Source: Actinomycetales bacterium Actino_02 | Lineage (GTDB): Bacteria > Actinomycetota > Actinomycetes > Propionibacteriales > Propionibacteriaceae | Assembly: GCA_001603275.1 (NCBI GenBank) | Contig: LUYM01000020.1 | Span: forward strand, 186,001 to 250,000 | DNA: 64,000 nt | Direction of reading: 5' to 3' | Shown: positions 1 to 64,000 of the stretch, piece after piece | Layout: each line of letters begins with the position of its first letter | Numbering within the stretch: the stretch's first letter is position 1 | The notes under the pieces: generated by a model | Told to the model about the DNA's origin: nothing | Databases searched by the model: none | What the model saw: the letters and a program-made list of their open reading frames with translations, nothing else | Position numbers and translations under genes: made by a program

Positions 1-633
1 GATCAGCACCAGCTGGTCACCGGTGAAGGCCTCGGTGAGGCTGGCGGCAGGCTGGACGACCAGGGAGGTTCCGCCGACGATCAAGGTGTCGGCCGCGGCC
101 AGCTCCTCCAGCGCATCATCCAGAACCTGCATGTTCAGCGACTCGCCGTACAAGACGACGTCAGGCTTCACGGTGGCGCCGCACTCGCAGCGCGGAATGC
201 CCTCTGCGGCCAGGATCAGTTCCATCGGATAGCTCTTGCCACAACGCTGGCAGCTGTTGCGCAGCACGCTGCCGTGCAACTCGAGCACGCGCTTCGAGCC
301 GGCCGCCTGGTGCAGACCGTCGATGTTCTGGGTGATCACCGCGCTGAGCTTGCCCTGCTCCTCGAGCCTGGCCAGAGCCAGGTGTGCGGGGTTCGGGCGG
401 GCCTCGGGGTGCAGCAGGTTCGTCCGGTAGTAGTCGAAGAACTCCGCGGTGTGGCTGATGAAGAAGTTGTGGCTCAGGATCTCCTCGGGCGGGTAGTAGG
501 GGCCCAACCAGCGCTGGTACAGACCCTTGCCGGATCGGAAGTCCGGAATGCCGCTTTCGGTGGAGACTCCGGCACCGCCGAAGAAGACGATGCGCTGGGA
601 TTTCGCGATCACTTCGGCTAGTTCATTACTCAC
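1..633 (-). CDS. NAD-dependent protein deacylase, Sir2 family (3' end cut by window edge)
   Basis: This is a sirtuin that removes acyl groups from protein lysines using NAD+; 211 residues are present and the C-terminus lies outside the window. The protein starts [18 protein letters not shown] and carries the NAD-binding signature [16 protein letters not shown], the NID motif in TQNIDGLHQ, the catalytic His in ELHGS, and two zinc-binding cysteine pairs (CQRC and, about 25 residues later, CEC). The GTG at 633 is the start that places the Rossmann motif about 18 residues in. It is divergent from the M20 peptidase, with about 70 bp between the starts. Family assignment is firm; substrate choice (deacetylase or desuccinylase) is not decided. 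Confidence 0.92.
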
Positions 634-706
634 GAATCGACCCTAGCTCCCGGTCGACGTGCGGGCACGTCAGCGCGGGATTCCGGCCAGGAATAGGCTG
701 CCCGCC

Positions 707-2077
707 ATGCATCAGGAGTTGCCTGCGCCCAGCGATGCCGCACCCGCCAGAGAAGGAATCGCCGAACGCTTGTCGGTGATGATTCAGCACCCAACGGTTT
801 CGTCCGAGCTGGACGCCACCGGCTTGACGCCCTTCGAGGATTTCCAGCATCTTCTCGCCGAGCTCTACCCGCTGACTCACACCCGGCTGGAGGCCGAGCG
901 GATCGGTGATCTCGGTCTGGTCTATCGCTGGTCTCCAGCCGAACTCAACGATGCCGCTCCCGTGGTGCTGATGGGCCATTACGACGTGGTGCCGGTGGCC
1001 GGCCAGGAAGCCGAATGGACGAAACCGCCGTTCTCGGGCGAGATCGTCGACGGCCAGGTCTGGGGCCGCGGGGCCCTGGACGATAAGGGTGCGGTCTGCG
1101 TGCTGCTGGAGGCTGTGGAGAACTTGCTGGCCGAGGGCTGGGCTCCGGCCCGGGAGGTACTGATTTGCCTGGGTGGCGACGAGGAGGTCTACGGACGCTC
1201 GGCTCAGCAGATCGCCACCACCTTGCGTGATCGCGGCGTGCAGCCCTGGTTCGTGCTGGACGAGGGCGGTGCCATCACCGAGATCCCGTTCCCCGGCGTC
1301 AGCGGCTGGTTCGGCATGGTCGGGCTGGCCGAGAAGGGCGTGATGACCGTCCGGCTGAGCGCGGCCGGTACCGGCGGGCACGCGTCCGCGCCGTCCGGGC
1401 TGACCGCGGTCGGACGCATCTCGCGGGCAGCCAATCGGCTCAACCACAATCCGTTCCCGATCCGGCTGCCCAAGACCGTCCGGCAGCTGCTGGCCGCCAT
1501 CGCCGACCACGCCGAGCCGAAGTACGCCCGGCTCTACCGGGCTGCGCTCACCGTCCCGGCGCTGACCAGCCGGCTGCTCACCCTGGCCGGGCCGGACGCC
1601 CGGGTGCTGGTCCAGACCAGCCTGGCCGCGACCATGCTGGCCGGCGGCAGCAGCGCGAACGTGCTGCCCTCGCAGGCGTCGGCCACCCTGAACATCCGGG
1701 TGAATGTGGGGGAGAGCACCGCCGGGGTGCTGGCCCGACTGCGCCGGGTGATCGCCGATCGTGAGGTGAGCGTCGAACTGATCGAAGGCGACGAGCCGAC
1801 TCCCGAATCCGGCTTCGACAATCCGGCCTGGAAAGTGCTGGCCGCCGCCGTCGAGGCCGGCTATCCGGGCGTCCCGGTACTGCCCTACCTGACCACAGCG
1901 GCCACCGATGGACGCCATTGGCACCGGTTCACCCCGGACGTCTATCGCTTCGCCCCGCTGCTGATGGACGCCGCCCAGCGCGGCAGCATCCACGGAAACA
2001 ACGAACACGTCTCGATCGACACCTTGCAGCGCGGCGAGCGCTGCTATCGGGCACTGCTGAAAGGGCTACCGGCATGA
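707..2077 (+). CDS. M20 family metallopeptidase (dipeptidase/carboxypeptidase type)
   Basis: The 456-residue protein is a cytoplasmic di-zinc amidohydrolase of the M20 (CPG2/ArgE) family that cleaves dipeptides or acylated amino acids. Visible metal and catalytic residues are H91-x-D93 in MGHYDVVPV, D125 in RGALDDKGA, the E159-E160 pair in GGDEEVYG, and a C-terminal His in IHGNNEHVS. The dimerisation-domain signature GTGGHASAP is present. I chose the ATG at 707 because a TAGGCT -10 lies 7 nt upstream, which fits a leaderless transcript; an in-frame start at 659 would add 16 unlikely residues. The stop overlaps the next start as ATGA, so it is probably co-translated with the MFS transporter, which may handle its substrate or product. 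Confidence 0.9.
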   Translation: MHQELPAPSDAAPAREGIAERLSVMIQHPTVSSELDATGLTPFEDFQHLLAELYPLTHTRLEAERIGDLGLVYRWSPAELNDAAPVVLMGHYDVVPVAGQEAEWTKPPFSGEIVDGQVWGRGALDDKGAVCVLLEAVENLLAEGWAPAREVLICLGGDEEVYGRSAQQIATTLRDRGVQPWFVLDEGGAITEIPFPGVSGWFGMVGLAEKGVMTVRLSAAGTGGHASAPSGLTAVGRISRAANRLNHNPFPIRLPKTVRQLLAAIADHAEPKYARLYRAALTVPALTSRLLTLAGPDARVLVQTSLAATMLAGGSSANVLPSQASATLNIRVNVGESTAGVLARLRRVIADREVSVELIEGDEPTPESGFDNPAWKVLAAAVEAGYPGVPVLPYLTTAATDGRHWHRFTPDVYRFAPLLMDAAQRGSIHGNNEHVSIDTLQRGERCYRALLKGLPA

Positions 2078-3531
2078 GCACACCCAGCCAGATCACCGAC
2101 CCCGGTCGGGTCCGCTTCGGTGCGCTGGGCGCCGTGGTCGGCTTCCTGGTCTTCGTCGAGCTGACTAGTGGGGTGATCCAGGGCTTCTACACCCCGATGC
2201 TCACCGACATCGCCCGGTACTTCGGCGTCCCCGACGCGGACGTGAACTGGCTCGAGGGCGGCCAGGCGATGGCCGCGGCCTTGATCATCCCGGCCTTCGC
2301 CAAGCTCGGCGACATGATCGGGCATCGCAAGATGCTGCTGATCTCCACTGCGGTCACCGCCCTGGCCAGCATCGCCATGCCGCTGGCCGGCAACTTCTGG
2401 CTGTTCCTGGTGGCCTGGTCGCTGCAGGGCTTCTACATCGTCTGGCTGCCCTTGGAGACGGCGCTGATCTACTCCCGGGCCCGGTCCACCGGGCATCCGG
2501 CCGCGCTCACCCGGCGGGCGGCCGGCCTGCTGGTCGGCGCCCTGGAGACCGGTGTCATCGTGGCCGCCTTGGCCGGGGGCCAGCTGATCGAGGTGCTGGG
2601 CCTGCCCAGCGTGCTGTGGATTCCGGCCATCGCCGTGGTCGCCTGCTTCTTCATCATCTGGTTCGGGGTGAAGGAGTCTCCCGAACTGCACGGCGGACGC
2701 TTCGACACCGTCGGCCTGATCCTGGTGGCGATCGCGCTGCTCGGCTTCACCGGCGGCCTGTTCCTGCTGCGGGTCTACGGCCCGGGCAGTCTGCTGGCCT
2801 GGGTGGTGACGCTGATCGGTTTGGTGCTGATGTGGCCGTTCATCGCCTGGGAGCTGCGTCAGGACGATCCGGTGGTGGATGTGCGGATGTTCACCAACCC
2901 GGCGCTGTGGCCGGTCTTCCTGACCGCCGGCCTGTTCGGGGTCAGCGTGCTCGGCGCCCAGGCGCCGCTGTCCACTTTCGCCCGCACCGACCCGGCGATC
3001 CACCACTACGGCCTGGGTGCCAGCAGTGGGATGACCTCGATCCTGATCGGGGTCTACGTGCTGATGCTGGCCGTCGGCGCGCTGCTGCTGCCGGTGGTCA
3101 CCAAACTGGTCGCGCCGCGAGTCGCCCTGATCGGAGCCAGCGCCATGGTGGCGCTCGGCTACCTGCTGTTCCTGCCGCTGCACGCCAGCTTCATCGAGAC
3201 CCTGGTGAACATGGTGATCGCCGGCATCGGCTCCGGTGCCCTGGTGGCCGCTCTTCCGGCCGCAGCGGCCGCCGCAGCTCCACCGGCTCAGACCGGGGTG
3301 GCCACGGGGTTGACCAACTCGGTGAAGACGGTGGGCGGTGCCGTGGCGTCCGCGGTGTTCGGAATCGCGCTGGCCACCCACCCCGACGGCACGGCGGCCG
3401 GCACGGCCGGCTCGTTCAGCGGCTATCTGACGGTGTGGACGGTCTGTGGCCTGACCGCCCTGGCGGCGGCGATCGCACTGGCCTTCGTCCCCAAGGCGGC
3501 CTTCAGCGATCAGCCGGTCTCAGCGGAGTAG
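2074..3531 (+). CDS. MFS transporter
   Basis: This 485-residue integral membrane protein is a major facilitator superfamily permease, probably of the large drug:H+ antiporter-like type judging by its length and hydrophobic segment count. The motif-A-like loop GDMIGHRKM follows the second membrane segment. The protein opens MSTPSQITDPGRVRFGALG, so the first membrane helix begins near residue 18. Its ATG overlaps the peptidase stop by 4 bp, and its own stop overlaps the convergent HAD phosphatase by 12 bp. The substrate cannot be read from the sequence; coupling to an M20 peptidase suggests a peptide- or amino-acid-related compound, which is inference. Confidence 0.88.
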   Translation: MSTPSQITDPGRVRFGALGAVVGFLVFVELTSGVIQGFYTPMLTDIARYFGVPDADVNWLEGGQAMAAALIIPAFAKLGDMIGHRKMLLISTAVTALASIAMPLAGNFWLFLVAWSLQGFYIVWLPLETALIYSRARSTGHPAALTRRAAGLLVGALETGVIVAALAGGQLIEVLGLPSVLWIPAIAVVACFFIIWFGVKESPELHGGRFDTVGLILVAIALLGFTGGLFLLRVYGPGSLLAWVVTLIGLVLMWPFIAWELRQDDPVVDVRMFTNPALWPVFLTAGLFGVSVLGAQAPLSTFARTDPAIHHYGLGASSGMTSILIGVYVLMLAVGALLLPVVTKLVAPRVALIGASAMVALGYLLFLPLHASFIETLVNMVIAGIGSGALVAALPAAAAAAAPPAQTGVATGLTNSVKTVGGAVASAVFGIALATHPDGTAAGTAGSFSGYLTVWTVCGLTALAAAIALAFVPKAAFSDQPVSAE

Positions 3532-4326
3532 CTCCAGAATGGTGGTGCCGACGCCGTCGGCGTCATTGCCGGCCACCGGGTGCAGGCCGGGACGCTTCAG
3601 GCTGGCATGGCAGTTGGCGACCACATAGCCGCGCCCGGCCCACTGCAGCATGTCCAGGTCGTTCGGCATGTCGCCAAAGGCGACCACGTCGGCGGCGTCG
3701 ATGCCCAGTTCGGCGCACAGCAGAGCCAGCGTGCTGGCCTTGCTGACCCCGACGTCGGTCAGCTCGATCATCCCGTAGGGGTGGCTGGTGGCCGCGTGGG
3801 TGAGGGTGAGTCGATCGCCGACCACCGGAGCGGCCAGGTCGGTCATGGTGTCGGAGGCCAGCTCGGAATGGAAGCCGAGCAGCTTGATCACCTTCCCGAG
3901 TGAGGCCACCAGCTCGGGCAGTGTGCCCAGGTGATGGCCGGGTTCATTGCGCTGCCGGGACGGCGAGTCGGGCTCGCAACCGAAGCCGGTGCCGGTCTCG
4001 AAGCCGAAGCTGATCCCGGGGATCACGGCGCGCAGTTCGGCCGCGACCTCCAGTGCCACCGATGCGGGCAGTGGGAACTCATGAATCACCTTGCGAGAAG
4101 CCAGTTCCACGACGGCGGCACCATTGCTGACGATCACCTGCGGGTGGGCGGCGCTCAACTCATCGAGAACCCCCAGCCAGCGGCTCGGTCGTCCGGTGGC
4201 CACTACGAACGGAATGCCGAGTTCGGCGGCCCGCATCACCGCGGACGCATTGACCTCGGACACCTCGCTGCGCGGGTTGAGGAAGGTGCCGTCCAGGTCG
4301 GTGGCGATCAGCCGCGGACGGGTCAT
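3520..4326 (-). CDS. HAD-superfamily phosphatase, Cof/YidA-like
   Basis: The 268-residue protein matches Cof-type HAD hydrolases, which dephosphorylate sugar phosphates and other small phosphometabolites in the cytoplasm. Motif I is DLDGT with nucleophile D10 and D12, motif II is VVATGRP, and motif IV is GDMPNDLDML near the C-terminus; the long insertion between motifs II and IV is the C2-type cap. The start ATG at 4326 puts the nucleophile at residue 10, as is normal for the family. It overlaps the stop of the upstream membrane-protein gene by 4 bp (ATGA), so the pair is likely translationally coupled. The specific substrate is unknown. Confidence 0.9.
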   Translation of the reverse strand: MTRPRLIATDLDGTFLNPRSEVSEVNASAVMRAAELGIPFVVATGRPSRWLGVLDELSAAHPQVIVSNGAAVVELASRKVIHEFPLPASVALEVAAELRAVIPGISFGFETGTGFGCEPDSPSRQRNEPGHHLGTLPELVASLGKVIKLLGFHSELASDTMTDLAAPVVGDRLTLTHAATSHPYGMIELTDVGVSKASTLALLCAELGIDAADVVAFGDMPNDLDMLQWAGRGYVVANCHASLKRPGLHPVAGNDADGVGTTILELLR

Positions 4327-5132
4327 AGCCGCGAGTTCGGGGTGGGTGAGCTGGCCGAGCTCGGTGACGGCGAGGCCGACTGCGGCGACGGGCTGGCCGA
4401 CGATGGGCTGGGCGAGGAACTGCTCGACGTGGTGGCGGTAGCGCTGGGCGAGCCGCTGTTGGGCACCGGCGGCTGCGGGCGCTGAATCGGAGCCTGCTGG
4501 AACAGCAGAATGGCGATCAGGATGGCCAGCAGGCACAGCAGCACCATCAGCAGCCAAGAGGCCAGGATCGAGCCCCAGCCGGCCCGGTCGTAGCGACCCG
4601 GCCAGGGCAGCGGCCACAGCTTGGCGATTCCGGGTCGGTTCCGGTCGATCCAGTGCAGTCGGTAGTCCGGGCCGGTCGGGCGGCCCTGCGCGGGCACCCC
4701 GACCAGGGCGATGTCGTCCAGGATCCGTTGCGCCTCTGCGACCGATGCGGCCGTGGCGTCGTAGGCCAGCGCCACCCAGGGCGTGTCCGGCAGGTCATCC
4801 CCGACCGCCGGGTCATCGGTGTCCGGGCGGAACCGGCCGGCCAGCCGGCCATCGCTTTGACCATGGCCACCGCGGGCCAGCACGGTGTCGATGTGCAGTT
4901 GGTTGACCAGCCCGGCGAACCGATCGCGGGCCGCGGCATCCTCGGCCGCGCCCTCGGAGAGCAGGATCACGATCGCCGAAGTGTTCACCTGGTCATGGCC
5001 GACATAGGCGACACCGGACGCAGCGGCCGCCAGCCGGGCGTCGATCCAGTAGTCGCCGACCTTCGGCGGATCGGAGGCGAGCAGCGGGAACGGGCGGGCC
5101 ATGGGCTGGCCGTCCGGGGTCGGTGTGCTCAT
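4323..5132 (-). CDS. single-pass membrane protein with Pro/Ser/Thr-rich tail, function unknown
   Basis: I do not recognise this 269-residue protein. Residues 1-185 form a soluble region without a signal peptide, residues about 188-211 are one strongly hydrophobic helix (WLLMVLLCLLAILIAILLF core), and about 55 C-terminal residues are a low-complexity run of Ser, Pro, Ala and Thr. This predicts a cytoplasmic N-terminus with an extracytoplasmic disordered tail. The N-terminal part has mixed alpha/beta character (for example SAIVILLSEGAAEDAAARDR), which could be a small Rossmann-like domain; that is a guess. It precedes and overlaps the HAD phosphatase gene. The ATG at 5132 is chosen because upstream codons overlap the moxR promoter region. 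Confidence 0.72.
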   Translation of the reverse strand: MSTPTPDGQPMARPFPLLASDPPKVGDYWIDARLAAAASGVAYVGHDQVNTSAIVILLSEGAAEDAAARDRFAGLVNQLHIDTVLARGGHGQSDGRLAGRFRPDTDDPAVGDDLPDTPWVALAYDATAASVAEAQRILDDIALVGVPAQGRPTGPDYRLHWIDRNRPGIAKLWPLPWPGRYDRAGWGSILASWLLMVLLCLLAILIAILLFQQAPIQRPQPPVPNSGSPSATATTSSSSSPSPSSASPSPQSASPSPSSASSPTPNSRL

Positions 5133-5289
5133 CTCGTCCAATCGGGCTCGGGAACCGAGGTGAACCCATTGTGCCGCACCTGCGCAGGACCGCAGCCGGA
5201 CGCCGGTTCGGTCACAGGTTGCGGCTACCACCAGCCGGTATCGTTGACCGGGTCTGGACGGCCAGACGAAACCCAGCGGGAGATCACCT

Positions 5290-6396
5290 GTGAGTAGCGA
5301 GAACGAACCCACCATGGCATCCCAGCCCGGTACCCCGGAGTCGCCGACGGCCCCGGCCGCCCCGGCGCCGGCCAAGACCGATGCGGCCAAGGCCGCCAAG
5401 GTGCTCGGCGAGGCGATCGCCCAAGTGCAGCGGGTGATCGTCGGCCAAGAGCACATGGTCGAGCAGCTGATGGTCGCGCTGCTGGCCAAGGGGCACTGCC
5501 TGCTCGAAGGCGTCCCGGGCGTGGCCAAGACCCTCGCCGTGCGCAGCTTCGCCACCGTGGTGGGCGGCCAGTTCGCCCGAATCCAGTTCACCCCGGACCT
5601 GGTCCCCTCCGACATCGTCGGCACCCGGATCTACTCCTCCCGTGAGGAGAAGTTCGACATCGCGCTCGGTCCGGTCTTCGTGAACTTCGTGCTGGCCGAC
5701 GAGATCAACCGCGCTCCGGCCAAGGTGCAGTCGGCCATGCTGGAGCTGATGGCCGAGCAGCAGGTGTCGATCGGTGGGCACACCTACCCGGTGCCGCAGC
5801 CGTTCATCGTGATCGCCACCCAGAACCCGATCGAGTCCGAAGGCGTCTACCCGCTGCCGGAGGCGCAGCGGGACCGCTTCCTGCTGAAAGTGGACGTGCC
5901 CTACCCGCGTGGCAACGAGGAGTTCGAGATCCTGCGCCGGATGAGCGTCAAGCCACCCACCTCGAACCCGGTGCTCGATCCGGAGCTGGTCATGGAGCTG
6001 CAAGAGATGGCTGCCAATGTGTTCGTGCACAACCTGGTTGCGGAGTACATCGTCCGGCTGGTGCTGGCCACCCGTACCCCGGACGAGTTCGGGATGCCCG
6101 ACCTGGTCAACGTCATTCAGGTCGGCTGCAGCCCCCGAGCCACCCTGGGTCTGGTTGCCGCGGCCCGCGCGCTGGCGTTGATCCACGGACGCGACTACGT
6201 GCTGCCCACCGATGTCCAGGCCGTCGCCAAGGACGTGATGAGCCACCGGTTGATGCTCGGTTTCGACGCTCTGGCCGACAACATCACTCCGGCCCAGGTG
6301 ATCGAGCGGATCCTGGCCATGGTGCCCCCGCCCACTCCGGTGTGGAACAACCAGCAGCGGGCCGGCCAGACCGTCACCGCACCCGTCCAGGGCTGA
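5290..6396 (+). CDS. MoxR family AAA+ ATPase
   Basis: This 368-residue ATPase belongs to the MoxR branch of AAA+ proteins, chaperone-like ATPases that act with von Willebrand A domain partners on protein complexes or metal insertion. It has Walker A GVPGVAKT, Walker B VLADEINRAP, and the sensor-1 stretch IATQNPIESEG. A 35-residue Ala/Pro-rich N-terminal extension precedes the AAA core. The GTG start at 5290 follows a GGGAG Shine-Dalgarno sequence. It heads a four-gene operon with a DUF58 protein and two VWA proteins, the standard MoxR-DUF58-VWA arrangement. The client is unknown. Confidence 0.94.
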   Translation: MSSENEPTMASQPGTPESPTAPAAPAPAKTDAAKAAKVLGEAIAQVQRVIVGQEHMVEQLMVALLAKGHCLLEGVPGVAKTLAVRSFATVVGGQFARIQFTPDLVPSDIVGTRIYSSREEKFDIALGPVFVNFVLADEINRAPAKVQSAMLELMAEQQVSIGGHTYPVPQPFIVIATQNPIESEGVYPLPEAQRDRFLLKVDVPYPRGNEEFEILRRMSVKPPTSNPVLDPELVMELQEMAANVFVHNLVAEYIVRLVLATRTPDEFGMPDLVNVIQVGCSPRATLGLVAAARALALIHGRDYVLPTDVQAVAKDVMSHRLMLGFDALADNITPAQVIERILAMVPPPTPVWNNQQRAGQTVTAPVQG

Positions 6397-6402
6397 TCGC
6401 CG

Positions 6403-7452
6403 GTGAGCGTAGCGCCCGGCTTTGCACCTCCACCGCCCGAGCTCGGCGCGGTGCGATCGGTGCTGGCCGAGCCGACCAGCGCCACCATCCCGCTGAACAA
6501 GCTGGCTCCGGAGGCCGCGTTGCGCCGGCTGGAACTGACCATCGTCCGGCGCCTGGAAGGCTTCCTGCACGGCGATCACCAGGGATTGCTGCCGGGTCCG
6601 GGCTCGGAAGCCAGCGACGCTCGCGAGTACGTCCCCGGGCAGGACGACGTCCGCAAGATCGACTGGGCGGTCACCGCCCGCACCACGGTGCCTTACGTGC
6701 GCGACACCGTCGCCGACCGCGAGTTGGAGATCTGGGCCCTGCTCGACGTCACTCCCAGCATGAACTGGGGCACCGAAGGGGTCACCAAGCGTGACTTGGG
6801 CATCGCTGCCGTGGCCACGATCGGTTTCCTCTCCCAGAAGATGGGTGATCGGTTCGGCGGGTTTGTCATGCGTCCGGACATGATGAAGCGGCTGCCCGCG
6901 CAGTCCGGGCGGACGGCGCTGTATGCGCTGCTGCGCCGGATGCTCACCGAGCCGATCGTCTCCGACCACACCACCGGCCCGTTCTCGCTGGCCGCCGGCA
7001 TTGAGCGGTTACGCCGCACCGAGCGGCGCCGCGGCCTGCGTCTGATCGTGTCCGACTTCCTCACCCCCGGTGACTTCGAGTTGGACCCCAATGTCGAGCC
7101 GGAGTGGGAACGTCCACTGCGTCGGCTTGCCGTGCGCAATCAGGTGCTGGCCGTCGAAGTGGTCGATCGCCACGAGGTGGAGTTCGCCGATGTCGGTGAT
7201 CTGCTGATCCGCGATCCGGAGACGAACTTCGAGCGCTACGTGAACACCTCCGACCCGGCCGCCCGGGATCGGATGGACGCCGCTTCGGCCGCTCAGCGGG
7301 AGCGGATCCGGGTCGCCTTGCGCCGGGCCGGTGCCGCCCACATCCAGTTGCGCACCGACTCAGACTGGGTCCATGACATCGCCCGCTTCGTCATGGCTTA
7401 CCGGCGCACCGCCGGCATGCTGCATCAGCCGCCGACCGGAGTGAGCCGCTGA
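6403..7452 (+). CDS. DUF58 domain-containing protein
   Basis: The 349-residue protein carries a DUF58 domain, a VWA-like fold that regularly partners MoxR ATPases. The diagnostic core is REYVPGQDDVRKIDWAVTART at about residues 70-90, followed by a VWA-like strand IWALLDVTPSMNWG that keeps a DxxxSM version of the metal site. No membrane segment is evident. The GTG start lies 6 bp after the moxR stop, and its stop overlaps the ATG of the next gene by one base, so the operon is tightly coupled. Its role is probably as adaptor between MoxR and the membrane-bound VWA proteins, by analogy with other MoxR operons. Confidence 0.92.
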   Translation: MSVAPGFAPPPPELGAVRSVLAEPTSATIPLNKLAPEAALRRLELTIVRRLEGFLHGDHQGLLPGPGSEASDAREYVPGQDDVRKIDWAVTARTTVPYVRDTVADRELEIWALLDVTPSMNWGTEGVTKRDLGIAAVATIGFLSQKMGDRFGGFVMRPDMMKRLPAQSGRTALYALLRRMLTEPIVSDHTTGPFSLAAGIERLRRTERRRGLRLIVSDFLTPGDFELDPNVEPEWERPLRRLAVRNQVLAVEVVDRHEVEFADVGDLLIRDPETNFERYVNTSDPAARDRMDAASAAQRERIRVALRRAGAAHIQLRTDSDWVHDIARFVMAYRRTAGMLHQPPTGVSR

Positions 7453-8417
7453 TGTTCTCCTGGCCGACCTTCCTCAACCCCGAGCGGTTGTGGATCCTGC
7501 TGCTGATTCCGCTGCTGATCGTGGCCTACCTGGTCGTCCTGCGGTTGAGGAAGCGGGTTGGGATGAGGTTCACCAACACCTCACTGCTGGCTCAGGTGAT
7601 GCCGCGGCAGTCGCAGTGGCGTCGGCACCTGGCGGTGGCGCTGTCGCTGCTCAGCCTGATTGCGCTGAGCCTGGCCTGGGCGCGTCCCAATGGTATTGAG
7701 ATGGTGCCGCGCGAGCGGGCCACCGTGGTGCTGGTGATCGATATCTCCCAGTCGATGGCGGCCACCGATGTGAAGCCGAACCGACTCGAGGCTGCCAAGC
7801 AGGCCGCCTTGGAGTTCGTGAAGGACCTGCCGGCCAAGTACAACCTGTCCCTGGTCAGCCTGTCCGGCAACCCGTCCGTCCGGCTGCCACCGACCACCGA
7901 CCGGACCCAGGCCCGACTGGCGATTCAAAGCCTGAAGGTGCAGGACTCCACCGCGGTCGGCGAGGCGGTCTACGTGAGCCTGGACGCGCTGAAGATGGCC
8001 CCGGCCGGGGCGAGCGGCGACTCCAGCCCGGCACCGGGGGCGATCGTGCTGCTCTCCGACGGCCAGAACACCGCGGGTCGCTCACCGGTCCAGTCCGCCT
8101 TCGCGGCCAAGCAGGCCGGCGTGCCGATCTACACGATCGCCTACGGCACCGCGAACGGCTACGTCGACCTGGACGGCAAGCGAGAAGCCGTCCCGCCGGA
8201 TCCGCAGATGCTCTCCGAACTGGCCTCCGACTCCGGCGGCCGCACCTACAGCGCCGAGGATCTCAGCCAGCTGAGCCGGGTGTACGACAACATTCGCAGC
8301 GAGGTCGGCCAGACGCCGACCAAGAAGGAGACCACCGCGATCTGGGCCGGCTACGGTCTGGCTTTCGCCGTGGTGGCCGCCCTGGCTGCCGTCTCTTTGG
8401 GGGCGAGATGGCCCTGA
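7452..8417 (+). CDS. BatA-like VWA-domain membrane protein (first of a tandem pair)
   Basis: This 321-residue protein has two N-terminal hydrophobic helices (about residues 8-27 and 55-75), a von Willebrand A domain, and a C-terminal helix, the topology of BatA/BatB proteins. The MIDAS metal site is visible as DISQS with a downstream LLSDGQNT. The start ATG overlaps the DUF58 stop. It is clearly paralogous to the next gene, sharing the blocks WRRHLAVALSLL, RLEAAKQAALEF, YTIAYGTANGY and LSRVYDNI with near-identical counterparts. It probably presents a metal-dependent binding domain on the outer face of the membrane. Confidence 0.9.
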   Translation: MFSWPTFLNPERLWILLLIPLLIVAYLVVLRLRKRVGMRFTNTSLLAQVMPRQSQWRRHLAVALSLLSLIALSLAWARPNGIEMVPRERATVVLVIDISQSMAATDVKPNRLEAAKQAALEFVKDLPAKYNLSLVSLSGNPSVRLPPTTDRTQARLAIQSLKVQDSTAVGEAVYVSLDALKMAPAGASGDSSPAPGAIVLLSDGQNTAGRSPVQSAFAAKQAGVPIYTIAYGTANGYVDLDGKREAVPPDPQMLSELASDSGGRTYSAEDLSQLSRVYDNIRSEVGQTPTKKETTAIWAGYGLAFAVVAALAAVSLGARWP

Positions 8418-9376
8418 TCCCGACCGAGTTCATGCGCCCGGACCGGCTGTGGTGGCTGATCCTGATCCCGGTGCTGACTGCCCTGTACGTGTTCTTGTTG
8501 TGGCGGAGGCGATCGACGTCGAAGGCGCACCGGATCAACAACCTGGAACGGGTGCTGCCCAAGCAGCAGGCCTGGAAGCGGCACCTGGCGGTCGGCCTGG
8601 CCATCTTGGCCCTGGCCGCGCTGAACATCGCCTTTGCCCAGCCCAAGGCCGAAGTGGACGTGCCCAGAGATCGAGCCACCATCGTGTTGACCATCGATGT
8701 GTCGCTGTCGATGCAGGCCACCGACGTCGCGCCGAACCGGTTGGACGCCGCCAAGAGCGCCGCCAAGGAGTTCCTGCAAATGCTGCCGGCCGGTTTCAAT
8801 GTCTCGCTGGTCCGCTTCGCCGGAACTGCGGCCGTGGTGGTGCCGCCTACCAGTGATCGCGGCACGGTGGCCGCGGCCATCGACAACCTGCAGGTGGCGC
8901 CGTACACCGCGATCGGCGAGGGCATCTACTCCTCGCTGGACGCGATCGCCCAGGCCCCGCCCGATCCGAACGACCCGAACGCCACCGCACCGGGAGCCAT
9001 CGTCCTGCTCAGCGACGGCTTCACCAATATCGGACGCGATTCGGCCGACGCCGCCAAGGAGTCCAAGACCGAGAACATCCCCATCTACACGATCGCCTAC
9101 GGCACGGCCAACGGCTACCTGATCGGCGATGGCGGCCAGCGGGAGCCGGTGCCGGTGAACCACGCCGAGCTGTCTCAGGTGGCCCGGCTGTCGGGCGGAA
9201 AGAAGTTCTCGGCCGGTTCGTCGGAGGAACTGCGCCAGGTCTACGCGTCCATCGCCCGGTCGGTGGGCTACGTCAAGGCCGACCAGGAGGTCACCGAAAC
9301 CTATGCCGGCTACGCCGTGGCCTTCTCGGTCCTGGCGGTGCTGGCCATGATGTCGCTGGCTGCCCGCTGGCCGTGA
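8408..9376 (+). CDS. BatA-like VWA-domain membrane protein (second of a tandem pair)
   Basis: The 322-residue paralogue of the preceding gene overlaps it by 10 bp and ends the MoxR operon. It keeps the same topology, with N-terminal hydrophobic helices, a VWA domain and a final hydrophobic helix (AVAFSVLAVLAMMSLAARWP). The MIDAS motif is DVSLS, and the loop LLSDGFTNIG supplies further metal ligands. Two near-equal VWA proteins in tandem suggest a heteromeric pair, as for BatA and BatB. It is convergent with the yggS-type gene with only 4 bp between the stops. Confidence 0.9.
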   Translation: MALIPTEFMRPDRLWWLILIPVLTALYVFLLWRRRSTSKAHRINNLERVLPKQQAWKRHLAVGLAILALAALNIAFAQPKAEVDVPRDRATIVLTIDVSLSMQATDVAPNRLDAAKSAAKEFLQMLPAGFNVSLVRFAGTAAVVVPPTSDRGTVAAAIDNLQVAPYTAIGEGIYSSLDAIAQAPPDPNDPNATAPGAIVLLSDGFTNIGRDSADAAKESKTENIPIYTIAYGTANGYLIGDGGQREPVPVNHAELSQVARLSGGKKFSAGSSEELRQVYASIARSVGYVKADQEVTETYAGYAVAFSVLAVLAMMSLAARWP

Positions 9377-9380
9377 TCGG

Positions 9381-10091
9381 CTAGCCGACCGCGGGGTAGC
9401 TGCGCTGGCCGAAGATGGCGGTGCCGACCCGGACCACGGTGGCGCCGTGCTGGATGGCCAGCTCGAAGTCGCCGGACATGCCCATCGACAGTTCGTCGTA
9501 GGTCTGCCCTGCGACGCCCTGCTCCCGCAGCCGGGTCTGCACCTGCTGCATCCGGACGAAGCAGGCGCGCACCTCATCGTCGATCGGCGAGGGCAGCGCC
9601 AACGTCATCAGGCCGCGCACCCGCAGTGCATCGAAGCTGGTCAACGACGCAGCGAAGGCGGGCACCGCATCGGGCGGCAGGCCGAACTTGGAGTCCTCGG
9701 CCGAGGAGTTCACCTGGATCAGGACATCGAGCTGACGTCCCTCGGCCTGTAGCCGTCGATCGAGTTCTGCGGCCAGCGGCAAGGAGTCGAGCGCCTGGAA
9801 CTCACTGGCGAACCGGGCCACCAGCTTGGCCTTGTTCGTCTGCAAGTGGCCGATCATCACCCAGTCCAGGTCGGCCACGTGCGCCAGTTCGGACGCCTTG
9901 GCCTCGGCCTCCTGGGCCTTGTTCTCACCGAAGCGGCGGTAGCCGGCCGCATGGGCGGCCAGGACGTCCGAGGCCGGCCGGGTCTTGGAGACCGGCAGCA
10001 GCTCCACCGAATCGGGTTCGCGGCCGACACGCTGACAGGCGGCCGCGATTCGGGCCTGGACGGCTGCCAAGTTCGCCGCAATCTGGGTCAT
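9381..10091 (-). CDS. YggS/PLPBP family pyridoxal-phosphate homeostasis protein
   Basis: The 236-residue protein belongs to the YggS/PROSC family, single-domain fold-III PLP-binding proteins that buffer pyridoxal 5'-phosphate and keep amino acid pools balanced. The PLP lysine is in ELLPVSKTRP, and FGENKAQEAEAK, WVMIGHLQTNK, and the phosphate-binding stretch ELSMGMSGDFELAI near the C-terminus are family signatures. I chose the ATG at 10091 (MTQIAANLAAV), since the family normally starts this close to the first helix; an ATG at 10154 would add 21 unlikely residues. In many bacteria this gene lies next to sepF/ylm genes, but not here. Confidence 0.92.
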   Translation of the reverse strand: MTQIAANLAAVQARIAAACQRVGREPDSVELLPVSKTRPASDVLAAHAAGYRRFGENKAQEAEAKASELAHVADLDWVMIGHLQTNKAKLVARFASEFQALDSLPLAAELDRRLQAEGRQLDVLIQVNSSAEDSKFGLPPDAVPAFAASLTSFDALRVRGLMTLALPSPIDDEVRACFVRMQQVQTRLREQGVAGQTYDELSMGMSGDFELAIQHGATVVRVGTAIFGQRSYPAVG

Positions 10092-10218
10092 ATCCCTAGC
10101 TAACCAGGTTTGCCCGGCCGTCACCTCCTGGTCTTCGCCGGTGGCCGGGTGCACAATGGCGGTGACCCTGAACGGCTGAGGTTGCTGGGGAAGGTAAATC
10201 TCAGCGATTGGGGATCAG

Positions 10219-10716
10219 ATGGACCACACGCGCGGGATCATTCAGATCCACTCCGCGCCCGCTGCGCTGCGCCCTCATCTGGAATGGGCCGTCGGTGCGG
10301 TGTTCGCCCACCCGATCGAGTTCGCCTGGTCCGATCAGCCGGCCGAACCCCGCAGCCTGCGGGCCGAGTACTCCTGGCAAGGCCCAGCCGGCACCGGTGC
10401 GCAACTGACCAGCGCGCTGAAGGGTTGCCTGCGAGCCCGGTTCGAGGTCACCGAGGAGGCCAGCGCTGCCGGCCCCGGGAATCGCTGGGCCTACACTCCG
10501 GCGCTGGGCCTGTTCGCGGCCACTATCGGTGAGCACGGCGACATCATGATTCACGAGGATCGGCTCAAGCAGGCGCTGCTGGCCGACGCGCTCGGCCGAC
10601 GCAGCCTGGCCGAAGGGGTCGCCGACTTGCTCGGTGCTCGCTGGGACGATGAACTCGAGGTGTTCCGCCAGGCCGGAGCCGGCCAGCCCGTCCGCTGGTT
10701 GCACCAGGTCGGCTAG
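10219..10716 (+). CDS. DUF3145 family protein
   Basis: The 165-residue protein matches DUF3145, a small conserved family of actinobacteria with no established biochemical function. It begins MDHTRGIIQIHSAPAALRPH and has the conserved internal stretch HLEWAVGAVF and the C-terminal region WDDELEVFRQA. There is no signal peptide or membrane segment, so it is cytoplasmic. GGGGA upstream of the ATG at 10219 serves as a ribosome-binding site. The position next to the fatty-acid synthesis cluster, ending convergently about 40 bp from accD, is suggestive of a lipid link but this is not shown by the sequence. Confidence 0.85.
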   Translation: MDHTRGIIQIHSAPAALRPHLEWAVGAVFAHPIEFAWSDQPAEPRSLRAEYSWQGPAGTGAQLTSALKGCLRARFEVTEEASAAGPGNRWAYTPALGLFAATIGEHGDIMIHEDRLKQALLADALGRRSLAEGVADLLGARWDDELEVFRQAGAGQPVRWLHQVG

Positions 10717-10756
10717 CGGCGCCGGCCACCGGAGGCCGCCACGCGGACGGCTCGGG

Positions 10757-12172
10757 TCAGAGCGGGATGTTGCCGTGCAGCCCACGCTGCCCGGTGTCGG
10801 CATCGCGGATCGCTGCGGCCAGGGCGGTTCGGGTGGTCGCCGGCGTGATGATCTCGTCCACCACACCGATCTCGACGGCCTTCTCCACGCCGCCGGCGAT
10901 TCGCTCATGCTCGGCAGCCAGCTCTGCCTCCACCTGGGGCAGCATGTCCGGCGGCACCTCGGCCAGCGTGCGGCGATGCAGGATCCGGATGGCCGCCACC
11001 GGCCCCATCACGGCGATCTCAGCGCCGGGCCAGGCGAACACCCGAGTGGCGCCCAGCGAACGCGCGTTCATGGCGATGTAGCCACCGCCATAGGCCTTGC
11101 GGGTCACCAGAGTCACCCGGGGGACGGTGGCCTCCCCGAAAGCGTGCAGCAGCTTGGCGCCGCGACGGACGACGCCGTCCCACTCCTGGCCGACGCCGGG
11201 CAGGTAGCCGGGCAGGTCGACCAGCACCACCAACGGCACCCCGAAGGCGTCACAGAAGCGGACGAACCGGGCCGCCTTCTCCGCACTCAGCGAATCCAGG
11301 CAGCCGCCCAGGCGCAACGGGTTGTTGGCCACCACGCCGACGGTCCGGCCACCGAGGCGGCCCAAGGCGATGGTCACATTCGGCGCCCAGCGGGCGTGCA
11401 ACTCGAAGGTGCTGCCCTCGTCGAGGACGGCGTCGATCAGCGGATGCACGTCGTAGGCGCGCTTGGGGGAGTCCGGCAGCAGGTCGCTGAGCTCGGTGTC
11501 GGCGACCTCGCCGATCCGGCCCTGGGCGGCCAGCAGGGTGGTCACCGTGCGGGCCCGCAGCAGCGCGTCCGCCTCGTTGTCGGCGATCACGTGGGCCACT
11601 CCGGACTTTCGTCCGTGGGTGTCGGGCCCGCCCAACCGCAGCATGTCGACGTCTTCGCCGGTGACCGAGCGGACCACGTCCGGGCCGGTGACGAAGATTC
11701 GTCCGGTCGGGGCGATGATCACCACATCGGTCAGTGCGGGGCCGTAGGCGGCACCACCGGCGGCCGCGCCGAGCACCACCGAGATCTGCGGGATCTTGCC
11801 CGAGGCCTGGGTCATGGCATGGAAGATCCGGCCGACTGCATGCAGGCTGAGCACGCCCTCGGCCAGCCGGGCACCGCCGGAGTGCCAGATCCCGATGATC
11901 GGAATCCGCTCGATCATGGCCTGGCGGTACGCCTGGACGACGACCTCGCAGCCGTCGACGCCCATGGCGCCACCCATCACGGTGGCGTCGGAGCAGAACG
12001 CGACCACCCGGGAACCGTTGACGGTGCCGAGTGCGGCCAGCATGCCGGACTGGTCATCGGCGCTGATCAGCTCCAGCGAACCGGCATCGAGCAGTGCGGC
12101 CAGTCGGGCATTCGGGTTGCGCGGGTCTTCCTCGCGGGGCAGCCGGGGCGGCTTGGCAACGGCGTCAGTCAT
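10757..12172 (-). CDS. accD: acyl-CoA carboxylase carboxyltransferase (beta) subunit, AccD type
   Basis: This 471-residue carboxyltransferase moves the carboxyl group from carboxybiotin to acetyl- or propionyl-CoA, giving malonyl- or methylmalonyl-CoA. The crotonase-like double domain is full length; oxyanion glycines appear in VLGAAAGGAAYGPAL and in TRKAYGGGYIAMNAR. It is the last gene of the fab cluster, as AccD6 is in mycobacteria, so supply of malonyl-CoA to FabD is the likely role. No biotin carrier or biotin carboxylase gene is present in the window. The symbol is given at family level only; substrate preference cannot be decided by eye. Confidence 0.9.
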   Translation of the reverse strand: MTDAVAKPPRLPREEDPRNPNARLAALLDAGSLELISADDQSGMLAALGTVNGSRVVAFCSDATVMGGAMGVDGCEVVVQAYRQAMIERIPIIGIWHSGGARLAEGVLSLHAVGRIFHAMTQASGKIPQISVVLGAAAGGAAYGPALTDVVIIAPTGRIFVTGPDVVRSVTGEDVDMLRLGGPDTHGRKSGVAHVIADNEADALLRARTVTTLLAAQGRIGEVADTELSDLLPDSPKRAYDVHPLIDAVLDEGSTFELHARWAPNVTIALGRLGGRTVGVVANNPLRLGGCLDSLSAEKAARFVRFCDAFGVPLVVLVDLPGYLPGVGQEWDGVVRRGAKLLHAFGEATVPRVTLVTRKAYGGGYIAMNARSLGATRVFAWPGAEIAVMGPVAAIRILHRRTLAEVPPDMLPQVEAELAAEHERIAGGVEKAVEIGVVDEIITPATTRTALAAAIRDADTGQRGLHGNIPL

Positions 12173-12250
12173 GGGAACCTCCAGGTCGGCCGGGGCCGGT
12201 TTTGGGTAGGCCGCGATGGCCGCACCTGGTGCGGCCTGCGGTAAGGGGAC

Positions 12251-13513
12251 TCAGCGGGTGGAGTTGGCGTTGGTGACGACGACGGCCACGTTGTGGCCGC
12301 CGAAGCCGAAGGAGTTGTTGATACCGGCCAGGTCGCCGGCGGGCAGCGGGCGAGCCACATTGGCGGCGATGTCGATGCCCAAGTCGGGCTCCGGATCCTC
12401 GAGGTTGATCGTGGGCGGCACCATCCGGTCGCGCAGGGCGAGCACGGTGGCGATGGTCTCCAGAGCGCCGGCCCCGCCCAGCAGGTGGCCGGTCATCGAC
12501 TTGGTCGACGTCACCACACAGCCGTCGGCGGCTGCGCCGAGCCCGGTCCGAATGGAGCCGGCTTCGGTGACGTCGCCCTGCGGGGTGGAGGTGCCGTGGG
12601 CGTTGACATGCTTGATGTCGGACGGGCTGAGCTTGGCGTCGGCGATGGCCTTGATCATGGCGCCGGACTGGCCTTCGCCGGTCGGATCCGGCTGCACGAT
12701 GTCGTGGCTGTCAGCGGTGATCCCGCTGCCGGCGATGGTGCCGTAGATCTTGGCGCCGCGAGCCAGGGCATGCTCGAGGGTCTCGATCACCATGACCGCC
12801 GAGCCCTCGCCCATCACGAAGCCGTCGCGACCGCGATCCCACGGCCGGGACGCGCCCTCCGGGTCGTCGTTGCGGCGGCTGACCGCCTGCATCTGGCTGA
12901 ACGCGGCCAGCGGCAGCGGATGGATGGTCGCCTCGGTGCCGCCGACCACGGCGATGTCGGCGCGGCCGAGTCGCAGCTGATCCACCGCCAAGGCGATGGC
13001 CTCGTTGGATGAGGCGCAAGCCGAGACCGGAGCGTGAACGCCGGCCTTGGCGTGGACGGCCAGGCCGACATTCGCGGCCGGCGCATTGGCCATCAGCATC
13101 GGAATGGTGAACGGGCTCACCCGGCGATAGCCCTTGTCGCGCTGGGCATCCCAGTTGTTGAGCAGTGAGTGCAGGCCGCCGATTCCGCTGGCCACCGAGA
13201 CGCTGAGCCGATGCGGATCGACCTGGCTGCCTTCGGGGGCCTCCCACTCGAAGCCGGCATCGATCCAGGCCTCTTGGGCCGCGATCAGGGCCAACTGCGT
13301 GGAGCGGTCTAGCCGACGGGCCTTCACCCGATCGATCACCGCTGAGGGGTCGACGGCGATCTGGCCGGCAATCCGGACCGGCAGGTCGGCTGCCCAGTCC
13401 TCGGTGATGGCGCTCACGCCGGAGCGTCCGGCGAGCATTCCGGCCCAGGTGGACGCCAAGTCTCCGCCCAGTGGCGTGGTGGCGCCCAGGCCGGTGATCA
13501 CGATCTCAGTCAT
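12251..13513 (-). CDS. fabF: beta-ketoacyl-ACP synthase II
   Basis: The 420-residue condensing enzyme elongates acyl-ACP with malonyl-ACP in type II fatty-acid synthesis. The catalytic cysteine lies in PVSACASSNEA, and the two catalytic histidines lie in VNAHGTSTPQGD and KSMTGHLLGGAG; the C-terminal glycine loop NSFGFGGHNV is also intact. The ATG at 13513 begins MTEIVITGLGATTPLGGD, the usual N-terminus. It lies 90 bp downstream of acpP, across a strong hairpin, and 78 bp upstream of accD. It may also correspond to a KasA-like enzyme in mycolate-free relatives. Confidence 0.95.
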   Translation of the reverse strand: MTEIVITGLGATTPLGGDLASTWAGMLAGRSGVSAITEDWAADLPVRIAGQIAVDPSAVIDRVKARRLDRSTQLALIAAQEAWIDAGFEWEAPEGSQVDPHRLSVSVASGIGGLHSLLNNWDAQRDKGYRRVSPFTIPMLMANAPAANVGLAVHAKAGVHAPVSACASSNEAIALAVDQLRLGRADIAVVGGTEATIHPLPLAAFSQMQAVSRRNDDPEGASRPWDRGRDGFVMGEGSAVMVIETLEHALARGAKIYGTIAGSGITADSHDIVQPDPTGEGQSGAMIKAIADAKLSPSDIKHVNAHGTSTPQGDVTEAGSIRTGLGAAADGCVVTSTKSMTGHLLGGAGALETIATVLALRDRMVPPTINLEDPEPDLGIDIAANVARPLPAGDLAGINNSFGFGGHNVAVVVTNANSTR

Positions 13514-13563
13514 GCAAGCTCCCCGCGGTGGTGGTCGAGTGGGGTGTGGTGGGCCGGCGTGAT

Positions 13564-13585
13564 GCCGCTCCCTGTGGGGAGCGGC
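13564..13585. other. hairpin between acpP and fabF
   Basis: A perfect 9-bp stem, GCCGCTCCC at 13564-13572 paired with GGGAGCGGC at 13577-13585, closes a 4-nt loop immediately downstream of acpP on the coding (minus) strand. There is no T-run, so it is more likely an mRNA processing or stabilising element, or a weak terminator, than a full intrinsic terminator. It would allow more acpP than fabF mRNA. Confidence 0.7.
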
Positions 13586-13603
13586 CGCCGGTCACAGCTG
13601 GGT

Positions 13604-13846
13604 TCAGCTGTGCGCTTCGATGTAGGCGACGGCGTCGCCCACGGTCTTGAGGTTCTTGGACTCCTCGTCGGGGATGGTGACCCCGAACTTCTCCTCGCAG
13701 CCGACCAGGATCTCAACCATGGCGAGGCTGTCGACGTCCAGGTCATCGACGAAGGACTTGTCCAGCTGGACGTCCTCGACGGCTACGCCGGCGACGTCGT
13801 TGACGAGCTCGGCGAGGCCGGCGCGGATCTCTTCGGTGGTGGCCAT
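13604..13846 (-). CDS. acpP: acyl carrier protein
   Basis: The 80-residue acidic protein carries the growing acyl chain in fatty-acid synthesis on a phosphopantetheine arm. The attachment serine is in DLDVDSLAMVEI, the standard DSL motif at about residue 40. The protein is predicted all-helical and has the expected family length. An AAGGAG Shine-Dalgarno sequence precedes the ATG at 13846. It sits between fabH and fabF in the fab operon, with 48 bp and 90 bp on either side. Confidence 0.97.
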   Translation of the reverse strand: MATTEEIRAGLAELVNDVAGVAVEDVQLDKSFVDDLDVDSLAMVEILVGCEEKFGVTIPDEESKNLKTVGDAVAYIEAHS

Positions 13847-13894
13847 TTCATATCTCCTTGTGTTGTGGGTCTTGGGTCCGGACGGGCCGGAGGT

Positions 13895-14890
13895 TCAGGG
13901 GAGGGTGATCACCTGGCCGGAGTACACCAGCCCGGCTCCGAAGCCGATGATCAAGGCGGTTTGGCCGCTCTTGGCCTCACCGGAGCTCAGCAGGGCGTCC
14001 ATAGCCATCGGGATGGTGGCTGCGGAGTTGTTGCCGAGGTGTTGAATGGTCCGGGCTACCACGACGTGCTCAGGCAGCTTCAGGTAGCGCAGCAGGGTGT
14101 CGGTGATCCGGTTGTTGGCCTGGTGCGGGATGAACACGTCCAGCTGGTCCGGGCCGATGCCGGCGGCATCGAGTGCCTTCTTGGCGGCCCCGGCGATGAA
14201 GGTGGTCGCCCACTTGAAGACCGCGCGTCCGTCCATGCCGAGCTTGGGGAAGGTGCCCTCGGCGACGGCCTTCTGCCAGTCTGCGGTCTGCCAGATGACG
14301 CCCTCCTGGGCACCGTCCGAACCCCAGATCACCGGGCCGATCCCGTTGGTCTCGCTCGGCCCGACCACCACTGCACCGGCGCCGTCCCCGAACAGGAAGG
14401 CGGTGCCGCGGTCGGTGAGGTCGGTGATGTGGCTGATCGTCTCGCCGGCGATCACCAGGACGTACTCGGCCTGGCCGGCGCGGACGATCGACTCGGCCTG
14501 GGCCAGCGCGTAACTGAAGCCGGCGCAGGCGGCGGAGATGTCGTACGCGGCGGCGTCGCCGATGCCCAGCTCGGCGGCCAGCTTGGGAGCCAGCGCCGGG
14601 GTCTGGTGGTAGTGCGAGATCGTCGACAGGATCACCGCGCCGATCTTCGATGCCTCGATGCCGGAGCGCTCGATGGCCTTTCCGGCGGCCTCCAGGCAGA
14701 GGGTCTCGATGGTCTCGCCCTCGGCCACCCAGCGACGCTCCTTGATGCCGGTGCGCTGGGTGATCCACTCGTCGGAGGAGTCGATGAACTGCAGCAGGTA
14801 CTCGTTGTCGATGACCTTGGACGGGGTGGCCGAGCCGACGCTGAGAATGCGTGCGTACGCGGCTCCGGTGCTGGCCTTGAGTTCGGTCAC
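13895..14890 (-). CDS. fabH: beta-ketoacyl-ACP synthase III
   Basis: The 331-residue enzyme starts fatty-acid synthesis by condensing an acyl-CoA primer with malonyl-ACP. The catalytic triad is visible as Cys in ISAACAGFSYAL, His in FIPHQANNRI and Asn in HLGNNSAAT. The GTG start at 14890 overlaps the fabD stop (GTGA), so the two are translationally coupled. In actinobacteria this enzyme usually accepts branched primers, but primer choice cannot be read here. Confidence 0.95.
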   Translation of the reverse strand: MTELKASTGAAYARILSVGSATPSKVIDNEYLLQFIDSSDEWITQRTGIKERRWVAEGETIETLCLEAAGKAIERSGIEASKIGAVILSTISHYHQTPALAPKLAAELGIGDAAAYDISAACAGFSYALAQAESIVRAGQAEYVLVIAGETISHITDLTDRGTAFLFGDGAGAVVVGPSETNGIGPVIWGSDGAQEGVIWQTADWQKAVAEGTFPKLGMDGRAVFKWATTFIAGAAKKALDAAGIGPDQLDVFIPHQANNRITDTLLRYLKLPEHVVVARTIQHLGNNSAATIPMAMDALLSSGEAKSGQTALIIGFGAGLVYSGQVITLP

Positions 14891-16089
14891 TGGGCTCCTG
14901 CCTCGGTTGCGGGGTACAGCCGGATCAGCGGCTGGCCCGGGGCCACCGGGTCACCGTCCTCAACCAGCCATTCGGTAACGGTGCCATCGTGGGTGGCGCG
15001 GACCTCGACGCTGTCGCGCAGGTTCGCCGCGGTGCCGATCACGGTGCCGGCGGTGATCACCTGGCCGGTCTCGATCCCGGTGGCCTTGGCGAACTCGCCC
15101 TTGATCGGGGAGACCAACATCCGCCACGACGGCGTACTGGCCAGCGGGTTCGCCCAGCCGGCATCGCCGTGACGGGCCACGAAGTCCTGGGCGTCGGCCA
15201 GCTGATCGGGGGTGTTCAGGCTGAACAGCTCCACGCCCTTGAGGTTGCGCTTGGCGATCCCGGTCAGGGTGCCGGCCGGGGGAAGCTCGAGCAGCCCGGT
15301 GACGCCGATCTCGGCCATGGTGGCCAGGCACAGATCCCAGCGCACCGGGTTGGCCACCTGCTTGACCAGGCGAGCCAGGTATTCGCGCCCGGACTGGACG
15401 ACCTGGCCGTCGGCGTTCGACAGCAGCCGGGTGCGCGGATCGTGAGTGGTGATCGCTCGGGACAGCCGGTCGAGGTGGGCGACGGCCGGCTGCATGTGCA
15501 CCGTATGGAAGGCGCCGGCCACACTGAGCTGGATCAATCGGGCCTTGGCCGGGGGATTGGCCTGCAGGTCGGCCAACTGCTCGACGGTGCCGGCGGCGAC
15601 CACCTGTCCGGAGCCGTTGTTGTTGGCGGCAGTCAGTCCGGCAGCGGCGATGGCGGCCTGCACCTCGTCCGGATCGCCGCCGATGACAGCCATCATCGAG
15701 GTCGGACGGACGGCACTGGCTGCGGCCATCTGGGCGCCGCGCTCGCGGACGAAGACCATCGCCTGCTCGGCGGACAGCACGCCGACTGCGGCGGCTGCGG
15801 TGATCTCGCCGACGCTGTGCCCGGCGGCCACGCCGGTGCGACGGAAGCCGTCGGCAGGCTGCGGGAACAGCTCCAAAGCACTCAGTAGGCCGGCTGCCAC
15901 CAACAGCGGCTGGGCGATCGCGGTGTCCCGGATCGTCTCCGCATCGGCCTGAGTGCCGTAGTGGGCCAGATCAATTCCGGCGACCGTGGACAGCCAGTTC
16001 AGCCGATCGGCGAACCGGGGCTCCTCGAGCCACGGGGCCAGGAAGCCGGGGGTTTGAGCACCCTGTCCGGGCGCAACGATTGCAAGCAC
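14887..16089 (-). CDS. fabD: malonyl-CoA:ACP transacylase fused to a biotinyl/lipoyl-like domain
   Basis: Residues 1-290 form a normal FabD: the oxyanion motif PGQGAQ is at 7-12, the catalytic Ser is S92 in GHSVGE, and the catalytic His is H195 in GAFHTVH. The protein is 400 residues, about 90 longer than typical FabD. The extra C-terminus (about 324-393) reads as a complete barrel-sandwich hybrid: MLVSPIKGEFAKA, then ETGQVITAGTVIGT, then THDGTVTEWLVEDGDPVAPG, then QPLIRLYP. Where biotinyl domains have MKM it has NLRDS (356-360), so no lysine is available for biotin or lipoate. I chose the GTG at 16089 because VLAIVAPGQGAQ is the usual FabD N-terminus. It is the first gene of the fab operon. 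The fusion is the oddity; transacylase function is secure. Confidence 0.92.
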   Translation of the reverse strand: MLAIVAPGQGAQTPGFLAPWLEEPRFADRLNWLSTVAGIDLAHYGTQADAETIRDTAIAQPLLVAAGLLSALELFPQPADGFRRTGVAAGHSVGEITAAAAVGVLSAEQAMVFVRERGAQMAAASAVRPTSMMAVIGGDPDEVQAAIAAAGLTAANNNGSGQVVAAGTVEQLADLQANPPAKARLIQLSVAGAFHTVHMQPAVAHLDRLSRAITTHDPRTRLLSNADGQVVQSGREYLARLVKQVANPVRWDLCLATMAEIGVTGLLELPPAGTLTGIAKRNLKGVELFSLNTPDQLADAQDFVARHGDAGWANPLASTPSWRMLVSPIKGEFAKATGIETGQVITAGTVIGTAANLRDSVEVRATHDGTVTEWLVEDGDPVAPGQPLIRLYPATEAGAQ

Positions 16090-16157
16090 CCCACCACTGT
16101 GGCGAGAAATGGAACGGCGTGCGGGCCTCCGCATCACGAAAAAGCAACGGGCAATTT

Positions 16158-16174
16158 TGTAGGTTTCCTACAAC
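16158..16174. promoter_or_regulatory. inverted repeat, candidate FasR operator upstream of fabD
   Basis: TTGTAGG-TTT-CCTACAA is a perfect 7-bp dyad with a 3-bp spacer in the 134-bp gap between the PucR-type regulator gene and the fabD start. It lies about 70 bp upstream of the fabD GTG within a local AT-rich patch. Its position and symmetry fit an operator for the neighbouring regulator, whose homologues (FasR) control fabD operons in actinobacteria. Binding itself is inferred. Confidence 0.6.
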
Positions 16175-16223
16175 GGCGCGCCGGGTTCGGCGGGCTCTCC
16201 TTGTCGCCCCTTGTCGGATCTGC

Positions 16224-17402
16224 TCAACCGAGCAGGCGACCCAAGGTCAGTGCCAGTCGCAGCGCGTAGGCGTCCCGGGCGTCCGTTGGTGAATAACCGG
16301 TGATGTCCTGAATCCGGCGCAGGCGATAGCGCACCGTGTTCGGGTGGACGAACAGGGCTCGCGCCGTGCCCTCGATCGAGGAGTTCTGCTCGAAGAAGGA
16401 GGCCAGCGTGTCGACCAGGTCGCCTGCTGCCACCAGCGGCTGGTAGAGCTCGGTGGACAAGGCCCGCCGGGCGTGGCCGTCCCCGGCGAGAGCTCGTTCC
16501 GGCAGCAGGTCCACCGCGGCCACCGGGCGCGGTGCCTGCGGCCAGGCCGCAGCCGAGCGCAGACCCGACAGGGCTGCGCGAGCGCTGCCGACAGCCTCGC
16601 CAAGGCTGTGTACCACTGGGCCGACTACAACTTGGCCTGGACCGAACTGATCGACGAAGCCGGCCACGGTGGCCACCAGTTCGGGCGTGGACGGCAGTCG
16701 TCCGCCCAGCACCACCACCAGCCGGTCGCCCTGCGGCGCGGCCAAGACATCCAGCGACTCCGCCTGGGCTGCGGCCCGGATGCTCTCGACGGCTCGAACC
16801 GGATCCTGAGGGGCGGTGCCGATGGCCACGGCGATGTCCGGAGTGGCCAGCCAGCCCAGCGTCGAGGCGCGGGAGACGACCGACTCATCGGCGTCCCCGC
16901 GCAGCACGGCGTCGACCACCATGGCTTCCAGCCGGGTGTCCCAGGCGCCGCGCGCCTCGGCGGCGCGGGCGTACACTTTGGCGGCGGCGAAGGCGATCTC
17001 GCGGGAGTAGCGCAGGATCCCGATCCGCAAGGGGAGCTGCTCGCTCTCCGGCATGGTGGCGATCCGCTCTTCGACGGTCTCGATCGTGCTGCGGACCAGG
17101 TCCACTGTCTGGTTCAAGGCGATCCGCCGGGCCAGGGCCCGAGGTGCGGCGTCGAACGCCGCCGAGGGGTCGGCACCCTCGCCGCCGCTGGCGAACCAGC
17201 TGATGAACCCGTCGATGCCGGCTCTGGCCACCACGGTGATCCAGGAGCGGTGTTCGGCGTCCAGCTCGCCGAACCAGGGATGATCGGCCGCGATCCGGGC
17301 CAGGGCTCGAGTGGTCAGACCCGCGGCCTCGGCGCCGAGCTCGCGGGCACTGGCCGCGCGGGCCTCGGGTGCGGGCCACCAGGACTGGTCGGTGGCGGTC
17401 AT
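16224..17402 (-). CDS. fasR: PucR-family transcriptional regulator, FasR-like
   Basis: The 392-residue regulator has a C-terminal PucR helix-turn-helix: FVHPNTVRYRLRRIQDITGYSP, at about residues 348-370, is the recognition helix region. A central GGDEF-like region lies before it, and the N-terminal half is a helical sensory domain. In Streptomyces and mycobacteria the PucR-type protein encoded directly upstream of fabD, named FasR, activates the fab operon. Same strand, adjacency and a dyad site in the intergenic gap support that role here. Its ATG overlaps the stop of the small upstream gene by 4 bp. The symbol is assigned mainly by context. Confidence 0.82.
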   Translation of the reverse strand: MTATDQSWWPAPEARAASARELGAEAAGLTTRALARIAADHPWFGELDAEHRSWITVVARAGIDGFISWFASGGEGADPSAAFDAAPRALARRIALNQTVDLVRSTIETVEERIATMPESEQLPLRIGILRYSREIAFAAAKVYARAAEARGAWDTRLEAMVVDAVLRGDADESVVSRASTLGWLATPDIAVAIGTAPQDPVRAVESIRAAAQAESLDVLAAPQGDRLVVVLGGRLPSTPELVATVAGFVDQFGPGQVVVGPVVHSLGEAVGSARAALSGLRSAAAWPQAPRPVAAVDLLPERALAGDGHARRALSTELYQPLVAAGDLVDTLASFFEQNSSIEGTARALFVHPNTVRYRLRRIQDITGYSPTDARDAYALRLALTLGRLLG

Positions 17403-17746
17403 CGTCTCTCGATCTCGGCCACTCGCGCAGCGACGATCAGGTCGATCAGCTCCTCGCTGAGTGGAGCAGCCAGCGTGAAGTGGATGCTTCCCTTGGTGGT
17501 GGTCAGGCCCGGCCGGACGGACGCGGCCGCGGCCACCACGGCCGAGGAGAACGGATAGAGGGAGAAGTCCTTGGCGCCGACCCGGAAGCCGATCACCGGC
17601 TTGCCCGCATGCATCAGCGCCGGGATCCCGTAGCTGACCCCTTCTACAGCGTCGGGAAGCCGACGGCGGGCGGCCGCGACCAGCCGCGACAGCAGCTCGC
17701 GGGCATCTTCCGGGCTGTCCGCGATCAGGTCCCAGAGAGCTCCCAT
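17399..17746 (-). CDS. DUF1801 (YdhG/YjbR-like) small protein
   Basis: The 115-residue protein resembles DUF1801 proteins, which have an iron-chaperone-like or YjbR fold of unsettled function. Typical features are SYGIPALMHAGKPVIGFRVGAKDFSLYPF and TTKGSIHFTLAAPLSEELI. I chose the ATG at 17746 (MGALWDLIADSP); an upstream in-frame ATG at 17785 adds 13 residues without family support. The stop overlaps the fasR-like start as ATGA, so the two are co-translated, though a functional link is not obvious. Confidence 0.78.
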   Translation of the reverse strand: MGALWDLIADSPEDARELLSRLVAAARRRLPDAVEGVSYGIPALMHAGKPVIGFRVGAKDFSLYPFSSAVVAAAASVRPGLTTTKGSIHFTLAAPLSEELIDLIVAARVAEIERR

Positions 17747-17955
17747 GGCCCGAATCCTAGGCTGCGTGGGCTGATTCGGGGGCAATCGAGAGCCAGGTTG
17801 GCGGTCGCGGGAATAATCCGGACGGTCGAGGAACTGCTAATAATCGGGCCACCAAGAGCCCTGAGCGCTCCTGACCGGACGCCCGAGCCGATCCTGCCGG
17901 GTAAGGTCAGCCTTGCTCGACGATCTCGAGCTGTACGACCGAAAGGCACCCTACC

Positions 17956-20718
17956 GTGGCAAGTCGCGACCAAGCCGGCCCGATCCTGAACGGATTGCCG
18001 ACCAACCTTCCCGACATCGATTCCGAGGAGACCGCCGAGTGGCTGGAGTCCCTCGACATGCTCCTGGACGAGTCCGGCCGCAACCGGGCTCGTTACATCA
18101 TGCTGCGGCTGCTGGAGCGGGCCCGCGACAAGCACGTGGGGCTCCCGGCACTGACCGCGACCGACTACGTCAACACCATTCCGGCCGATCAGGAGCCCTG
18201 GTACCCCGGCGATGTCGAGCTTGAGCGCAAGTTCCGTCGCCTGGCCCGCTGGAACGCCGCGATCATGGTGCACCGGGCCCAGCGCCCCGGCATCGGCGTC
18301 GGCGGCCACATCTCCACCTATGCGTCCTCTGCGACGCTGTACGAGGTGGGCTTCAACCACTTCTTCCGCGGCAAGGATCACCCCGGCGGCGGCGACCAGG
18401 TCTTTTTCCAGGGCCACGCCAGCCCCGGCATGTACGCCCGGGCCTTCCTCGAGGGGCGGCTCAGCGAGAACCAGATGGACGGGTTCCGGCAGGAGAAGAG
18501 CCACCTGGTCAATGGACGTCCGGTCGCGCTGCCGTCCTACCCGCACCCGCGGCAGATGCCCGAGTTCTGGGAGTTCCCGACCGTGTCGATGGGGCTGGGC
18601 CCGATCAACGCCATCCACCAGGCTCAGTTCAACAAGTACCTGGCCAATCGCGGCCTGAAGGACACCACCGATCAGCACGTGTGGGCCTTCCTCGGCGACG
18701 GCGAGATGGACGAGGTGGAGAGCCGCGGCGCACTGCAGCTGGCCGCCTACGAGCAGCTGGACAACCTGACCTTTGTGGTCAACTGCAACCTGCAGCGCCT
18801 GGACGGCCCGGTCCGTGGCAACGGCAAGATCATGCAGGAGCTGGAGAGCTTCTTCCGCGGTGCCGGTTGGAACGTCATCAAGGTGGTCTGGGGGCGCGGC
18901 TGGGATCCGCTGCTGGCCGCCGACAACGACGGCGCGCTGCTGAACCTGATGAATGCCACCACCGACGGTGACTTCCAGACCTTCAAGGCCAACGACGGCG
19001 GCTATGTCCGCGACAACTTCTTCGGCCGCGACCCGCGCACGGCAGCCATGGTCGCCGACTGGTCCGACGATCGGATCTGGAAGCTCACCCGTGGTGGCCA
19101 CGACTACCACAAGGTGTACTCGGCCTATCAGGCGGCCATGGAGTTCAAGGGTGCCCCGACAGTCATCCTGGCCCACACCATCAAGGGCTACTTCCTGGGC
19201 AGCCACTTCGCCGGACGCAACGCGACCCACCAGATGAAGAAGCTGGCGCTGGACGACCTCAAGCAGTTCCGGGATCGCCTCGACATGCCGATCAGCGATG
19301 CCGTGCTGGAGGAGAACCCCTACCAGCCGCCGTACGTGAACCCCGGCCCCGAGGACGAGCGGATCGCCTACGTCCTCGAGCGTCGCAAGGCGCTGGGCGG
19401 TTGGGTGCCCGAGCGCCGCGACGTCGCCAAGCCGCTCCCGCTGCCCGCACCGAGTGCCTATGCCGCGGTGAAGCAGGGTTCAGGCCAGCAGCCGGTGGCG
19501 ACCACCATGGCCTGGGTGCGCCTGCTCAAGGATCTGATGCGCGACAAGGGCTTCGGCCCGCACGTCGTGCCGATCATCCCCGACGAGGCGCGAACCTTCG
19601 GCATGGACTCGTTCTTCCCGACCATCAAGATCTACAACCCGCACGGCCAGAACTACACCCCGGTCGACCACGAGCTGATGCTCGCCTACCGGGAGAGCCC
19701 CAAGGGTCAGATCCTGCACATGGGCATCAACGAGGCCGGCTCGGTGGCTGCTTTCACCGCCGCCGGATCGTCCTACGCCACCCACGGCGTGCCGATGGTG
19801 CCGATCTACGTCTTCTACTCGATGTTCGGCTTCCAGCGCACGGCTGACGCCATCTGGGCTGCGGCGGACCAGTTGTCCCGCGGCTTCATGATCGGCGCGA
19901 CCGCTGGCCGGACCACGCTGACCGGCGAAGGCACCCAGCACATGGACGGGCACAGCCACCTGCTGGCGGCCACCAACCCGGCCGTCGTCGCCTACGACCC
20001 GGCCTACGGCTATGAGATCGCCCACATCATGGAGGACGGTCTGCGCCGGATGTACGGGGAGAACCCCGAGAACGTCATCTACTACCTGACCGTCTACAAC
20101 GAGCCGATGCCGCAGCCTGCGGAGCCGGAGAATGTCGACGTCGAAGGCATCGTCAAGGGCATGTACCTGCTCAAGGAGGGCAACTTCGACGGAGTCGGAG
20201 CCGATGCCCGTCGCGCGCAGTTGCTCGCCTCCGGAGTGGGTGTGGCCTGGGCGCTGGAAGCCCAGGAGCTGCTGAAGAAGGACTTCGGTGTGGTGGCGGA
20301 CGTGTGGAGCGTGACCAGCTGGAATGAGCTGCGCCGCGACGGCCTGATCTGCGACGAGCAGAAGTTCCTGCACCCCGATCAGCCGGCTCAGGTTCCGTGG
20401 GTCACCCAGAAGCTGCAGGGCCGTCCCGGCCCGGTGCTGGCCGTGTCCGACTTCATGCGGGGCGTCCAGGACCAGATCCTCAACTGGGTTCCGCAGCGCT
20501 TCGCCTCGCTGGGTGCCGATGGCTTCGGCTTCTCCGACACTCGTGCGGCCGCTCGCCGCTTCTTCCACATCGACGGCCCGTCGCTGGTGGTCCGCACCCT
20601 GCAGGAACTGGCTGCGGCTGGCGAACTGGATGCCGGTGAGGCGGCCCGCGCCGCCGAGCTGTACCACCTCAACGACGTCTCGGCAGGCGCCTCCGGCACA
20701 GTTGGTGGCGACTCCTGA
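17956..20718 (+). CDS. aceE: pyruvate dehydrogenase E1 component, homodimeric (AceE)
   Basis: This 920-residue thiamine-diphosphate enzyme decarboxylates pyruvate and passes the acetyl group to lipoyl-E2. It is the single-chain E1 type used by actinobacteria and gamma-proteobacteria. The ThDP-binding motif [20 protein letters not shown]...VVNCN is near residue 245, and the active-site histidine regions [11 protein letters not shown] and ATHGVPM are present. An AAAGG sequence about 10 nt upstream supports the GTG at 17956, and a TAAGGT -10-like element is at 17902-17907. The 209-bp upstream gap to the DUF1801 gene holds no gene. E2 and E3 are not in the window. Confidence 0.96.
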
Positions 20719-20803
20719 GTGGACTCGTCTTTCCTCGGCGGTCCAGATCTGGCAGGCTGAAAGCCATTCAGATTCTGGACTGGCCGAGAGAGGTGTTGAG
20801 CGC

Positions 20804-21226
20804 GTGAGTACCGCGCCCGGATCGACCACCGGTTCCCCGGTGGCCGCGTTGGGATTGGCCGCTGGCCAGGTGGTCCAGGAGCTCGGCTGGGACGAGGACG
20901 TCGACGAGGGTTTGCGCTCAGCGATTCAGGACGTCATCGGTGAGGATTTCGTCTACGAAGCCATCGAGGCTGTCGATGTCGTGCTGCTGTGGTGGCGCGA
21001 TGAGGACGGCGATCTCGGCGACGGACTGGTGGACGCGCTGACCGATCTCGCGGCCGGTGGCTCGATTTGGCTGCTCACCCCGAAGGTGGGCCGGGACGGC
21101 TACCTGGATCCGTCCGATCTGGCTGAGGCGGCATTGACCGCCGGCCTGGCCCTGGCCAACTCGGTCTCGGCCGGTAAGGGCTGGCAGGGGCACAAGTTGG
21201 TGCGGCCCAAGGGTGGCCGTCGCTAG
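20804..21226 (+). CDS. DUF3052 family protein
   Basis: The 140-residue protein belongs to DUF3052, a small actinobacterial family commonly encoded next to aceE. Conserved segments are QELGWDEDVDEGLR, DVVLLWWRDEDGDLGDGLVDA and YLDPSDLAEAALTAGL. It has no signal or membrane segment. I used the GTG at 20804 (VSTAPGSTTG) as the start. Conservation beside aceE suggests a link to central carbon metabolism, but the function is unknown. It ends with a 14-bp overlap into the phosphatase gene. Confidence 0.86.
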   Translation: MSTAPGSTTGSPVAALGLAAGQVVQELGWDEDVDEGLRSAIQDVIGEDFVYEAIEAVDVVLLWWRDEDGDLGDGLVDALTDLAAGGSIWLLTPKVGRDGYLDPSDLAEAALTAGLALANSVSAGKGWQGHKLVRPKGGRR

Positions 21227-22172
21227 CGGGCGAGCCGGATGGCTCGCTGTCGGTGCCAGCACAGTGGTGCTGGTCCTGGCGGGCTGCTCGGGTACGTCGG
21301 CACCCTCGGCCCCGGTGCCAGGGGCGTCCGAGACCGCTCAGCCGTCGCTGTCAGTGTCGGCGGGCCCATCCGCCGCAAGTGTCTCGCCGACGAGTTCGCC
21401 GGCCTCCACCGCACCGGACACCGTGCGCCTGGCGGGGGCTCCCAACTTCCGTGACCTGGCCGGCGACGGTGCCGGACTGCAGCTCGCTGACGGCCGGCAC
21501 CTGGCCCGCGGCGTCGTCTATCGCTCCGGCAAACTCAGCAACCTCACTGCGGCCGATCTGAAGGCGCTGAGGAGCCTTGGCCTGGTGGCGATCTTCGACC
21601 TGCGCACCCCCGACGTGGCGCGCCGGTCACCCGATCCTGCCGTCGCCGGGGCGGATTATCAGCTGATCAACCTGTTCGGAGTGCAAACGGCGCCGTCCCC
21701 GCGGATTCGGACGGTGGCGGACGCTCGGGCCCGGCTGCGAGAACTGAACGTCGAGTTCGTCACCGACCCCGAGCAGCGCCGCCGGCTGCGGGATGTCCTG
21801 GAACAGATCGCTGCTGCGCCCGGCCCGGTGCTGATCCACTGCACCGAGGGCAAGGACCGCACCGGATGGGTGTCGGCAATGCTGGCGCATCTGGCCGGCG
21901 CCGATGATCAGGTGGTGCTCAGCTCCTATCTGGCGTCCAATCAGTACCGCGCCGCGGAGGTGAAGGCAGGCTATGCGGCGCGGAAGAAGGCCGACGGCCA
22001 AGCGGCGGCCGAGCTCTACCTGGCTCAGGCCAGGGTGGAGCCGCAGTACCTCCAGGCCGGCCTGGAGGCCGCGCAGAGCCGCTATGGAGGCCTGGACGGC
22101 TACCTGCGCGACGGAGTGGGCCTGACGGCGGCCACGATCGAGAAGCTGCGGGCCAAGCTGATCAGCACGTAG
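21213..22172 (+). CDS. tyrosine-type protein phosphatase, lipoprotein
   Basis: The 319-residue protein has a lipoprotein signal peptide with lipobox LAGC (Cys25), a Ser/Pro/Thr-rich linker of about 40 residues, then a tyrosine phosphatase domain of the Y_phosphatase3 type. The family opening NFRDLAGDG and the catalytic P-loop HCTEGKDRTG (CX5R) are both intact, so it should be active. It would act on the outer face of the membrane, unlike MptpB-type secreted relatives. The GTG at 21213 gives a plausible signal peptide. Confidence 0.88.
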   Translation: MAVASGRAGWLAVGASTVVLVLAGCSGTSAPSAPVPGASETAQPSLSVSAGPSAASVSPTSSPASTAPDTVRLAGAPNFRDLAGDGAGLQLADGRHLARGVVYRSGKLSNLTAADLKALRSLGLVAIFDLRTPDVARRSPDPAVAGADYQLINLFGVQTAPSPRIRTVADARARLRELNVEFVTDPEQRRRLRDVLEQIAAAPGPVLIHCTEGKDRTGWVSAMLAHLAGADDQVVLSSYLASNQYRAAEVKAGYAARKKADGQAAAELYLAQARVEPQYLQAGLEAAQSRYGGLDGYLRDGVGLTAATIEKLRAKLIST

Positions 22173-22208
22173 CCGACTCTCGGTTCCCGATTCTGGCCGG
22201 CTGCCCCC

Positions 22209-22214
22209 TAGGAT
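22209..22214 (+). promoter_or_regulatory. -10 element of the tRNA-Val gene
   Basis: TAGGAT lies 8 nt before the mature 5' end of the tRNA, so transcription would start almost at the tRNA itself. No convincing -35 is visible. Confidence 0.45.
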
Positions 22215-22222
22215 GTCCGGGC

Positions 22223-22296
22223 GGGCGCATAGCTCAGTTGGTTAGAGCACCTCCCTTACAAGGAGGGGGTCGGGGGTTCGAGTCCCTCTGCGCCCA
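22223..22296 (+). tRNA. tRNA-Val (UAC anticodon)
   Basis: A full cloverleaf can be drawn. The acceptor stem is GGGCGCA with TGCGCCC and discriminator A73. The D arm holds AGCTCAGTTGGTTAGAGC. The anticodon stem CCTCC/GGAGG closes the loop CTTACAA, giving anticodon TAC. The T arm contains GGTTCGAGTC. The terminal CCA is not fully encoded. It is a single tRNA, not part of an array. Confidence 0.96.
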
Positions 22297-22298
22297 CC

Positions 22299-22610
22299 CT
22301 GCCGGTGCCGCCGACGCGCCAGGGTGACCATACCCGTGGTGTGCGGGCCTCAGCGCTGCTGATTCCGGCGCAGGGCCGCCTCGCCACCGTCGAAGTCGCG
22401 CCTGCCAGCGCTGATCTATTACTGATTCTTCAATTCCGGCAAGTTTGTTGCTAATTCAGCGCAATTCAGTCTCGTCCTGAACTTGAGGGTTTGCGGGGCC
22501 AAAAGCAGCATGAAAGAGAGGGTAGCCTCTTGTTTCCGGGCTGGGCGTCTGCTGGGGCTGTGCGGCCCCGGCGTTGGGGCTGTTCCGCAGGGTTCAAGGC
22601 CTAGTCGGCC
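22299..22610. other. gene-free stretch after tRNA-Val
   Basis: No convincing gene is present. The part at about 22410-22520 is clearly richer in A and T than its surroundings, and several short hairpins follow, for example GGGGC/GCCCC near 22554-22570 and AGAGG/CCTCT near 22518-22532. A 71-codon open frame on the minus strand lacks a ribosome-binding site and resembles no family I know. Confidence 0.5.
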
Positions 22611-22614
22611 TGGG

Positions 22615-22658
22615 AAAAGTAAAATGCCCGCCACGAACCTGGGAACGTTCTGCGGGCA
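22615..22658 (-). terminator. intrinsic terminator of the candidate small RNA
   Basis: A 7-bp stem TGCCCGC/GCGGGCA, strengthened by an inner GAAC/GTTC pairing, is followed on the minus strand by an eight-T tract with a two-base interruption. No annotated gene on the minus strand ends here, so a short transcript from within the 22660-22900 region is implied. Confidence 0.68.
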
Positions 22659-22740
22659 CTGCCGGGGGGCAGGGGGTCCGGTTCAGGGGAACCGGACGAT
22701 GAGGCGATCGGCTCGGGGGGAACCACCCGCCTCGAGAAGA
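22615..22740 (-). ncRNA. candidate C-rich-loop small RNA, 6C/B11-like
   Basis: On the minus strand three hairpins with C-rich loops precede a terminator. Hairpin 1 has outer stem GAGGCG/CGCCTC (22733-22728 with 22706-22701) and inner stem GGTT/AGCC closing a loop of six C plus G. Hairpin 2 is a perfect 9-bp stem GTCCGGTTC/GAACCGGAC (22697-22689 with 22684-22676) with loop CCCT. Hairpin 3 is CTGCC/GGCAG around C residues (22672-22659). A final stem TGCCCGC/GCGGGCA (22658-22652 with 22631-22625) is followed by TTTTACTTTT. The inner stem of hairpin 1 needs a G-U pair only possible on this strand. Known 6C RNAs of actinobacteria have paired hairpins with runs of six C. Identity with that family is inferred. 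Confidence 0.62.
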
Positions 22741-22742
22741 AC

Positions 22743-22772
22743 TCTACGCAGGGATTTGCAGCTAATGCAACC
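22743..22772 (-). promoter_or_regulatory. candidate promoter of the minus-strand small RNA
   Basis: On the minus strand TTGCAT and TAGAGT are separated by about 18 nt within an AT-rich patch, and the predicted start would be a few bases before hairpin 1. The match is reasonable but rests on sequence only. Confidence 0.4.
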
Positions 22773-22905
22773 CCGATTGCCAGACAATTTCGATTGCATT
22801 CTTCCGGATACTAATCCGGTCCCCCCAATAGGTGACAGGCCCGTCACTCGTCCGGGTGACTCGGTGGCCGCCCTTGGCCGGAGTCTCGGCACGGACGGCT
22901 CACGG

Positions 22906-22911
22906 TAAAGT
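22906..22911 (+). promoter_or_regulatory. -10 element of prfB, leaderless arrangement
   Basis: TAAAGT ends 8 nt before the GTG start of prfB and no Shine-Dalgarno sequence is seen in between. This spacing predicts that transcription begins at or next to the start codon. Confidence 0.5.
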
Positions 22912-22919
22912 AGTCGACT

Positions 22920-24029
22920 GTGACCGCAGCAGACCTCCAGGCCGATCTGGCCAGTCTCGACCGAACCCTCCAGTCGATCGAAGCCGTCCTCGACCCGGCG
23001 GCCAAGAGGGCCGAGATCGCCGAGCTGGCCGAGCAGGCCGCCGCCCCCGATCTGTGGGACGACCAGGAGAACGCCCAGGCGGTCACCTCCAGGTTGTCTC
23101 GACTGCAAGCCGAGGTGGATCGGATCCTCGCGTTGCGCGGACGAGTGGACGATCTCGGCGTGCTGATCGAACTTGCCGTGGAGGAAGACGATCCGGGCAC
23201 CCTGGTCGAGGCCCAGCGGGATCTGAAGGCGCTGGCGGCCGACATCCAGGCCCTCGAGATCCGCACCCTGCTGTCGGGTGAGTACGACCAACGTGATGCG
23301 CTGGTGACTATCCGCGCTGAGGCCGGCGGCGTCGATGCGGCCGACTTCGCGTCCATGCTGCTGCGGATGTACCTGCGCTGGGCTGAGCGTCACGGCTATG
23401 CCACCGAGGTCTACGACACCTCCTTCGCCGAAGAGGCCGGCATCAAGTCGGCCACCTTCACCGTGAAGGAGCCGTTCGCCTACGGCATGCTCTCGGTCGA
23501 GCAGGGGACACATCGACTGGTTCGGATCAGCCCCTTCGACAACCAGGGCCGACGTCAGACCTCCTTCGCCGGCGTCGACGTGCTGCCGGTCACCGAGGAG
23601 ACCGACCACATCGACATTCCTGAGGCCGACATCCGGGTGGACGTTTTCCGTTCATCGGGCCCCGGCGGCCAGAGCGTGAACACCACCGACTCGGCCGTGC
23701 GGATCACCCACCTGCCGACCGGCTTGGTGGTCTCCTGTCAGAACGAGAAGTCGCAACTGCAGAACAAGGCCGCGGCCATGCGGGTGCTGCAGTCGCGGCT
23801 GCTGGAGCGGATGCGGGCGGAGAAGGAAGCCGAGATGCGCGGGCTGAAGGGCGACGCCGGCAACTCCTGGGGTTCCCAGATGCGTTCCTATGTGCTGCAT
23901 CCCTACCAGATGGTCAAGGATCTGCGCACCGAGCATGAGGTCGGCAACCCGGACGCCGTGTTCGACGGCGACATCGACGCGTTCATCGACGCCGGGGTGC
24001 GCTGGCGCCGTCAGCAGGGCGAGCGCTGA
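22920..24029 (+). CDS. prfB: peptide chain release factor 2
   Basis: The 369-residue class I release factor ends translation at UGA and UAA codons. The catalytic GGQ loop is in [19 protein letters not shown], and the stop-codon recognition region contains the RF2 tripeptide SPF in RISPFDNQG. The frame is continuous, so the programmed +1 frameshift known from enterobacterial prfB is absent, as is usual in actinobacteria. It is followed 115 bp downstream by ftsE-ftsX, the standard actinobacterial order. Confidence 0.96.
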
Positions 24030-24080
24030 CACGCCGCACGGCTTGTCGGGGGCGATTGGCTGCGTCCTCTAGACTCCTGG

Positions 24081-24108
24081 TTGACCGTTCCTCAGGATTT
24101 CTTAAGCT
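24081..24108 (+). promoter_or_regulatory. candidate ftsE promoter
   Basis: TTGACC at 24081-24086 and TAAGCT at 24103-24108 are separated by 16 bp in an AT-richer patch upstream of ftsE. Transcription would start about 30 bp before the GTG. Confidence 0.5.
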
Positions 24109-24144
24109 TACTTCCCCAATGTCTACCGGGACGGTCAGTTCACT

Positions 24145-24831
24145 GTGATCAGATTCGAGAACGTCACCAAGACCTACGACGGCCAGTCGAGGCCTGCGCT
24201 GAACAACGTGACGGTAGAGATCGCCAAGGGCGAGTTCGCCTTCCTGGTCGGAACCTCCGGCTCGGGTAAGTCGACGTTCCTGCGGCTGATCCTGCGCGAG
24301 TACCTGCCGACCAGCGGGCACATTCACGTGGCCGGCCAGGACCTGAGCCGGATGCACAGTTGGAAGGTGCCGGGGCTGCGTCGTCGGATCGGGACGGTGT
24401 TCCAGGACTTCCGGCTGTTGCCGGGCAAGACCGTCAATGAGAACGTCGCCTTCGCGCTTCAAGTGATCGGCAAGCCGAGCTCGGTGATCCGCAAGGTCGT
24501 CCCCGAGACCCTGGAGCTGGTCGGGCTGGAGGGCAAGGGGGAGCGTCTGCCGGAAGAGCTGTCCGGTGGCGAGCAGCAGCGGGTCGCGATCGCTCGGGCC
24601 TTCGTCAACCGCCCGGCCATCCTGATCGCCGACGAGCCCACCGGCAACCTTGACCCGACCACCAGCGTCGGAATCATGAAGCTTCTGGATCGGATCAACC
24701 GGTCCGACACCACCGTGGTGATGGCCACCCACGATGCCAACATCGTCGACCAGATGCGTAAGCGAGTGATCGAACTGTCCAACGGTGAAGTCGTCCGTGA
24801 CCAGACCAAGGGCGTCTATGGCTACCAGTGA
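24145..24831 (+). CDS. ftsE: cell division ATP-binding protein FtsE
   Basis: This 228-residue ABC ATPase drives the FtsEX complex, which transmits division signals across the membrane to peptidoglycan hydrolases. Walker A is GTSGSGKS, the signature is LSGGEQQR and Walker B is [12 protein letters not shown], followed by the H-loop MATHD. Length and the start [13 protein letters not shown] are typical. The ftsX gene begins 27 bp downstream. Confidence 0.97.
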
Positions 24832-24858
24832 TCAGCAGCGGAGCACGGGAGGCCGGCG

Positions 24859-25761
24859 ATGAGACACACCTTCAGTGAGGCGTGGTCGGGGCTGCGCCGC
24901 AATGCGTCGATGGCCGTGGCCGTGGTCGTCACCATTTGGGTATCACTGACCTTGTTCGGGACCGGGCTGCTGGTCGCCCAACAGGTCGACCGGCTCAAGG
25001 ACGAGTGGTACGACAAGATCGAGATCAGCGTGTTCCTGTGTGTCCCGGATTCGCCGGGGGCGAACTGTGAGGACGGCGCCGGCACCACCGACGCTCAGCG
25101 GCAGGCCATCGAGCAGACCCTGAAGTCGAACCCGGAGGTCGCCGAGGTCTACTACGAGTCCAAGGAACAGGCCTTCGAGCAGTTCAAGGAGTTCGCCGCC
25201 GACAACCCGGTGCTGCAGACCACGACCGTCGACATGATGCAGGACTCGTTCCGGGTGAAGCTGAAGAACCCGGAGGAGTACCTCGGGGTGGTTTCGGCCG
25301 TGAACGGCATGCCGGGAGTACAGCTGGTCCAGGACTTGCGCAAGATCCTGGATCCGATGTTCGCCTGGCTGAACCTGGCCCGCTGGGCCACGGTCGGGCT
25401 GAGTGGCTTGCTGCTGTTGGCCGCCGCGCTCCAGATCGGCAACACCATTCGGATGGCGGCCTTCTCCCGGCGGCGCGAGATCGGCATTATGCGGCTGGTC
25501 GGCGCCTCGAACTGGTACATCATGCTGCCGTTCCTGATGGAGTCGCTGGTGGCTGCCATCGGTGGCGCAGCGCTGGCCTGTCTCACTCTGGCTGGCGTGG
25601 AGCAGTTCGTGATCGTCGACAAGGCGGCCCGAGAAATCACCACCATCCGGTGGATCGAGTGGTCACAAGTCGGCTGGGCGATGGGCGTGATCTCCATCGT
25701 GGCCGTCGTGCTATCAGTCATACCTACCCTCATCGCGACTCGAAGGTTCCTTCGGGTTTAG
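24859..25761 (+). CDS. ftsX: cell division protein FtsX
   Basis: The 300-residue permease-like protein has one N-terminal membrane helix (about residues 18-40), a large extracytoplasmic domain of about 130 residues, and three C-terminal helices. This is the FtsX topology. The extracytoplasmic domain (ESKEQAFEQFKEFAADNPVL region) would contact the hydrolase encoded next door. FtsX does not transport a solute but relays FtsE ATP cycles. Start is the ATG at 24859. Confidence 0.96.
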   Translation: MRHTFSEAWSGLRRNASMAVAVVVTIWVSLTLFGTGLLVAQQVDRLKDEWYDKIEISVFLCVPDSPGANCEDGAGTTDAQRQAIEQTLKSNPEVAEVYYESKEQAFEQFKEFAADNPVLQTTTVDMMQDSFRVKLKNPEEYLGVVSAVNGMPGVQLVQDLRKILDPMFAWLNLARWATVGLSGLLLLAAALQIGNTIRMAAFSRRREIGIMRLVGASNWYIMLPFLMESLVAAIGGAALACLTLAGVEQFVIVDKAAREITTIRWIEWSQVGWAMGVISIVAVVLSVIPTLIATRRFLRV

Positions 25762-25785
25762 CCAGACAACTGATAGGGGCGAATC

Positions 25786-27054
25786 GTGCGGGTGCCTTCC
25801 TCCACCCAGAACGTGGCCCGGGGCAGCGGCCCTGGACGAATGTGGACCGGACTCCGGTCGCTACTGGTGATCGGCCTGGTCGCGGGTCTGAGCGTGAGTC
25901 TCAGCGGACCTGCGCAGGCGGAGAACCTCAATGACGCCCGGGATCGGGTCCGTCGTGAGCTCTCCCAGACCAACAAACAAGTCGCCGCGGACAAGAAGGC
26001 TTTGGCCGACGCCAAGGCGCAACTGGTGGACGCTCAGGAGCAGCTGATCACGGCCCAGCGGGCGCTCGAGGCCGCCAACGCCAAGCTCGACCAGGCAAAG
26101 GCCGATGATGCGCAGATTGCGCAGGAGCTGGCCGAAGCGGACGCGGCCGCACAGGCGGCACAGGCTGCCGAGCAGCAAGCGCAGGCACGGGTCGCCGAAC
26201 AGCGGCGGGTGGTGGCCAATGCCGTCCGCTCTGCCTACCAGCAGCAGACGCCGCTCCTCGGGGTGACCATGGTGCTCGGTTCCGACTCGGCCGCCGATCT
26301 GGCCCAGCGGATGCAGTGGACCGACTCCATCTTGGGCAATGTGCAGGCGCAGTACGCGCGACTCAGCGCCGCGGAGGCCGAGTTGGCCGCAACGACGGCC
26401 TCCAAGCAGGCTGCCCAGGCCAAAGTCGCCGAACGCCGCCAGGCCAGTGCCTCGGCGCTGGCCAAGGTGCAGAAGCTCACTCGCGAAGCGGCCGGCTATC
26501 AGGCGACGGTGACCGCTCTGGTGGCCAAGCGGGAGAAGGCGAAGTCCGCGGCCAAGGATGAGCTTGACCAGTCCCAGTCGCAATACGAGGCGCTGCAGCG
26601 CGAGGAAGCAAAGATCGCGGCGAAGCTGGCCAAGGACAACTACAACCTGGTCAACAAGGGCGGCTTCATCCGTCCGGTGAATGCGCCGGCCGGATCCCCC
26701 TTCGGAATGCGCTTCCACCCGATCCTGCACTACTGGCGGATGCACTGGGGCACCGACTTCGGCGCCGCCTGCGGTGCCCCGATCCGGGCCATGGCGAACG
26801 GCAAGGTGGTGTCGGCCGGCTGGACTACTACCGGCTTCGGCAACTACACGATCATCAGCTACGGCAAGATGAAGGGCGCCCAGCTGGCCAGCGGCTATGC
26901 CCACCAGTCCAAGATCATCGTCAAGGCCGGTGAGTATGTGGCTCAAGGCCAGATCGTCGGCTACGTCGGCACCACCGGGCTGAGCACGGGATGCCACCTG
27001 CACCTGCAGATCTACCGCAACGGTGAGCGGGTCAACCCGATGAACTACCTCTGA
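25786..27054 (+). CDS. coiled-coil M23 peptidase, likely FtsEX-controlled murein hydrolase
   Basis: The 422-residue secreted protein has an N-terminal signal region ending near residue 45 (AQAEN), a long Ala/Gln/Lys-rich coiled coil (about 50-285) and a C-terminal LytM domain. The zinc-site motif HWGTDF and the HLHLQIYRNG motif are both present, so it should be a catalytically competent endopeptidase rather than an EnvC-like degenerate activator. It lies 24 bp behind ftsX, which suggests it is the extracellular partner activated by FtsEX, as EnvC or PcsB/RipC are elsewhere. Confidence 0.93.
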   Translation: MRVPSSTQNVARGSGPGRMWTGLRSLLVIGLVAGLSVSLSGPAQAENLNDARDRVRRELSQTNKQVAADKKALADAKAQLVDAQEQLITAQRALEAANAKLDQAKADDAQIAQELAEADAAAQAAQAAEQQAQARVAEQRRVVANAVRSAYQQQTPLLGVTMVLGSDSAADLAQRMQWTDSILGNVQAQYARLSAAEAELAATTASKQAAQAKVAERRQASASALAKVQKLTREAAGYQATVTALVAKREKAKSAAKDELDQSQSQYEALQREEAKIAAKLAKDNYNLVNKGGFIRPVNAPAGSPFGMRFHPILHYWRMHWGTDFGAACGAPIRAMANGKVVSAGWTTTGFGNYTIISYGKMKGAQLASGYAHQSKIIVKAGEYVAQGQIVGYVGTTGLSTGCHLHLQIYRNGERVNPMNYL

Positions 27055-27069
27055 TCGCGGGCGGCGGAG

Positions 27070-27097
27070 CCGTCAGCCGGAGTTGGTAGGCTGACGG
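27070..27097. other. hairpin upstream of smpB
   Basis: CCGTCAGCC at 27070-27078 pairs perfectly with GGCTGACGG at 27089-27097 across a 10-nt loop. The 3' arm also contains TAGGCT (27087-27092), a possible -10 for smpB. It may be a weak terminator for the ftsEX-M23 operon, a regulatory structure in the smpB leader, or both. Confidence 0.5.
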
Positions 27098-27122
27098 AAC
27101 CGCACTGTGGGAAGGAGGAGCC

Positions 27123-27599
27123 ATGCCGCGACCGCAGGGACGGATCATGGTGGCGCAGAACCGCAAAGCGCGGCACGACTACCACCTGCACGACCGCTTC
27201 GAAGCGGGCATCGTGCTCACCGGCACCGAGGTGAAGTCGTTGCGTCTGGGCCGAGCATCGCTGGCCGATGCCTTCGCCACCGTCGACGACGGCGAGGTCT
27301 GGCTGCGCAATGCGCACATCCCGGAGTACGCCTTCGGCACGTGGACCAACCACGCCACCCGGCGCAATCGCAAGCTGCTGTTGCATCGCAAGGAGATCAC
27401 CAAGCTCGATCGCGAGACGTCGGCGACCGGCAAGACCATCGTTCCGCTGGCCATCTACTTCTCCGACGGATACGCCAAGGTCGAACTGGCTATCGCCACC
27501 GGCAAGAAGGACTGGGACAAGCGACAGACTATCGCTGCCCGCGACGCCGACCGGGACACACAGCGTGAGTTGGCCGCTCGCAACCGGGGCGAACGGTGA
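27123..27599 (+). CDS. smpB: SsrA-binding protein
   Basis: The 158-residue RNA-binding protein delivers tmRNA to stalled ribosomes in trans-translation. Conserved segments are [22 protein letters not shown], the RNA-contact region [17 protein letters not shown] and the basic C-terminal tail [19 protein letters not shown] strong GGAAGGAGG precedes the ATG at 27123. The ssrA gene lies only about 2.3 kb downstream. Its stop overlaps the start of the DUF2207 gene. Confidence 0.97.
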
Positions 27600-29464
27600 G
27601 CCGAGGGAGGCTTCCCTCCTGGCTGGCGGCGCTGGCCGTCTTGATGCTGACCGGCTGGTCGGCGGTGGTTGCCGCGCCGTCGGCCGTGGCCGCGTCCGGT
27701 GATCGGATCGACAGCCTCAACGTCGTCGCCACCGTGGACGAGCAGGGCTACGTCCATGTCACCGAGACCTTCGTCTGGCGGTTCGGATCCGGATCGGGAC
27801 GCCACGGCATCACCCGTACCCTGATCACTCGCGAGCCGGACGGCACCAGCGACTTCGACATGGTGTACCGGATCGACCAGATCACGGTGTCCAGCCCTGA
27901 CCCGCAGGTGGCCACGGATCTCCAGATCACCGACAGAGGCAGCGGGCGCGAGCAGTATCAGGAACTGAGAATCGGCTCACCGGACCAGACGGTCAGCTCC
28001 GACACGGCCACGTACGTGATCTCCTATCGGGAGCTGGGCTTGCTCCGCACGGCGAATGGCATCCCGCAGCTCTATTGGGATGTGACCGGCTCGTCGATGC
28101 CCGCGATCAGCGCCGCCCAGGTGGCGGTGAGTGTGCCCGGTGGAGCTCAGGACGCGGTCTGCTCGATCGCACGAGCGGGTCAGAGCGGGAGTTGCCAGGA
28201 AGCGAAAGTAGTCGGCCAGCAGGCCGTTTTCGCTGGTGCCGTCCCTTCCGGCGAGCTGATGACTGTCGCCGTGAAACTGGCCGATGGTGCGGTCACTAAT
28301 CCCAACGTCCTGCGCGAGGAGAGCGCCGACGCCATTGCCGCCCGTCAGACCGCCTGGCAGCTCGGTGGCTCGCTGGGGGTCGCGGCCCTGGTGCCGTTCG
28401 CCGGCTGGGCCTACCTGCGCCGCCGCACCCGCGACTACCGCTTCGCCGGCATGCCGCCGGGCACCATCCCGCCACCGGGAGTGGCGGCCACCGAAGTGCT
28501 TTCCGACCCGAAGCTGGAGATCCCGGTCTGCTTCGCGCCGCCACCGATCGCTGTCGCCGAGGCCGGCCTGCTGGTCGACGGCGAGTTGCAGGTGCGCGAC
28601 ACCACGGCAACCCTGGTCAGCCTGGCCGTCAGTGGGGCGGTCCGGTTGCGCAGTGACGAGATCCAGCAGGTGGAGCTGGTCGACCCGTCGGTTCGACTCG
28701 GCGGGCCGGAGCAGGTGCTGCTGGCGGAGCTGTTCCCCACGGCCGAGGTCGGCAGTCAGCGCGACTTGGGTGAGGCCGGCACGATGACCGATGCGCATGA
28801 GTCGGTTGGACGTGCCGTGATGAATCACGCCAGCCAGGAGGGCTGGTTCGCCCGCGAGCCCGGAGGCGTCGTCGGAGTGGGGCGCGGCCTGGCTAAGACA
28901 CTGTTCCCGCTGATCGTGGTGGGCTTCTTCGGGGTGAACGTGCTGGGCTCGATGGTGCTGTGGGCCCTGCCTGTGCTCGGCTCGCTGGTAATCACCTGGG
29001 TGGTGGTTCGAGCGCGACTGCGCCGCGGTCAGCGAACCGGGCTGGGCCGAGCGCTCACTGATCAGATCGAGGGCTTCCGGCTATACCTGGCAACGGCCGA
29101 GGCCGAGCAGTTGCAGTTCGAAGAGGGCGAGGACATCTTCAGTAAGTACCTGCCCTGGGCAGTGATGTTCGACCTGACGGAGCGCTGGACGAAAGTGTGT
29201 GAACGGCTGGTCGAGCTCGGCCGGATTCCCGACCTGACGCCCACCTGGTACTACGGTCCGAACTGGAGCCTGGCCACCATGGGCTGGCAGCTGAACCAGC
29301 TGGACACCTCGGTGATGGGCTCGATCGCCGAGGCCGCCCCCGCGTTCAGCTCCGACACCGGTTTCGGCAGTGGCGGTTCCGCCTTTGGCGGCGGTGACTT
29401 CGGCGGGGGCGGCGGTTTCAGTTCCGGCGGTGGTGGTGGCGGCGGTGGCGCCAGCAGCTGGTAG
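27596..29464 (+). CDS. DUF2207 membrane protein with Gly-rich C-terminus
   Basis: The 622-residue protein has a signal peptide, an extracytoplasmic DUF2207 domain ([22 protein letters not shown], then [14 protein letters not shown]), a membrane segment near residue 260, a pair of helices near 430-465 and a cytoplasmic region. The last 30 residues are almost all Gly, Ser and Phe ([16 protein letters not shown] and onward). Such proteins are common but unassigned in actinobacteria. The GTG start overlaps the smpB stop by 4 bp. Function is unknown. Confidence 0.86.
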
Positions 29465-29467
29465 CTG

Positions 29468-29836
29468 CTACTTCACTCCGACCAGGTCGCAGACGAAGAT
29501 CAGCGTCTCGCCCGGCGCGATCACGCCGCCGGCGCCGCGGTCACCGTAGGCCAGGTGCGGCGGGATTTCGAGGCGGCGGCGTCCGCCGACCTTCATTCCG
29601 ATCAGCCCGGTGTCCCAGCCGGTGATCACCCGGCGGGCGCCGAGCGGGAAGACCAGGGGAGCTCCGCGGTCGTAGCTGGAGTCGAACTCCTCGCCGCTGG
29701 AGTGAGCGACACCGACATAGTGCACAGCGACGGTCTTGCCGGCGACGGCTTCGGGGCCGGTGCCGACCTCAAGGTCGATGATCTGCAGTTCGGTGGGAGC
29801 TGGACCCTCGATCGGGTCGACGAATGGCTTGTCCAT
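29468..29836 (-). CDS. FKBP-type peptidyl-prolyl cis-trans isomerase
   Basis: The 122-residue protein is a complete single FKBP domain that isomerises prolyl bonds. Typical motifs are VAVHYVGVAHSSGEEFDSSY, GWDTGLIGMKVGGRRRLEIP and AYGDRGAGGVIAPGETLIF. It has no signal sequence and should be cytoplasmic. It is convergent with the DUF2207 gene (3 bp between stops) and divergent from ssrA. Confidence 0.95.
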   Translation of the reverse strand: MDKPFVDPIEGPAPTELQIIDLEVGTGPEAVAGKTVAVHYVGVAHSSGEEFDSSYDRGAPLVFPLGARRVITGWDTGLIGMKVGGRRRLEIPPHLAYGDRGAGGVIAPGETLIFVCDLVGVK

Positions 29837-29877
29837 GCGCGGAACCCTACCGAATCGGCACCGGTGCCCCGGCGGCG

Positions 29878-29883
29878 TATACT
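29878..29883 (+). promoter_or_regulatory. -10 element of ssrA
   Basis: TATACT lies 43 nt before the mature tmRNA 5' end, an expected distance for a precursor later trimmed by RNase P. The -35 region is weak. Confidence 0.55.
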
Positions 29884-29925
29884 TTGAAAACTGAGCGGGT
29901 CACACCGCGCAGGTACAACTCAACA

Positions 29926-30292
<367 letters not shown>

Positions 30293-30331
30293 GCTGCCCG
30301 ACCCACCCGGTCGGCGGCACTCTGCTGAGGG

Positions 30332-30366
30332 CAGCCCTCACCGATATCGGTGAGGGCTGTTTCTTT
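30332..30366 (+). terminator. intrinsic terminator of ssrA
   Basis: A perfect 28-bp palindrome, two arms of 14 nt beginning CAGCCCTCACCGAT, is followed by TTTCTTT. It is the strongest intrinsic terminator in the window and lies 40 nt beyond the tmRNA 3' end. Confidence 0.92.
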
Positions 30367-30428
30367 GTGAGTGCCGGTTGAGCGGTCAGTTTGCGGTCGA
30401 TTAGGCACCCTCCCCACTTTTCGGAGTA

Positions 30429-31949
30429 ATGCGCGTATCGCGGCCGATTAGCGTGATCTTCAGCATGAATAGCGGCGCCCCCTCCACGACCTCCAGCCAG
30501 CACCACATCATCGATGTGGTGCGCTGGTTGCTGATTGTGGCCACCGTGATGTTCGCTGCGGCCGGGCTCTGGATCCGCTACCGGTTCGGCGCCGTCCTGC
30601 TCGACCAGGTGCTGCTCAACCTTCCGGCGATCGGCGGAGGCGCCGGTGTCGGCAGCGGTGCTGTCGCAGTGGAGCTGGTCGGCTGGGTGATGGTCCCGCT
30701 CACGCTCGCTGCGGCGGTGTCGGTGGTGTTGGTCCGCCGAGGCCGACGAGCCGGACGGGTGCAGGGGCGGATCTCGATGCGTGCGATCTGGCTGCCGCTC
30801 CTGGCCGCCCTGGTTTCGCTGGCCAGCTTCTTGTCGATCACCGGGGTTCCGCAATATGTGTACTCCTTGAGCGATAGTCGATCCATCGAGCCTTACTACG
30901 TGACCCCGGCAATCACGGCCAAGCCCGCTCGGGCGCTCAACCTGATCACCATCTACCTGGAGTCCATTGAGGACACCTTCAGCGACACACAGCTGTTCGG
31001 CGAGGATCTGCTGGCTCCGGTCGAGCAGGCCACCCGTGACTGGTCGGTGTACCGAGATCTGCAGCAGCCGGCGACAGGCGGCTGGACGATGGCCGGCATC
31101 GTGGCAACCCAATGCGGGATGGCTCTGAAGAGCGACCTCCTGGAGGCCGGCTTCGACCCCAACGAGACCGGCGAACGCCTCGGCACCTACCTGCCCGGCG
31201 CGGTGTGTCTGGGAGACCTGCTGGGCCAGGCCGGCTACACCAGCACGTTCCTTGGTGGGGCCAGCAGTTCCTTCGCCGGCAAGGACACCTATCTGCACTC
31301 GCACGGCTACCAGACCGTCCTCGGGTTGGACGACTGGAAGCGGACCGGAGAAGCTGCCCAGGACATCTCCGATTGGGGGCTGTCCGACCAGCGCCTGTTC
31401 GCCCGGGCCAGCGCTGTGGTCGACGAGCTGCACGCCGCGCAGCGGCCGTTCAACCTCACCCTGCTCACCCTGGATACGCACGAACCGGCCGTCCTGCGGG
31501 ACTCCTGTCCAGCTTCGGGGCGCGAGCCGATGGCTGCCGCGACGCACTGCTCGATGCAGGCCGTGGCCGGCTTCATCGATCACCTGCGGGCGGCGGGCTA
31601 CCTGGCAGACACCGTCGTCATCGTTACCGGCGACCACCTCAAGGGGATCGGTGCCGGGACGGCGTTCTATGACGAGCTCTCCCAGGCATCGCAGCGGAGA
31701 ATCTTCTTCCGGCTTTGGAGCCCGGCCCCGGTTCGGCTGGAGGTGGCTGAGGGTGACCAGTTCTCGGTGCTGCCGACCACCTTGGAGGCGCTGGGCTTTT
31801 CGGTTGCCGGCGGCAGAGCAGGACTCGGCATGTCACTCATCGGCACTCGCCCGGTCGTGGGAGTGGCATTGGCGCTTCCACCTCAGGAATACGCCGCACT
31901 GCTCTCGGCGCCTTCGCGGACCTTCTATGCCCGGATCTGGGCTCGTTGA
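30429..31949 (+). CDS. OpgB/LtaS-like phosphoglycerol transferase of the alkaline phosphatase superfamily
   Basis: The 506-residue membrane enzyme has three N-terminal hydrophobic helices (about 30-50, 80-102 and 118-140) and an extracytoplasmic sulfatase-like domain. Active-site elements are E178 in NLITIYLESIED, the probable nucleophile T220 in GGWTMAGIVATQCG, THEP, and D-H in VTGDHLKG. GWTMAG...TQCG resembles OpgB/MdoB, which adds phosphoglycerol to envelope glycans, more than LtaS. A role in modifying a cell-surface polymer is inferred. Neither the ATG at 30429 nor the one at 30465 (MNSGAPSTT) has a good ribosome site, so the start is uncertain by 12 residues. Confidence 0.82.
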   Translation: MRVSRPISVIFSMNSGAPSTTSSQHHIIDVVRWLLIVATVMFAAAGLWIRYRFGAVLLDQVLLNLPAIGGGAGVGSGAVAVELVGWVMVPLTLAAAVSVVLVRRGRRAGRVQGRISMRAIWLPLLAALVSLASFLSITGVPQYVYSLSDSRSIEPYYVTPAITAKPARALNLITIYLESIEDTFSDTQLFGEDLLAPVEQATRDWSVYRDLQQPATGGWTMAGIVATQCGMALKSDLLEAGFDPNETGERLGTYLPGAVCLGDLLGQAGYTSTFLGGASSSFAGKDTYLHSHGYQTVLGLDDWKRTGEAAQDISDWGLSDQRLFARASAVVDELHAAQRPFNLTLLTLDTHEPAVLRDSCPASGREPMAAATHCSMQAVAGFIDHLRAAGYLADTVVIVTGDHLKGIGAGTAFYDELSQASQRRIFFRLWSPAPVRLEVAEGDQFSVLPTTLEALGFSVAGGRAGLGMSLIGTRPVVGVALALPPQEYAALLSAPSRTFYARIWAR

Positions 31950-31990
31950 GCTTCTCCGCCGCTGGATAAGGTGGGGCCACGGGAGGTGTG

Positions 31991-32548
31991 ATGGCCAGTT
32001 ACGGCGTTGGTGACTTACTGGTCGCGGGTATCGCGATCAGTGACGGTGTGTTCGACGGCACTGTGATCCTCCTAGTCGAGGCCGACGAGTCCGGCACGGT
32101 GGGTGTGGTGCTGAACCGCATCTCCGACCTGGATCTCCCCTCGGCCCTTCCGGCCTGGGCGGGCCTGGTCAGTGAGCCGGCCCGGCTGTTCGACGGCGGC
32201 CCCGTCTCGCAACAGGGTGCGATCTGCCTGGCGGAGCCGTCGCATGCCGGTGAGGAGCCGCCGGGTTGGCGTCCGATCTTCGGCAGGGTGGGGCTGCTGA
32301 ATCTGGAGACGCCCGTGGAGATCGCGTCCGGTGCCTACCGGCGGCTGCGGATCTTCGCCGGGTACGCCGGTTGGGATGCCGGCCAGCTGGAAAGAGAGCT
32401 TGAGCTGGGCATGTGGGAGGTGGTGCCGGCCTTGATCGAGGACGTCTTCGACACCCAACCGGCCAGCCTGTGGCGGCGGATACTACGTCGCCAAGGGGGA
32501 GAGCTCGCGCTGCTCTCTACCTGGACGGCGAACGCAGAACTCAACTGA
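31991..32548 (+). CDS. UPF0301/AlgH (YqgE) family protein
   Basis: The 185-residue protein is a complete YqgE/AlgH family member. Family signatures are GDLLVAGIAISDGVFDGTVILLVE, GVVLNRISD, LFDGGPVSQQGAICL and RIFAGYAGWDAGQLERELELGMWEV. GGGAGG upstream favours the ATG at 31991 over the GTG one codon earlier. The biochemical role is unknown. It precedes mtrA by about 50 bp. Confidence 0.93.
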   Translation: MASYGVGDLLVAGIAISDGVFDGTVILLVEADESGTVGVVLNRISDLDLPSALPAWAGLVSEPARLFDGGPVSQQGAICLAEPSHAGEEPPGWRPIFGRVGLLNLETPVEIASGAYRRLRIFAGYAGWDAGQLERELELGMWEVVPALIEDVFDTQPASLWRRILRRQGGELALLSTWTANAELN

Positions 32549-32563
32549 GCGCGCCTTGTCGCA

Positions 32564-32569
32564 TAGGAT
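32564..32569 (+). promoter_or_regulatory. -10 element of mtrA
   Basis: TAGGAT lies about 29 nt upstream of the mtrA start, leaving a short leader that contains the AAGGAGGG ribosome-binding site. The -35 is not clear. Confidence 0.45.
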
Positions 32570-32597
32570 TACGCTGTTGCAAGTCCAAGGAGGGAAG

Positions 32598-33314
32598 TTG
32601 CTTTCAGAGGCTCCCCGCACCGCACCGGCGCGGATCTTGGTGGTGGACGACGACGAGGCCCTCGCCGAGATGCTGCACATTGTGCTGGAGTCGGAGGGCT
32701 ACGACGCCCGGCTCTGCCACAACGGCGACACCGCCCTGGCCGCCTTCCACGACTACCGACCCGACCTCGTCCTCTTGGATCTGATGCTGCCCGGGCGCGA
32801 CGGCGTGGACGTGTGTCGCGACATCCGCGAGGAGTCCGGCGTGCCGGTGATCATGCTCACCGCCAAGTCCGACACCACCGATGTGGTGGACGGCCTGGCT
32901 GCCGGAGCCGACGACTACGTTCCCAAGCCGTTCAAGACCCAGGAGTTGATCGCCCGAATCAAGACCCGGCTGCGCCGCCACGTGGTGGCCGACTCCGACA
33001 ACGACACCTTGCGGATCGGCGACCTGGTGATCCGGGTCAACGAGCACACCGTCCGGCGTGGCGACAGTGAGATCACCCTGACCCCGCTGGAGTTCGATCT
33101 GCTGCTCGCGCTGGCCCGCCGGCCGCGACAGGCCTTCACCCGTGAGGTGCTTCTCGAGGAAGTGTGGGGTTACCGGCACGCCTCCGACACCCGGCTGGTG
33201 AACGTCCATGTGCAGCGGCTGCGCTCGAAGATCGAGAAGGACCCGGAGAAGCCGGAGATCATCGTGACGGTGCGCGGCGTCGGCTACCGCGCCGGTGAGC
33301 CCAAGTCGGCCTGA
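32598..33314 (+). CDS. mtrA: two-component response regulator MtrA
   Basis: The 238-residue OmpR-type regulator has a receiver domain (ARILVVDDDEALAEML, phospho-acceptor Asp in LVLLDLMLPGRDG, Lys in YVPKPF) and a C-terminal winged helix (LTPLEFDLLLALARRPRQAFTRE...HVQRLRSKIE). Position directly before mtrB and lpqB identifies it. MtrA is an actinobacterial regulator of cell division and wall genes. I chose the TTG at 32598 because AAGGAGGG lies 4 nt upstream; an ATG at 32556 in frame has no ribosome site. Confidence 0.95.
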   Translation: MLSEAPRTAPARILVVDDDEALAEMLHIVLESEGYDARLCHNGDTALAAFHDYRPDLVLLDLMLPGRDGVDVCRDIREESGVPVIMLTAKSDTTDVVDGLAAGADDYVPKPFKTQELIARIKTRLRRHVVADSDNDTLRIGDLVIRVNEHTVRRGDSEITLTPLEFDLLLALARRPRQAFTREVLLEEVWGYRHASDTRLVNVHVQRLRSKIEKDPEKPEIIVTVRGVGYRAGEPKSA

Positions 33315-34876
33315 TGAGACGCTGGCTGGCCCGGCTGAACCCGCTGCAGTTGTGGTCACGCTCGCTGCCGTACCGGGTGGTGACCAGCACCCTGCTGGCC
33401 GCCGTGCTGATTCTGATGGCCACCGGATGGTTCCTGACCGCCCAATCGGTCCAGGGAGTTATGGCCGGCAAGACCCAGGCCAGCCTCGCTGAGGCGTCTT
33501 CGGTGGTGGCCAGTATGCAGCGTGACCTTTCGGCCACCGACCCGCGAACCACTTCGCTGGGGGAGCGGATCACCCAGCTGACCAGGGAAGCCGCAAACCG
33601 CGGCAAGGTCGGCAATCAGTACTTCGTCGTGGTGGAGACCTCGATCGCCCAGATCGGAACCGAGGGAGTGGCGTCGTCCAGCATTCCGGACTCGATCCGC
33701 GTTGCCGCCGACGGGGACGGGCTGTGGAGCACCCCCACCGTGATCCGGTTCACCGACAGCCGGGCCGAGGAGCCTGGCTTGGTGGTGGCCGCCTTGCTGG
33801 TGGCTCCTGGACAGGAGCCGTACCGGATCTTCTTCCTGTTCTCGACCGCGCAGGAACAGCAGACGCTGGCCGTCGTCCAGCAGGCCACCTGGGCCACCGG
33901 GCTGTTCGTGATCGTCGGGCTGGCCGTGATGGTCTATCTGATCTCGCTGCAGATGCTGCGACCGGTGCGTGATGCCCGGCTGGCCGCCGAACGGCTGGCC
34001 GCTGGGCACCTGACCGACCGGATGAAGGTGACCGGTACCGAGGACCTGGCCGGTTTGGCCCGCTCGATGAACCACATGGCCGCCGAGCTGGAGCACAAGA
34101 TCACCGAGCTGGAGCACTTGTCGGCCGTCCAGCAGCGGTTCGTCTCCGACGTCTCCCATGAGCTGCGCACCCCGCTGACCACGATCCGAATGGCCAGCGA
34201 GGTGATCTACGCCCACCGGTTCAGCTTCGACGCCCCCTCGGGGCGGTCGGCAGAGTTGCTGGCTGCAGAGTTGGACCGCTTCGAGGAACTGCTGGCCGAC
34301 CTCCTGGAGATCTCTCGCTTCGACGCCGGTGCCGCCCAGCTCGCTCTGGACGATGTCGACCTGCACGGATTGTCGACCGAGGAGGTGTCCGGTGTGCAGC
34401 GGCTGGCCGAGGAGTCCGGCAGCACGGTGACCGTCCTTGCCAGCGGCAACTGCGTGGCCGAGGTGGATGGCCGCCGGATCCGGCGGATCCTGCGCAATCT
34501 GCTCACCAATGCGATCGAGCACGGCGAGGGAGGCCCGATCGTGGTCCAGGTCGCCGGTGATGAGAAGTCGGTGGCCATCGCCGTCCGCGATCACGGCGTC
34601 GGCTTCACCGTGGCCGAAGGCGGGCAGGTGTTCAACCGGTTCTGGCGAGCCGATCCGTCCCGTGGCCGTCGGGTCGGTGGCACCGGGCTGGGGCTGTCCA
34701 TCGCTTTGGAGGACGCACGGCTGCACGGTGGCTGGCTGACCGCCTGGGGACGTCCCGGGGAGGGTGCCCAGTTCCGGCTGACGGTGCCGCGCCGAGCCGG
34801 CGACACCGTCCGCTCATCGCCACTGCCGCTGATTCCCGATGATGTGAAGGAGGGGATCGATGCGATCAGTAGCTGA
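33314..34876 (+). CDS. mtrB: sensor histidine kinase MtrB
   Basis: The 520-residue kinase has two membrane helices (about 20-42 and 190-212) flanking an extracytoplasmic sensor domain, a HAMP linker, a dimerisation domain with the phospho-His in VSHELRTPLTTI, and an ATPase domain (N box NLLTNAIEHGEG, G boxes DHGVGF and GGTGLGLSI). It phosphorylates MtrA. Its ATG overlaps the mtrA stop by one base, and lpqB starts 17 bp inside its 3' end. Confidence 0.96.
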   Translation: MRRWLARLNPLQLWSRSLPYRVVTSTLLAAVLILMATGWFLTAQSVQGVMAGKTQASLAEASSVVASMQRDLSATDPRTTSLGERITQLTREAANRGKVGNQYFVVVETSIAQIGTEGVASSSIPDSIRVAADGDGLWSTPTVIRFTDSRAEEPGLVVAALLVAPGQEPYRIFFLFSTAQEQQTLAVVQQATWATGLFVIVGLAVMVYLISLQMLRPVRDARLAAERLAAGHLTDRMKVTGTEDLAGLARSMNHMAAELEHKITELEHLSAVQQRFVSDVSHELRTPLTTIRMASEVIYAHRFSFDAPSGRSAELLAAELDRFEELLADLLEISRFDAGAAQLALDDVDLHGLSTEEVSGVQRLAEESGSTVTVLASGNCVAEVDGRRIRRILRNLLTNAIEHGEGGPIVVQVAGDEKSVAIAVRDHGVGFTVAEGGQVFNRFWRADPSRGRRVGGTGLGLSIALEDARLHGGWLTAWGRPGEGAQFRLTVPRRAGDTVRSSPLPLIPDDVKEGIDAISS

Positions 34877-36581
34877 GCGGTTGGCCATCGTGCTGGCAAC
34901 AGTCCTTCTGGCCGGTTGCGCCTCGGTGCCGACCAGCGGCCCGGTCGCTCACCACACGCCGCAAGGGGCCAATGTGGACGGCGGAGTCCGAGTTGACCCG
35001 CTGCCGCCGTCGGATGGTGCCAGCCCGCTGCTCATCGTCGAGGGCTTCCTGCATGCAATGAGCACCTATCAGCCCGACTATGCGGTGGCGCGGAAGTACC
35101 TGACCGAGCAGGCCAGCAAGGAGTGGCATCCCGAGGACGGGGTGCAGGTGTACGCCGACGGTGTGCCGCTCACCGACGCCGGATCCTCGGTGCGACTGAT
35201 GGCTCAGCCGGTGGGACAGGTGGACGCCCGGGGGATCTACACCACCGCCGACGAGAAGGCCGACCCGATCAGGCAGGACTTCGCCCTGGTTAAGAACGCC
35301 GAAGGCCAATGGCGGATCTCCAAGCCGCCGGTCGGCCTGCTGCTGTCCCGCTATCTGTTCTCCACCGGATTCACCGATGTGAACTTGCACTTTCTCGACG
35401 CCACCGGCTCGGTGCTGGTGCCGGACTCCCGATTCTTCGCCAGCGGTGACCAGGCCATCCAGGCGGCCGTCGAAGCCGAGTTGGACGGTCCGTCCGATTG
35501 GCTGAAGCCGGCCGTGCAGCCGATCGACACTGCGGGCGTGAGCGTCGTCTCCCTCGACCTGGATCGGACGGGGTTGGTCAAGATCACGCTGGGTGGGATG
35601 GCCAGTTCATTGAGTGCCGCTGAGCGCCAGCGGCTGCTGGCTGAGCTGGCCTTCACCCTTTCCAGCTTCAGCCAAGTGACCGGACTCACCGTGGCCACCG
35701 ATGCCGGACCCTGGCTCGACCCGGCCGGGCGGGCGGTGGTCACTACGGCCAGCTACAGCCAGCTCAGTCCCGACAACTCCGGCTCATCGGGACTGTTGTT
35801 CGCCGTTGAGGGGGAGGATCGCAAGGTTCGCCAGGTGCGCAACATCAACGACAGCAGCCAGTCGGTTGAGGTGGTGAACGGCTTGACCTCGCCGGGTGCA
35901 CTGACCGCCAACGCCGCGGCCACCGAACTGGCTGCGGTGAGTGCGGACGGACGGGTGCTCGAGGTCAGTCGGATTGGTGAGACCAAGGCTCGGCAGCTGC
36001 GCACCGGCACCGAGCTGCTCCGGCCGGACTACGGACGCAATGGCGAGCTCTGGTCGGCCACGGCGGCGAGCATTCGCCAGTTGAAGGTCTTTCGCGCCGA
36101 CGCCGAGGTGCCGGTGGACACGTCCGCAGTGCCGGACCTGCCGGTGGTCGCCATGCGACTCTCCCCGGACGGAGTGCGGCTGGCTCTGGTGCTGAAGGTG
36201 GGCAAGGCGACCCAAGTGGGGCTGGCTACCATCGTCCGGCAAGGGGAGAGTCTCCGGCTGGGGAGCTGGCGGCCGCTCGCTCTCGCCGCCGGTGGCGCGA
36301 CGTCGGGTACAGCGAGCGATATCGGTTGGACGAATGCCACTGGTCTGGCTGTGTTGGTCACCGGGGACTCCGGAGACTCCAGCGTGCTGAAGTCCACTGA
36401 GGATGCCGACACCGTCACCGACCTCGGCCCAGGTGACGTCGGGCCGCTGGTCCAGCTCGCGGTCGCGCCCGGGCGATCCACCTTGGCCCGTAGTGCCGAA
36501 GGCAGCGTCTATCGCTACGACGGCGAGTTTGCCTGGCCGTTGACCATGTCGTCAGTGAGTTCGCTGGCCTACTCCGGCTAG
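34860..36581 (+). CDS. lpqB: lipoprotein LpqB
   Basis: The 573-residue lipoprotein has lipobox LAGC (Cys20), an N-terminal GerMN-type domain (about 200-300 region), and a C-terminal beta-propeller-like half. LpqB binds the extracytoplasmic domain of MtrB and modulates its signalling. AAGGAGG upstream of the ATG at 34860 lies within mtrB, so the three genes form one translationally linked unit. Confidence 0.95.
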   Translation: MRSVAERLAIVLATVLLAGCASVPTSGPVAHHTPQGANVDGGVRVDPLPPSDGASPLLIVEGFLHAMSTYQPDYAVARKYLTEQASKEWHPEDGVQVYADGVPLTDAGSSVRLMAQPVGQVDARGIYTTADEKADPIRQDFALVKNAEGQWRISKPPVGLLLSRYLFSTGFTDVNLHFLDATGSVLVPDSRFFASGDQAIQAAVEAELDGPSDWLKPAVQPIDTAGVSVVSLDLDRTGLVKITLGGMASSLSAAERQRLLAELAFTLSSFSQVTGLTVATDAGPWLDPAGRAVVTTASYSQLSPDNSGSSGLLFAVEGEDRKVRQVRNINDSSQSVEVVNGLTSPGALTANAAATELAAVSADGRVLEVSRIGETKARQLRTGTELLRPDYGRNGELWSATAASIRQLKVFRADAEVPVDTSAVPDLPVVAMRLSPDGVRLALVLKVGKATQVGLATIVRQGESLRLGSWRPLALAAGGATSGTASDIGWTNATGLAVLVTGDSGDSSVLKSTEDADTVTDLGPGDVGPLVQLAVAPGRSTLARSAEGSVYRYDGEFAWPLTMSSVSSLAYSG

Positions 36582-36630
36582 GGCTGTGGACGACTGAACA
36601 GCGGTCCTTGCCGAGGCCCACTGTGCAGGT

Positions 36631-37314
36631 GTGAGCTGGCAGCAGACGGGACAGGCGGCGGCCGAACTGGTGCTGGGTGCCACCTGCCCGGGCTGTCGGT
36701 GTTCCGGGCTCGGCCTGTGTGGCCGCTGCCTGGCCGCAATCCGCGCCACCAGGCCGTTTCGAGCCGCCGAGTTGACCGGCTTGCCACCGGTCTACGCGGC
36801 GGGCCCCTATGCCGGGGTCTTGAGGGACGTGCTGATCGCAGCCAAGGAACGCTCGGCATTGGGATTGCTGCCGATACTCGCCGAGCGGCTGGCAGCGGCG
36901 TTGGCGGCACTGCTCCTAGCCATCCCCAGCTCGCCGCTGCCGCCGGTGCAGCTGGTCAACGTTCCGACGCTGCGAGCTCGCGCCGCCGAGCGAGGCGTCG
37001 ACCACACCCGGGAGCTGACCCGGTTGGCGGCCGTGCGGCTGCGCCGGTTGGGAGTGGCGGTGACGGCGCGTCCGCTGCTGATGATCCAACGTCGGCCGCA
37101 GGACCAGTCGGAACTGACCCGTGACCAACGCTGGCGCAACCTCGAAGGGGCATTTCGGGCACGATCGGTCGGGTCGATGCCGGTCGTCCTGGTCGATGAC
37201 ATCGTCACGACCGGCGCCACCTTGGCTGAGGCCGTCCGAGCCTGCCAGGTGGCCGGGGGAGTTGTCTTGGGTTGTGTGACCGTGGCGGCAACAGCGAAAG
37301 GGGGCCCCTGCTGA
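36631..37314 (+). CDS. ComF-family phosphoribosyltransferase-like protein
   Basis: The 227-residue protein has an N-terminal zinc knuckle with cysteines in TCPGCRCSGLGLCGRC and a C-terminal phosphoribosyltransferase fold with the PRPP motif VVLVDDIVTTGATLAEA. ComF proteins take part in DNA uptake or nucleotide salvage; in actinobacteria the gene often sits between lpqB and hpf, as here. The GTG at 36631 has no strong ribosome site. Its stop lies within the loop of a terminator hairpin. Confidence 0.9.
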   Translation: MSWQQTGQAAAELVLGATCPGCRCSGLGLCGRCLAAIRATRPFRAAELTGLPPVYAAGPYAGVLRDVLIAAKERSALGLLPILAERLAAALAALLLAIPSSPLPPVQLVNVPTLRARAAERGVDHTRELTRLAAVRLRRLGVAVTARPLLMIQRRPQDQSELTRDQRWRNLEGAFRARSVGSMPVVLVDDIVTTGATLAEAVRACQVAGGVVLGCVTVAATAKGGPC

Positions 37315-37327
37315 GGCAGGGACCCCC
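37300..37327. terminator. bidirectional hairpin between comF and glnB
   Basis: GGGGGCCCCTGC and GCAGGGACCCCC pair around a TGAG loop between convergent comF and glnB. On the plus strand one C-A mismatch occurs, while on the minus strand that position is a G-U pair, so it is perfect for glnB. The minus-strand downstream sequence starts CTTTCGCTGT, only partly T-rich. The TGA of comF lies in the loop. Confidence 0.7.
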
Positions 37328-37349
37328 ATTCGGGTCGTTCGGTCGTGGA

Positions 37350-37688
37350 TCAGATGGCGGAAGAGTCGCTTTCGCCGGTCCGAACCCGAACAACGGTATC
37401 CACCGGGATAACCCAGACCTTGCCGTCGCCGACCTGGCCGGTGCGGGCGGCCTGGACGATGACACCAGTCAGCGCCTCGGCCTCCTCGTCATCGACCAGC
37501 ACCTCCAGGCGAACCTTGGTGATGAAGTCGATGGTGTACTCCTCACCGCGGTAGACCTCGACGTGACCCCGCTGACGTCCGTAGCCGGACACCTCGGAGA
37601 TGGTCATTCCACCCACGCCGTGCCGAACCAGCGCCTTCTGTACGGTCTCCAGCGCCTCCGGCTGGATGATGGCGGTTACCAGTTTCAC
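37350..37688 (-). CDS. glnB: nitrogen regulatory protein P-II
   Basis: The 112-residue trimeric signal protein senses 2-oxoglutarate, ATP/ADP and, after modification, nitrogen status. The T loop GYGRQRGHVEVYRGEEY contains Tyr51, the modification site that is adenylylated in actinobacterial GlnK. Pairing with amtB upstream indicates a GlnK-type role, blocking the channel when nitrogen is plentiful. Its ATG overlaps the amtB stop by 4 bp. No glnD is in the window. Confidence 0.95.
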   Translation of the reverse strand: MKLVTAIIQPEALETVQKALVRHGVGGMTISEVSGYGRQRGHVEVYRGEEYTIDFITKVRLEVLVDDEEAEALTGVIVQAARTGQVGDGKVWVIPVDTVVRVRTGESDSSAI

Positions 37689-39073
37689 TTCGAAGCTCCC
37701 GTCTTTTCGGCTTCAGCGAGGTCGTCCTTGGTGAGGACCAGAGTCCGCTGAACCTTGTTGGTGTAGTAGACCGGGCTCAGGTCGTAGCCGGCCTCGGAGT
37801 GCTCGGCCAGGTCGATGCCGCTGAGCTCGTCCGCCGGGCTGATCCGCCAACCGATGGTGTGCTTGATGATCAGCGCGATGATGTAGGTCAGGATCGCGGA
37901 GTAGAGCATCACCGAGAAGGCGCCGATCGCCTGCTTGCCGAGCTGGTCGAAGCCGCCGCCGTAGAACAGTCCGGCGACACCGGCCGCGTGAGCCTTGGTC
38001 GGGTCTTCGGCGTCGGCCACCGAGGTGGCTGCCAGCGGGCTGGCGAAGAAGCCGATCAGCAGGGTGCCGACCAGACCGCCGACCAGGTGGACGCCCACCA
38101 CGTCGAGCGAGTCGTCGTAGCCGAACTTGTACTTCAGCCCGACGGCGTAGGCGCAGGCGATACCGGCCAGCAGGCCGATGGCCAGCGCACCCATGGGATC
38201 GACGGAGCCACAGGCCGGGGTGATCGCGACCAGGCCGGCCACGATGCCCGAAGCTGCACCCAGCGAGGTGGCGTGACCGTCGCGGAACTTCTCAACGATC
38301 AACCAGCCGAGCATGGCCGCCGCGGTGGCGCCCAGGGTGTTCACCCAGGCCAGGCTGGCCAGGCCGTTGGCGGCGACAGCGGAACCGGCGTTGAAGCCGA
38401 ACCAGCCGAACCACAGCAGGCCGGCGCCCAGCATGACCAGCGTCATGTTGTGCGGACGCATGGGCTTGGTGCCGAAGCCGATGCGCGGGCCGAGCACCAG
38501 GGCCAGGACCAGCGCGGCAGTGCCGGCGTTGATATGGATCGCGGTGCCACCGGCGAAGTCGAGAGCGCCAACCACATTGGCGATCCAGCCGCCGACCACG
38601 GAGCCGTCCGCGCTGGAGAAGGCGAAGACCCAGTGAGCCGCCGGGAAGTAGACCAGAACACCCCAGAGCACGGTGAACAGCGTCCACGCGCCGAAGGAAG
38701 CTCGGTCGGCCACGGCGCCGGAGACCAGTGCGACGGTAATGATCGCGAAGCAGGCCTGGAAGGCGACGAAGGCGAGGCTAGGGAGAGAGGCGTCCGGGCT
38801 GTAGGTGATGAGCCCCTGCAGGCCCGCATATTCCAGCGGGTTACCGATCAGGCCGAGACCGCCAACCGAGTTGCCGAAGGACATGCTGTAACCAAACAGG
38901 ACCCAAAGCACACCGATGACGCCCATCGAGATGAAGCTCATCATCATCATGTTCAGGACGCCCTTGGCCCGGACCATGCCACCGTAGAAGAACGCGAGAC
39001 CGGGGGTCATGAGCAGCACCAGAGCGGCACTGGCAAGGACCCAGGCGGTGTCGCCTGCGCTGATTTCCAACAT
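37685..39073 (-). CDS. amtB: ammonium transporter
   Basis: The 462-residue channel has about 11 membrane segments and conducts ammonium under nitrogen limitation. Signatures are the N-terminal AALVLLMTPGLAFFYGGMVR, FAGGTAIHINAGTAALV and ACAYAVGLKYKFGYDDSLDVVGVHLVGG, which carry the two pore histidines (in IHINAG and GVHLVGG). The cytoplasmic tail of about 50 residues could bind GlnB. The upstream region has a phased array of GTTAC-type sites. Confidence 0.96.
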   Translation of the reverse strand: MLEISAGDTAWVLASAALVLLMTPGLAFFYGGMVRAKGVLNMMMMSFISMGVIGVLWVLFGYSMSFGNSVGGLGLIGNPLEYAGLQGLITYSPDASLPSLAFVAFQACFAIITVALVSGAVADRASFGAWTLFTVLWGVLVYFPAAHWVFAFSSADGSVVGGWIANVVGALDFAGGTAIHINAGTAALVLALVLGPRIGFGTKPMRPHNMTLVMLGAGLLWFGWFGFNAGSAVAANGLASLAWVNTLGATAAAMLGWLIVEKFRDGHATSLGAASGIVAGLVAITPACGSVDPMGALAIGLLAGIACAYAVGLKYKFGYDDSLDVVGVHLVGGLVGTLLIGFFASPLAATSVADAEDPTKAHAAGVAGLFYGGGFDQLGKQAIGAFSVMLYSAILTYIIALIIKHTIGWRISPADELSGIDLAEHSEAGYDLSPVYYTNKVQRTLVLTKDDLAEAEKTGASK

Positions 39074-39096
39074 GGTGATGAGGGTTCCTTACCGGT

Positions 39097-39155
39097 GTTA
39101 CGTGCCGATGCGGCCCGCGTTACTAACGCGTTAGCCCGTGTTACGAAGTGGTTTC
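39097..39155 (-). promoter_or_regulatory. candidate GlnR-type site array upstream of amtB
   Basis: On the plus strand GTTAC occurs at 39097-39101, 39119-39123 and 39140-39144, with GTTAG at 39130-39134 and GTTTC at 39151-39155. The last four are spaced by 11, 10 and 11 bp. On the amtB strand this reads GAAAC-N6-GTAAC followed by further half-sites, the pattern expected of GlnR boxes. A 12-bp palindrome CTAACGCGTTAG (39123-39134) is embedded. Regulation by GlnR is inferred from pattern and gene. Confidence 0.6.
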
Positions 39156-39218
39156 GGCGCACGGCTCAGACCCAGGAAATCCACAGCTCCGGTGCTGGCG
39201 AACCGGGGGTGGGCGAGC

Positions 39219-39224
39219 TAGGTT
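39219..39224 (+). promoter_or_regulatory. -10 element upstream of hpf and of a 12-codon uORF
   Basis: TAGGTT lies 6 nt before an ATG at 39231 and 110 nt before hpf. The same spacing is found before several apparently leaderless genes in this window. Confidence 0.45.
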
Positions 39225-39230
39225 GGAGCC

Positions 39231-39269
39231 ATGGCACCACAGCCAGCACCGCACCCTTCGGGGGGTTGA
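39231..39269 (+). CDS. candidate leaderless uORF, 12 codons
   Basis: ATG at 39231 opens MAPQPAPHPSGG and stops at TGA 39267-39269, 65 nt before the hpf start. It lies 6 nt after a TAGGTT element, so its ATG could be the first transcribed triplet. The peptide is proline rich and ends in Gly-Gly. It could be a regulatory leader for hpf or chance; there is no comparative evidence. Confidence 0.3.
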   Translation: MAPQPAPHPSGG

Positions 39270-39334
39270 TCTGGCGTGGTGCCTTCGTCATCTCCGCTTG
39301 TCACCCGACGAGTGGACAGACCTAGGAGGTAGAC

Positions 39335-39961
39335 ATGGACGTCCTGGTTACTGGTCGCCATTGCCAGATTCCCGACGATTTCCGCGAGCGGGTCACTGAC
39401 CGGATCGCGTCGATCGAGAAACTCAAGGACAGGGTGATTCGGGTCGAGGTTCAGGTCACTGCCTACGGTTACAAGCGTCAGCCCGATCAGGCCACCCAGG
39501 TCGAGATCACCCTGCGTGGACGCGGCCCGGTGGTCCGGGCCGAGGCGTCCGCCGACGACAAGTCCGTCGCCTTCGACCACGCGCTGGACCGGCTCAAGGC
39601 CCAGTTGCGGCGGGCGGCCGACCGGCGCAAGACCCATCGCGGTTTGCGTGGACAGGTGTCGGCGGAGGATCAGAACTTCGAGCTGGTCAACGAGCCGGTC
39701 GAGGAGCAGCGGCCCGAGATCCGCAAGATCGCCGGCCTGGAGGTGCAGGGCGACGGCCCGCTGGTGGTGCGGGAGAAGTACTTCGATGCCACTCCGCTGA
39801 CCTTGGCTCAGGCCCTGGACGAGATGGAACTCGTCGGACACGACTTCTTCCTCTACGTCGATGCCGAGACCGGCGCACCGAGCGTTGTGTACCACCGCAA
39901 GGCCTACGACTACGGCGTGATTCACCTCAGCATCGAAGGAGTTACCACCGCGACTGCATGA
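39335..39961 (+). CDS. hpf: ribosome hibernation promoting factor, long form
   Basis: The 208-residue protein is a long-form HPF: the N-terminal HPF/RaiA domain (MDVLVTGRHCQIPDDFRERV to about residue 100), a linker, and the C-terminal dimerisation domain (VREKYFDATPLTLAQALDEMELVGHDFFLYVD). It pairs stationary-phase ribosomes into inactive 100S particles. A consensus AGGAGGT lies 4 nt before the ATG. It is divergent from amtB. In relatives it usually follows comF directly; here the amtB-glnB pair stands between them. Confidence 0.96.
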   Translation: MDVLVTGRHCQIPDDFRERVTDRIASIEKLKDRVIRVEVQVTAYGYKRQPDQATQVEITLRGRGPVVRAEASADDKSVAFDHALDRLKAQLRRAADRRKTHRGLRGQVSAEDQNFELVNEPVEEQRPEIRKIAGLEVQGDGPLVVREKYFDATPLTLAQALDEMELVGHDFFLYVDAETGAPSVVYHRKAYDYGVIHLSIEGVTTATA

Positions 39962-40114
39962 ACCTACCGGCCTCGGGGCGTCCGGTTCGCCGGCTGCGCC
40001 CCGAGGCCGATCCATGTGCGTTGTCCCGGAGTCCGGTAGCCGGCGGCGCTCGGCCGCTTCCGGCCCGCTCGCCGCTCCCTTCCAGTGTCACAGGCCCCGG
40101 CTAGGCTGCCCGCC

Positions 40115-41314
40115 GTGGCAGCGACTCTCACTTCAGCTCAGGCCCGACGGATCGCTCTGGCCGCGCAAGGCTTCGGACGCCGTCCGGACGCCGCAGTCAG
40201 CATGCGGCAGGTGCAGCAGGTGGTGAGCCGGCTGGGACAGCTCCAGATCGACTCGGTCAACGTCTGCGTTCGCGCGCACTACATGCCGCTGTTCGCCCGA
40301 CTGGGTGGCTACGACCGGACGCTGCTCGATCGCGCCGGCGGTGCCGCGCCGCGCCGGGTCTTCGAGTACTGGGGGCACGCCGCCTGCCTGATCGACGTGA
40401 ACCTGCAGCCTGCGTTGCGCTGGCGAATGGACGCCAACCGGAGCCGTCCGTGGAACCAGATGCGCGAGATCTTGAGCGCACATCCTGAACTGGTGGACAA
40501 AGTGCTGGCTCAGGTCCGTGAACGTGGACCGCTGACTGCTCGCGAGATCGACCACGAAGAGGAGCGGACGCCCGGCAGTTGGTGGAACTGGTCGGCGGCC
40601 AAGTCGGTATTGGAGTGGTTGTTCCTGATCGGTGAGCTGACCAGTGCCGGGCGCAATACCGCCTTCGAACGCCGCTACGACCTGCCGGAGCGGGTGCTGC
40701 CGAAGGTTGTGCATCAGGTAGCCACCCCGAGCGAGGAGGAAGCTCGGCTGATGCTGGCCCGGCGGGCGGCTTCGGCGCTCGGCGTGTTCGCCGAACCGTG
40801 GCTGGCCGAATACTTCTACACCGATCGGGCTCAGACTCAGGTGGCGCTGGCCGAGTTGGTGGCCGCCGGCGAAGTGGAGCCGGTCACCGTTCGCGGCTGG
40901 TCCAGCCCGGCCTACCTGTGGGCGGAGGCCGCCCGTCCGCGCCGGATCAGCGGGGACGCCCTGGTGGCCCCGTTCGATTCACTGGTCTTCGACAGGGATC
41001 GGCTGCTGGAGAGCTTCGGCGTGCACTACCGGATCGGGCTGTACACCCCGGCCGCTCAACGAGTGCACGGCTACTACGTCTATCTGTTCGTCATGGACGA
41101 GGCGATCTCTGCTCGGGTCGACCTGAAGGCTGATCGCAAGGCCGGCCGGCTGCTGGTCCAGGCCTCCTGGCTGGAGCCGGGCTGCGACCAGGTGCAGACG
41201 GCCGCTCGGCTGGCCGCTGAACTGCGCCGATTGGCCGACTGGCTGGGGCTGGACGAAGTGGGGGTGGCGCCGCGCGGTGATCTGGCCGCGGCGCTGGCCG
41301 CGGTCAGCGGCTGA
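40115..41314 (+). CDS. AlkX/YcaQ-like winged-helix DNA glycosylase
   Basis: The 399-residue protein matches the HTH_42 family that includes YcaQ (AlkX) and AlkZ, glycosylases that unhook DNA interstrand crosslinks or bulky alkyl adducts. The catalytic QxD element is Q44-I-D46 in GQLQIDSVNVCVRAHY; the D in this position points to the AlkX rather than the AlkZ branch. I chose the GTG at 40115 because TAGGCT lies 7 nt upstream; a GTG at 40085 would add 10 residues. Confidence 0.84.
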   Translation: MAATLTSAQARRIALAAQGFGRRPDAAVSMRQVQQVVSRLGQLQIDSVNVCVRAHYMPLFARLGGYDRTLLDRAGGAAPRRVFEYWGHAACLIDVNLQPALRWRMDANRSRPWNQMREILSAHPELVDKVLAQVRERGPLTAREIDHEEERTPGSWWNWSAAKSVLEWLFLIGELTSAGRNTAFERRYDLPERVLPKVVHQVATPSEEEARLMLARRAASALGVFAEPWLAEYFYTDRAQTQVALAELVAAGEVEPVTVRGWSSPAYLWAEAARPRRISGDALVAPFDSLVFDRDRLLESFGVHYRIGLYTPAAQRVHGYYVYLFVMDEAISARVDLKADRKAGRLLVQASWLEPGCDQVQTAARLAAELRRLADWLGLDEVGVAPRGDLAAALAAVSG

Positions 41315-41834
41315 TCGGGGTCAGAATCACCAGGATCGCCTCGAGAGGAGCTTCGACGACCTGGTAGCTGTGCGGTGCGTCGCTGACCCAGCTGAGCACC
41401 TCGCCGATGCCGGCTTCCTGCTCGGCTCCGACGATGCCGGCCCGCATTCGACCATGGGTGACCACGATGTGCTCACGCACCCCCGGACCGTGGGCGGGGG
41501 ATCGGCGGACGGCGTCCGGCCCACCTTCGACCCGGAAGGTCTCGCGGACCGACTGGTCGGTGCGGTGCACGTCGATCAGTTGGTGGCTGAGGCCACCGGC
41601 CTCGATGCTGGTGCCGAGTTCCTCACCCAAGAGCGCCGAGATCGGCACCTCCAGCGGGCCGGCGAGGGCGTAGAGGGTACCCAGCGTCGGATTGCGGGTG
41701 CCTGCCTCCAGCTCGGAGAGTGACCCCTTGCCGATGCCGGCGGCGGCGGCCAATCCGGACAGCGAGAAGCCGCGCACCTGGCGCAGGGTGCGCACCCGCC
41801 GTCCCACTGCCGAGTTGAGGTCCACGTCGATCAC
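41304..41834 (-). CDS. XRE-family regulator with C-terminal cupin domain
   Basis: The 176-residue protein has an N-terminal helix-turn-helix (RVRTLRQVRGFSLSGLAAAAGIGKGSLSELEAG) and a C-terminal cupin barrel (about 80-176), a layout found in regulators of small-molecule uptake or catabolism. It is divergent from the benE-type transporter across a long palindrome and is probably its regulator, with the substrate as ligand. GTG at 41834 lies 6 nt after TAGCCT, favouring a leaderless start there over the GTG at 41840. Its stop overlaps the glycosylase gene by 11 bp. Confidence 0.85.
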   Translation of the reverse strand: MIDVDLNSAVGRRVRTLRQVRGFSLSGLAAAAGIGKGSLSELEAGTRNPTLGTLYALAGPLEVPISALLGEELGTSIEAGGLSHQLIDVHRTDQSVRETFRVEGGPDAVRRSPAHGPGVREHIVVTHGRMRAGIVGAEQEAGIGEVLSWVSDAPHSYQVVEAPLEAILVILTPISR

Positions 41835-41852
41835 ACGCACAGGCTACTCTTT

Positions 41853-41886
41853 CGTTCCACATACGGAACGTTCTGTATGTGGAACG
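41853..41886. promoter_or_regulatory. 34-bp near-perfect palindromic operator
   Basis: CGTTCCACATAC (41853-41864) and GTATGTGGAACG (41875-41886) are perfect inverted arms around G-GAACGTTC-T, whose central GAACGTTC is itself a palindrome; only one base pair of the 34-bp element breaks symmetry. It fills most of the 64-bp gap between the divergent regulator and transporter genes, so a bound protein would block both promoters. The adjacent XRE-cupin protein is the likely binder. Confidence 0.82.
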
Positions 41887-41898
41887 CGGAGGATTCTG

Positions 41899-43098
41899 AT
41901 GCGCAGAGCAGTGGTCGCCGGTCTGGTGACGATTCTGGTGGGGTACACCGGGGCCTTCGCCGTGGTGCTCACCGGCCTGCAGGCAGTCGGGGCCAGCCCG
42001 GCTCAAGCGGCGTCCGGCCTGGCCGTCTTGTGCTTCACCATGGGACTGTCCACCATCGTGCTTGCCTGGCGGTATCGGATGCCGATCACCATCGCCTGGT
42101 CCACCCCGGGAGCGGCCCTGCTGGCCTCGACCGGGATTCCTGAGGGAGGCTGGCCGGCGGCGGTCTTCGCGTTCATCGTGACGGGGGCGCTGTTGGCCGT
42201 GACCGGCCTGGTGCCGTGGCTCGGACGCCTGGTGGCCAAGATCCCGACCCAACTGGCCCAAGCGATGCTGGCCGGGGTGCTGGTGCCGATCTGCCTGGTG
42301 CCTGTGCAGTCACTGTTGAAGGCGCCGCTGATGATCGCACCGGTCCTGCTCACCTGGCTGGTGATGCTGGCCTGGAAGCCGCGCTGGGCGGCGGCCACGG
42401 CGGTGGGGCTGGCTTTGGTGATCGCGGTGATCGCGGTCGGTGCCGGTCCGGGGCTGGGTGTCCTGCCGCCGCCCGGGACGGCTTTGGTGTTCACCATGCC
42501 GGTCCCGTCCTGGTCGGCTGCGATCGGCTTGGCCGTGCCGCTGTGGCTGGTCACCATAGCGTCCCAGAACATCCCCGGCGTCGCCGTGTTGGGCAGCTTC
42601 GGCTACCAGGCGCCGTGGCGCTCGGCACTGACCCTGACCGGGCTGGGCACGATCGTCGGGGCGCCCTTCGGCGGGCACGCGATCAACTACGCCGCGATCA
42701 GCGCCGCGCTGGCGGCCTCGCCGGACGCGGGCGAGGACCCGGCCCAACGCTGGCGGGCGGCTGTGGTGGCCGGAGTTGGCTATCTGGTCTTCGGCGGCAT
42801 CACCGCCACCATCACTGCACTGGTCTTCGCCGGGCCGCCCGGGCTGCTGCAGGCCGCAGCCGGGGTGGCCTTGCTGGGCACTCTCGGGGCCTCGCTTGCC
42901 GGCTCGATGGCGGAGGCGGACGGACGCGAGGCAGCCGTGGTGACCTTCCTGGTGGCGGCCTCGGGGATCAGCGTTGCGGGAATCGGTGCCGCCTTCTGGG
43001 CCTTGGCCGCGGGCCTGCTGGTGCGGGCGGTGACCGTCCAGCTTCGTCGGCGCGGCCAGGGCATTCAGGCAGCGGGACGCCCGGACGTCCGCGGCTGA
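41899..43098 (+). CDS. BenE-family benzoate/H+ symporter-like transporter
   Basis: The 399-residue membrane protein has about 11-12 hydrophobic segments and fits the BenE family. Typical segments are GYTGAFAVVLTGLQAVGAS, ITIAWSTPGAALLASTG, QNIPGVAVLGSFGY and GAPFGGHAINYAAISAAL. The family moves benzoate or related aromatic acids with protons. The ATG at 41899 has a GCGGAGGA ribosome site. No aromatic-ring degradation genes are nearby, so the substrate may differ. Confidence 0.88.
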   Translation: MRRAVVAGLVTILVGYTGAFAVVLTGLQAVGASPAQAASGLAVLCFTMGLSTIVLAWRYRMPITIAWSTPGAALLASTGIPEGGWPAAVFAFIVTGALLAVTGLVPWLGRLVAKIPTQLAQAMLAGVLVPICLVPVQSLLKAPLMIAPVLLTWLVMLAWKPRWAAATAVGLALVIAVIAVGAGPGLGVLPPPGTALVFTMPVPSWSAAIGLAVPLWLVTIASQNIPGVAVLGSFGYQAPWRSALTLTGLGTIVGAPFGGHAINYAAISAALAASPDAGEDPAQRWRAAVVAGVGYLVFGGITATITALVFAGPPGLLQAAAGVALLGTLGASLAGSMAEADGREAAVVTFLVAASGISVAGIGAAFWALAAGLLVRAVTVQLRRRGQGIQAAGRPDVRG

Positions 43099-43197
43099 GC
43101 CCGATACTGTAACGCCACCTTCACATGCAATAGGTAACTTGCCGATACCAGTTGCACCTACAGAGTTATGCCCGCATTCAAGAAAGAAGCCCGCGTG

Positions 43198-44040
43198 ATG
43201 CTCTTCAAGAAGACCTACACCCTTGCGGCGAGCGTCGCCGCCCTTGCCCTGGCCCTGACCGGCTGTTCGGGCGCCCCGGCCAGCCCGGCAACGTCTGCCG
43301 CTCCGAGCCCGAGCGAGTCCGCCAGCAGCTCTGCGCCGGCCGTCGACTACAAGCTGGTTACTCCCGGCACTCTGACGGTCTGCTCCGACATTCCTTATAA
43401 GCCCTTCGAGTTCGAGGACGCCAGCACCGATACCGGCTACACCGGCTTCGACATCGAGATGGTCGGCGCCATTGCCCAGAAGCTCGGGCTCACCCTGAAG
43501 GTGATCAAGACCGACTTCGATGCTCTTCAGTCGGGCACCGCCCTCGTGGCTAACCAGTGTGATCTGGCCGCTTCTGCCATGACCATCACCGACGAGCGCA
43601 AGAAGAACCTCGACTTCGCCGATGCCTACTACGACTCCCTGCAGTCGCTGCTGGTGAAGGCGGATTCCGGGATCGCCAACCTGGCCGGCACCTCGGGCAA
43701 GAAGATCGCGCTCCAGAAGGGCAGCACCGGCAAGTCCTACGCGACGAAGAACGCTCCCAAGGACGCCACCCTCATCGATTTCCCCGATGACGGCAAGATG
43801 TTCGTCGCTCTGAAGGCCGGGCAGGTGGACGCCATCCTCCAGGATCAGCCGGTGAACCACCAGCACGAGGTTGATGACCCGACCTACAAGATCGTGGAGA
43901 CCTACAACACCAACGAGCAGTACGGCTTCGCCCTGGCTAAGGACAAGAAGCCGGAGCTTCTCGCCGCTGTCAATGAGCAGCTCAAGGCGCTGCGCGCCGA
44001 CGGCAGCTACGACACGCTGTACAAGAAGTACTTCGGCTGA
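43198..44040 (+). CDS. polar amino acid ABC transporter, substrate-binding lipoprotein
   Basis: The 280-residue protein has a lipoprotein signal (MLFKKTYTLAASVAALALALTGC), a Ser/Ala/Pro linker and a family 3 solute-binding domain (LTVCSDIPYKPFEF, YTGFDIEMVGAIAQKLGL). It captures a polar amino acid outside the cell for the permease encoded next. I prefer the ATG at 43198; one at 43168 would place 10 extra residues before a normal signal peptide. A hairpin separates it from the permease gene. Confidence 0.9.
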   Translation: MLFKKTYTLAASVAALALALTGCSGAPASPATSAAPSPSESASSSAPAVDYKLVTPGTLTVCSDIPYKPFEFEDASTDTGYTGFDIEMVGAIAQKLGLTLKVIKTDFDALQSGTALVANQCDLAASAMTITDERKKNLDFADAYYDSLQSLLVKADSGIANLAGTSGKKIALQKGSTGKSYATKNAPKDATLIDFPDDGKMFVALKAGQVDAILQDQPVNHQHEVDDPTYKIVETYNTNEQYGFALAKDKKPELLAAVNEQLKALRADGSYDTLYKKYFG

Positions 44041-44041
44041 G

Positions 44042-44086
44042 CAGGCGAAAGGGTGGGCTCGCTGGGCGGGCCCACCCTGATGCCTG
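44042..44086 (+). other. hairpin between substrate-binding protein and permease genes
   Basis: GGGTGGGC (44051-44058) pairs with GCCCACCC (44070-44077), and CAGGC/GCCTG (44042-44046 with 44082-44086) extends the stem across an internal loop. No T-run follows. Such structures usually protect the upstream mRNA or reduce read-through, giving excess binding protein over permease. Confidence 0.7.
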
Positions 44087-44107
44087 TGTGACTATTCGGA
44101 GAGCCGC

Positions 44108-44908
44108 GTGAGCGCCATTCCCTATCTGAAACCCACTGTCCGAGCAAGGCTTGGCCGGGGTTCGTCGTATGCGGTGGGCATGGCCCTGCTGCTTGTGATT
44201 GCCCTGTTCGCCGACTGGAAGACGATCGGCAAGGAGTTCTTCAACCTTGAGGTCGCGGCCCAGATGTGGCCGACGATCGTCACGATCGCGCTGAAGAACA
44301 CTCTGATCTACACGATCTCCAGCTTCGTCCTCGGCTCGGCGCTCGCGGTGCTGCTTGCGGTGCTCAAGGTGACTGGCGGTCCGCTCGGCTGGTTTGCCAC
44401 CGCGTTCATCGAGTTCTTCCGCGGGATTCCCGCCCTGTTGACCATCTTCACCTTCGCCTTCGTGGTTCCGATCGCCTTCGGATTCCAGATTCCTGGTGGC
44501 GGCCCGGGGGCAGGCATCATGGCGCTCACGATCGTCACTGGCGCCTACGCCGCCGAGATCGTCCGCGCCGGGATCGAAGCCGTGCCCCCCGGCCAGTCCG
44601 AGGCGGCTCGGTCGCTGGGTATGAGTTCGGGAATGACGATGTTCTGGGTGGTGCTGCCGCAGGCTCTGCGGATCGTGATTCCACCGATGACCAATGAGTT
44701 CGTCATGCTGCTGAAGGACACCTCGCTGCTTTTTGTCGCGGGATTCGCGGTGAAGGAGAAGGAGCTCACCAGTTTCGGCCAGGATGCCCTGAGCCTGACG
44801 GGTAGCCCGACGCCGCTGGTGATGGTGGCTTTGGCGTACTTGGTCGTCACCCTGCCGCTGACCTACCTGGTCGGCCTGCTTGAGAAGAAGCTGGACCCGA
44901 AGCGATGA
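44108..44908 (+). CDS. polar amino acid ABC transporter, permease
   Basis: The 266-residue HisM-type permease has about five to six membrane helices and the EAA loop [30 protein letters not shown] conserved N-terminal block is [15 protein letters not shown]. It forms the membrane channel for the flanking binding protein and ATPase. The GTG start at 44108 follows GGAGAG. The stop overlaps the ATPase ATG. Confidence 0.92.
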
Positions 44909-45714
44909 GCAACTACTTTCCGGACCTGGAGTCCAGTGCGCCCCCGGTGGTGATCACCGACCTGCACAAGAGCTTCGGTGACAACGAGGTACTCAAAGGC
45001 ATCGACCTGACGGTGCAGCAGGGCGAAGTCGTCTGCGTGATCGGCCCGTCCGGTTCCGGTAAGTCGACGCTGCTGCGTTGCGTGAACCTGCTGGAGACGC
45101 CGACGAAGGGCTCGATCCAGCTGCTGGGTGCGGAGATGACCGATCCCGACGTCGAGCTCAACCAGGTACGCGCACACGTCGGCATGGTGTTCCAGTCGTT
45201 CAACCTCTTCCCGAATATGTCGGCGATCGGCAACTGCATCATCGGGCAGCGGCAGGTGCTCAAGCGCTCCAAAGCCGAGGCCATCGAGATCGCCAAGAAG
45301 AACCTGGCCATGGTCGGGCTGTCGGACCGGATGGACTACGTGCCGGCCAAGCTCTCCGGTGGTCAGCAGCAGCGAGTGGCGATCGCCCGGGCGCTGTCGA
45401 TGGATCCGAAGGTGATGCTCTTCGACGAGCCGACCGCAGCGCTCGACCCCGAGCTGGTCGGCGACGTCCTAGCGGTCATGCGTGATCTGGCGCATGCCGG
45501 CATGACGATGATGGTGGTCACCCACGAGATGTCGTTCGCTCGGGACGTGTCGGACCGCACCATCTTCATGGACGGCGGAGTGATCGTTGAGGAGGGCCCG
45601 TCGCAGGATCTGATCACCGCCCCGAAGGAGCGGCGTACCCAGATCTTCCTCAAGCGGGTGCTCGATCCGACGCACATCGAAGACTCCGAACTGGGCGAGA
45701 CCGAGCCGGACTGA
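44905..45714 (+). CDS. polar amino acid ABC transporter, ATP-binding protein
   Basis: This 269-residue ATPase powers the transporter. Walker A is GPSGSGKS, the signature LSGGQQQR, Walker [15 protein letters not shown] and the H-loop VVTHEMSFA. It resembles the GlnQ/HisP group. Its ATG overlaps the permease stop by 4 bp. The secA promoter begins within 20 bp of its end. Confidence 0.95.
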
Positions 45715-45732
45715 GTTTTTCGGCATCCTCGC

Positions 45733-45766
45733 TAGGATGGTGAAGCCGCCGCGCGTTTGCGCGGCG
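45733..45766 (+). promoter_or_regulatory. secA promoter -10 and 5'-end hairpin
   Basis: TAGGAT at 45733-45738 is a good -10, predicting a start near 45745. A perfect 8-bp stem, CGCCGCGC (45747-45754) with GCGCGGCG (45759-45766), closes a GTTT loop right at the predicted mRNA 5' end, leaving a leader of about 32 nt to the GTG. Confidence 0.55.
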
Positions 45767-45797
45767 ATGCTTTGGTGCGATCAGGAAGCGGATCAGC

Positions 45798-48569
<2,772 letters not shown>

Positions 48570-48581
48570 GGGGAGTCTTCG

Positions 48582-49955
48582 ATGCGGTCACCGCGCTGGC
48601 TGGTGGCTGCTGCAGCGCTGTCGCTGATCCTGACGGGCTGCAGCCCGTCAGCGGTGCCCCCAAACGCGGGGCCGGCTCGGTCCGACTCGGTCGCGCCTGA
48701 CTTCGATGGCGACGGTACGGCCGATCTCGTCTATGGCATCGGTTCGACGCATGGCCGGGTCGCGGTCAGTTATGGCTCCGGGAAGACGGTGAGCTTTGAG
48801 CGCACCGACGTCGGCGGCCCGGCGTCCGAGAGCGACGACAACGTTCGCGGCTTCGGCGACGGAGTACTGGCCGCCGACCTCAATGCCGACGGGTTCAGCG
48901 ACTTGGTCGTGGTCGACTCCACCGTCGATGCGGGTGGCTCGGCGGTGTACCTGATCTTCGGGGCCGACGACGGGCTGAACCTCGCCCAGGCCCACCGCTA
49001 TCCGGTGGCCGGTGTTGGTGGCACCCCGGCGCTGCTCAGCGCACCCGACCCGCTGCTGGTCGTGGCCGGCGGTGGGGACGGTGATGGCGGTGCCCTCACC
49101 ACGTTCCGGATCGGCTCCGACGGCCTTCCGCTCGGCGCCGCGGCGATCCTCACCCAGCGCTCGCTCACTGGCGAGGCCAACCCCGGTGACCGGTTCGGCG
49201 CGGCGCTGGCCGCCAGCGCCGACACGCTGGTGGTCGGGGTGCCCGGTAAGGACGTCGGCACGGCCAAGGACGCCGGTGCGGTCTTCGTGGCCACCTATCA
49301 GGGCCAGGGAGTGCTCAGTGGACGTTTGGAGACGATCGACCCTGCCCGGCGCGGCGACGGTCCCCGCGCTGGTGATCGGCTGGGTGCCAGCGTCGCGGTA
49401 GCGGACGGCCAGGTGGCCGCCGGAATGCCCGGACGCACGGTCGGCCGACCCGACGCCGGGGCCGTGCTGGTCTTTCCGGTGGGGAGCTTCGGCAGTGCTC
49501 GAATGATCGATGAGTCCGCCACTGAGCTGTCGGGGAAGCCCGCGAGCGGCGAGCAGTTCGGGTCCTCGGTGGCCCTGATCCGGGTCTGTGATGGTGCCCC
49601 GGGGGTGCTGGTGGGCGCGTTCGGGGAGGCCGTCGATGGCGTCGACGGAGCAGGCGCGGCGTGGGTGATCCCGCTGACGGCCTCCGCCGACTGTCCGGCC
49701 AAGAGGATCGCCGAGGGTGGAGTGTTGTCCGGGCGTCCCACCCAGATGGGGTTGGTCGGGGCGGTGGTTGGCTGGCTGCGGACCGGATCCGAGCCGGCCG
49801 ACACGGTGATCGTGGCGGCCCCGAGCCGCACCGAGGACAGCGTGGCCGCGAGGGTCTTCCGGGTCCCGCCGCCCTATGCCGACTCGGCGGTGGTTGCCGA
49901 TGGTTTGCTGCTCAACGAGGAGGGGACCATCGCGCTCAGCTCGGTGGCGGGCTGA
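48582..49955 (+). CDS. FG-GAP repeat lipoprotein (first of a pair)
   Basis: The 457-residue protein has a lipobox LTGC (Cys20) and an integrin-like beta-propeller. Calcium-binding-like repeats begin DFDGDGTADLVYG and DLNADGFSDLVVV, followed by GDRFGAALAASADTLVVGVPG, GDRLGASVAVADGQVAAGMPG and GEQFGSSVALIR. It is anchored outside the membrane. GGGGAG precedes the ATG, only 12 bp after secA. Function is unknown. Confidence 0.88.
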   Translation: MRSPRWLVAAAALSLILTGCSPSAVPPNAGPARSDSVAPDFDGDGTADLVYGIGSTHGRVAVSYGSGKTVSFERTDVGGPASESDDNVRGFGDGVLAADLNADGFSDLVVVDSTVDAGGSAVYLIFGADDGLNLAQAHRYPVAGVGGTPALLSAPDPLLVVAGGGDGDGGALTTFRIGSDGLPLGAAAILTQRSLTGEANPGDRFGAALAASADTLVVGVPGKDVGTAKDAGAVFVATYQGQGVLSGRLETIDPARRGDGPRAGDRLGASVAVADGQVAAGMPGRTVGRPDAGAVLVFPVGSFGSARMIDESATELSGKPASGEQFGSSVALIRVCDGAPGVLVGAFGEAVDGVDGAGAAWVIPLTASADCPAKRIAEGGVLSGRPTQMGLVGAVVGWLRTGSEPADTVIVAAPSRTEDSVAARVFRVPPPYADSAVVADGLLLNEEGTIALSSVAG

Positions 49956-50139
49956 TTCTGCGCGATTGCCGTGGGTTCTGCGGCTCGATTCGTCGCCACG
50001 CGGACGAGTTGGCCTCCATTGCCCCGCCGGTGACGGTCTTGCGCGAAGGAACTGTACGACTTTCTCCCGCAGGGGTCTGATCGACCCTGCGGATCGCTAC
50101 GGTGAAAGAAGTCCTTGCCAGCGCGTATTGGGAGCCCGA

Positions 50140-51519
50140 ATGAGATCAGTGTCGACCATTCTTGCCACAGTCACGGCCGTCGGTCTGTTGAGCTGCCTGC
50201 CAGCGGCCCCGATGGCGATGGCGGTGATGCCCCAGACGCCGGCGCCGGTGGCCGGAGCGAGCCCGGACTTCGACGGCGACGGGCTGGCCGACATTGTCTA
50301 CGGGCTCAACGGCGAGGTCACCGAGGGTGCTGTCCGTGTTGTCTATGGCAGCGGACGCACTCAGGAGATCACTCGGGGCGTCGGTGATGACATGTCGTCC
50401 GACTTCGGGCGAGTGATCCTGGCCCGGGACTTCAACGGCGACGGGTACTGCGACCTCGCCGTGACGGATTCGCCGTACTACCTGACGTCGAGGTCGGCGA
50501 CGATCGTGATCATCCTCGGCAGTGCTGAGGGACTGGAGGAGACGGCCGACAGGTCCTACGCCGCACCGGCGGGGGCACGGCAGTTCGGCCTGTCTTTGGC
50601 ATTCCTCAGTGCACCTTCGCGGCTTCTGGTGGTCGGGGCCGAGCAGGCTGATGTCCCTGGCGGTTCGCTGGCTGCGTACCCGATCGGCTCGGATGGGCTG
50701 CCGTCGGGCTCCCCGTTCTGGATCAATCAGTCTTCGGCAGGAGTTCCCGGCACGGCTGAGTCGGGGGACCGGTTCGGTGAGGCCGTGGCGGCGTCCGGAT
50801 CGACGCTGGTGGTCGGTGTCCCCGGTGAGGACATCGGCAAGATCAAGGATGCGGGCAATGTCGTTCTTCTCACCTATGCCGGAGGGCAACGCTTCAGCGG
50901 AGTCGCGTACGGGCAGAACTCGGCCGGTGTGCCGGACAAGGCCGAGGCCTACGACGAGTTCGGGGCCTCGGTCGCCATCGGGCGCGGAGTGGTGGCCGTC
51001 GGGGTGCCGGGAGAGGAGAAGCAGGGCGGCCTTGTCCAGCTCTTCACTCTGTCCGGATCCAAGCTGAAGCCCCTGGCTGCCATTGACCAGAACAGCAGCG
51101 GCGTCCCCGGAGTGGGCGAGCGTCACGATCGCTTCGGCGCGGCGGTCGCCATCGCCGAGGTCTGCGCGGGCAAGACCGGCGTCGTAGTGGGCGGGCCCGG
51201 CGAGAGCTTCCTGACCGGCGAGGACGGAGCAGCCTGGGTGATTCCGGTGAAGCGCACGTCGAGCTGCAAGGCGCGGCTGATTGCGGAGAACGGCATTCTC
51301 GGCGGCACCTTGGCGCGCGATGGGCGCAAGCTCGGCTCGGTGGTGGCAGTTCTCAATCACGTCGGCACAACTCCGGACACCGTCTTGGTGGGTTTGCGTG
51401 GAAGCGAGGATGTCGGCCTTGGCCGGCTTTACGCGGTTGCCGCGCCGTACACCGCGGGTCACGTCGCCTGGAGTGACACCAACATCGACAACCTGTGGGG
51501 CTTCGCGCTGAGTCGCTGA
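50140..51519 (+). CDS. FG-GAP repeat secreted protein (second of a pair)
   Basis: The 459-residue paralogue shares the propeller plan of its neighbour: DFDGDGLADIVYG, DFNGDGYCDLAV, GDRFGEAVAASGSTLVVGVPGEDIG, YDEFGASVAIG and HDRFGAAVAIAEVC. The signal peptide has a weak lipobox (LLSC, Cys18) and could instead be cleaved after AMA. The ATG at 50140 follows GGGAG. The 184-bp gap before it holds a TACGGT -10-like element and no gene. Confidence 0.86.
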   Translation: MRSVSTILATVTAVGLLSCLPAAPMAMAVMPQTPAPVAGASPDFDGDGLADIVYGLNGEVTEGAVRVVYGSGRTQEITRGVGDDMSSDFGRVILARDFNGDGYCDLAVTDSPYYLTSRSATIVIILGSAEGLEETADRSYAAPAGARQFGLSLAFLSAPSRLLVVGAEQADVPGGSLAAYPIGSDGLPSGSPFWINQSSAGVPGTAESGDRFGEAVAASGSTLVVGVPGEDIGKIKDAGNVVLLTYAGGQRFSGVAYGQNSAGVPDKAEAYDEFGASVAIGRGVVAVGVPGEEKQGGLVQLFTLSGSKLKPLAAIDQNSSGVPGVGERHDRFGAAVAIAEVCAGKTGVVVGGPGESFLTGEDGAAWVIPVKRTSSCKARLIAENGILGGTLARDGRKLGSVVAVLNHVGTTPDTVLVGLRGSEDVGLGRLYAVAAPYTAGHVAWSDTNIDNLWGFALSR

Positions 51520-51536
51520 CTCTTTCCGGATTCGCC

Positions 51537-51566
51537 CTAGCCGGCCGACACCTGTCGGCCGGCTAG
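51537..51566. terminator. bidirectional hairpin overlapping a stop codon
   Basis: CTAGCCGGCCGACA (51537-51550) and TGTCGGCCGGCTAG (51553-51566) are perfect 14-nt inverted arms. It lies between two convergent genes and includes the last codons and TAG of the Rv3235-like gene. No T-run follows on either side, so it acts by structure or needs a factor. Confidence 0.75.
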
Positions 51567-52040
51567 GTGCACTGTCGGTGGCTCCAGCGCGATTGCCAGT
51601 TGGGTGATCTGCCAGCGGCCGTGCCAGCGAGTCAGCCGCAGCGCGGCCGCTCGGGAGCGTCCGGCCTGACGCAAGTGGAGGGCTACCTCGACCGCGCGCG
51701 GGTGCGGCTGTTGAATGCGCAGCGAGAGGAGCCGAAGGTCGCGACTGGCGCGTTGCGGCCGGACGATCTCGATCACGCTCATCACGTCGGGACTCAGCCA
51801 CGGTTCCAGCTGGTGCAGTGGCCGACGCCCGGCCAGCGTCTCCACCATGGCACTGGTCAGATCCCGGGCCAGTCGACGCAGCTCGGCCGGGACGAAGGCT
51901 GTTGCGTCGATCACTTCGGGAGCACCGGCCCACGGCAGCAGCGGCTGGTCGGGGGATGGCCACAGCGGCGGCTCGAACAATGGCGTCGACGGCGGCCCCA
52001 GGTACGGTACCGGGCGGTAGGTGGCCTGGCTTGGGTCCAT
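51537..52040 (-). CDS. Rv3235-like family protein
   Basis: The 167-residue protein matches the actinobacterial Rv3235 family, commonly encoded beside secA. The N-terminal 55 residues are Pro-rich, and the conserved part has LARDLTSAMVETLAGRRPLHQLEPWLSPDV and, near the C-terminus, RWHGRWQITQLAIALE. A GGAGG site lies close upstream of the ATG. Function is unknown. The final codons VSAG lie in a terminator hairpin. Confidence 0.82.
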   Translation of the reverse strand: MDPSQATYRPVPYLGPPSTPLFEPPLWPSPDQPLLPWAGAPEVIDATAFVPAELRRLARDLTSAMVETLAGRRPLHQLEPWLSPDVMSVIEIVRPQRASRDLRLLSLRIQQPHPRAVEVALHLRQAGRSRAAALRLTRWHGRWQITQLAIALEPPTVHLAGRQVSAG

Positions 52041-52124
52041 GTTTCCTCCTGGTCCCAGCTTGGCCCGGTCGGAACCGGGGCGAATAGCCGAATCCGGCAA
52101 CCTGTGGATGAGTAGGGTTGGCCC

Positions 52125-53378
52125 GTGAGCGAGTTCGTCTCGGTCACCGAGGCGGCGCTGCTGGCCCGGGACCAACCGAAGAAGCCGTGGCAGCAGGTGT
52201 TCGTGCTGCTGTTGGCTGGTGCTGTGACCAGGGCGGAGCTGATCGCCCGGATCAATGAGCGGATCAGCTACGCGCCGCGCTTCCGGCGCCGCGTCGAAGG
52301 CTGGCCGGTGGCTGCTTGGGTGGACGACCCGAGCTTCAGTGTGGCCGGTCACGTCCGGCAACAGCGGCTGCCTGCGGGCCAAAACCTCGAGCAGTGGCTG
52401 GCCGAACTGCTCACCGAGCCGTTGGATCCGGAACATCCCTTGTGGCAGGCCATCGTGCTGGATCAGGTCGCGCCCGGCCGCCAGGCGCTGGTGTTCCGCT
52501 GCCATCCCGCGCTGGTCGACGGCTACGACCACGTCCATCTGCTGCAGGAACTGCTGGACGAGCGGCCGGTCGCTGAGATCGGAACCGCGCCCAGTTGGGA
52601 GCCGCAGCCGGCGCCAGGTTTGGGAGTGGCGCTGTCCGGCCTGCGGGATCCGCTGCAGGCCGCCCAAGAGGTCGCCGGGGGGCTGTTCGGCCTGGTCGAG
52701 AACGCCGTCCGCTCGGTCACTGTCACCGAGCAGGTGCAGTATCTGGCCACGGCCGAAGTCGAGCTGGCCGCTGTGAAGGTGGTTCGCAACGGCTTCGCCT
52801 GCACCGTCCACGACGTGCTGTTGGCCCTGGTCACGGCCGGCCTACGCGGGCAGGTTCGGCGACAGGGCCGAACCGCGGCCGACCCGGTGGCGCTGGTCCC
52901 GCTGGCGATCAACGAGCCGGCCGTCCTGGAGTCGGCGATCGGCTGTCGAATCGCGCCGTCGTGGCTGTCGTTGCCGGTGGCCGAGCCGTCGGCCGCCGAG
53001 CGCTTGTCCACCATCGCCACGTTGACCCGAGTTCGTGCTGATAGCGGCCAGTGCGTCCGAGTGCCTGAACTCGTCGAACTCGCCGGCTTCGCCCCACCGA
53101 CGCTGCATGCAGTGACCGTCGGCAGCGTCGGAGCAGGACGCGCCCATCAGGTGCTGGTCGCTGACGTCCCCGGCCCAGGGCGGGCCCGCTACCTGGGTGC
53201 GGCGTTGGTTGAGCAGGTCTTCGGGTGCACCGCCACCACTGACGCCGAGGAGTTATCGGTCACAGTGACCAGTTACCGCGGCCGGATCAGCCTGGCCGCC
53301 GTCTCGACGCACCCACTGGACGGTTGGGCCGAGGATCTCGCCGCCGAACTCGCCACGCTGATCAAGGAGGCCCAGTGA
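52125..53378 (+). CDS. wax ester synthase/diacylglycerol acyltransferase (WS/DGAT) family protein
   Basis: The 417-residue acyltransferase would make storage lipid by moving an acyl group from acyl-CoA to an alcohol or diacylglycerol. The N-terminal motif is CHPALVDG, where the family usually has HHxxxDG; the second, catalytic His is kept and the first is Cys. The second domain begins with [20 protein letters not shown]. The GTG start at 52125 lies 6 nt after TAGGGT, a leaderless layout. It overlaps the next gene by 4 bp. Confidence 0.82.
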
Positions 53379-53836
53379 GCCTGTTGTTCATCCCGCTGAC
53401 CCCGGCCGAACTGGCCGCCTGGGCTGGTGGTGGCCGACTCGGCTGGCCGCGTCCGGGGTTCACGGCGAACGCCGGTCTGCGTGCCGCATTCGAGACCGGT
53501 GACGAGGAGGAGGCCGAGCACATCGCGCTGCTGGTCGCCTCGGTGGCCGGCTTGGCTCGGCATGGCGTGCGGCTGGTCGTGGTGGCCGAAGGTGTCGGTG
53601 AGCCGTCCGGGGATCCCGACTTCGGTGAGCTTCGGGTGTCCGAGCTGCCCTACGCGGCGGTGCAGGCCATCTTCGCTGAGGAGGCTGATCCGGCCGCTGT
53701 GCGGCCCGCAGCGAGTGCCGCCAGCGGCCGAGACCTGGCTGCAGCCTGGGACGATCCCGCCGTGATCGCGCTACTGGAGAATGCTGACCTGCTCTGGCAT
53801 GGCCCGGAGGAATGGGGTGCACTGGTAGTGAGCTGA
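53375..53836 (+). CDS. DUF6912 family protein
   Basis: The 153-residue protein resembles DUF6912, a small actinobacterial family of unknown function found near secA. It begins [16 protein letters not shown]; the central part has [10 protein letters not shown] and the end [23 protein letters not shown]. No membrane segment is present. Its GTG overlaps the WS/DGAT stop as GTGA. Confidence 0.82.
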
Positions 53837-53857
53837 CCGCCCACGGAGGGAGCGCCG

Positions 53858-54658
53858 ATGCCGAGATCGATCTGGAAGGGCGCCATCTCCTTTGGCCTGG
53901 TCACGATTCCAGTGAAGGTCTTCGGGGCCACCGAGGAACGTGACATCAGCTTCCGGCAAGTGCATTCGAGCGACGGCGGACGGATCCGCTACCAGCGAGT
54001 GTGTGAGGTGTGTGGCGAGGAAGTCGCCTATGCCGACATCGCCAAGGGCTTCGAAGCCGATGACGGGCGAATGGCCATCCTGGAGCCGGACGACTTCGCC
54101 GGGCTGCCCGCAGCCGAAGGCAAGACCGTCGACGTCAAGCAGTTCGTCGAGCTGGCAGAGATCGACCCGATCTACTTCGATCGCACCTACCTGCTGGCCC
54201 CGGAGAAGGCCGGGCTGAAGCCGTACGTCCTGCTCCGTCGGGCACTGGCCGACTCCGGTCGGGCTGCGGTGGTGAAGGTGGCGCTGCGCAACAAGGAGTC
54301 GCTGGCGTTGATCCGTCCCGTGGGGGAGGTGCTGCGGCTGCACACCATGCTGTGGCCCGACGAGCTGCGGGACACCGGGTTCGCCGCTCCCGAGGCCGAA
54401 GTGAAGGTCAGCGATGCCGAGGTGTCGATGGCCGAGCTGCTGATCGACCAGCTATCCGGTGAGTTCGATCCGGCTGCCTACACCGATGACTATCGAGAAG
54501 CGCTCACCGAGGTGATCAACGCCAAACTGGAGGGCATCGTCCCGCCGGAGACGGCCGCGCCGACCGACACCGGAGGCCAGGTGGTGGACCTGGTGGCGGC
54601 GCTGAAGGCGTCTGTCGAAGCTGCCAAGAAGCGCCGGGACGAGGCTGCGGCTAGCTGA
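53858..54658 (+). CDS. ku: DNA end-binding protein Ku
   Basis: The 266-residue bacterial Ku is a homodimer that threads onto DNA double-strand ends for non-homologous end joining. The start MPRSIWKGAISFGLVTIPVKV is diagnostic, as are RVCEVCGEEVAYADIAKGFE and the C-terminal basic tail. The partner ligase LigD is not in the window. The gene lies 21 bp after the DUF6912 gene. Confidence 0.96.
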   Translation: MPRSIWKGAISFGLVTIPVKVFGATEERDISFRQVHSSDGGRIRYQRVCEVCGEEVAYADIAKGFEADDGRMAILEPDDFAGLPAAEGKTVDVKQFVELAEIDPIYFDRTYLLAPEKAGLKPYVLLRRALADSGRAAVVKVALRNKESLALIRPVGEVLRLHTMLWPDELRDTGFAAPEAEVKVSDAEVSMAELLIDQLSGEFDPAAYTDDYREALTEVINAKLEGIVPPETAAPTDTGGQVVDLVAALKASVEAAKKRRDEAAAS

Positions 54659-54705
54659 TTCGCTGCGATTCGGCCCGGGCGGACGGCTGGGCGTAGAGTC
54701 GGAAC

Positions 54706-56330
<1,625 letters not shown>

Positions 56331-56334
<4 letters not shown>

Positions 56335-56939
56335 TCGACCGGTTGACGCAGGATCGTCCGCAGCTTGGCGGGGGCGGTCTTGGTGAAGTCGGACAGGTAG
56401 AGCTCGTGGTGGCGTCCGCGCAGCGTGAAGCCACGCTCGGGGATGAACTGGCTGTGCAGTCGATGCAGAGTCTCAGCCTCGTCGTCGAACGGGCCCAGAT
56501 GCAGGGTCTGGACGCAGCGGCCCTCGTCCAGCTGCTCGAGGCGGAGCATGTCGATAGTCGGCCCTGCCTTGGCGCGGACGGCGTCGCGGGCTGCCTGGAA
56601 GAGCTCGGTGGTGATCCAGTCGGGCACCATCATCAGCAGCGTCCAGTCCCAGGTGGACTTGTCCAAGGCCGTGGTGAAGGTGGACGGGTCGGCTGACGAC
56701 CACAGCCCCTCCAACGGCATCACGGTGTAGTCGCGTCCGAGTTCGTTCTTCGAGGTGAACTTCAGCTTGTAGCCGACGCTGAACAACGCACCGATCGCCT
56801 CGCTGAACGGGCCGCCGGCGTTCGGATCGCCGTGCCCGTCGATCATCAGGTAGTTCAGCGGTGGCACCTCGATGACCTCGAACACTCCGGCGCGCGCGGT
56901 GTAGCTGGGCAGTGACTTCTTGAAGTCGATCTTCTCCAT
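56331..56939 (-). CDS. GyrI-like small-molecule binding domain protein
   Basis: The 202-residue protein has the tandem SHS2 GyrI-like fold of a stand-alone ligand-binding domain, without a DNA-binding part. Typical are VIEVPPLNYLMIDGHGDPN, LEGLWSS, and the end GRHHELYLSDFTKTAPAKLRTILRQPV. Relatives hydrolyse or bind small toxic compounds. The ATG at 56939 follows GAGAGG; an upstream ATG at 56990 lacks support. Confidence 0.85.
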
Positions 56940-57045
56940 GGGGGCCTCTCGTCGCGACCATGAGACACCCTCCCATCGCGGAAGAGTCAAGAGGACTGGG
57001 GCGGTTTGTCAGCAGGTGGCGAGCCGTGCGGCCTAGGCTGCCAGC

Positions 57046-58110
57046 GTGTGGAGCATGAGGGTGCGGCAACGACGCCACGCCGGTAGTTCTTCGGTGGCCG
57101 GGCGTCCTGTGCTCGGCTGGGTGTTGGCGGTGCTCGCTCTGGCTCTGCTGGGGTCGTTCGGCTACATGATCCTCGAGGGCTGGAGCTTCTTCGACGCCCT
57201 CTACATGGCGGTGACCACCATGACCACCGTCGGCTTCCGCGAGGTACATGAGCTGGACTGGGCGGGCCGACTCTGGACGATGGTGATGGCGCTGTCGGCG
57301 ATCGGAGTGATTTTCGGGACCGTCGGAGTGGTGGCCGAGAACGTGATGGCCGATGTGGCCAGCGGCAGGAGGAGGGCCAAGCGGATGGATCGCACTATCA
57401 GCAAACTGAGCGGGCACTACGTGGTGTGCGGCTATGGACGAGTGGGCTCGATGGTCGCCCGGGAACTGGTCGAGGACGGTCACCAGGTGGTGGTCATCGA
57501 TGTCGGTGAAGACTCGCTGCGGCGAGCCGAAGCCGACGACTATCTGGTGGTGCACGGCGACGGGGCTTCCGAGGCGGTGCTGCGGCAAGCCGGGGTGGAG
57601 CGAGCCAAGGGTCTGGTCAGCGCCATCGACTCCGACGCCCACAACGTCTACGTGACCCTCTCGGCGCGGGCGCTGAACCCCGAACTGTTCATCGTGGCCC
57701 GGGCCGGTGCGGAGAACGTCATCTCCAAGCTGCTGCAGGCCGGGGCCGACCGGGCGGTCTCGCCCTATGTGATGGCCGGGCGGCGAATCGTGAACCTTGC
57801 CTTGCGTCCGGCCGTCGTGGAGTTCATCGACGCGGCCCTGACCAGGCAAAGCCTCGCCTTCGGAATGGAGGAAGTGCTGGCCACCCCCGGCGGCCAGTTG
57901 GTCGGCAAGACCATCGGGGAGTTGCGCTCTGAGGGGGTGCTCACCATGGCGATTCTTCGCGAGGGCGGCTCATATGAGGCCACGCCGCCGGATGGACGAG
58001 TGGTGGAAGCGGGCGAGTTGTTGATCGTTTCCGGGGTGAGCGAGGCCCTGGATCGGTTGGGTCAGATCGCTCCGATCGGCCGGAATTCGGGGGATCGCGC
58101 CGGCTGGTGA
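57046..58110 (+). CDS. potassium channel protein with RCK (TrkA-N/TrkA-C) domain
   Basis: The 354-residue protein has two membrane helices (about 22-42 and 75-98) around a pore loop, then an RCK Rossmann domain (YVVCGYGRVGSMVARELVEDGH) and a TrkA-C domain near the C-terminus. The filter reads TTVGFR instead of TVGYG, so the second glycine is replaced by Arg. It should form a tetrameric ligand-gated channel. The GTG at 57046 lies 6 nt after TAGGCT. Confidence 0.9.
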   Translation: MWSMRVRQRRHAGSSSVAGRPVLGWVLAVLALALLGSFGYMILEGWSFFDALYMAVTTMTTVGFREVHELDWAGRLWTMVMALSAIGVIFGTVGVVAENVMADVASGRRRAKRMDRTISKLSGHYVVCGYGRVGSMVARELVEDGHQVVVIDVGEDSLRRAEADDYLVVHGDGASEAVLRQAGVERAKGLVSAIDSDAHNVYVTLSARALNPELFIVARAGAENVISKLLQAGADRAVSPYVMAGRRIVNLALRPAVVEFIDAALTRQSLAFGMEEVLATPGGQLVGKTIGELRSEGVLTMAILREGGSYEATPPDGRVVEAGELLIVSGVSEALDRLGQIAPIGRNSGDRAGW

Positions 58111-58115
58111 GCCAC

Positions 58116-58144
58116 TTGACGTAATCGAACAAGCGTTCGATCAT
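58116..58144 (+). promoter_or_regulatory. SOS promoter with LexA box for the mutasome operon
   Basis: TTGACG (58116-58121) and GATCAT (58139-58144) are separated by exactly 17 bp, and a perfect actinobacterial LexA box, TCGAAC-N4-GTTCGA (58125-58140), lies in the spacer. The GTG at 58151 is 6 nt after the -10, so the transcript is probably leaderless. Damage-induced cleavage of LexA should switch on imuA-imuB-dnaE2. Confidence 0.88.
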
Positions 58145-58150
58145 GGACGG

Positions 58151-58837
58151 GTGAAAGCCGCCTTCGCCGTCCCTTCCTCCGCCAGCTCGGCGGAGCTGTT
58201 GGAGTCGTTGCGCGCGCAGGTGGCCACTGCCGAAGCGCGAGTTCGGCAGCAGCCTTTCGGGCTGGATCCGGTGCTGGCCGGCTTGCTGGGGGAGCCGGGG
58301 CTGAAGCCGGGGGCGGCTTACTGCCTGGGGGCCTCCGGGGCGCTGCTGAATGTGCTGTTGGCTGCCGCCTCGGCGCAAGGCCACTGGTGTGGTGCGGTGG
58401 GGATCCCGACCCTGGCAGCAGAGGCGGCGGCAGCAGCAGGAGTGAATCTGGAGCGGCTGGTGCTGGTGCCCGAGCCGGGCGAGCAGTGGCTGGCCGCCAC
58501 CGCCGCACTGGCCGAGGTGATCCCGGTGCTGGCGCTGCGTCCGCCCGGACGGGTACGCGAGGCCGATGCTGCCCGGCTGGCGGCCCGGCTGCGCGATCGC
58601 GGCGGAGTGCTGTTGGTGGCCGGCGACTGGCCACGGGCCGAGGCCCGGTTCACGATCGGCTCCCGCAGCTGGCAAGGCCTGGGGCTCGGCCACGGCCATC
58701 TGCGCAGTCAAGAGGTGCAGGTGTCGGTGACGTCCAAGCGTTACCCGTCCGGGCGCACTGCGAGGGTGCTGCTGCCGGCCGCCGACGGCAGGCTGCAGGC
58801 CATCGAGGCATCCAGTCCGTTGCGAGCGGTCGGCTGA
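58151..58837 (+). CDS. imuA: ImuA-like mutasome protein
   Basis: The 228-residue protein occupies the first place of the SOS mutasome cassette, as ImuA' does in actinobacteria. It has a degenerate RecA-like fold; the P-loop region reads CLGASGALLNVLLAAASA, without a Walker lysine. It links ImuB and DnaE2 in relatives. The GTG at 58151 is set by the promoter just upstream. It ends one base before imuB. Confidence 0.82.
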   Translation: MKAAFAVPSSASSAELLESLRAQVATAEARVRQQPFGLDPVLAGLLGEPGLKPGAAYCLGASGALLNVLLAAASAQGHWCGAVGIPTLAAEAAAAAGVNLERLVLVPEPGEQWLAATAALAEVIPVLALRPPGRVREADAARLAARLRDRGGVLLVAGDWPRAEARFTIGSRSWQGLGLGHGHLRSQEVQVSVTSKRYPSGRTARVLLPAADGRLQAIEASSPLRAVG

Positions 58838-58838
58838 A

Positions 58839-60365
58839 ATGGCCGAGCGGTTCGGGGTGCTGTGGTTCCCCGGCTGGCCGGTGACCGCGTGGGCGCTGGC
58901 CGAAGCCGAGGACGATTCGGCGCCGGTGGCGGTGTTGGTGGCCAACCGGGTCACCTCCTGTTCAACGGCGGCGTTGGCCGAGGGGGTGCTGCCTGGACAG
59001 CGCCGCAGAGAGGCGCAGTCTCGTTGCCCGCAGTTGCGCGTGATCGCCGCCGATGAGGCCAGGGACGCCCGCTGCTTCGAGCCGGTGGTGGCTGCGGTGG
59101 AGAGGCTGGCACCAGGCGTCCAGGTGATCCGTCCGGGGTTGTGCGCGCTGCGGCTGCGGGGGCTGGCCAGCTACCTGGGCAGTGAGCTGGAGGCAGCCGA
59201 GACTCTGCTGGAAGCGGTAGCCACCGAGGTCGGGATCATCAGTGGACGGTTCGGAATCGCCGACGGACTGTTCGCCGCGATCCAGGCGGCCCGAGCCGGC
59301 GACCCGGTGTTGCGGGTGCTGCCCGGTGGCTCACCGGACTTCCTTGCCCCGTTGCCGGTGGCTCGGCTGGGCCGGCCGGAACTTGCCGAACTGCTGCCTC
59401 GCTTGGGAGTTCGCACGCTGGGAGAGTTTGCGGCGCTGCCGGTGCCAGCGGTCCGGGAGCGGTTCGGCTCCGATGGGCTGCGGCTGCACACCCTGGCCGG
59501 CGGCACCGATCCGCAGCATCTTCAGCCGCGCACCCCGCCGCCGGAGCTGACCGCCACCCTCAGCTTCGAGCCGCCGCTGGAGGTGATCGAGCAGGTGGCC
59601 TTCTCGGCCAAGGCGACCACCGAGGAGTTCATCGGCAGACTCACCGCGGCGGGGCTGGCCCTGACCGAAGTCCGGATCGAGCTGACCAGCGAGGTCGGTG
59701 AAGTGATCGCCCGTCACTGGCTGGCCGCCACCGTCTTCGATGCCGCAGCGGTGATCGACCGGATCCGGTGGCAGCTGCAAGCGGCCTCGGGCGGCCAGCT
59801 GTCCAGTCCGCTGGCCCGGTTGCGGCTGGAGCCGCTCACCACCGATGAGGCGGCTCATCACGTCCCTGGGCTGTTCGGGCTGGGGCCGGACGAGCGAGTG
59901 CACCACGTGTTGTCCCGGGTGCAGTCGCTGGTCGGGCCCGACCAGGTGGTCACCGTCCGGCTGAGCGGGGGACGCTGGCTGGCTGAGCGGCAACAACTGG
60001 TTGCCTGGGGGGATCGTCCGGTCGCCACAGCCCGCCGAGAGGAGCCCTGGCCGGGAATGGTCCCCGACCCGCTGCCCGGCTCAGTGTTCATCGAACCGAA
60101 GCCGGTGCGGTTGCTGACCTCGTCGGGGCGTCCGGTGCGGGTGGACGATCGGGGCCGGGTCACCGACCCTCCGGTGGCCCTCGGCGTGGGCCAGCGGACG
60201 CTGCCGGTGATCGGCTGGGCCGGGCCGTGGCCGGTCAGCGAGCGGGCCTGGGACCCGCAGCGGGCCCGGCGGGCCGACCGGTTCCAGGTGGTTGACGGCG
60301 AGGGCACCGGCTGGCTGCTGTTCACCGACGCCGACGGCTGCTGGGCTGAGGCGAGGTACGACTGA
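58839..60365 (+). CDS. imuB: ImuB, catalytically inactive Y-family polymerase-like protein
   Basis: The 508-residue protein has the Y-family polymerase layout but lacks the acidic metal ligands: the N-terminal motif reads FGVLWFPGWPVTAW where active enzymes have DxDxFF, and the SxDE motif is replaced by ALRLRG. It is a beta-clamp and DnaE2 adaptor in relatives. The HhH region LGVRTLGEFAALPVPAVRERFG and the little-finger domain are present. The stop overlaps the dnaE2 start. Confidence 0.92.
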   Translation: MAERFGVLWFPGWPVTAWALAEAEDDSAPVAVLVANRVTSCSTAALAEGVLPGQRRREAQSRCPQLRVIAADEARDARCFEPVVAAVERLAPGVQVIRPGLCALRLRGLASYLGSELEAAETLLEAVATEVGIISGRFGIADGLFAAIQAARAGDPVLRVLPGGSPDFLAPLPVARLGRPELAELLPRLGVRTLGEFAALPVPAVRERFGSDGLRLHTLAGGTDPQHLQPRTPPPELTATLSFEPPLEVIEQVAFSAKATTEEFIGRLTAAGLALTEVRIELTSEVGEVIARHWLAATVFDAAAVIDRIRWQLQAASGGQLSSPLARLRLEPLTTDEAAHHVPGLFGLGPDERVHHVLSRVQSLVGPDQVVTVRLSGGRWLAERQQLVAWGDRPVATARREEPWPGMVPDPLPGSVFIEPKPVRLLTSSGRPVRVDDRGRVTDPPVALGVGQRTLPVIGWAGPWPVSERAWDPQRARRADRFQVVDGEGTGWLLFTDADGCWAEARYD

Positions 60366-63300
60366 TGGGCTTCAACAATCCACCGATGCCGTGGTCGCAG
60401 CTGGAGCAGACCCTCAGCGGCACCGGGAAGCGTCCGCTGGAGGCGCCGTTCTCGCGCAAACGCGGTCCCTACGAACCGCCGGTGATCGAGCGGCCCTCTC
60501 AGGTGGTGCCTTATGCCGAACTGCATGCCCACTCGTCCTTCTCATTCCTGGACGGGGCCAGCGGGCCGGCCGAACTGGCCGTGGAGGCCGAGCGATTGGG
60601 CCTGCACGCCCTGGCGATCACCGACCACGACGGGTTGTACGGGATCGTCCGATTCGCCGAGGCGGCCGAGCCGACCTCGGTCAAGACGGTGTTCGGTGCC
60701 GAGCTCTCCCTGGGTCTGACCGAGCCGCAGGCCGGGCATCCCGACCCGGAAGGCAGCCACCTGCTGGTGCTGGCCGCCGGCGAATCGGGCTATCACCGCT
60801 TGTCAGCAGCGATCACCAAGGGCCAGCTGGCCGGGGGCGAGAAGGGCCGTCCGGTCTATCAACTGGACGATCTTGCCGACGCCGCCAACGGGGAATGGGT
60901 GGTGCTGACCGGCTGCCGGAAGGGAGCCGTACGTCAGGCGCTGGCCAGTGGCGGCATCGAGGCGGCCGGGATTGAACTGGACGACCTGGTTCGCCGGTTC
61001 GGACCCGAGCAGGTGTTCGTCGAACTCACCGACCACGGGCATCCCCTCGACGCCGACCTCAACGACGCGCTGGCCGGGCTGGCCGCCGCGCGGGGCCTGC
61101 CGGTGATCGCCACCGGCAACGTCCACTACGCCACCCCGGCGCAGCACCGGTTGGCTCAGGCGGTGGCCGCCGTCCGGGCCAACCGCAGCCTGGACGCCTT
61201 GGACGGCTGGCTGCCGGCCGCCGGGGCGGCCTTCCTGCGCTCGGGGGCCGAGATGGCTGAGCGTTTCGTCCGCTATCCCGGGGCGGTCGCTCGCACGGTC
61301 TCGGTGGCCGACGACCTGGCCTTCAGCCTGCGCCGGGCCAAGCCGGCCCTGCCCAAGCAGGAGGTGCCGGACGGGCACACCCCGATGAGCTGGCTGCGGC
61401 ACCTGGTCTGGCAAGCGGTGCCACACCGCTATCCCGACCTCACCGAACCGCAACGGGCCCGGATTGAGCGCGAGCTGGCGGTAATCGAGGCCAAGGACTT
61501 TCCCGGCTACTTCCTGATCGTCCACGACATCGTCGCCGAAGCCCGGCGCCGCGGCATCCTGTGCCAGGGACGCGGCTCGGCGGCCAACTCGGCGGTCTGC
61601 TACCTGCTGAACATCACCGCTGTCGACTCGATCGGCTACGACCTGCCCTTCGAGCGGTTCCTGTCCGCGCTGCGCGACGAGGAGCCCGACATCGATGTCG
61701 ATTTCGACTCTGACCGGCGCGAGGAGATCATCCAGTGGGTCTTCAACCGCTATGGACGCGAATGTGCAGCCCAGGTCTGCAATGTGATCCAGTACCGGCC
61801 GCGCAACGCCATCCGCGACATCGCCAAGGCGCTGGGCTACAGCCCCGGCCAATCCGACGCCTTCGCCAAGCGGGTCGAGCGCTGGGGGCCGGCTCCGGTG
61901 GAGGCAGACGACGCCCTTCCCGAGCAGGTGGCCGAGTTGGCCACTCAGCTGTTGAAAGCACCGCGTCACTTGGGTATTCACTCCGGTGGCATGGTGCTCA
62001 CCGAGCGTCCGGTGGCCGAGGTGGTGCCGGTCGAGCACGCCCGGATGGAAGCCCGCACGGTGATCCAGTGGGACAAGGACGACGCCGCCTGGATGGGTCT
62101 GGTGAAGTTCGATCTGCTCGGCCTGGGCATCTTGGCCGCGCTGCAGTACTGCTTCGATCTGATCGCCGGTGCCACCGGGGAGCGCTGGGAGCTGGCCACG
62201 ATCCCCAAGGAGGAACCCGGCGTCTACGACATGCTCTGCCGGGCCGACTCGATCGGCGTCTTCCAAGTGGAATCGCGGGCGCAGATGGGATTGTTGCCCC
62301 GGCTGCAGCCGCGCCGCTTCTACGACCTGGTGATTCAGATCGCCCTGATCCGGCCCGGGCCGATCCAGGGCGGGGCGGTGCATCCGTTCGTCCGGCGCAA
62401 ACTGGGCCGAGAGCCGGTCCGCTACGCCCATCCACTACTGGAGCCGGTGCTGAAGCGGACGCTGGGTGTCCCGGTCTTCCAGGAGCAGCTGATGCAGATG
62501 GCCATGGCCGTGGGCGACTGCACCGGCGAGGACGCCGACCTGTTGCGCCGGGCGATGGGTTCCAAACGCGGCATCGAGCGGATCGAGTCACTGAAGGCCA
62601 AGCTGTACGCCGGGATGGCCCGCAACGGGCTGGTCGGAGAGGTGGCCGACCGGCTGTATGCCCAGATCCAGGCGTTCGCCAACTTCGGTTTCGCCGAATC
62701 GCACTCGCTGAGCTTCGCGCTGCTGGTCTATGCCTCCAGCTGGCTGAAGCTGCACTACCCGGGAGCATTCTTGGCTGGGCTGTTGCGGGCACAACCGATG
62801 GGCTTCTATTCGCCCTCGACTCTGGTCTCCGATGCGCGTCGGCATGGAGTGCAGGTGCTACGTCCCGACCTGGTCCATTCCGGGGTGCAGGCCGAGCTGG
62901 AGTTGATCGGAGCCTCGCGGCAGCCGTCCGGGCGCGACGACTGCCTTCAGCGCGTCCAGCCGAAGCCGGGGGAGTTCGACGCGGTGGCCCCAGATCGGAC
63001 CAGCGCGCATCGCCGCGACGCAGGCTTCGCGGTGCGACTCGGCCTGGCCGGCGTCCGTGGGATCGGGCCGGAGGTGGCCGGACGGATCGTCGCCGAGCGA
63101 GCCCAGGGGGAGTACCGCTCGATGGAGGAGCTGGTCCGCCGCACCGGGCTCAATGCCGAGCAGCTGGCCTCGCTGTCCACTGCCGGGGTTTTCGACTGCT
63201 TTGGGTTGAGCCGGCGTCAGGCCTTGTGGCGAGCCGGTAGTGCGGCGCTGGATCAGCCCGATTCGTTGCCGGGGACGCTGCTGGCTAGCCAGCCGCCGCT

Positions 63301-63727
63301 CTTCGATGAGCCCAGCCCGACCGAGGCACTGGCCGAGGAACTGTGGGCCACCGGGGTGAGTACCGGTGAGCATCCGATCGGGCAGCTGCGAGCCGAGTTG
63401 CGTGCCCGGGGGGTGCTCAGCTCGGCCGACCTGTTCTTCGCCGAGCCGGATCGCCGGATCGAGCTGGGCGGGTTGGTCACTCATCGGCAGCGTCCGGCCA
63501 CCGCGTCCGGAGTCACTTTCCTCAGCCTGGAGGACGAGTTCGGCCTGGTGAACGTGGTCTGCTCGCAGGGCGTCTGGCAACGCTATCGCCGGGTGGCGCG
63601 CGGGTCGTCGGCCCTGATCGTCCGCGGCAAGTTGGAGCGCTCGAGCGAGGGCGTGGTGAACATCCTGGCCGACCGGATCGAAGCGTTGCCGATCCTGGTG
63701 CCGCATCACTCCCGGGACTTCCATTAG
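60365..63727 (+). CDS. dnaE2: error-prone DNA polymerase DnaE2
   Basis: The 1120-residue C-family polymerase does translesion synthesis after damage. The N-terminal PHP domain begins YAELHAHSSFSFLDGAS; the palm catalytic aspartates lie in PDIDVDFDSDRREEII and the finger region GSAANSAVCYLLNIT. A C-terminal OB fold (IELGGLVTHRQRPATASGVTFLSLED) is present. It ends the SOS-controlled operon with imuA and imuB. Confidence 0.96.
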   Translation: MGFNNPPMPWSQLEQTLSGTGKRPLEAPFSRKRGPYEPPVIERPSQVVPYAELHAHSSFSFLDGASGPAELAVEAERLGLHALAITDHDGLYGIVRFAEAAEPTSVKTVFGAELSLGLTEPQAGHPDPEGSHLLVLAAGESGYHRLSAAITKGQLAGGEKGRPVYQLDDLADAANGEWVVLTGCRKGAVRQALASGGIEAAGIELDDLVRRFGPEQVFVELTDHGHPLDADLNDALAGLAAARGLPVIATGNVHYATPAQHRLAQAVAAVRANRSLDALDGWLPAAGAAFLRSGAEMAERFVRYPGAVARTVSVADDLAFSLRRAKPALPKQEVPDGHTPMSWLRHLVWQAVPHRYPDLTEPQRARIERELAVIEAKDFPGYFLIVHDIVAEARRRGILCQGRGSAANSAVCYLLNITAVDSIGYDLPFERFLSALRDEEPDIDVDFDSDRREEIIQWVFNRYGRECAAQVCNVIQYRPRNAIRDIAKALGYSPGQSDAFAKRVERWGPAPVEADDALPEQVAELATQLLKAPRHLGIHSGGMVLTERPVAEVVPVEHARMEARTVIQWDKDDAAWMGLVKFDLLGLGILAALQYCFDLIAGATGERWELATIPKEEPGVYDMLCRADSIGVFQVESRAQMGLLPRLQPRRFYDLVIQIALIRPGPIQGGAVHPFVRRKLGREPVRYAHPLLEPVLKRTLGVPVFQEQLMQMAMAVGDCTGEDADLLRRAMGSKRGIERIESLKAKLYAGMARNGLVGEVADRLYAQIQAFANFGFAESHSLSFALLVYASSWLKLHYPGAFLAGLLRAQPMGFYSPSTLVSDARRHGVQVLRPDLVHSGVQAELELIGASRQPSGRDDCLQRVQPKPGEFDAVAPDRTSAHRRDAGFAVRLGLAGVRGIGPEVAGRIVAERAQGEYRSMEELVRRTGLNAEQLASLSTAGVFDCFGLSRRQALWRAGSAALDQPDSLPGTLLASQPPLFDEPSPTEALAEELWATGVSTGEHPIGQLRAELRARGVLSSADLFFAEPDRRIELGGLVTHRQRPATASGVTFLSLEDEFGLVNVVCSQGVWQRYRRVARGSSALIVRGKLERSSEGVVNILADRIEALPILVPHHSRDFH

Positions 63728-63764
63728 GCGCGGGTGACCGCCGGAGTGAGACGATGACCCCGAT

Positions 63765-64000
63765 ATGAACCTCGCTGAGCAGCTTCCCGTCGGAGAACCC
63801 CCGGACCCGGACGCGCTCTATGAGAGTTTCGTCGCTGCGGTCGGCGCCGACGGCATTAGCCTGTACCCGCACCAGGATGAGGCGATCATCGACATCCTCA
63901 CCGGGGCGAACGCGATCATCACTACTCCGACCGGGTCGGGCAAGTCGCTGATCGCGGTTGCCGCGCACTTCGCGTGCCTGGCTGCCGGCGGCCGCAGCTA
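63765..64000 (+). CDS. DEAD/DEAH-box helicase (5' part; DUF3516-type), truncated by window end
   Basis: The 78 residues present begin MNLAEQLPVGEPPDPDALYES and contain the Q-motif-like SLYPHQDEAIIDIL and Walker A TPTGSGKS of superfamily 2. This N-terminus resembles the actinobacterial DEAD/DEAH helicases that carry a C-terminal DUF3516 domain, but that part is outside the window. It lies 37 bp after dnaE2, and no ribosome site is evident before the ATG. Confidence 0.8.
   Translation, partial: MNLAEQLPVGEPPDPDALYESFVAAVGADGISLYPHQDEAIIDILTGANAIITTPTGSGKSLIAVAAHFACLAAGGRS

Follow-up and report, generated by a model that had tools for sequence, protein, structure and literature searches.

The window, by which we mean the whole 64,000-nucleotide stretch of DNA that was analyzed, carries on its minus strand a fab operon in the order fabD (with a C-terminal tail), fabH, acp, fabF and accD, in which about 2.7 kb separate the fabD stop from the accD start. 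The features that matter here are the following.

14887..16089, minus strand: FabD (malonyl-CoA:ACP transacylase) with a C-terminal extension, 400 amino acids; Acyl_transf_1; best solved relative 1nm2 (E 1.6e-94)
15814..15816, minus strand: codon of FabD S92, invariant in a 54-row alignment
15505..15507, minus strand: codon of FabD H195, invariant in the same 54-row alignment
15127..15159, minus strand: linker, residues 311-321, of low model confidence (mean pLDDT 52 for the block 311-320)
14911..15126, minus strand: biotinyl/lipoyl-like barrel-sandwich domain, residues 322-393, assigned from profile, predicted structure and fold matches
15016..15018, minus strand: codon of R358, the arginine at the biotinyl-lysine position, assigned from alignments to biotinyl lysines; arginine in 163 of 178 distinct tails; loop between two strands
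13895..14890, minus strand: FabH, the first 4 bases of which overlap the end of FabD
13604..13846, minus strand: acyl carrier protein (open reading frame and profile match)
12251..13513, minus strand: FabF (open reading frame and profile match)
10757..12172, minus strand: AccD-type carboxyltransferase (Carboxyl_trans, 402.5 bits), whose presence varies along with the tail

The open reading frame listing gave fabD as 14887-16137 on the minus strand (416 amino acids), but comparison with relatives points to the GTG at 16089 as the probable start. In the AlphaFold2 model of the protein, residues 1-310 make up the acyltransferase, 311-321 the linker, and 322-393 an all-beta domain. An earlier, sequence-only reading of this DNA had described a FabD of about 300 residues with S92 and H195 intact, encoded in one operon with the carboxyltransferase AccD; the analysis confirmed this description, the two residues being the nucleophile and the catalytic histidine of FabD. 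The Acyl_transf_1 profile scored 64.8 bits against a cut-off of 32.7, while the NCBIfam equivalog TIGR00128 gave 161.2 bits (cut-off 260.9) and a malonate decarboxylase epsilon model 163.2 bits (cut-off 297.9); identity as FabD is favored because of the fab operon setting and of 1nm2 as the best solved relative. Directly upstream of fabD lies a PucR-type regulator (HTH_30 plus GGDEF_2; 16224-17402, minus strand), which occupies the same place in 182 of 206 scored rows of the locus comparison described below. The gene fabH is missing from its usual slot after fabD in 9 of 209 rows; L231, L235 and L251 lack it there and have acp next.

The same reading had taken the C-terminal extension for a complete domain of the biotinyl/lipoyl kind, and the analysis confirmed the presence of such a domain. 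The Pfam profile PF00364 (Biotin_lipoyl) scored 27.0 bits against the isolated tail and 23.8 bits against the whole FabD, both above its cut-off of 22.1. The AlphaFold2 model of the whole FabD (mean pLDDT 92.2, pTM 0.78) has an all-beta tail, and the predicted fold found its best matches, among those listed, in biotinyl domains, followed lower down by efflux adaptors and a small number of further barrel-sandwich proteins; the barrel-sandwich fold first read from the residues is therefore also what structure prediction returns. The domain begins at about W322 (15126), slightly ahead of the range first given, 14911-15120, which corresponds to residues 324-393. Judged from its low model confidence, the linker that precedes it is probably flexible.

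At the MKM position of biotinyl domains, the window tail has N-L-R-D. In alignments with a solved 1.3S-type carrier and with two biotinyl domains from the window's own genome, R358 falls on the biotinyl lysine, and the model places it in a loop flanked by strands 350-355 and 360-364. It is to be noted that the assignment of the lysine position is based on these alignments and on the model loop, and not on hhalign, in which the tail profile met the two own-genome biotinyl domains with 94.5 percent probability over only 38 columns and in a shifted register. Across 178 distinct tail sequences, the position is occupied by lysine in none; a still-modifiable biotin or lipoyl carrier is thus ruled out, as the original observation on the window had implied. 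When the tails were divided by the state of accD in the operon, arginine was found in 112 of 120 with accD, in 5 of 11 without (loci L036, L049, L099, L262 and L288), and in 46 of 47 for which accD was unscorable. Loss of the arginine was associated with absence of accD by Fisher's test (p 0.0002); the median p over independent pairs was 0.125, and with phylogeny taken into account the association is no more than suggestive. In addition, an E, a D and a G at three other positions are identical in all 120 tails with accD. The eight accD-bearing tails without the arginine are those of L058, L146, L244 and L245, and those of L174, L175, L187 and L222. The latter four are distant and eroded or arginine-free tails from one family (f17) in which accD is still present, L187 scoring 47 bits and L222 41 bits; perhaps they are tails on the way to being lost, or tails whose function has changed.

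The tail is kept in relatives of the window, where it is widespread but patchy: at E 1e-10 it was found in 123 of 394 genomes of the class and in 61 of 138 genera, which rules it out as a peculiarity of the window's family. Named carriers include Nocardioides, Kribbella, Jiangella, Phytoactinopolyspora, Actinopolymorpha, Janibacter, Granulicoccus, Nigerium, Auraticoccus and Desertihabitans. Judged by its named relatives, the window probably derives from a Propionicimonas-like member of the Propionibacteriaceae. Within the window's own family, a FabD query matched in 132 of 147 genomes, and by hand count the alignment extended through the full tail in 41 of these; the other 91, most of which end near residue 325, include fragments at contig ends and other acyltransferases. 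In a phylum sample of 149 genomes, which included the genome of the window and further members of its class, the sole match outside the class at E 1e-10 was an ordinary biotin carrier (G718) with the lysine-containing motif EVMKS. Five matches in the class lay in open frames of 112 amino acids or fewer, four of them within 100 bases of the first base of the contig and the fifth (G497) broken by a run of N, and all others lay in frames of 260 amino acids or more. The tail was fused to FabD wherever the locus was complete. One contig filed as a Bifidobacterium breve MAG (L110) has a tail-bearing fab locus of the Nocardioides type, and is probably misbinned.

The tail reading frame is open and conserved in the 178 distinct sequences, which rules out a sequencing error or a wrong frame. 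Fourteen close pairs were picked by hand, of which 13 were usable, the remaining pair having given only 11 tail codons. In all 13, the dN of the tail was lower than its dS, i.e., the tail is under purifying selection, and in 11 of them it exceeded the dN of the FabD core; therefore, the tail evolves faster than the FabD enzyme but under constraint. A search at E up to 1 downstream of the stop codon of tail-less fabD genes detected no remnant of the tail.

The joint presence of tail and accD was then scored locus by locus. In all, 302 loci were fetched, two of them without a fabD match, and merging of identical or contained cores left 260; a tail was called at a profile score above 30 bits and accD at above 150 bits within 4.6 kb downstream, and absence of accD was called only where at least 1.5 kb could be read after fabF. 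The two states were known for 209 loci, a non-random sample with many members taken from genera in which the tail varies; both features were present in 120, neither in 64, the tail only in 11 and accD only in 14, the other 51 of the 260 being unscorable. Among the rows with a core at least 60 percent identical to that of the window, the corresponding numbers were 108, 50, 9 and 0. Tree neighbors often differ in both features together (L041/L032, L233/L254, L253/L255, and, in Kribbella, L086/L283 versus L242/L291/L293), the Kribbella group being the only one of these contrasts on a supported branch. In several deep lineages, accD is present and the tail absent. A contrast in tail score between loci with and without accD looked strong, but was rejected as confounded, as the accD-bearing tails near the window mostly score as low.

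Independent pairs of loci that differ in the tail were compared on trees; these pair counts are unrooted, and thus document joint change, not gain as opposed to loss nor which feature moves first. On a quick FabD-core tree (209 rows, LG+G4), there were 11 supported independent pairs, in which accD on average differed in the same way in 7.4, in the opposite way in 0.4 and not at all in 3.2 (median p 0.016, range 0.004-0.29). For the family clade (66 rows), a careful mixture-model tree yielded 8 such pairs, with averages of 7.6, 0.0 and 0.4, respectively (median p 0.008, range 0.008-0.031), and a FabF tree had 18, with 14.0, 0.1 and 4.0 (median p 0.0001). A two-trait likelihood test also favored dependence of tail and accD (LR 68.8, 4 df, p 4e-14), although this p value is rough, coming from our own implementation on one tree with a flat root prior; its estimate of tail loss was 4.9 without accD versus 0.24 with it. 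Two other traits served as controls on the FabD tree: the upstream regulator gave 2.9 same versus 0.5 opposite over 11 pairs, and fabH gave 2.2 versus 0.1 over only 3 pairs, with a median p of 0.5 in each case. The link of the tail to accD is thus stronger than that to either control; nonetheless, both controls lean weakly in the same direction, and erosion of the operon in general may therefore account for some of the link. Mirror-tree analysis of 115 loci found no co-evolution of the tail with AccD once FabD core, FabH and FabF were taken into account (partial correlation -0.003); the raw correlations with the tail were 0.743 for FabD core, 0.713 for FabH, 0.689 for AccD and 0.54 for FabF, and the partial ones 0.323 for FabD core and 0.224 for FabH.

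Whole genomes were searched for AccD copies outside the operon, 74 different ones in all (sets of 30 and 45, with G161 common to both). None of the 39 tail-less genomes without operon accD had a close AccD elsewhere, no match exceeding 49 percent identity. For the 11 tail-bearing loci without operon accD, 10 genomes were searched and 9 had no close AccD. In G393, whose operon has the tail and no accD, an AccD-like gene (60 percent) lies outside the fab operon at C1:1811949-1813343. In the evenly drawn class sample of 394 genomes, with thresholds of E 1e-10 for the tail and 1e-130 for AccD (the latter chosen after the gap between orthologues and paralogues had been seen), tail and AccD occurred together in 111, the tail alone in 12, AccD alone in 125 and neither in 146. 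Six of the 12 tail-only genomes are less than 90 percent complete, and the operon locus of one of these six (L167 of G374) has a partial accD at a contig end. Thus, the tail is nearly always accompanied by this AccD, but AccD does not require the tail, no tail having been detected in 125 of 236 AccD-bearing genomes. ACC_epsilon scored above its cut-off in 59 of 60 genomes, the two kinds taken together, and by coordinates usually adjoins a carboxyltransferase about 47 percent identical to the operon AccD; malonyl-CoA can thus presumably be made without the operon AccD. In the genome of the window (G000), the ACC_epsilon gene at C6:637679-639222 stands beside such a 47-percent AccD paralogue, and the locus probably encodes a second acyl-CoA carboxylase.

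The earlier reading, which had proposed that the tail may dock FabD to the carboxylase to channel malonyl-CoA, is partly supported: it was right on the domain, the predicted fold and the missing lysine. Overall, the correlated presence across the class supports a link between the tail and AccD, and the manner in which tail and accD come and go together suggests that FabD and the carboxylase are functionally coupled. It is with the AccD-type carboxylase that we associate the tail, and not with FabD catalysis or ACP, which both persist in its absence. Our preferred reading, to which we give an even chance of being correct, is that the lysine-less, biotin-carrier-like tail couples FabD to the acetyl-CoA carboxylase of the operon AccD, most likely by docking. 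A carrier-like domain would have lost its modifiable lysine, and, carried on its flexible linker, would dock to the AccD-type carboxylase in the manner of a genuine biotinyl domain, its conserved R358 at the tip of the putative contact; FabD would then be placed beside the site of malonyl-CoA synthesis, and malonyl-CoA could be handed over. Docking is the simplest reading because an arginine occupies the biotin position, the linker is flexible, and the domain is fused behind an enzyme that uses malonyl-CoA. A more specific form of this proposal is offered tentatively, as a possibility that we would not yet favor: a recruited biotin carrier domain, its lysine lost, would enter the carboxyltransferase site of AccD arginine-first and tether FabD there, giving the fatty acid synthase its malonyl-CoA straight from the carboxylase; AccD and the FabD dock would then change as one functional unit across Actinomycetes. 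Handover, regulation and assembly are not separable from sequence.

Regulation or assembly would be the business of the tail if it were a counterpart of plant BADC proteins, occupying or stabilizing a biotin-carrier site and setting the activity or assembly of the carboxylase according to the level of FabD, with no handover of malonyl-CoA. In passages of PMC11926652, BADC proteins are tied to the acetyl-CoA carboxylase of fatty acid synthesis, resemble BCCP in being carrier-like, have no biotinylation motif, and are described as inhibitors and as assembly glue. The likeness to the tail is drawn from these descriptions, and the linked presence of tail and accD would also fit such a role; however, the plant proteins are separate plastid proteins reported to act on BC and BCCP, whereas the bacterial domain forms part of the enzyme that comes next, FabD, wherever the locus was complete, and its presence is linked to a carboxyltransferase gene. 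We consider this role rather unlikely.

A role within FabD itself or on ACP, such as stability, dimerization or carrier-protein binding, would make the accD link a side effect of operons having eroded in certain lineages. The retention of the arginine in 5 of 11 tails without accD, the same-way lean of the control traits, and the mirror-tree partial correlations, near zero for AccD and positive for FabD core and FabH, all agree with such a role. Against it, the link to accD exceeds that of either control, tail-less FabD is common (the 91 of 132 family genomes above, some fragments or other acyltransferases among them), and the model, with a pTM of 0.78 and a linker pLDDT of about 52, has a flexible linker and is not one compact unit; we regard it as unlikely. 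That the tail is a decaying, functionless relic of a fused biotin carrier, as its missing lysine and the eroded distant tails of L187 and L222 might hint, is highly improbable in view of the residues that vary little or not at all throughout the class, the dN below dS in every usable pair, and the tail-less loci with no remnant after the stop.

The proposed coupling by docking was compared with known systems. The biotinyl domains of BCCP (1bdo, 4hr7) and of the mycobacterial acyl-CoA carboxylase alpha subunit (9yx1) stand alone or are fused to biotin carboxylase; the tail, in contrast, is fused to FabD and has arginine in 163 and lysine in none of the 178 sequences. The solved structures 1nm2, 2qj3 and 1mla, those of FabD from Streptomyces, Mycobacterium and E. 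coli, share the catalytic core, S92 and H195 with the window FabD, but their chains of 309-322 residues are too short for the extra domain. To our knowledge, it is unsettled whether malonyl-CoA is handed over directly from acetyl-CoA carboxylase to a dissociated type II fatty acid synthase. Among the matches listed in a search of the open-licence literature, no paper described the FabD-tail fusion or FabD-carboxylase coupling, which is not proof of absence; according to passages of PMC10863985, FabD receives malonyl-CoA from the carboxylase, and no contact between the two is reported in them. Evolution has set up a built-in test of such handover, in the form of close relatives that either have or lack the tail and its matching AccD. 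Should the tail bind the carboxylase, it would represent a naturally evolved module that couples two central enzymes, as well as a mimic of a biotin domain, devoid of lysine, at which bacteria arrived by another path than plants.

The mycobacterial fasII operon has the order fabD, acpM, kasA, kasB, accD6. As in the window, FabD shares its operon with a carboxyltransferase of the AccD type, and the passages of PMC4014462 place accD6 in it with kasB upstream. Loci L217-L219 have a layout similar to this operon, and their FabD is without the tail.
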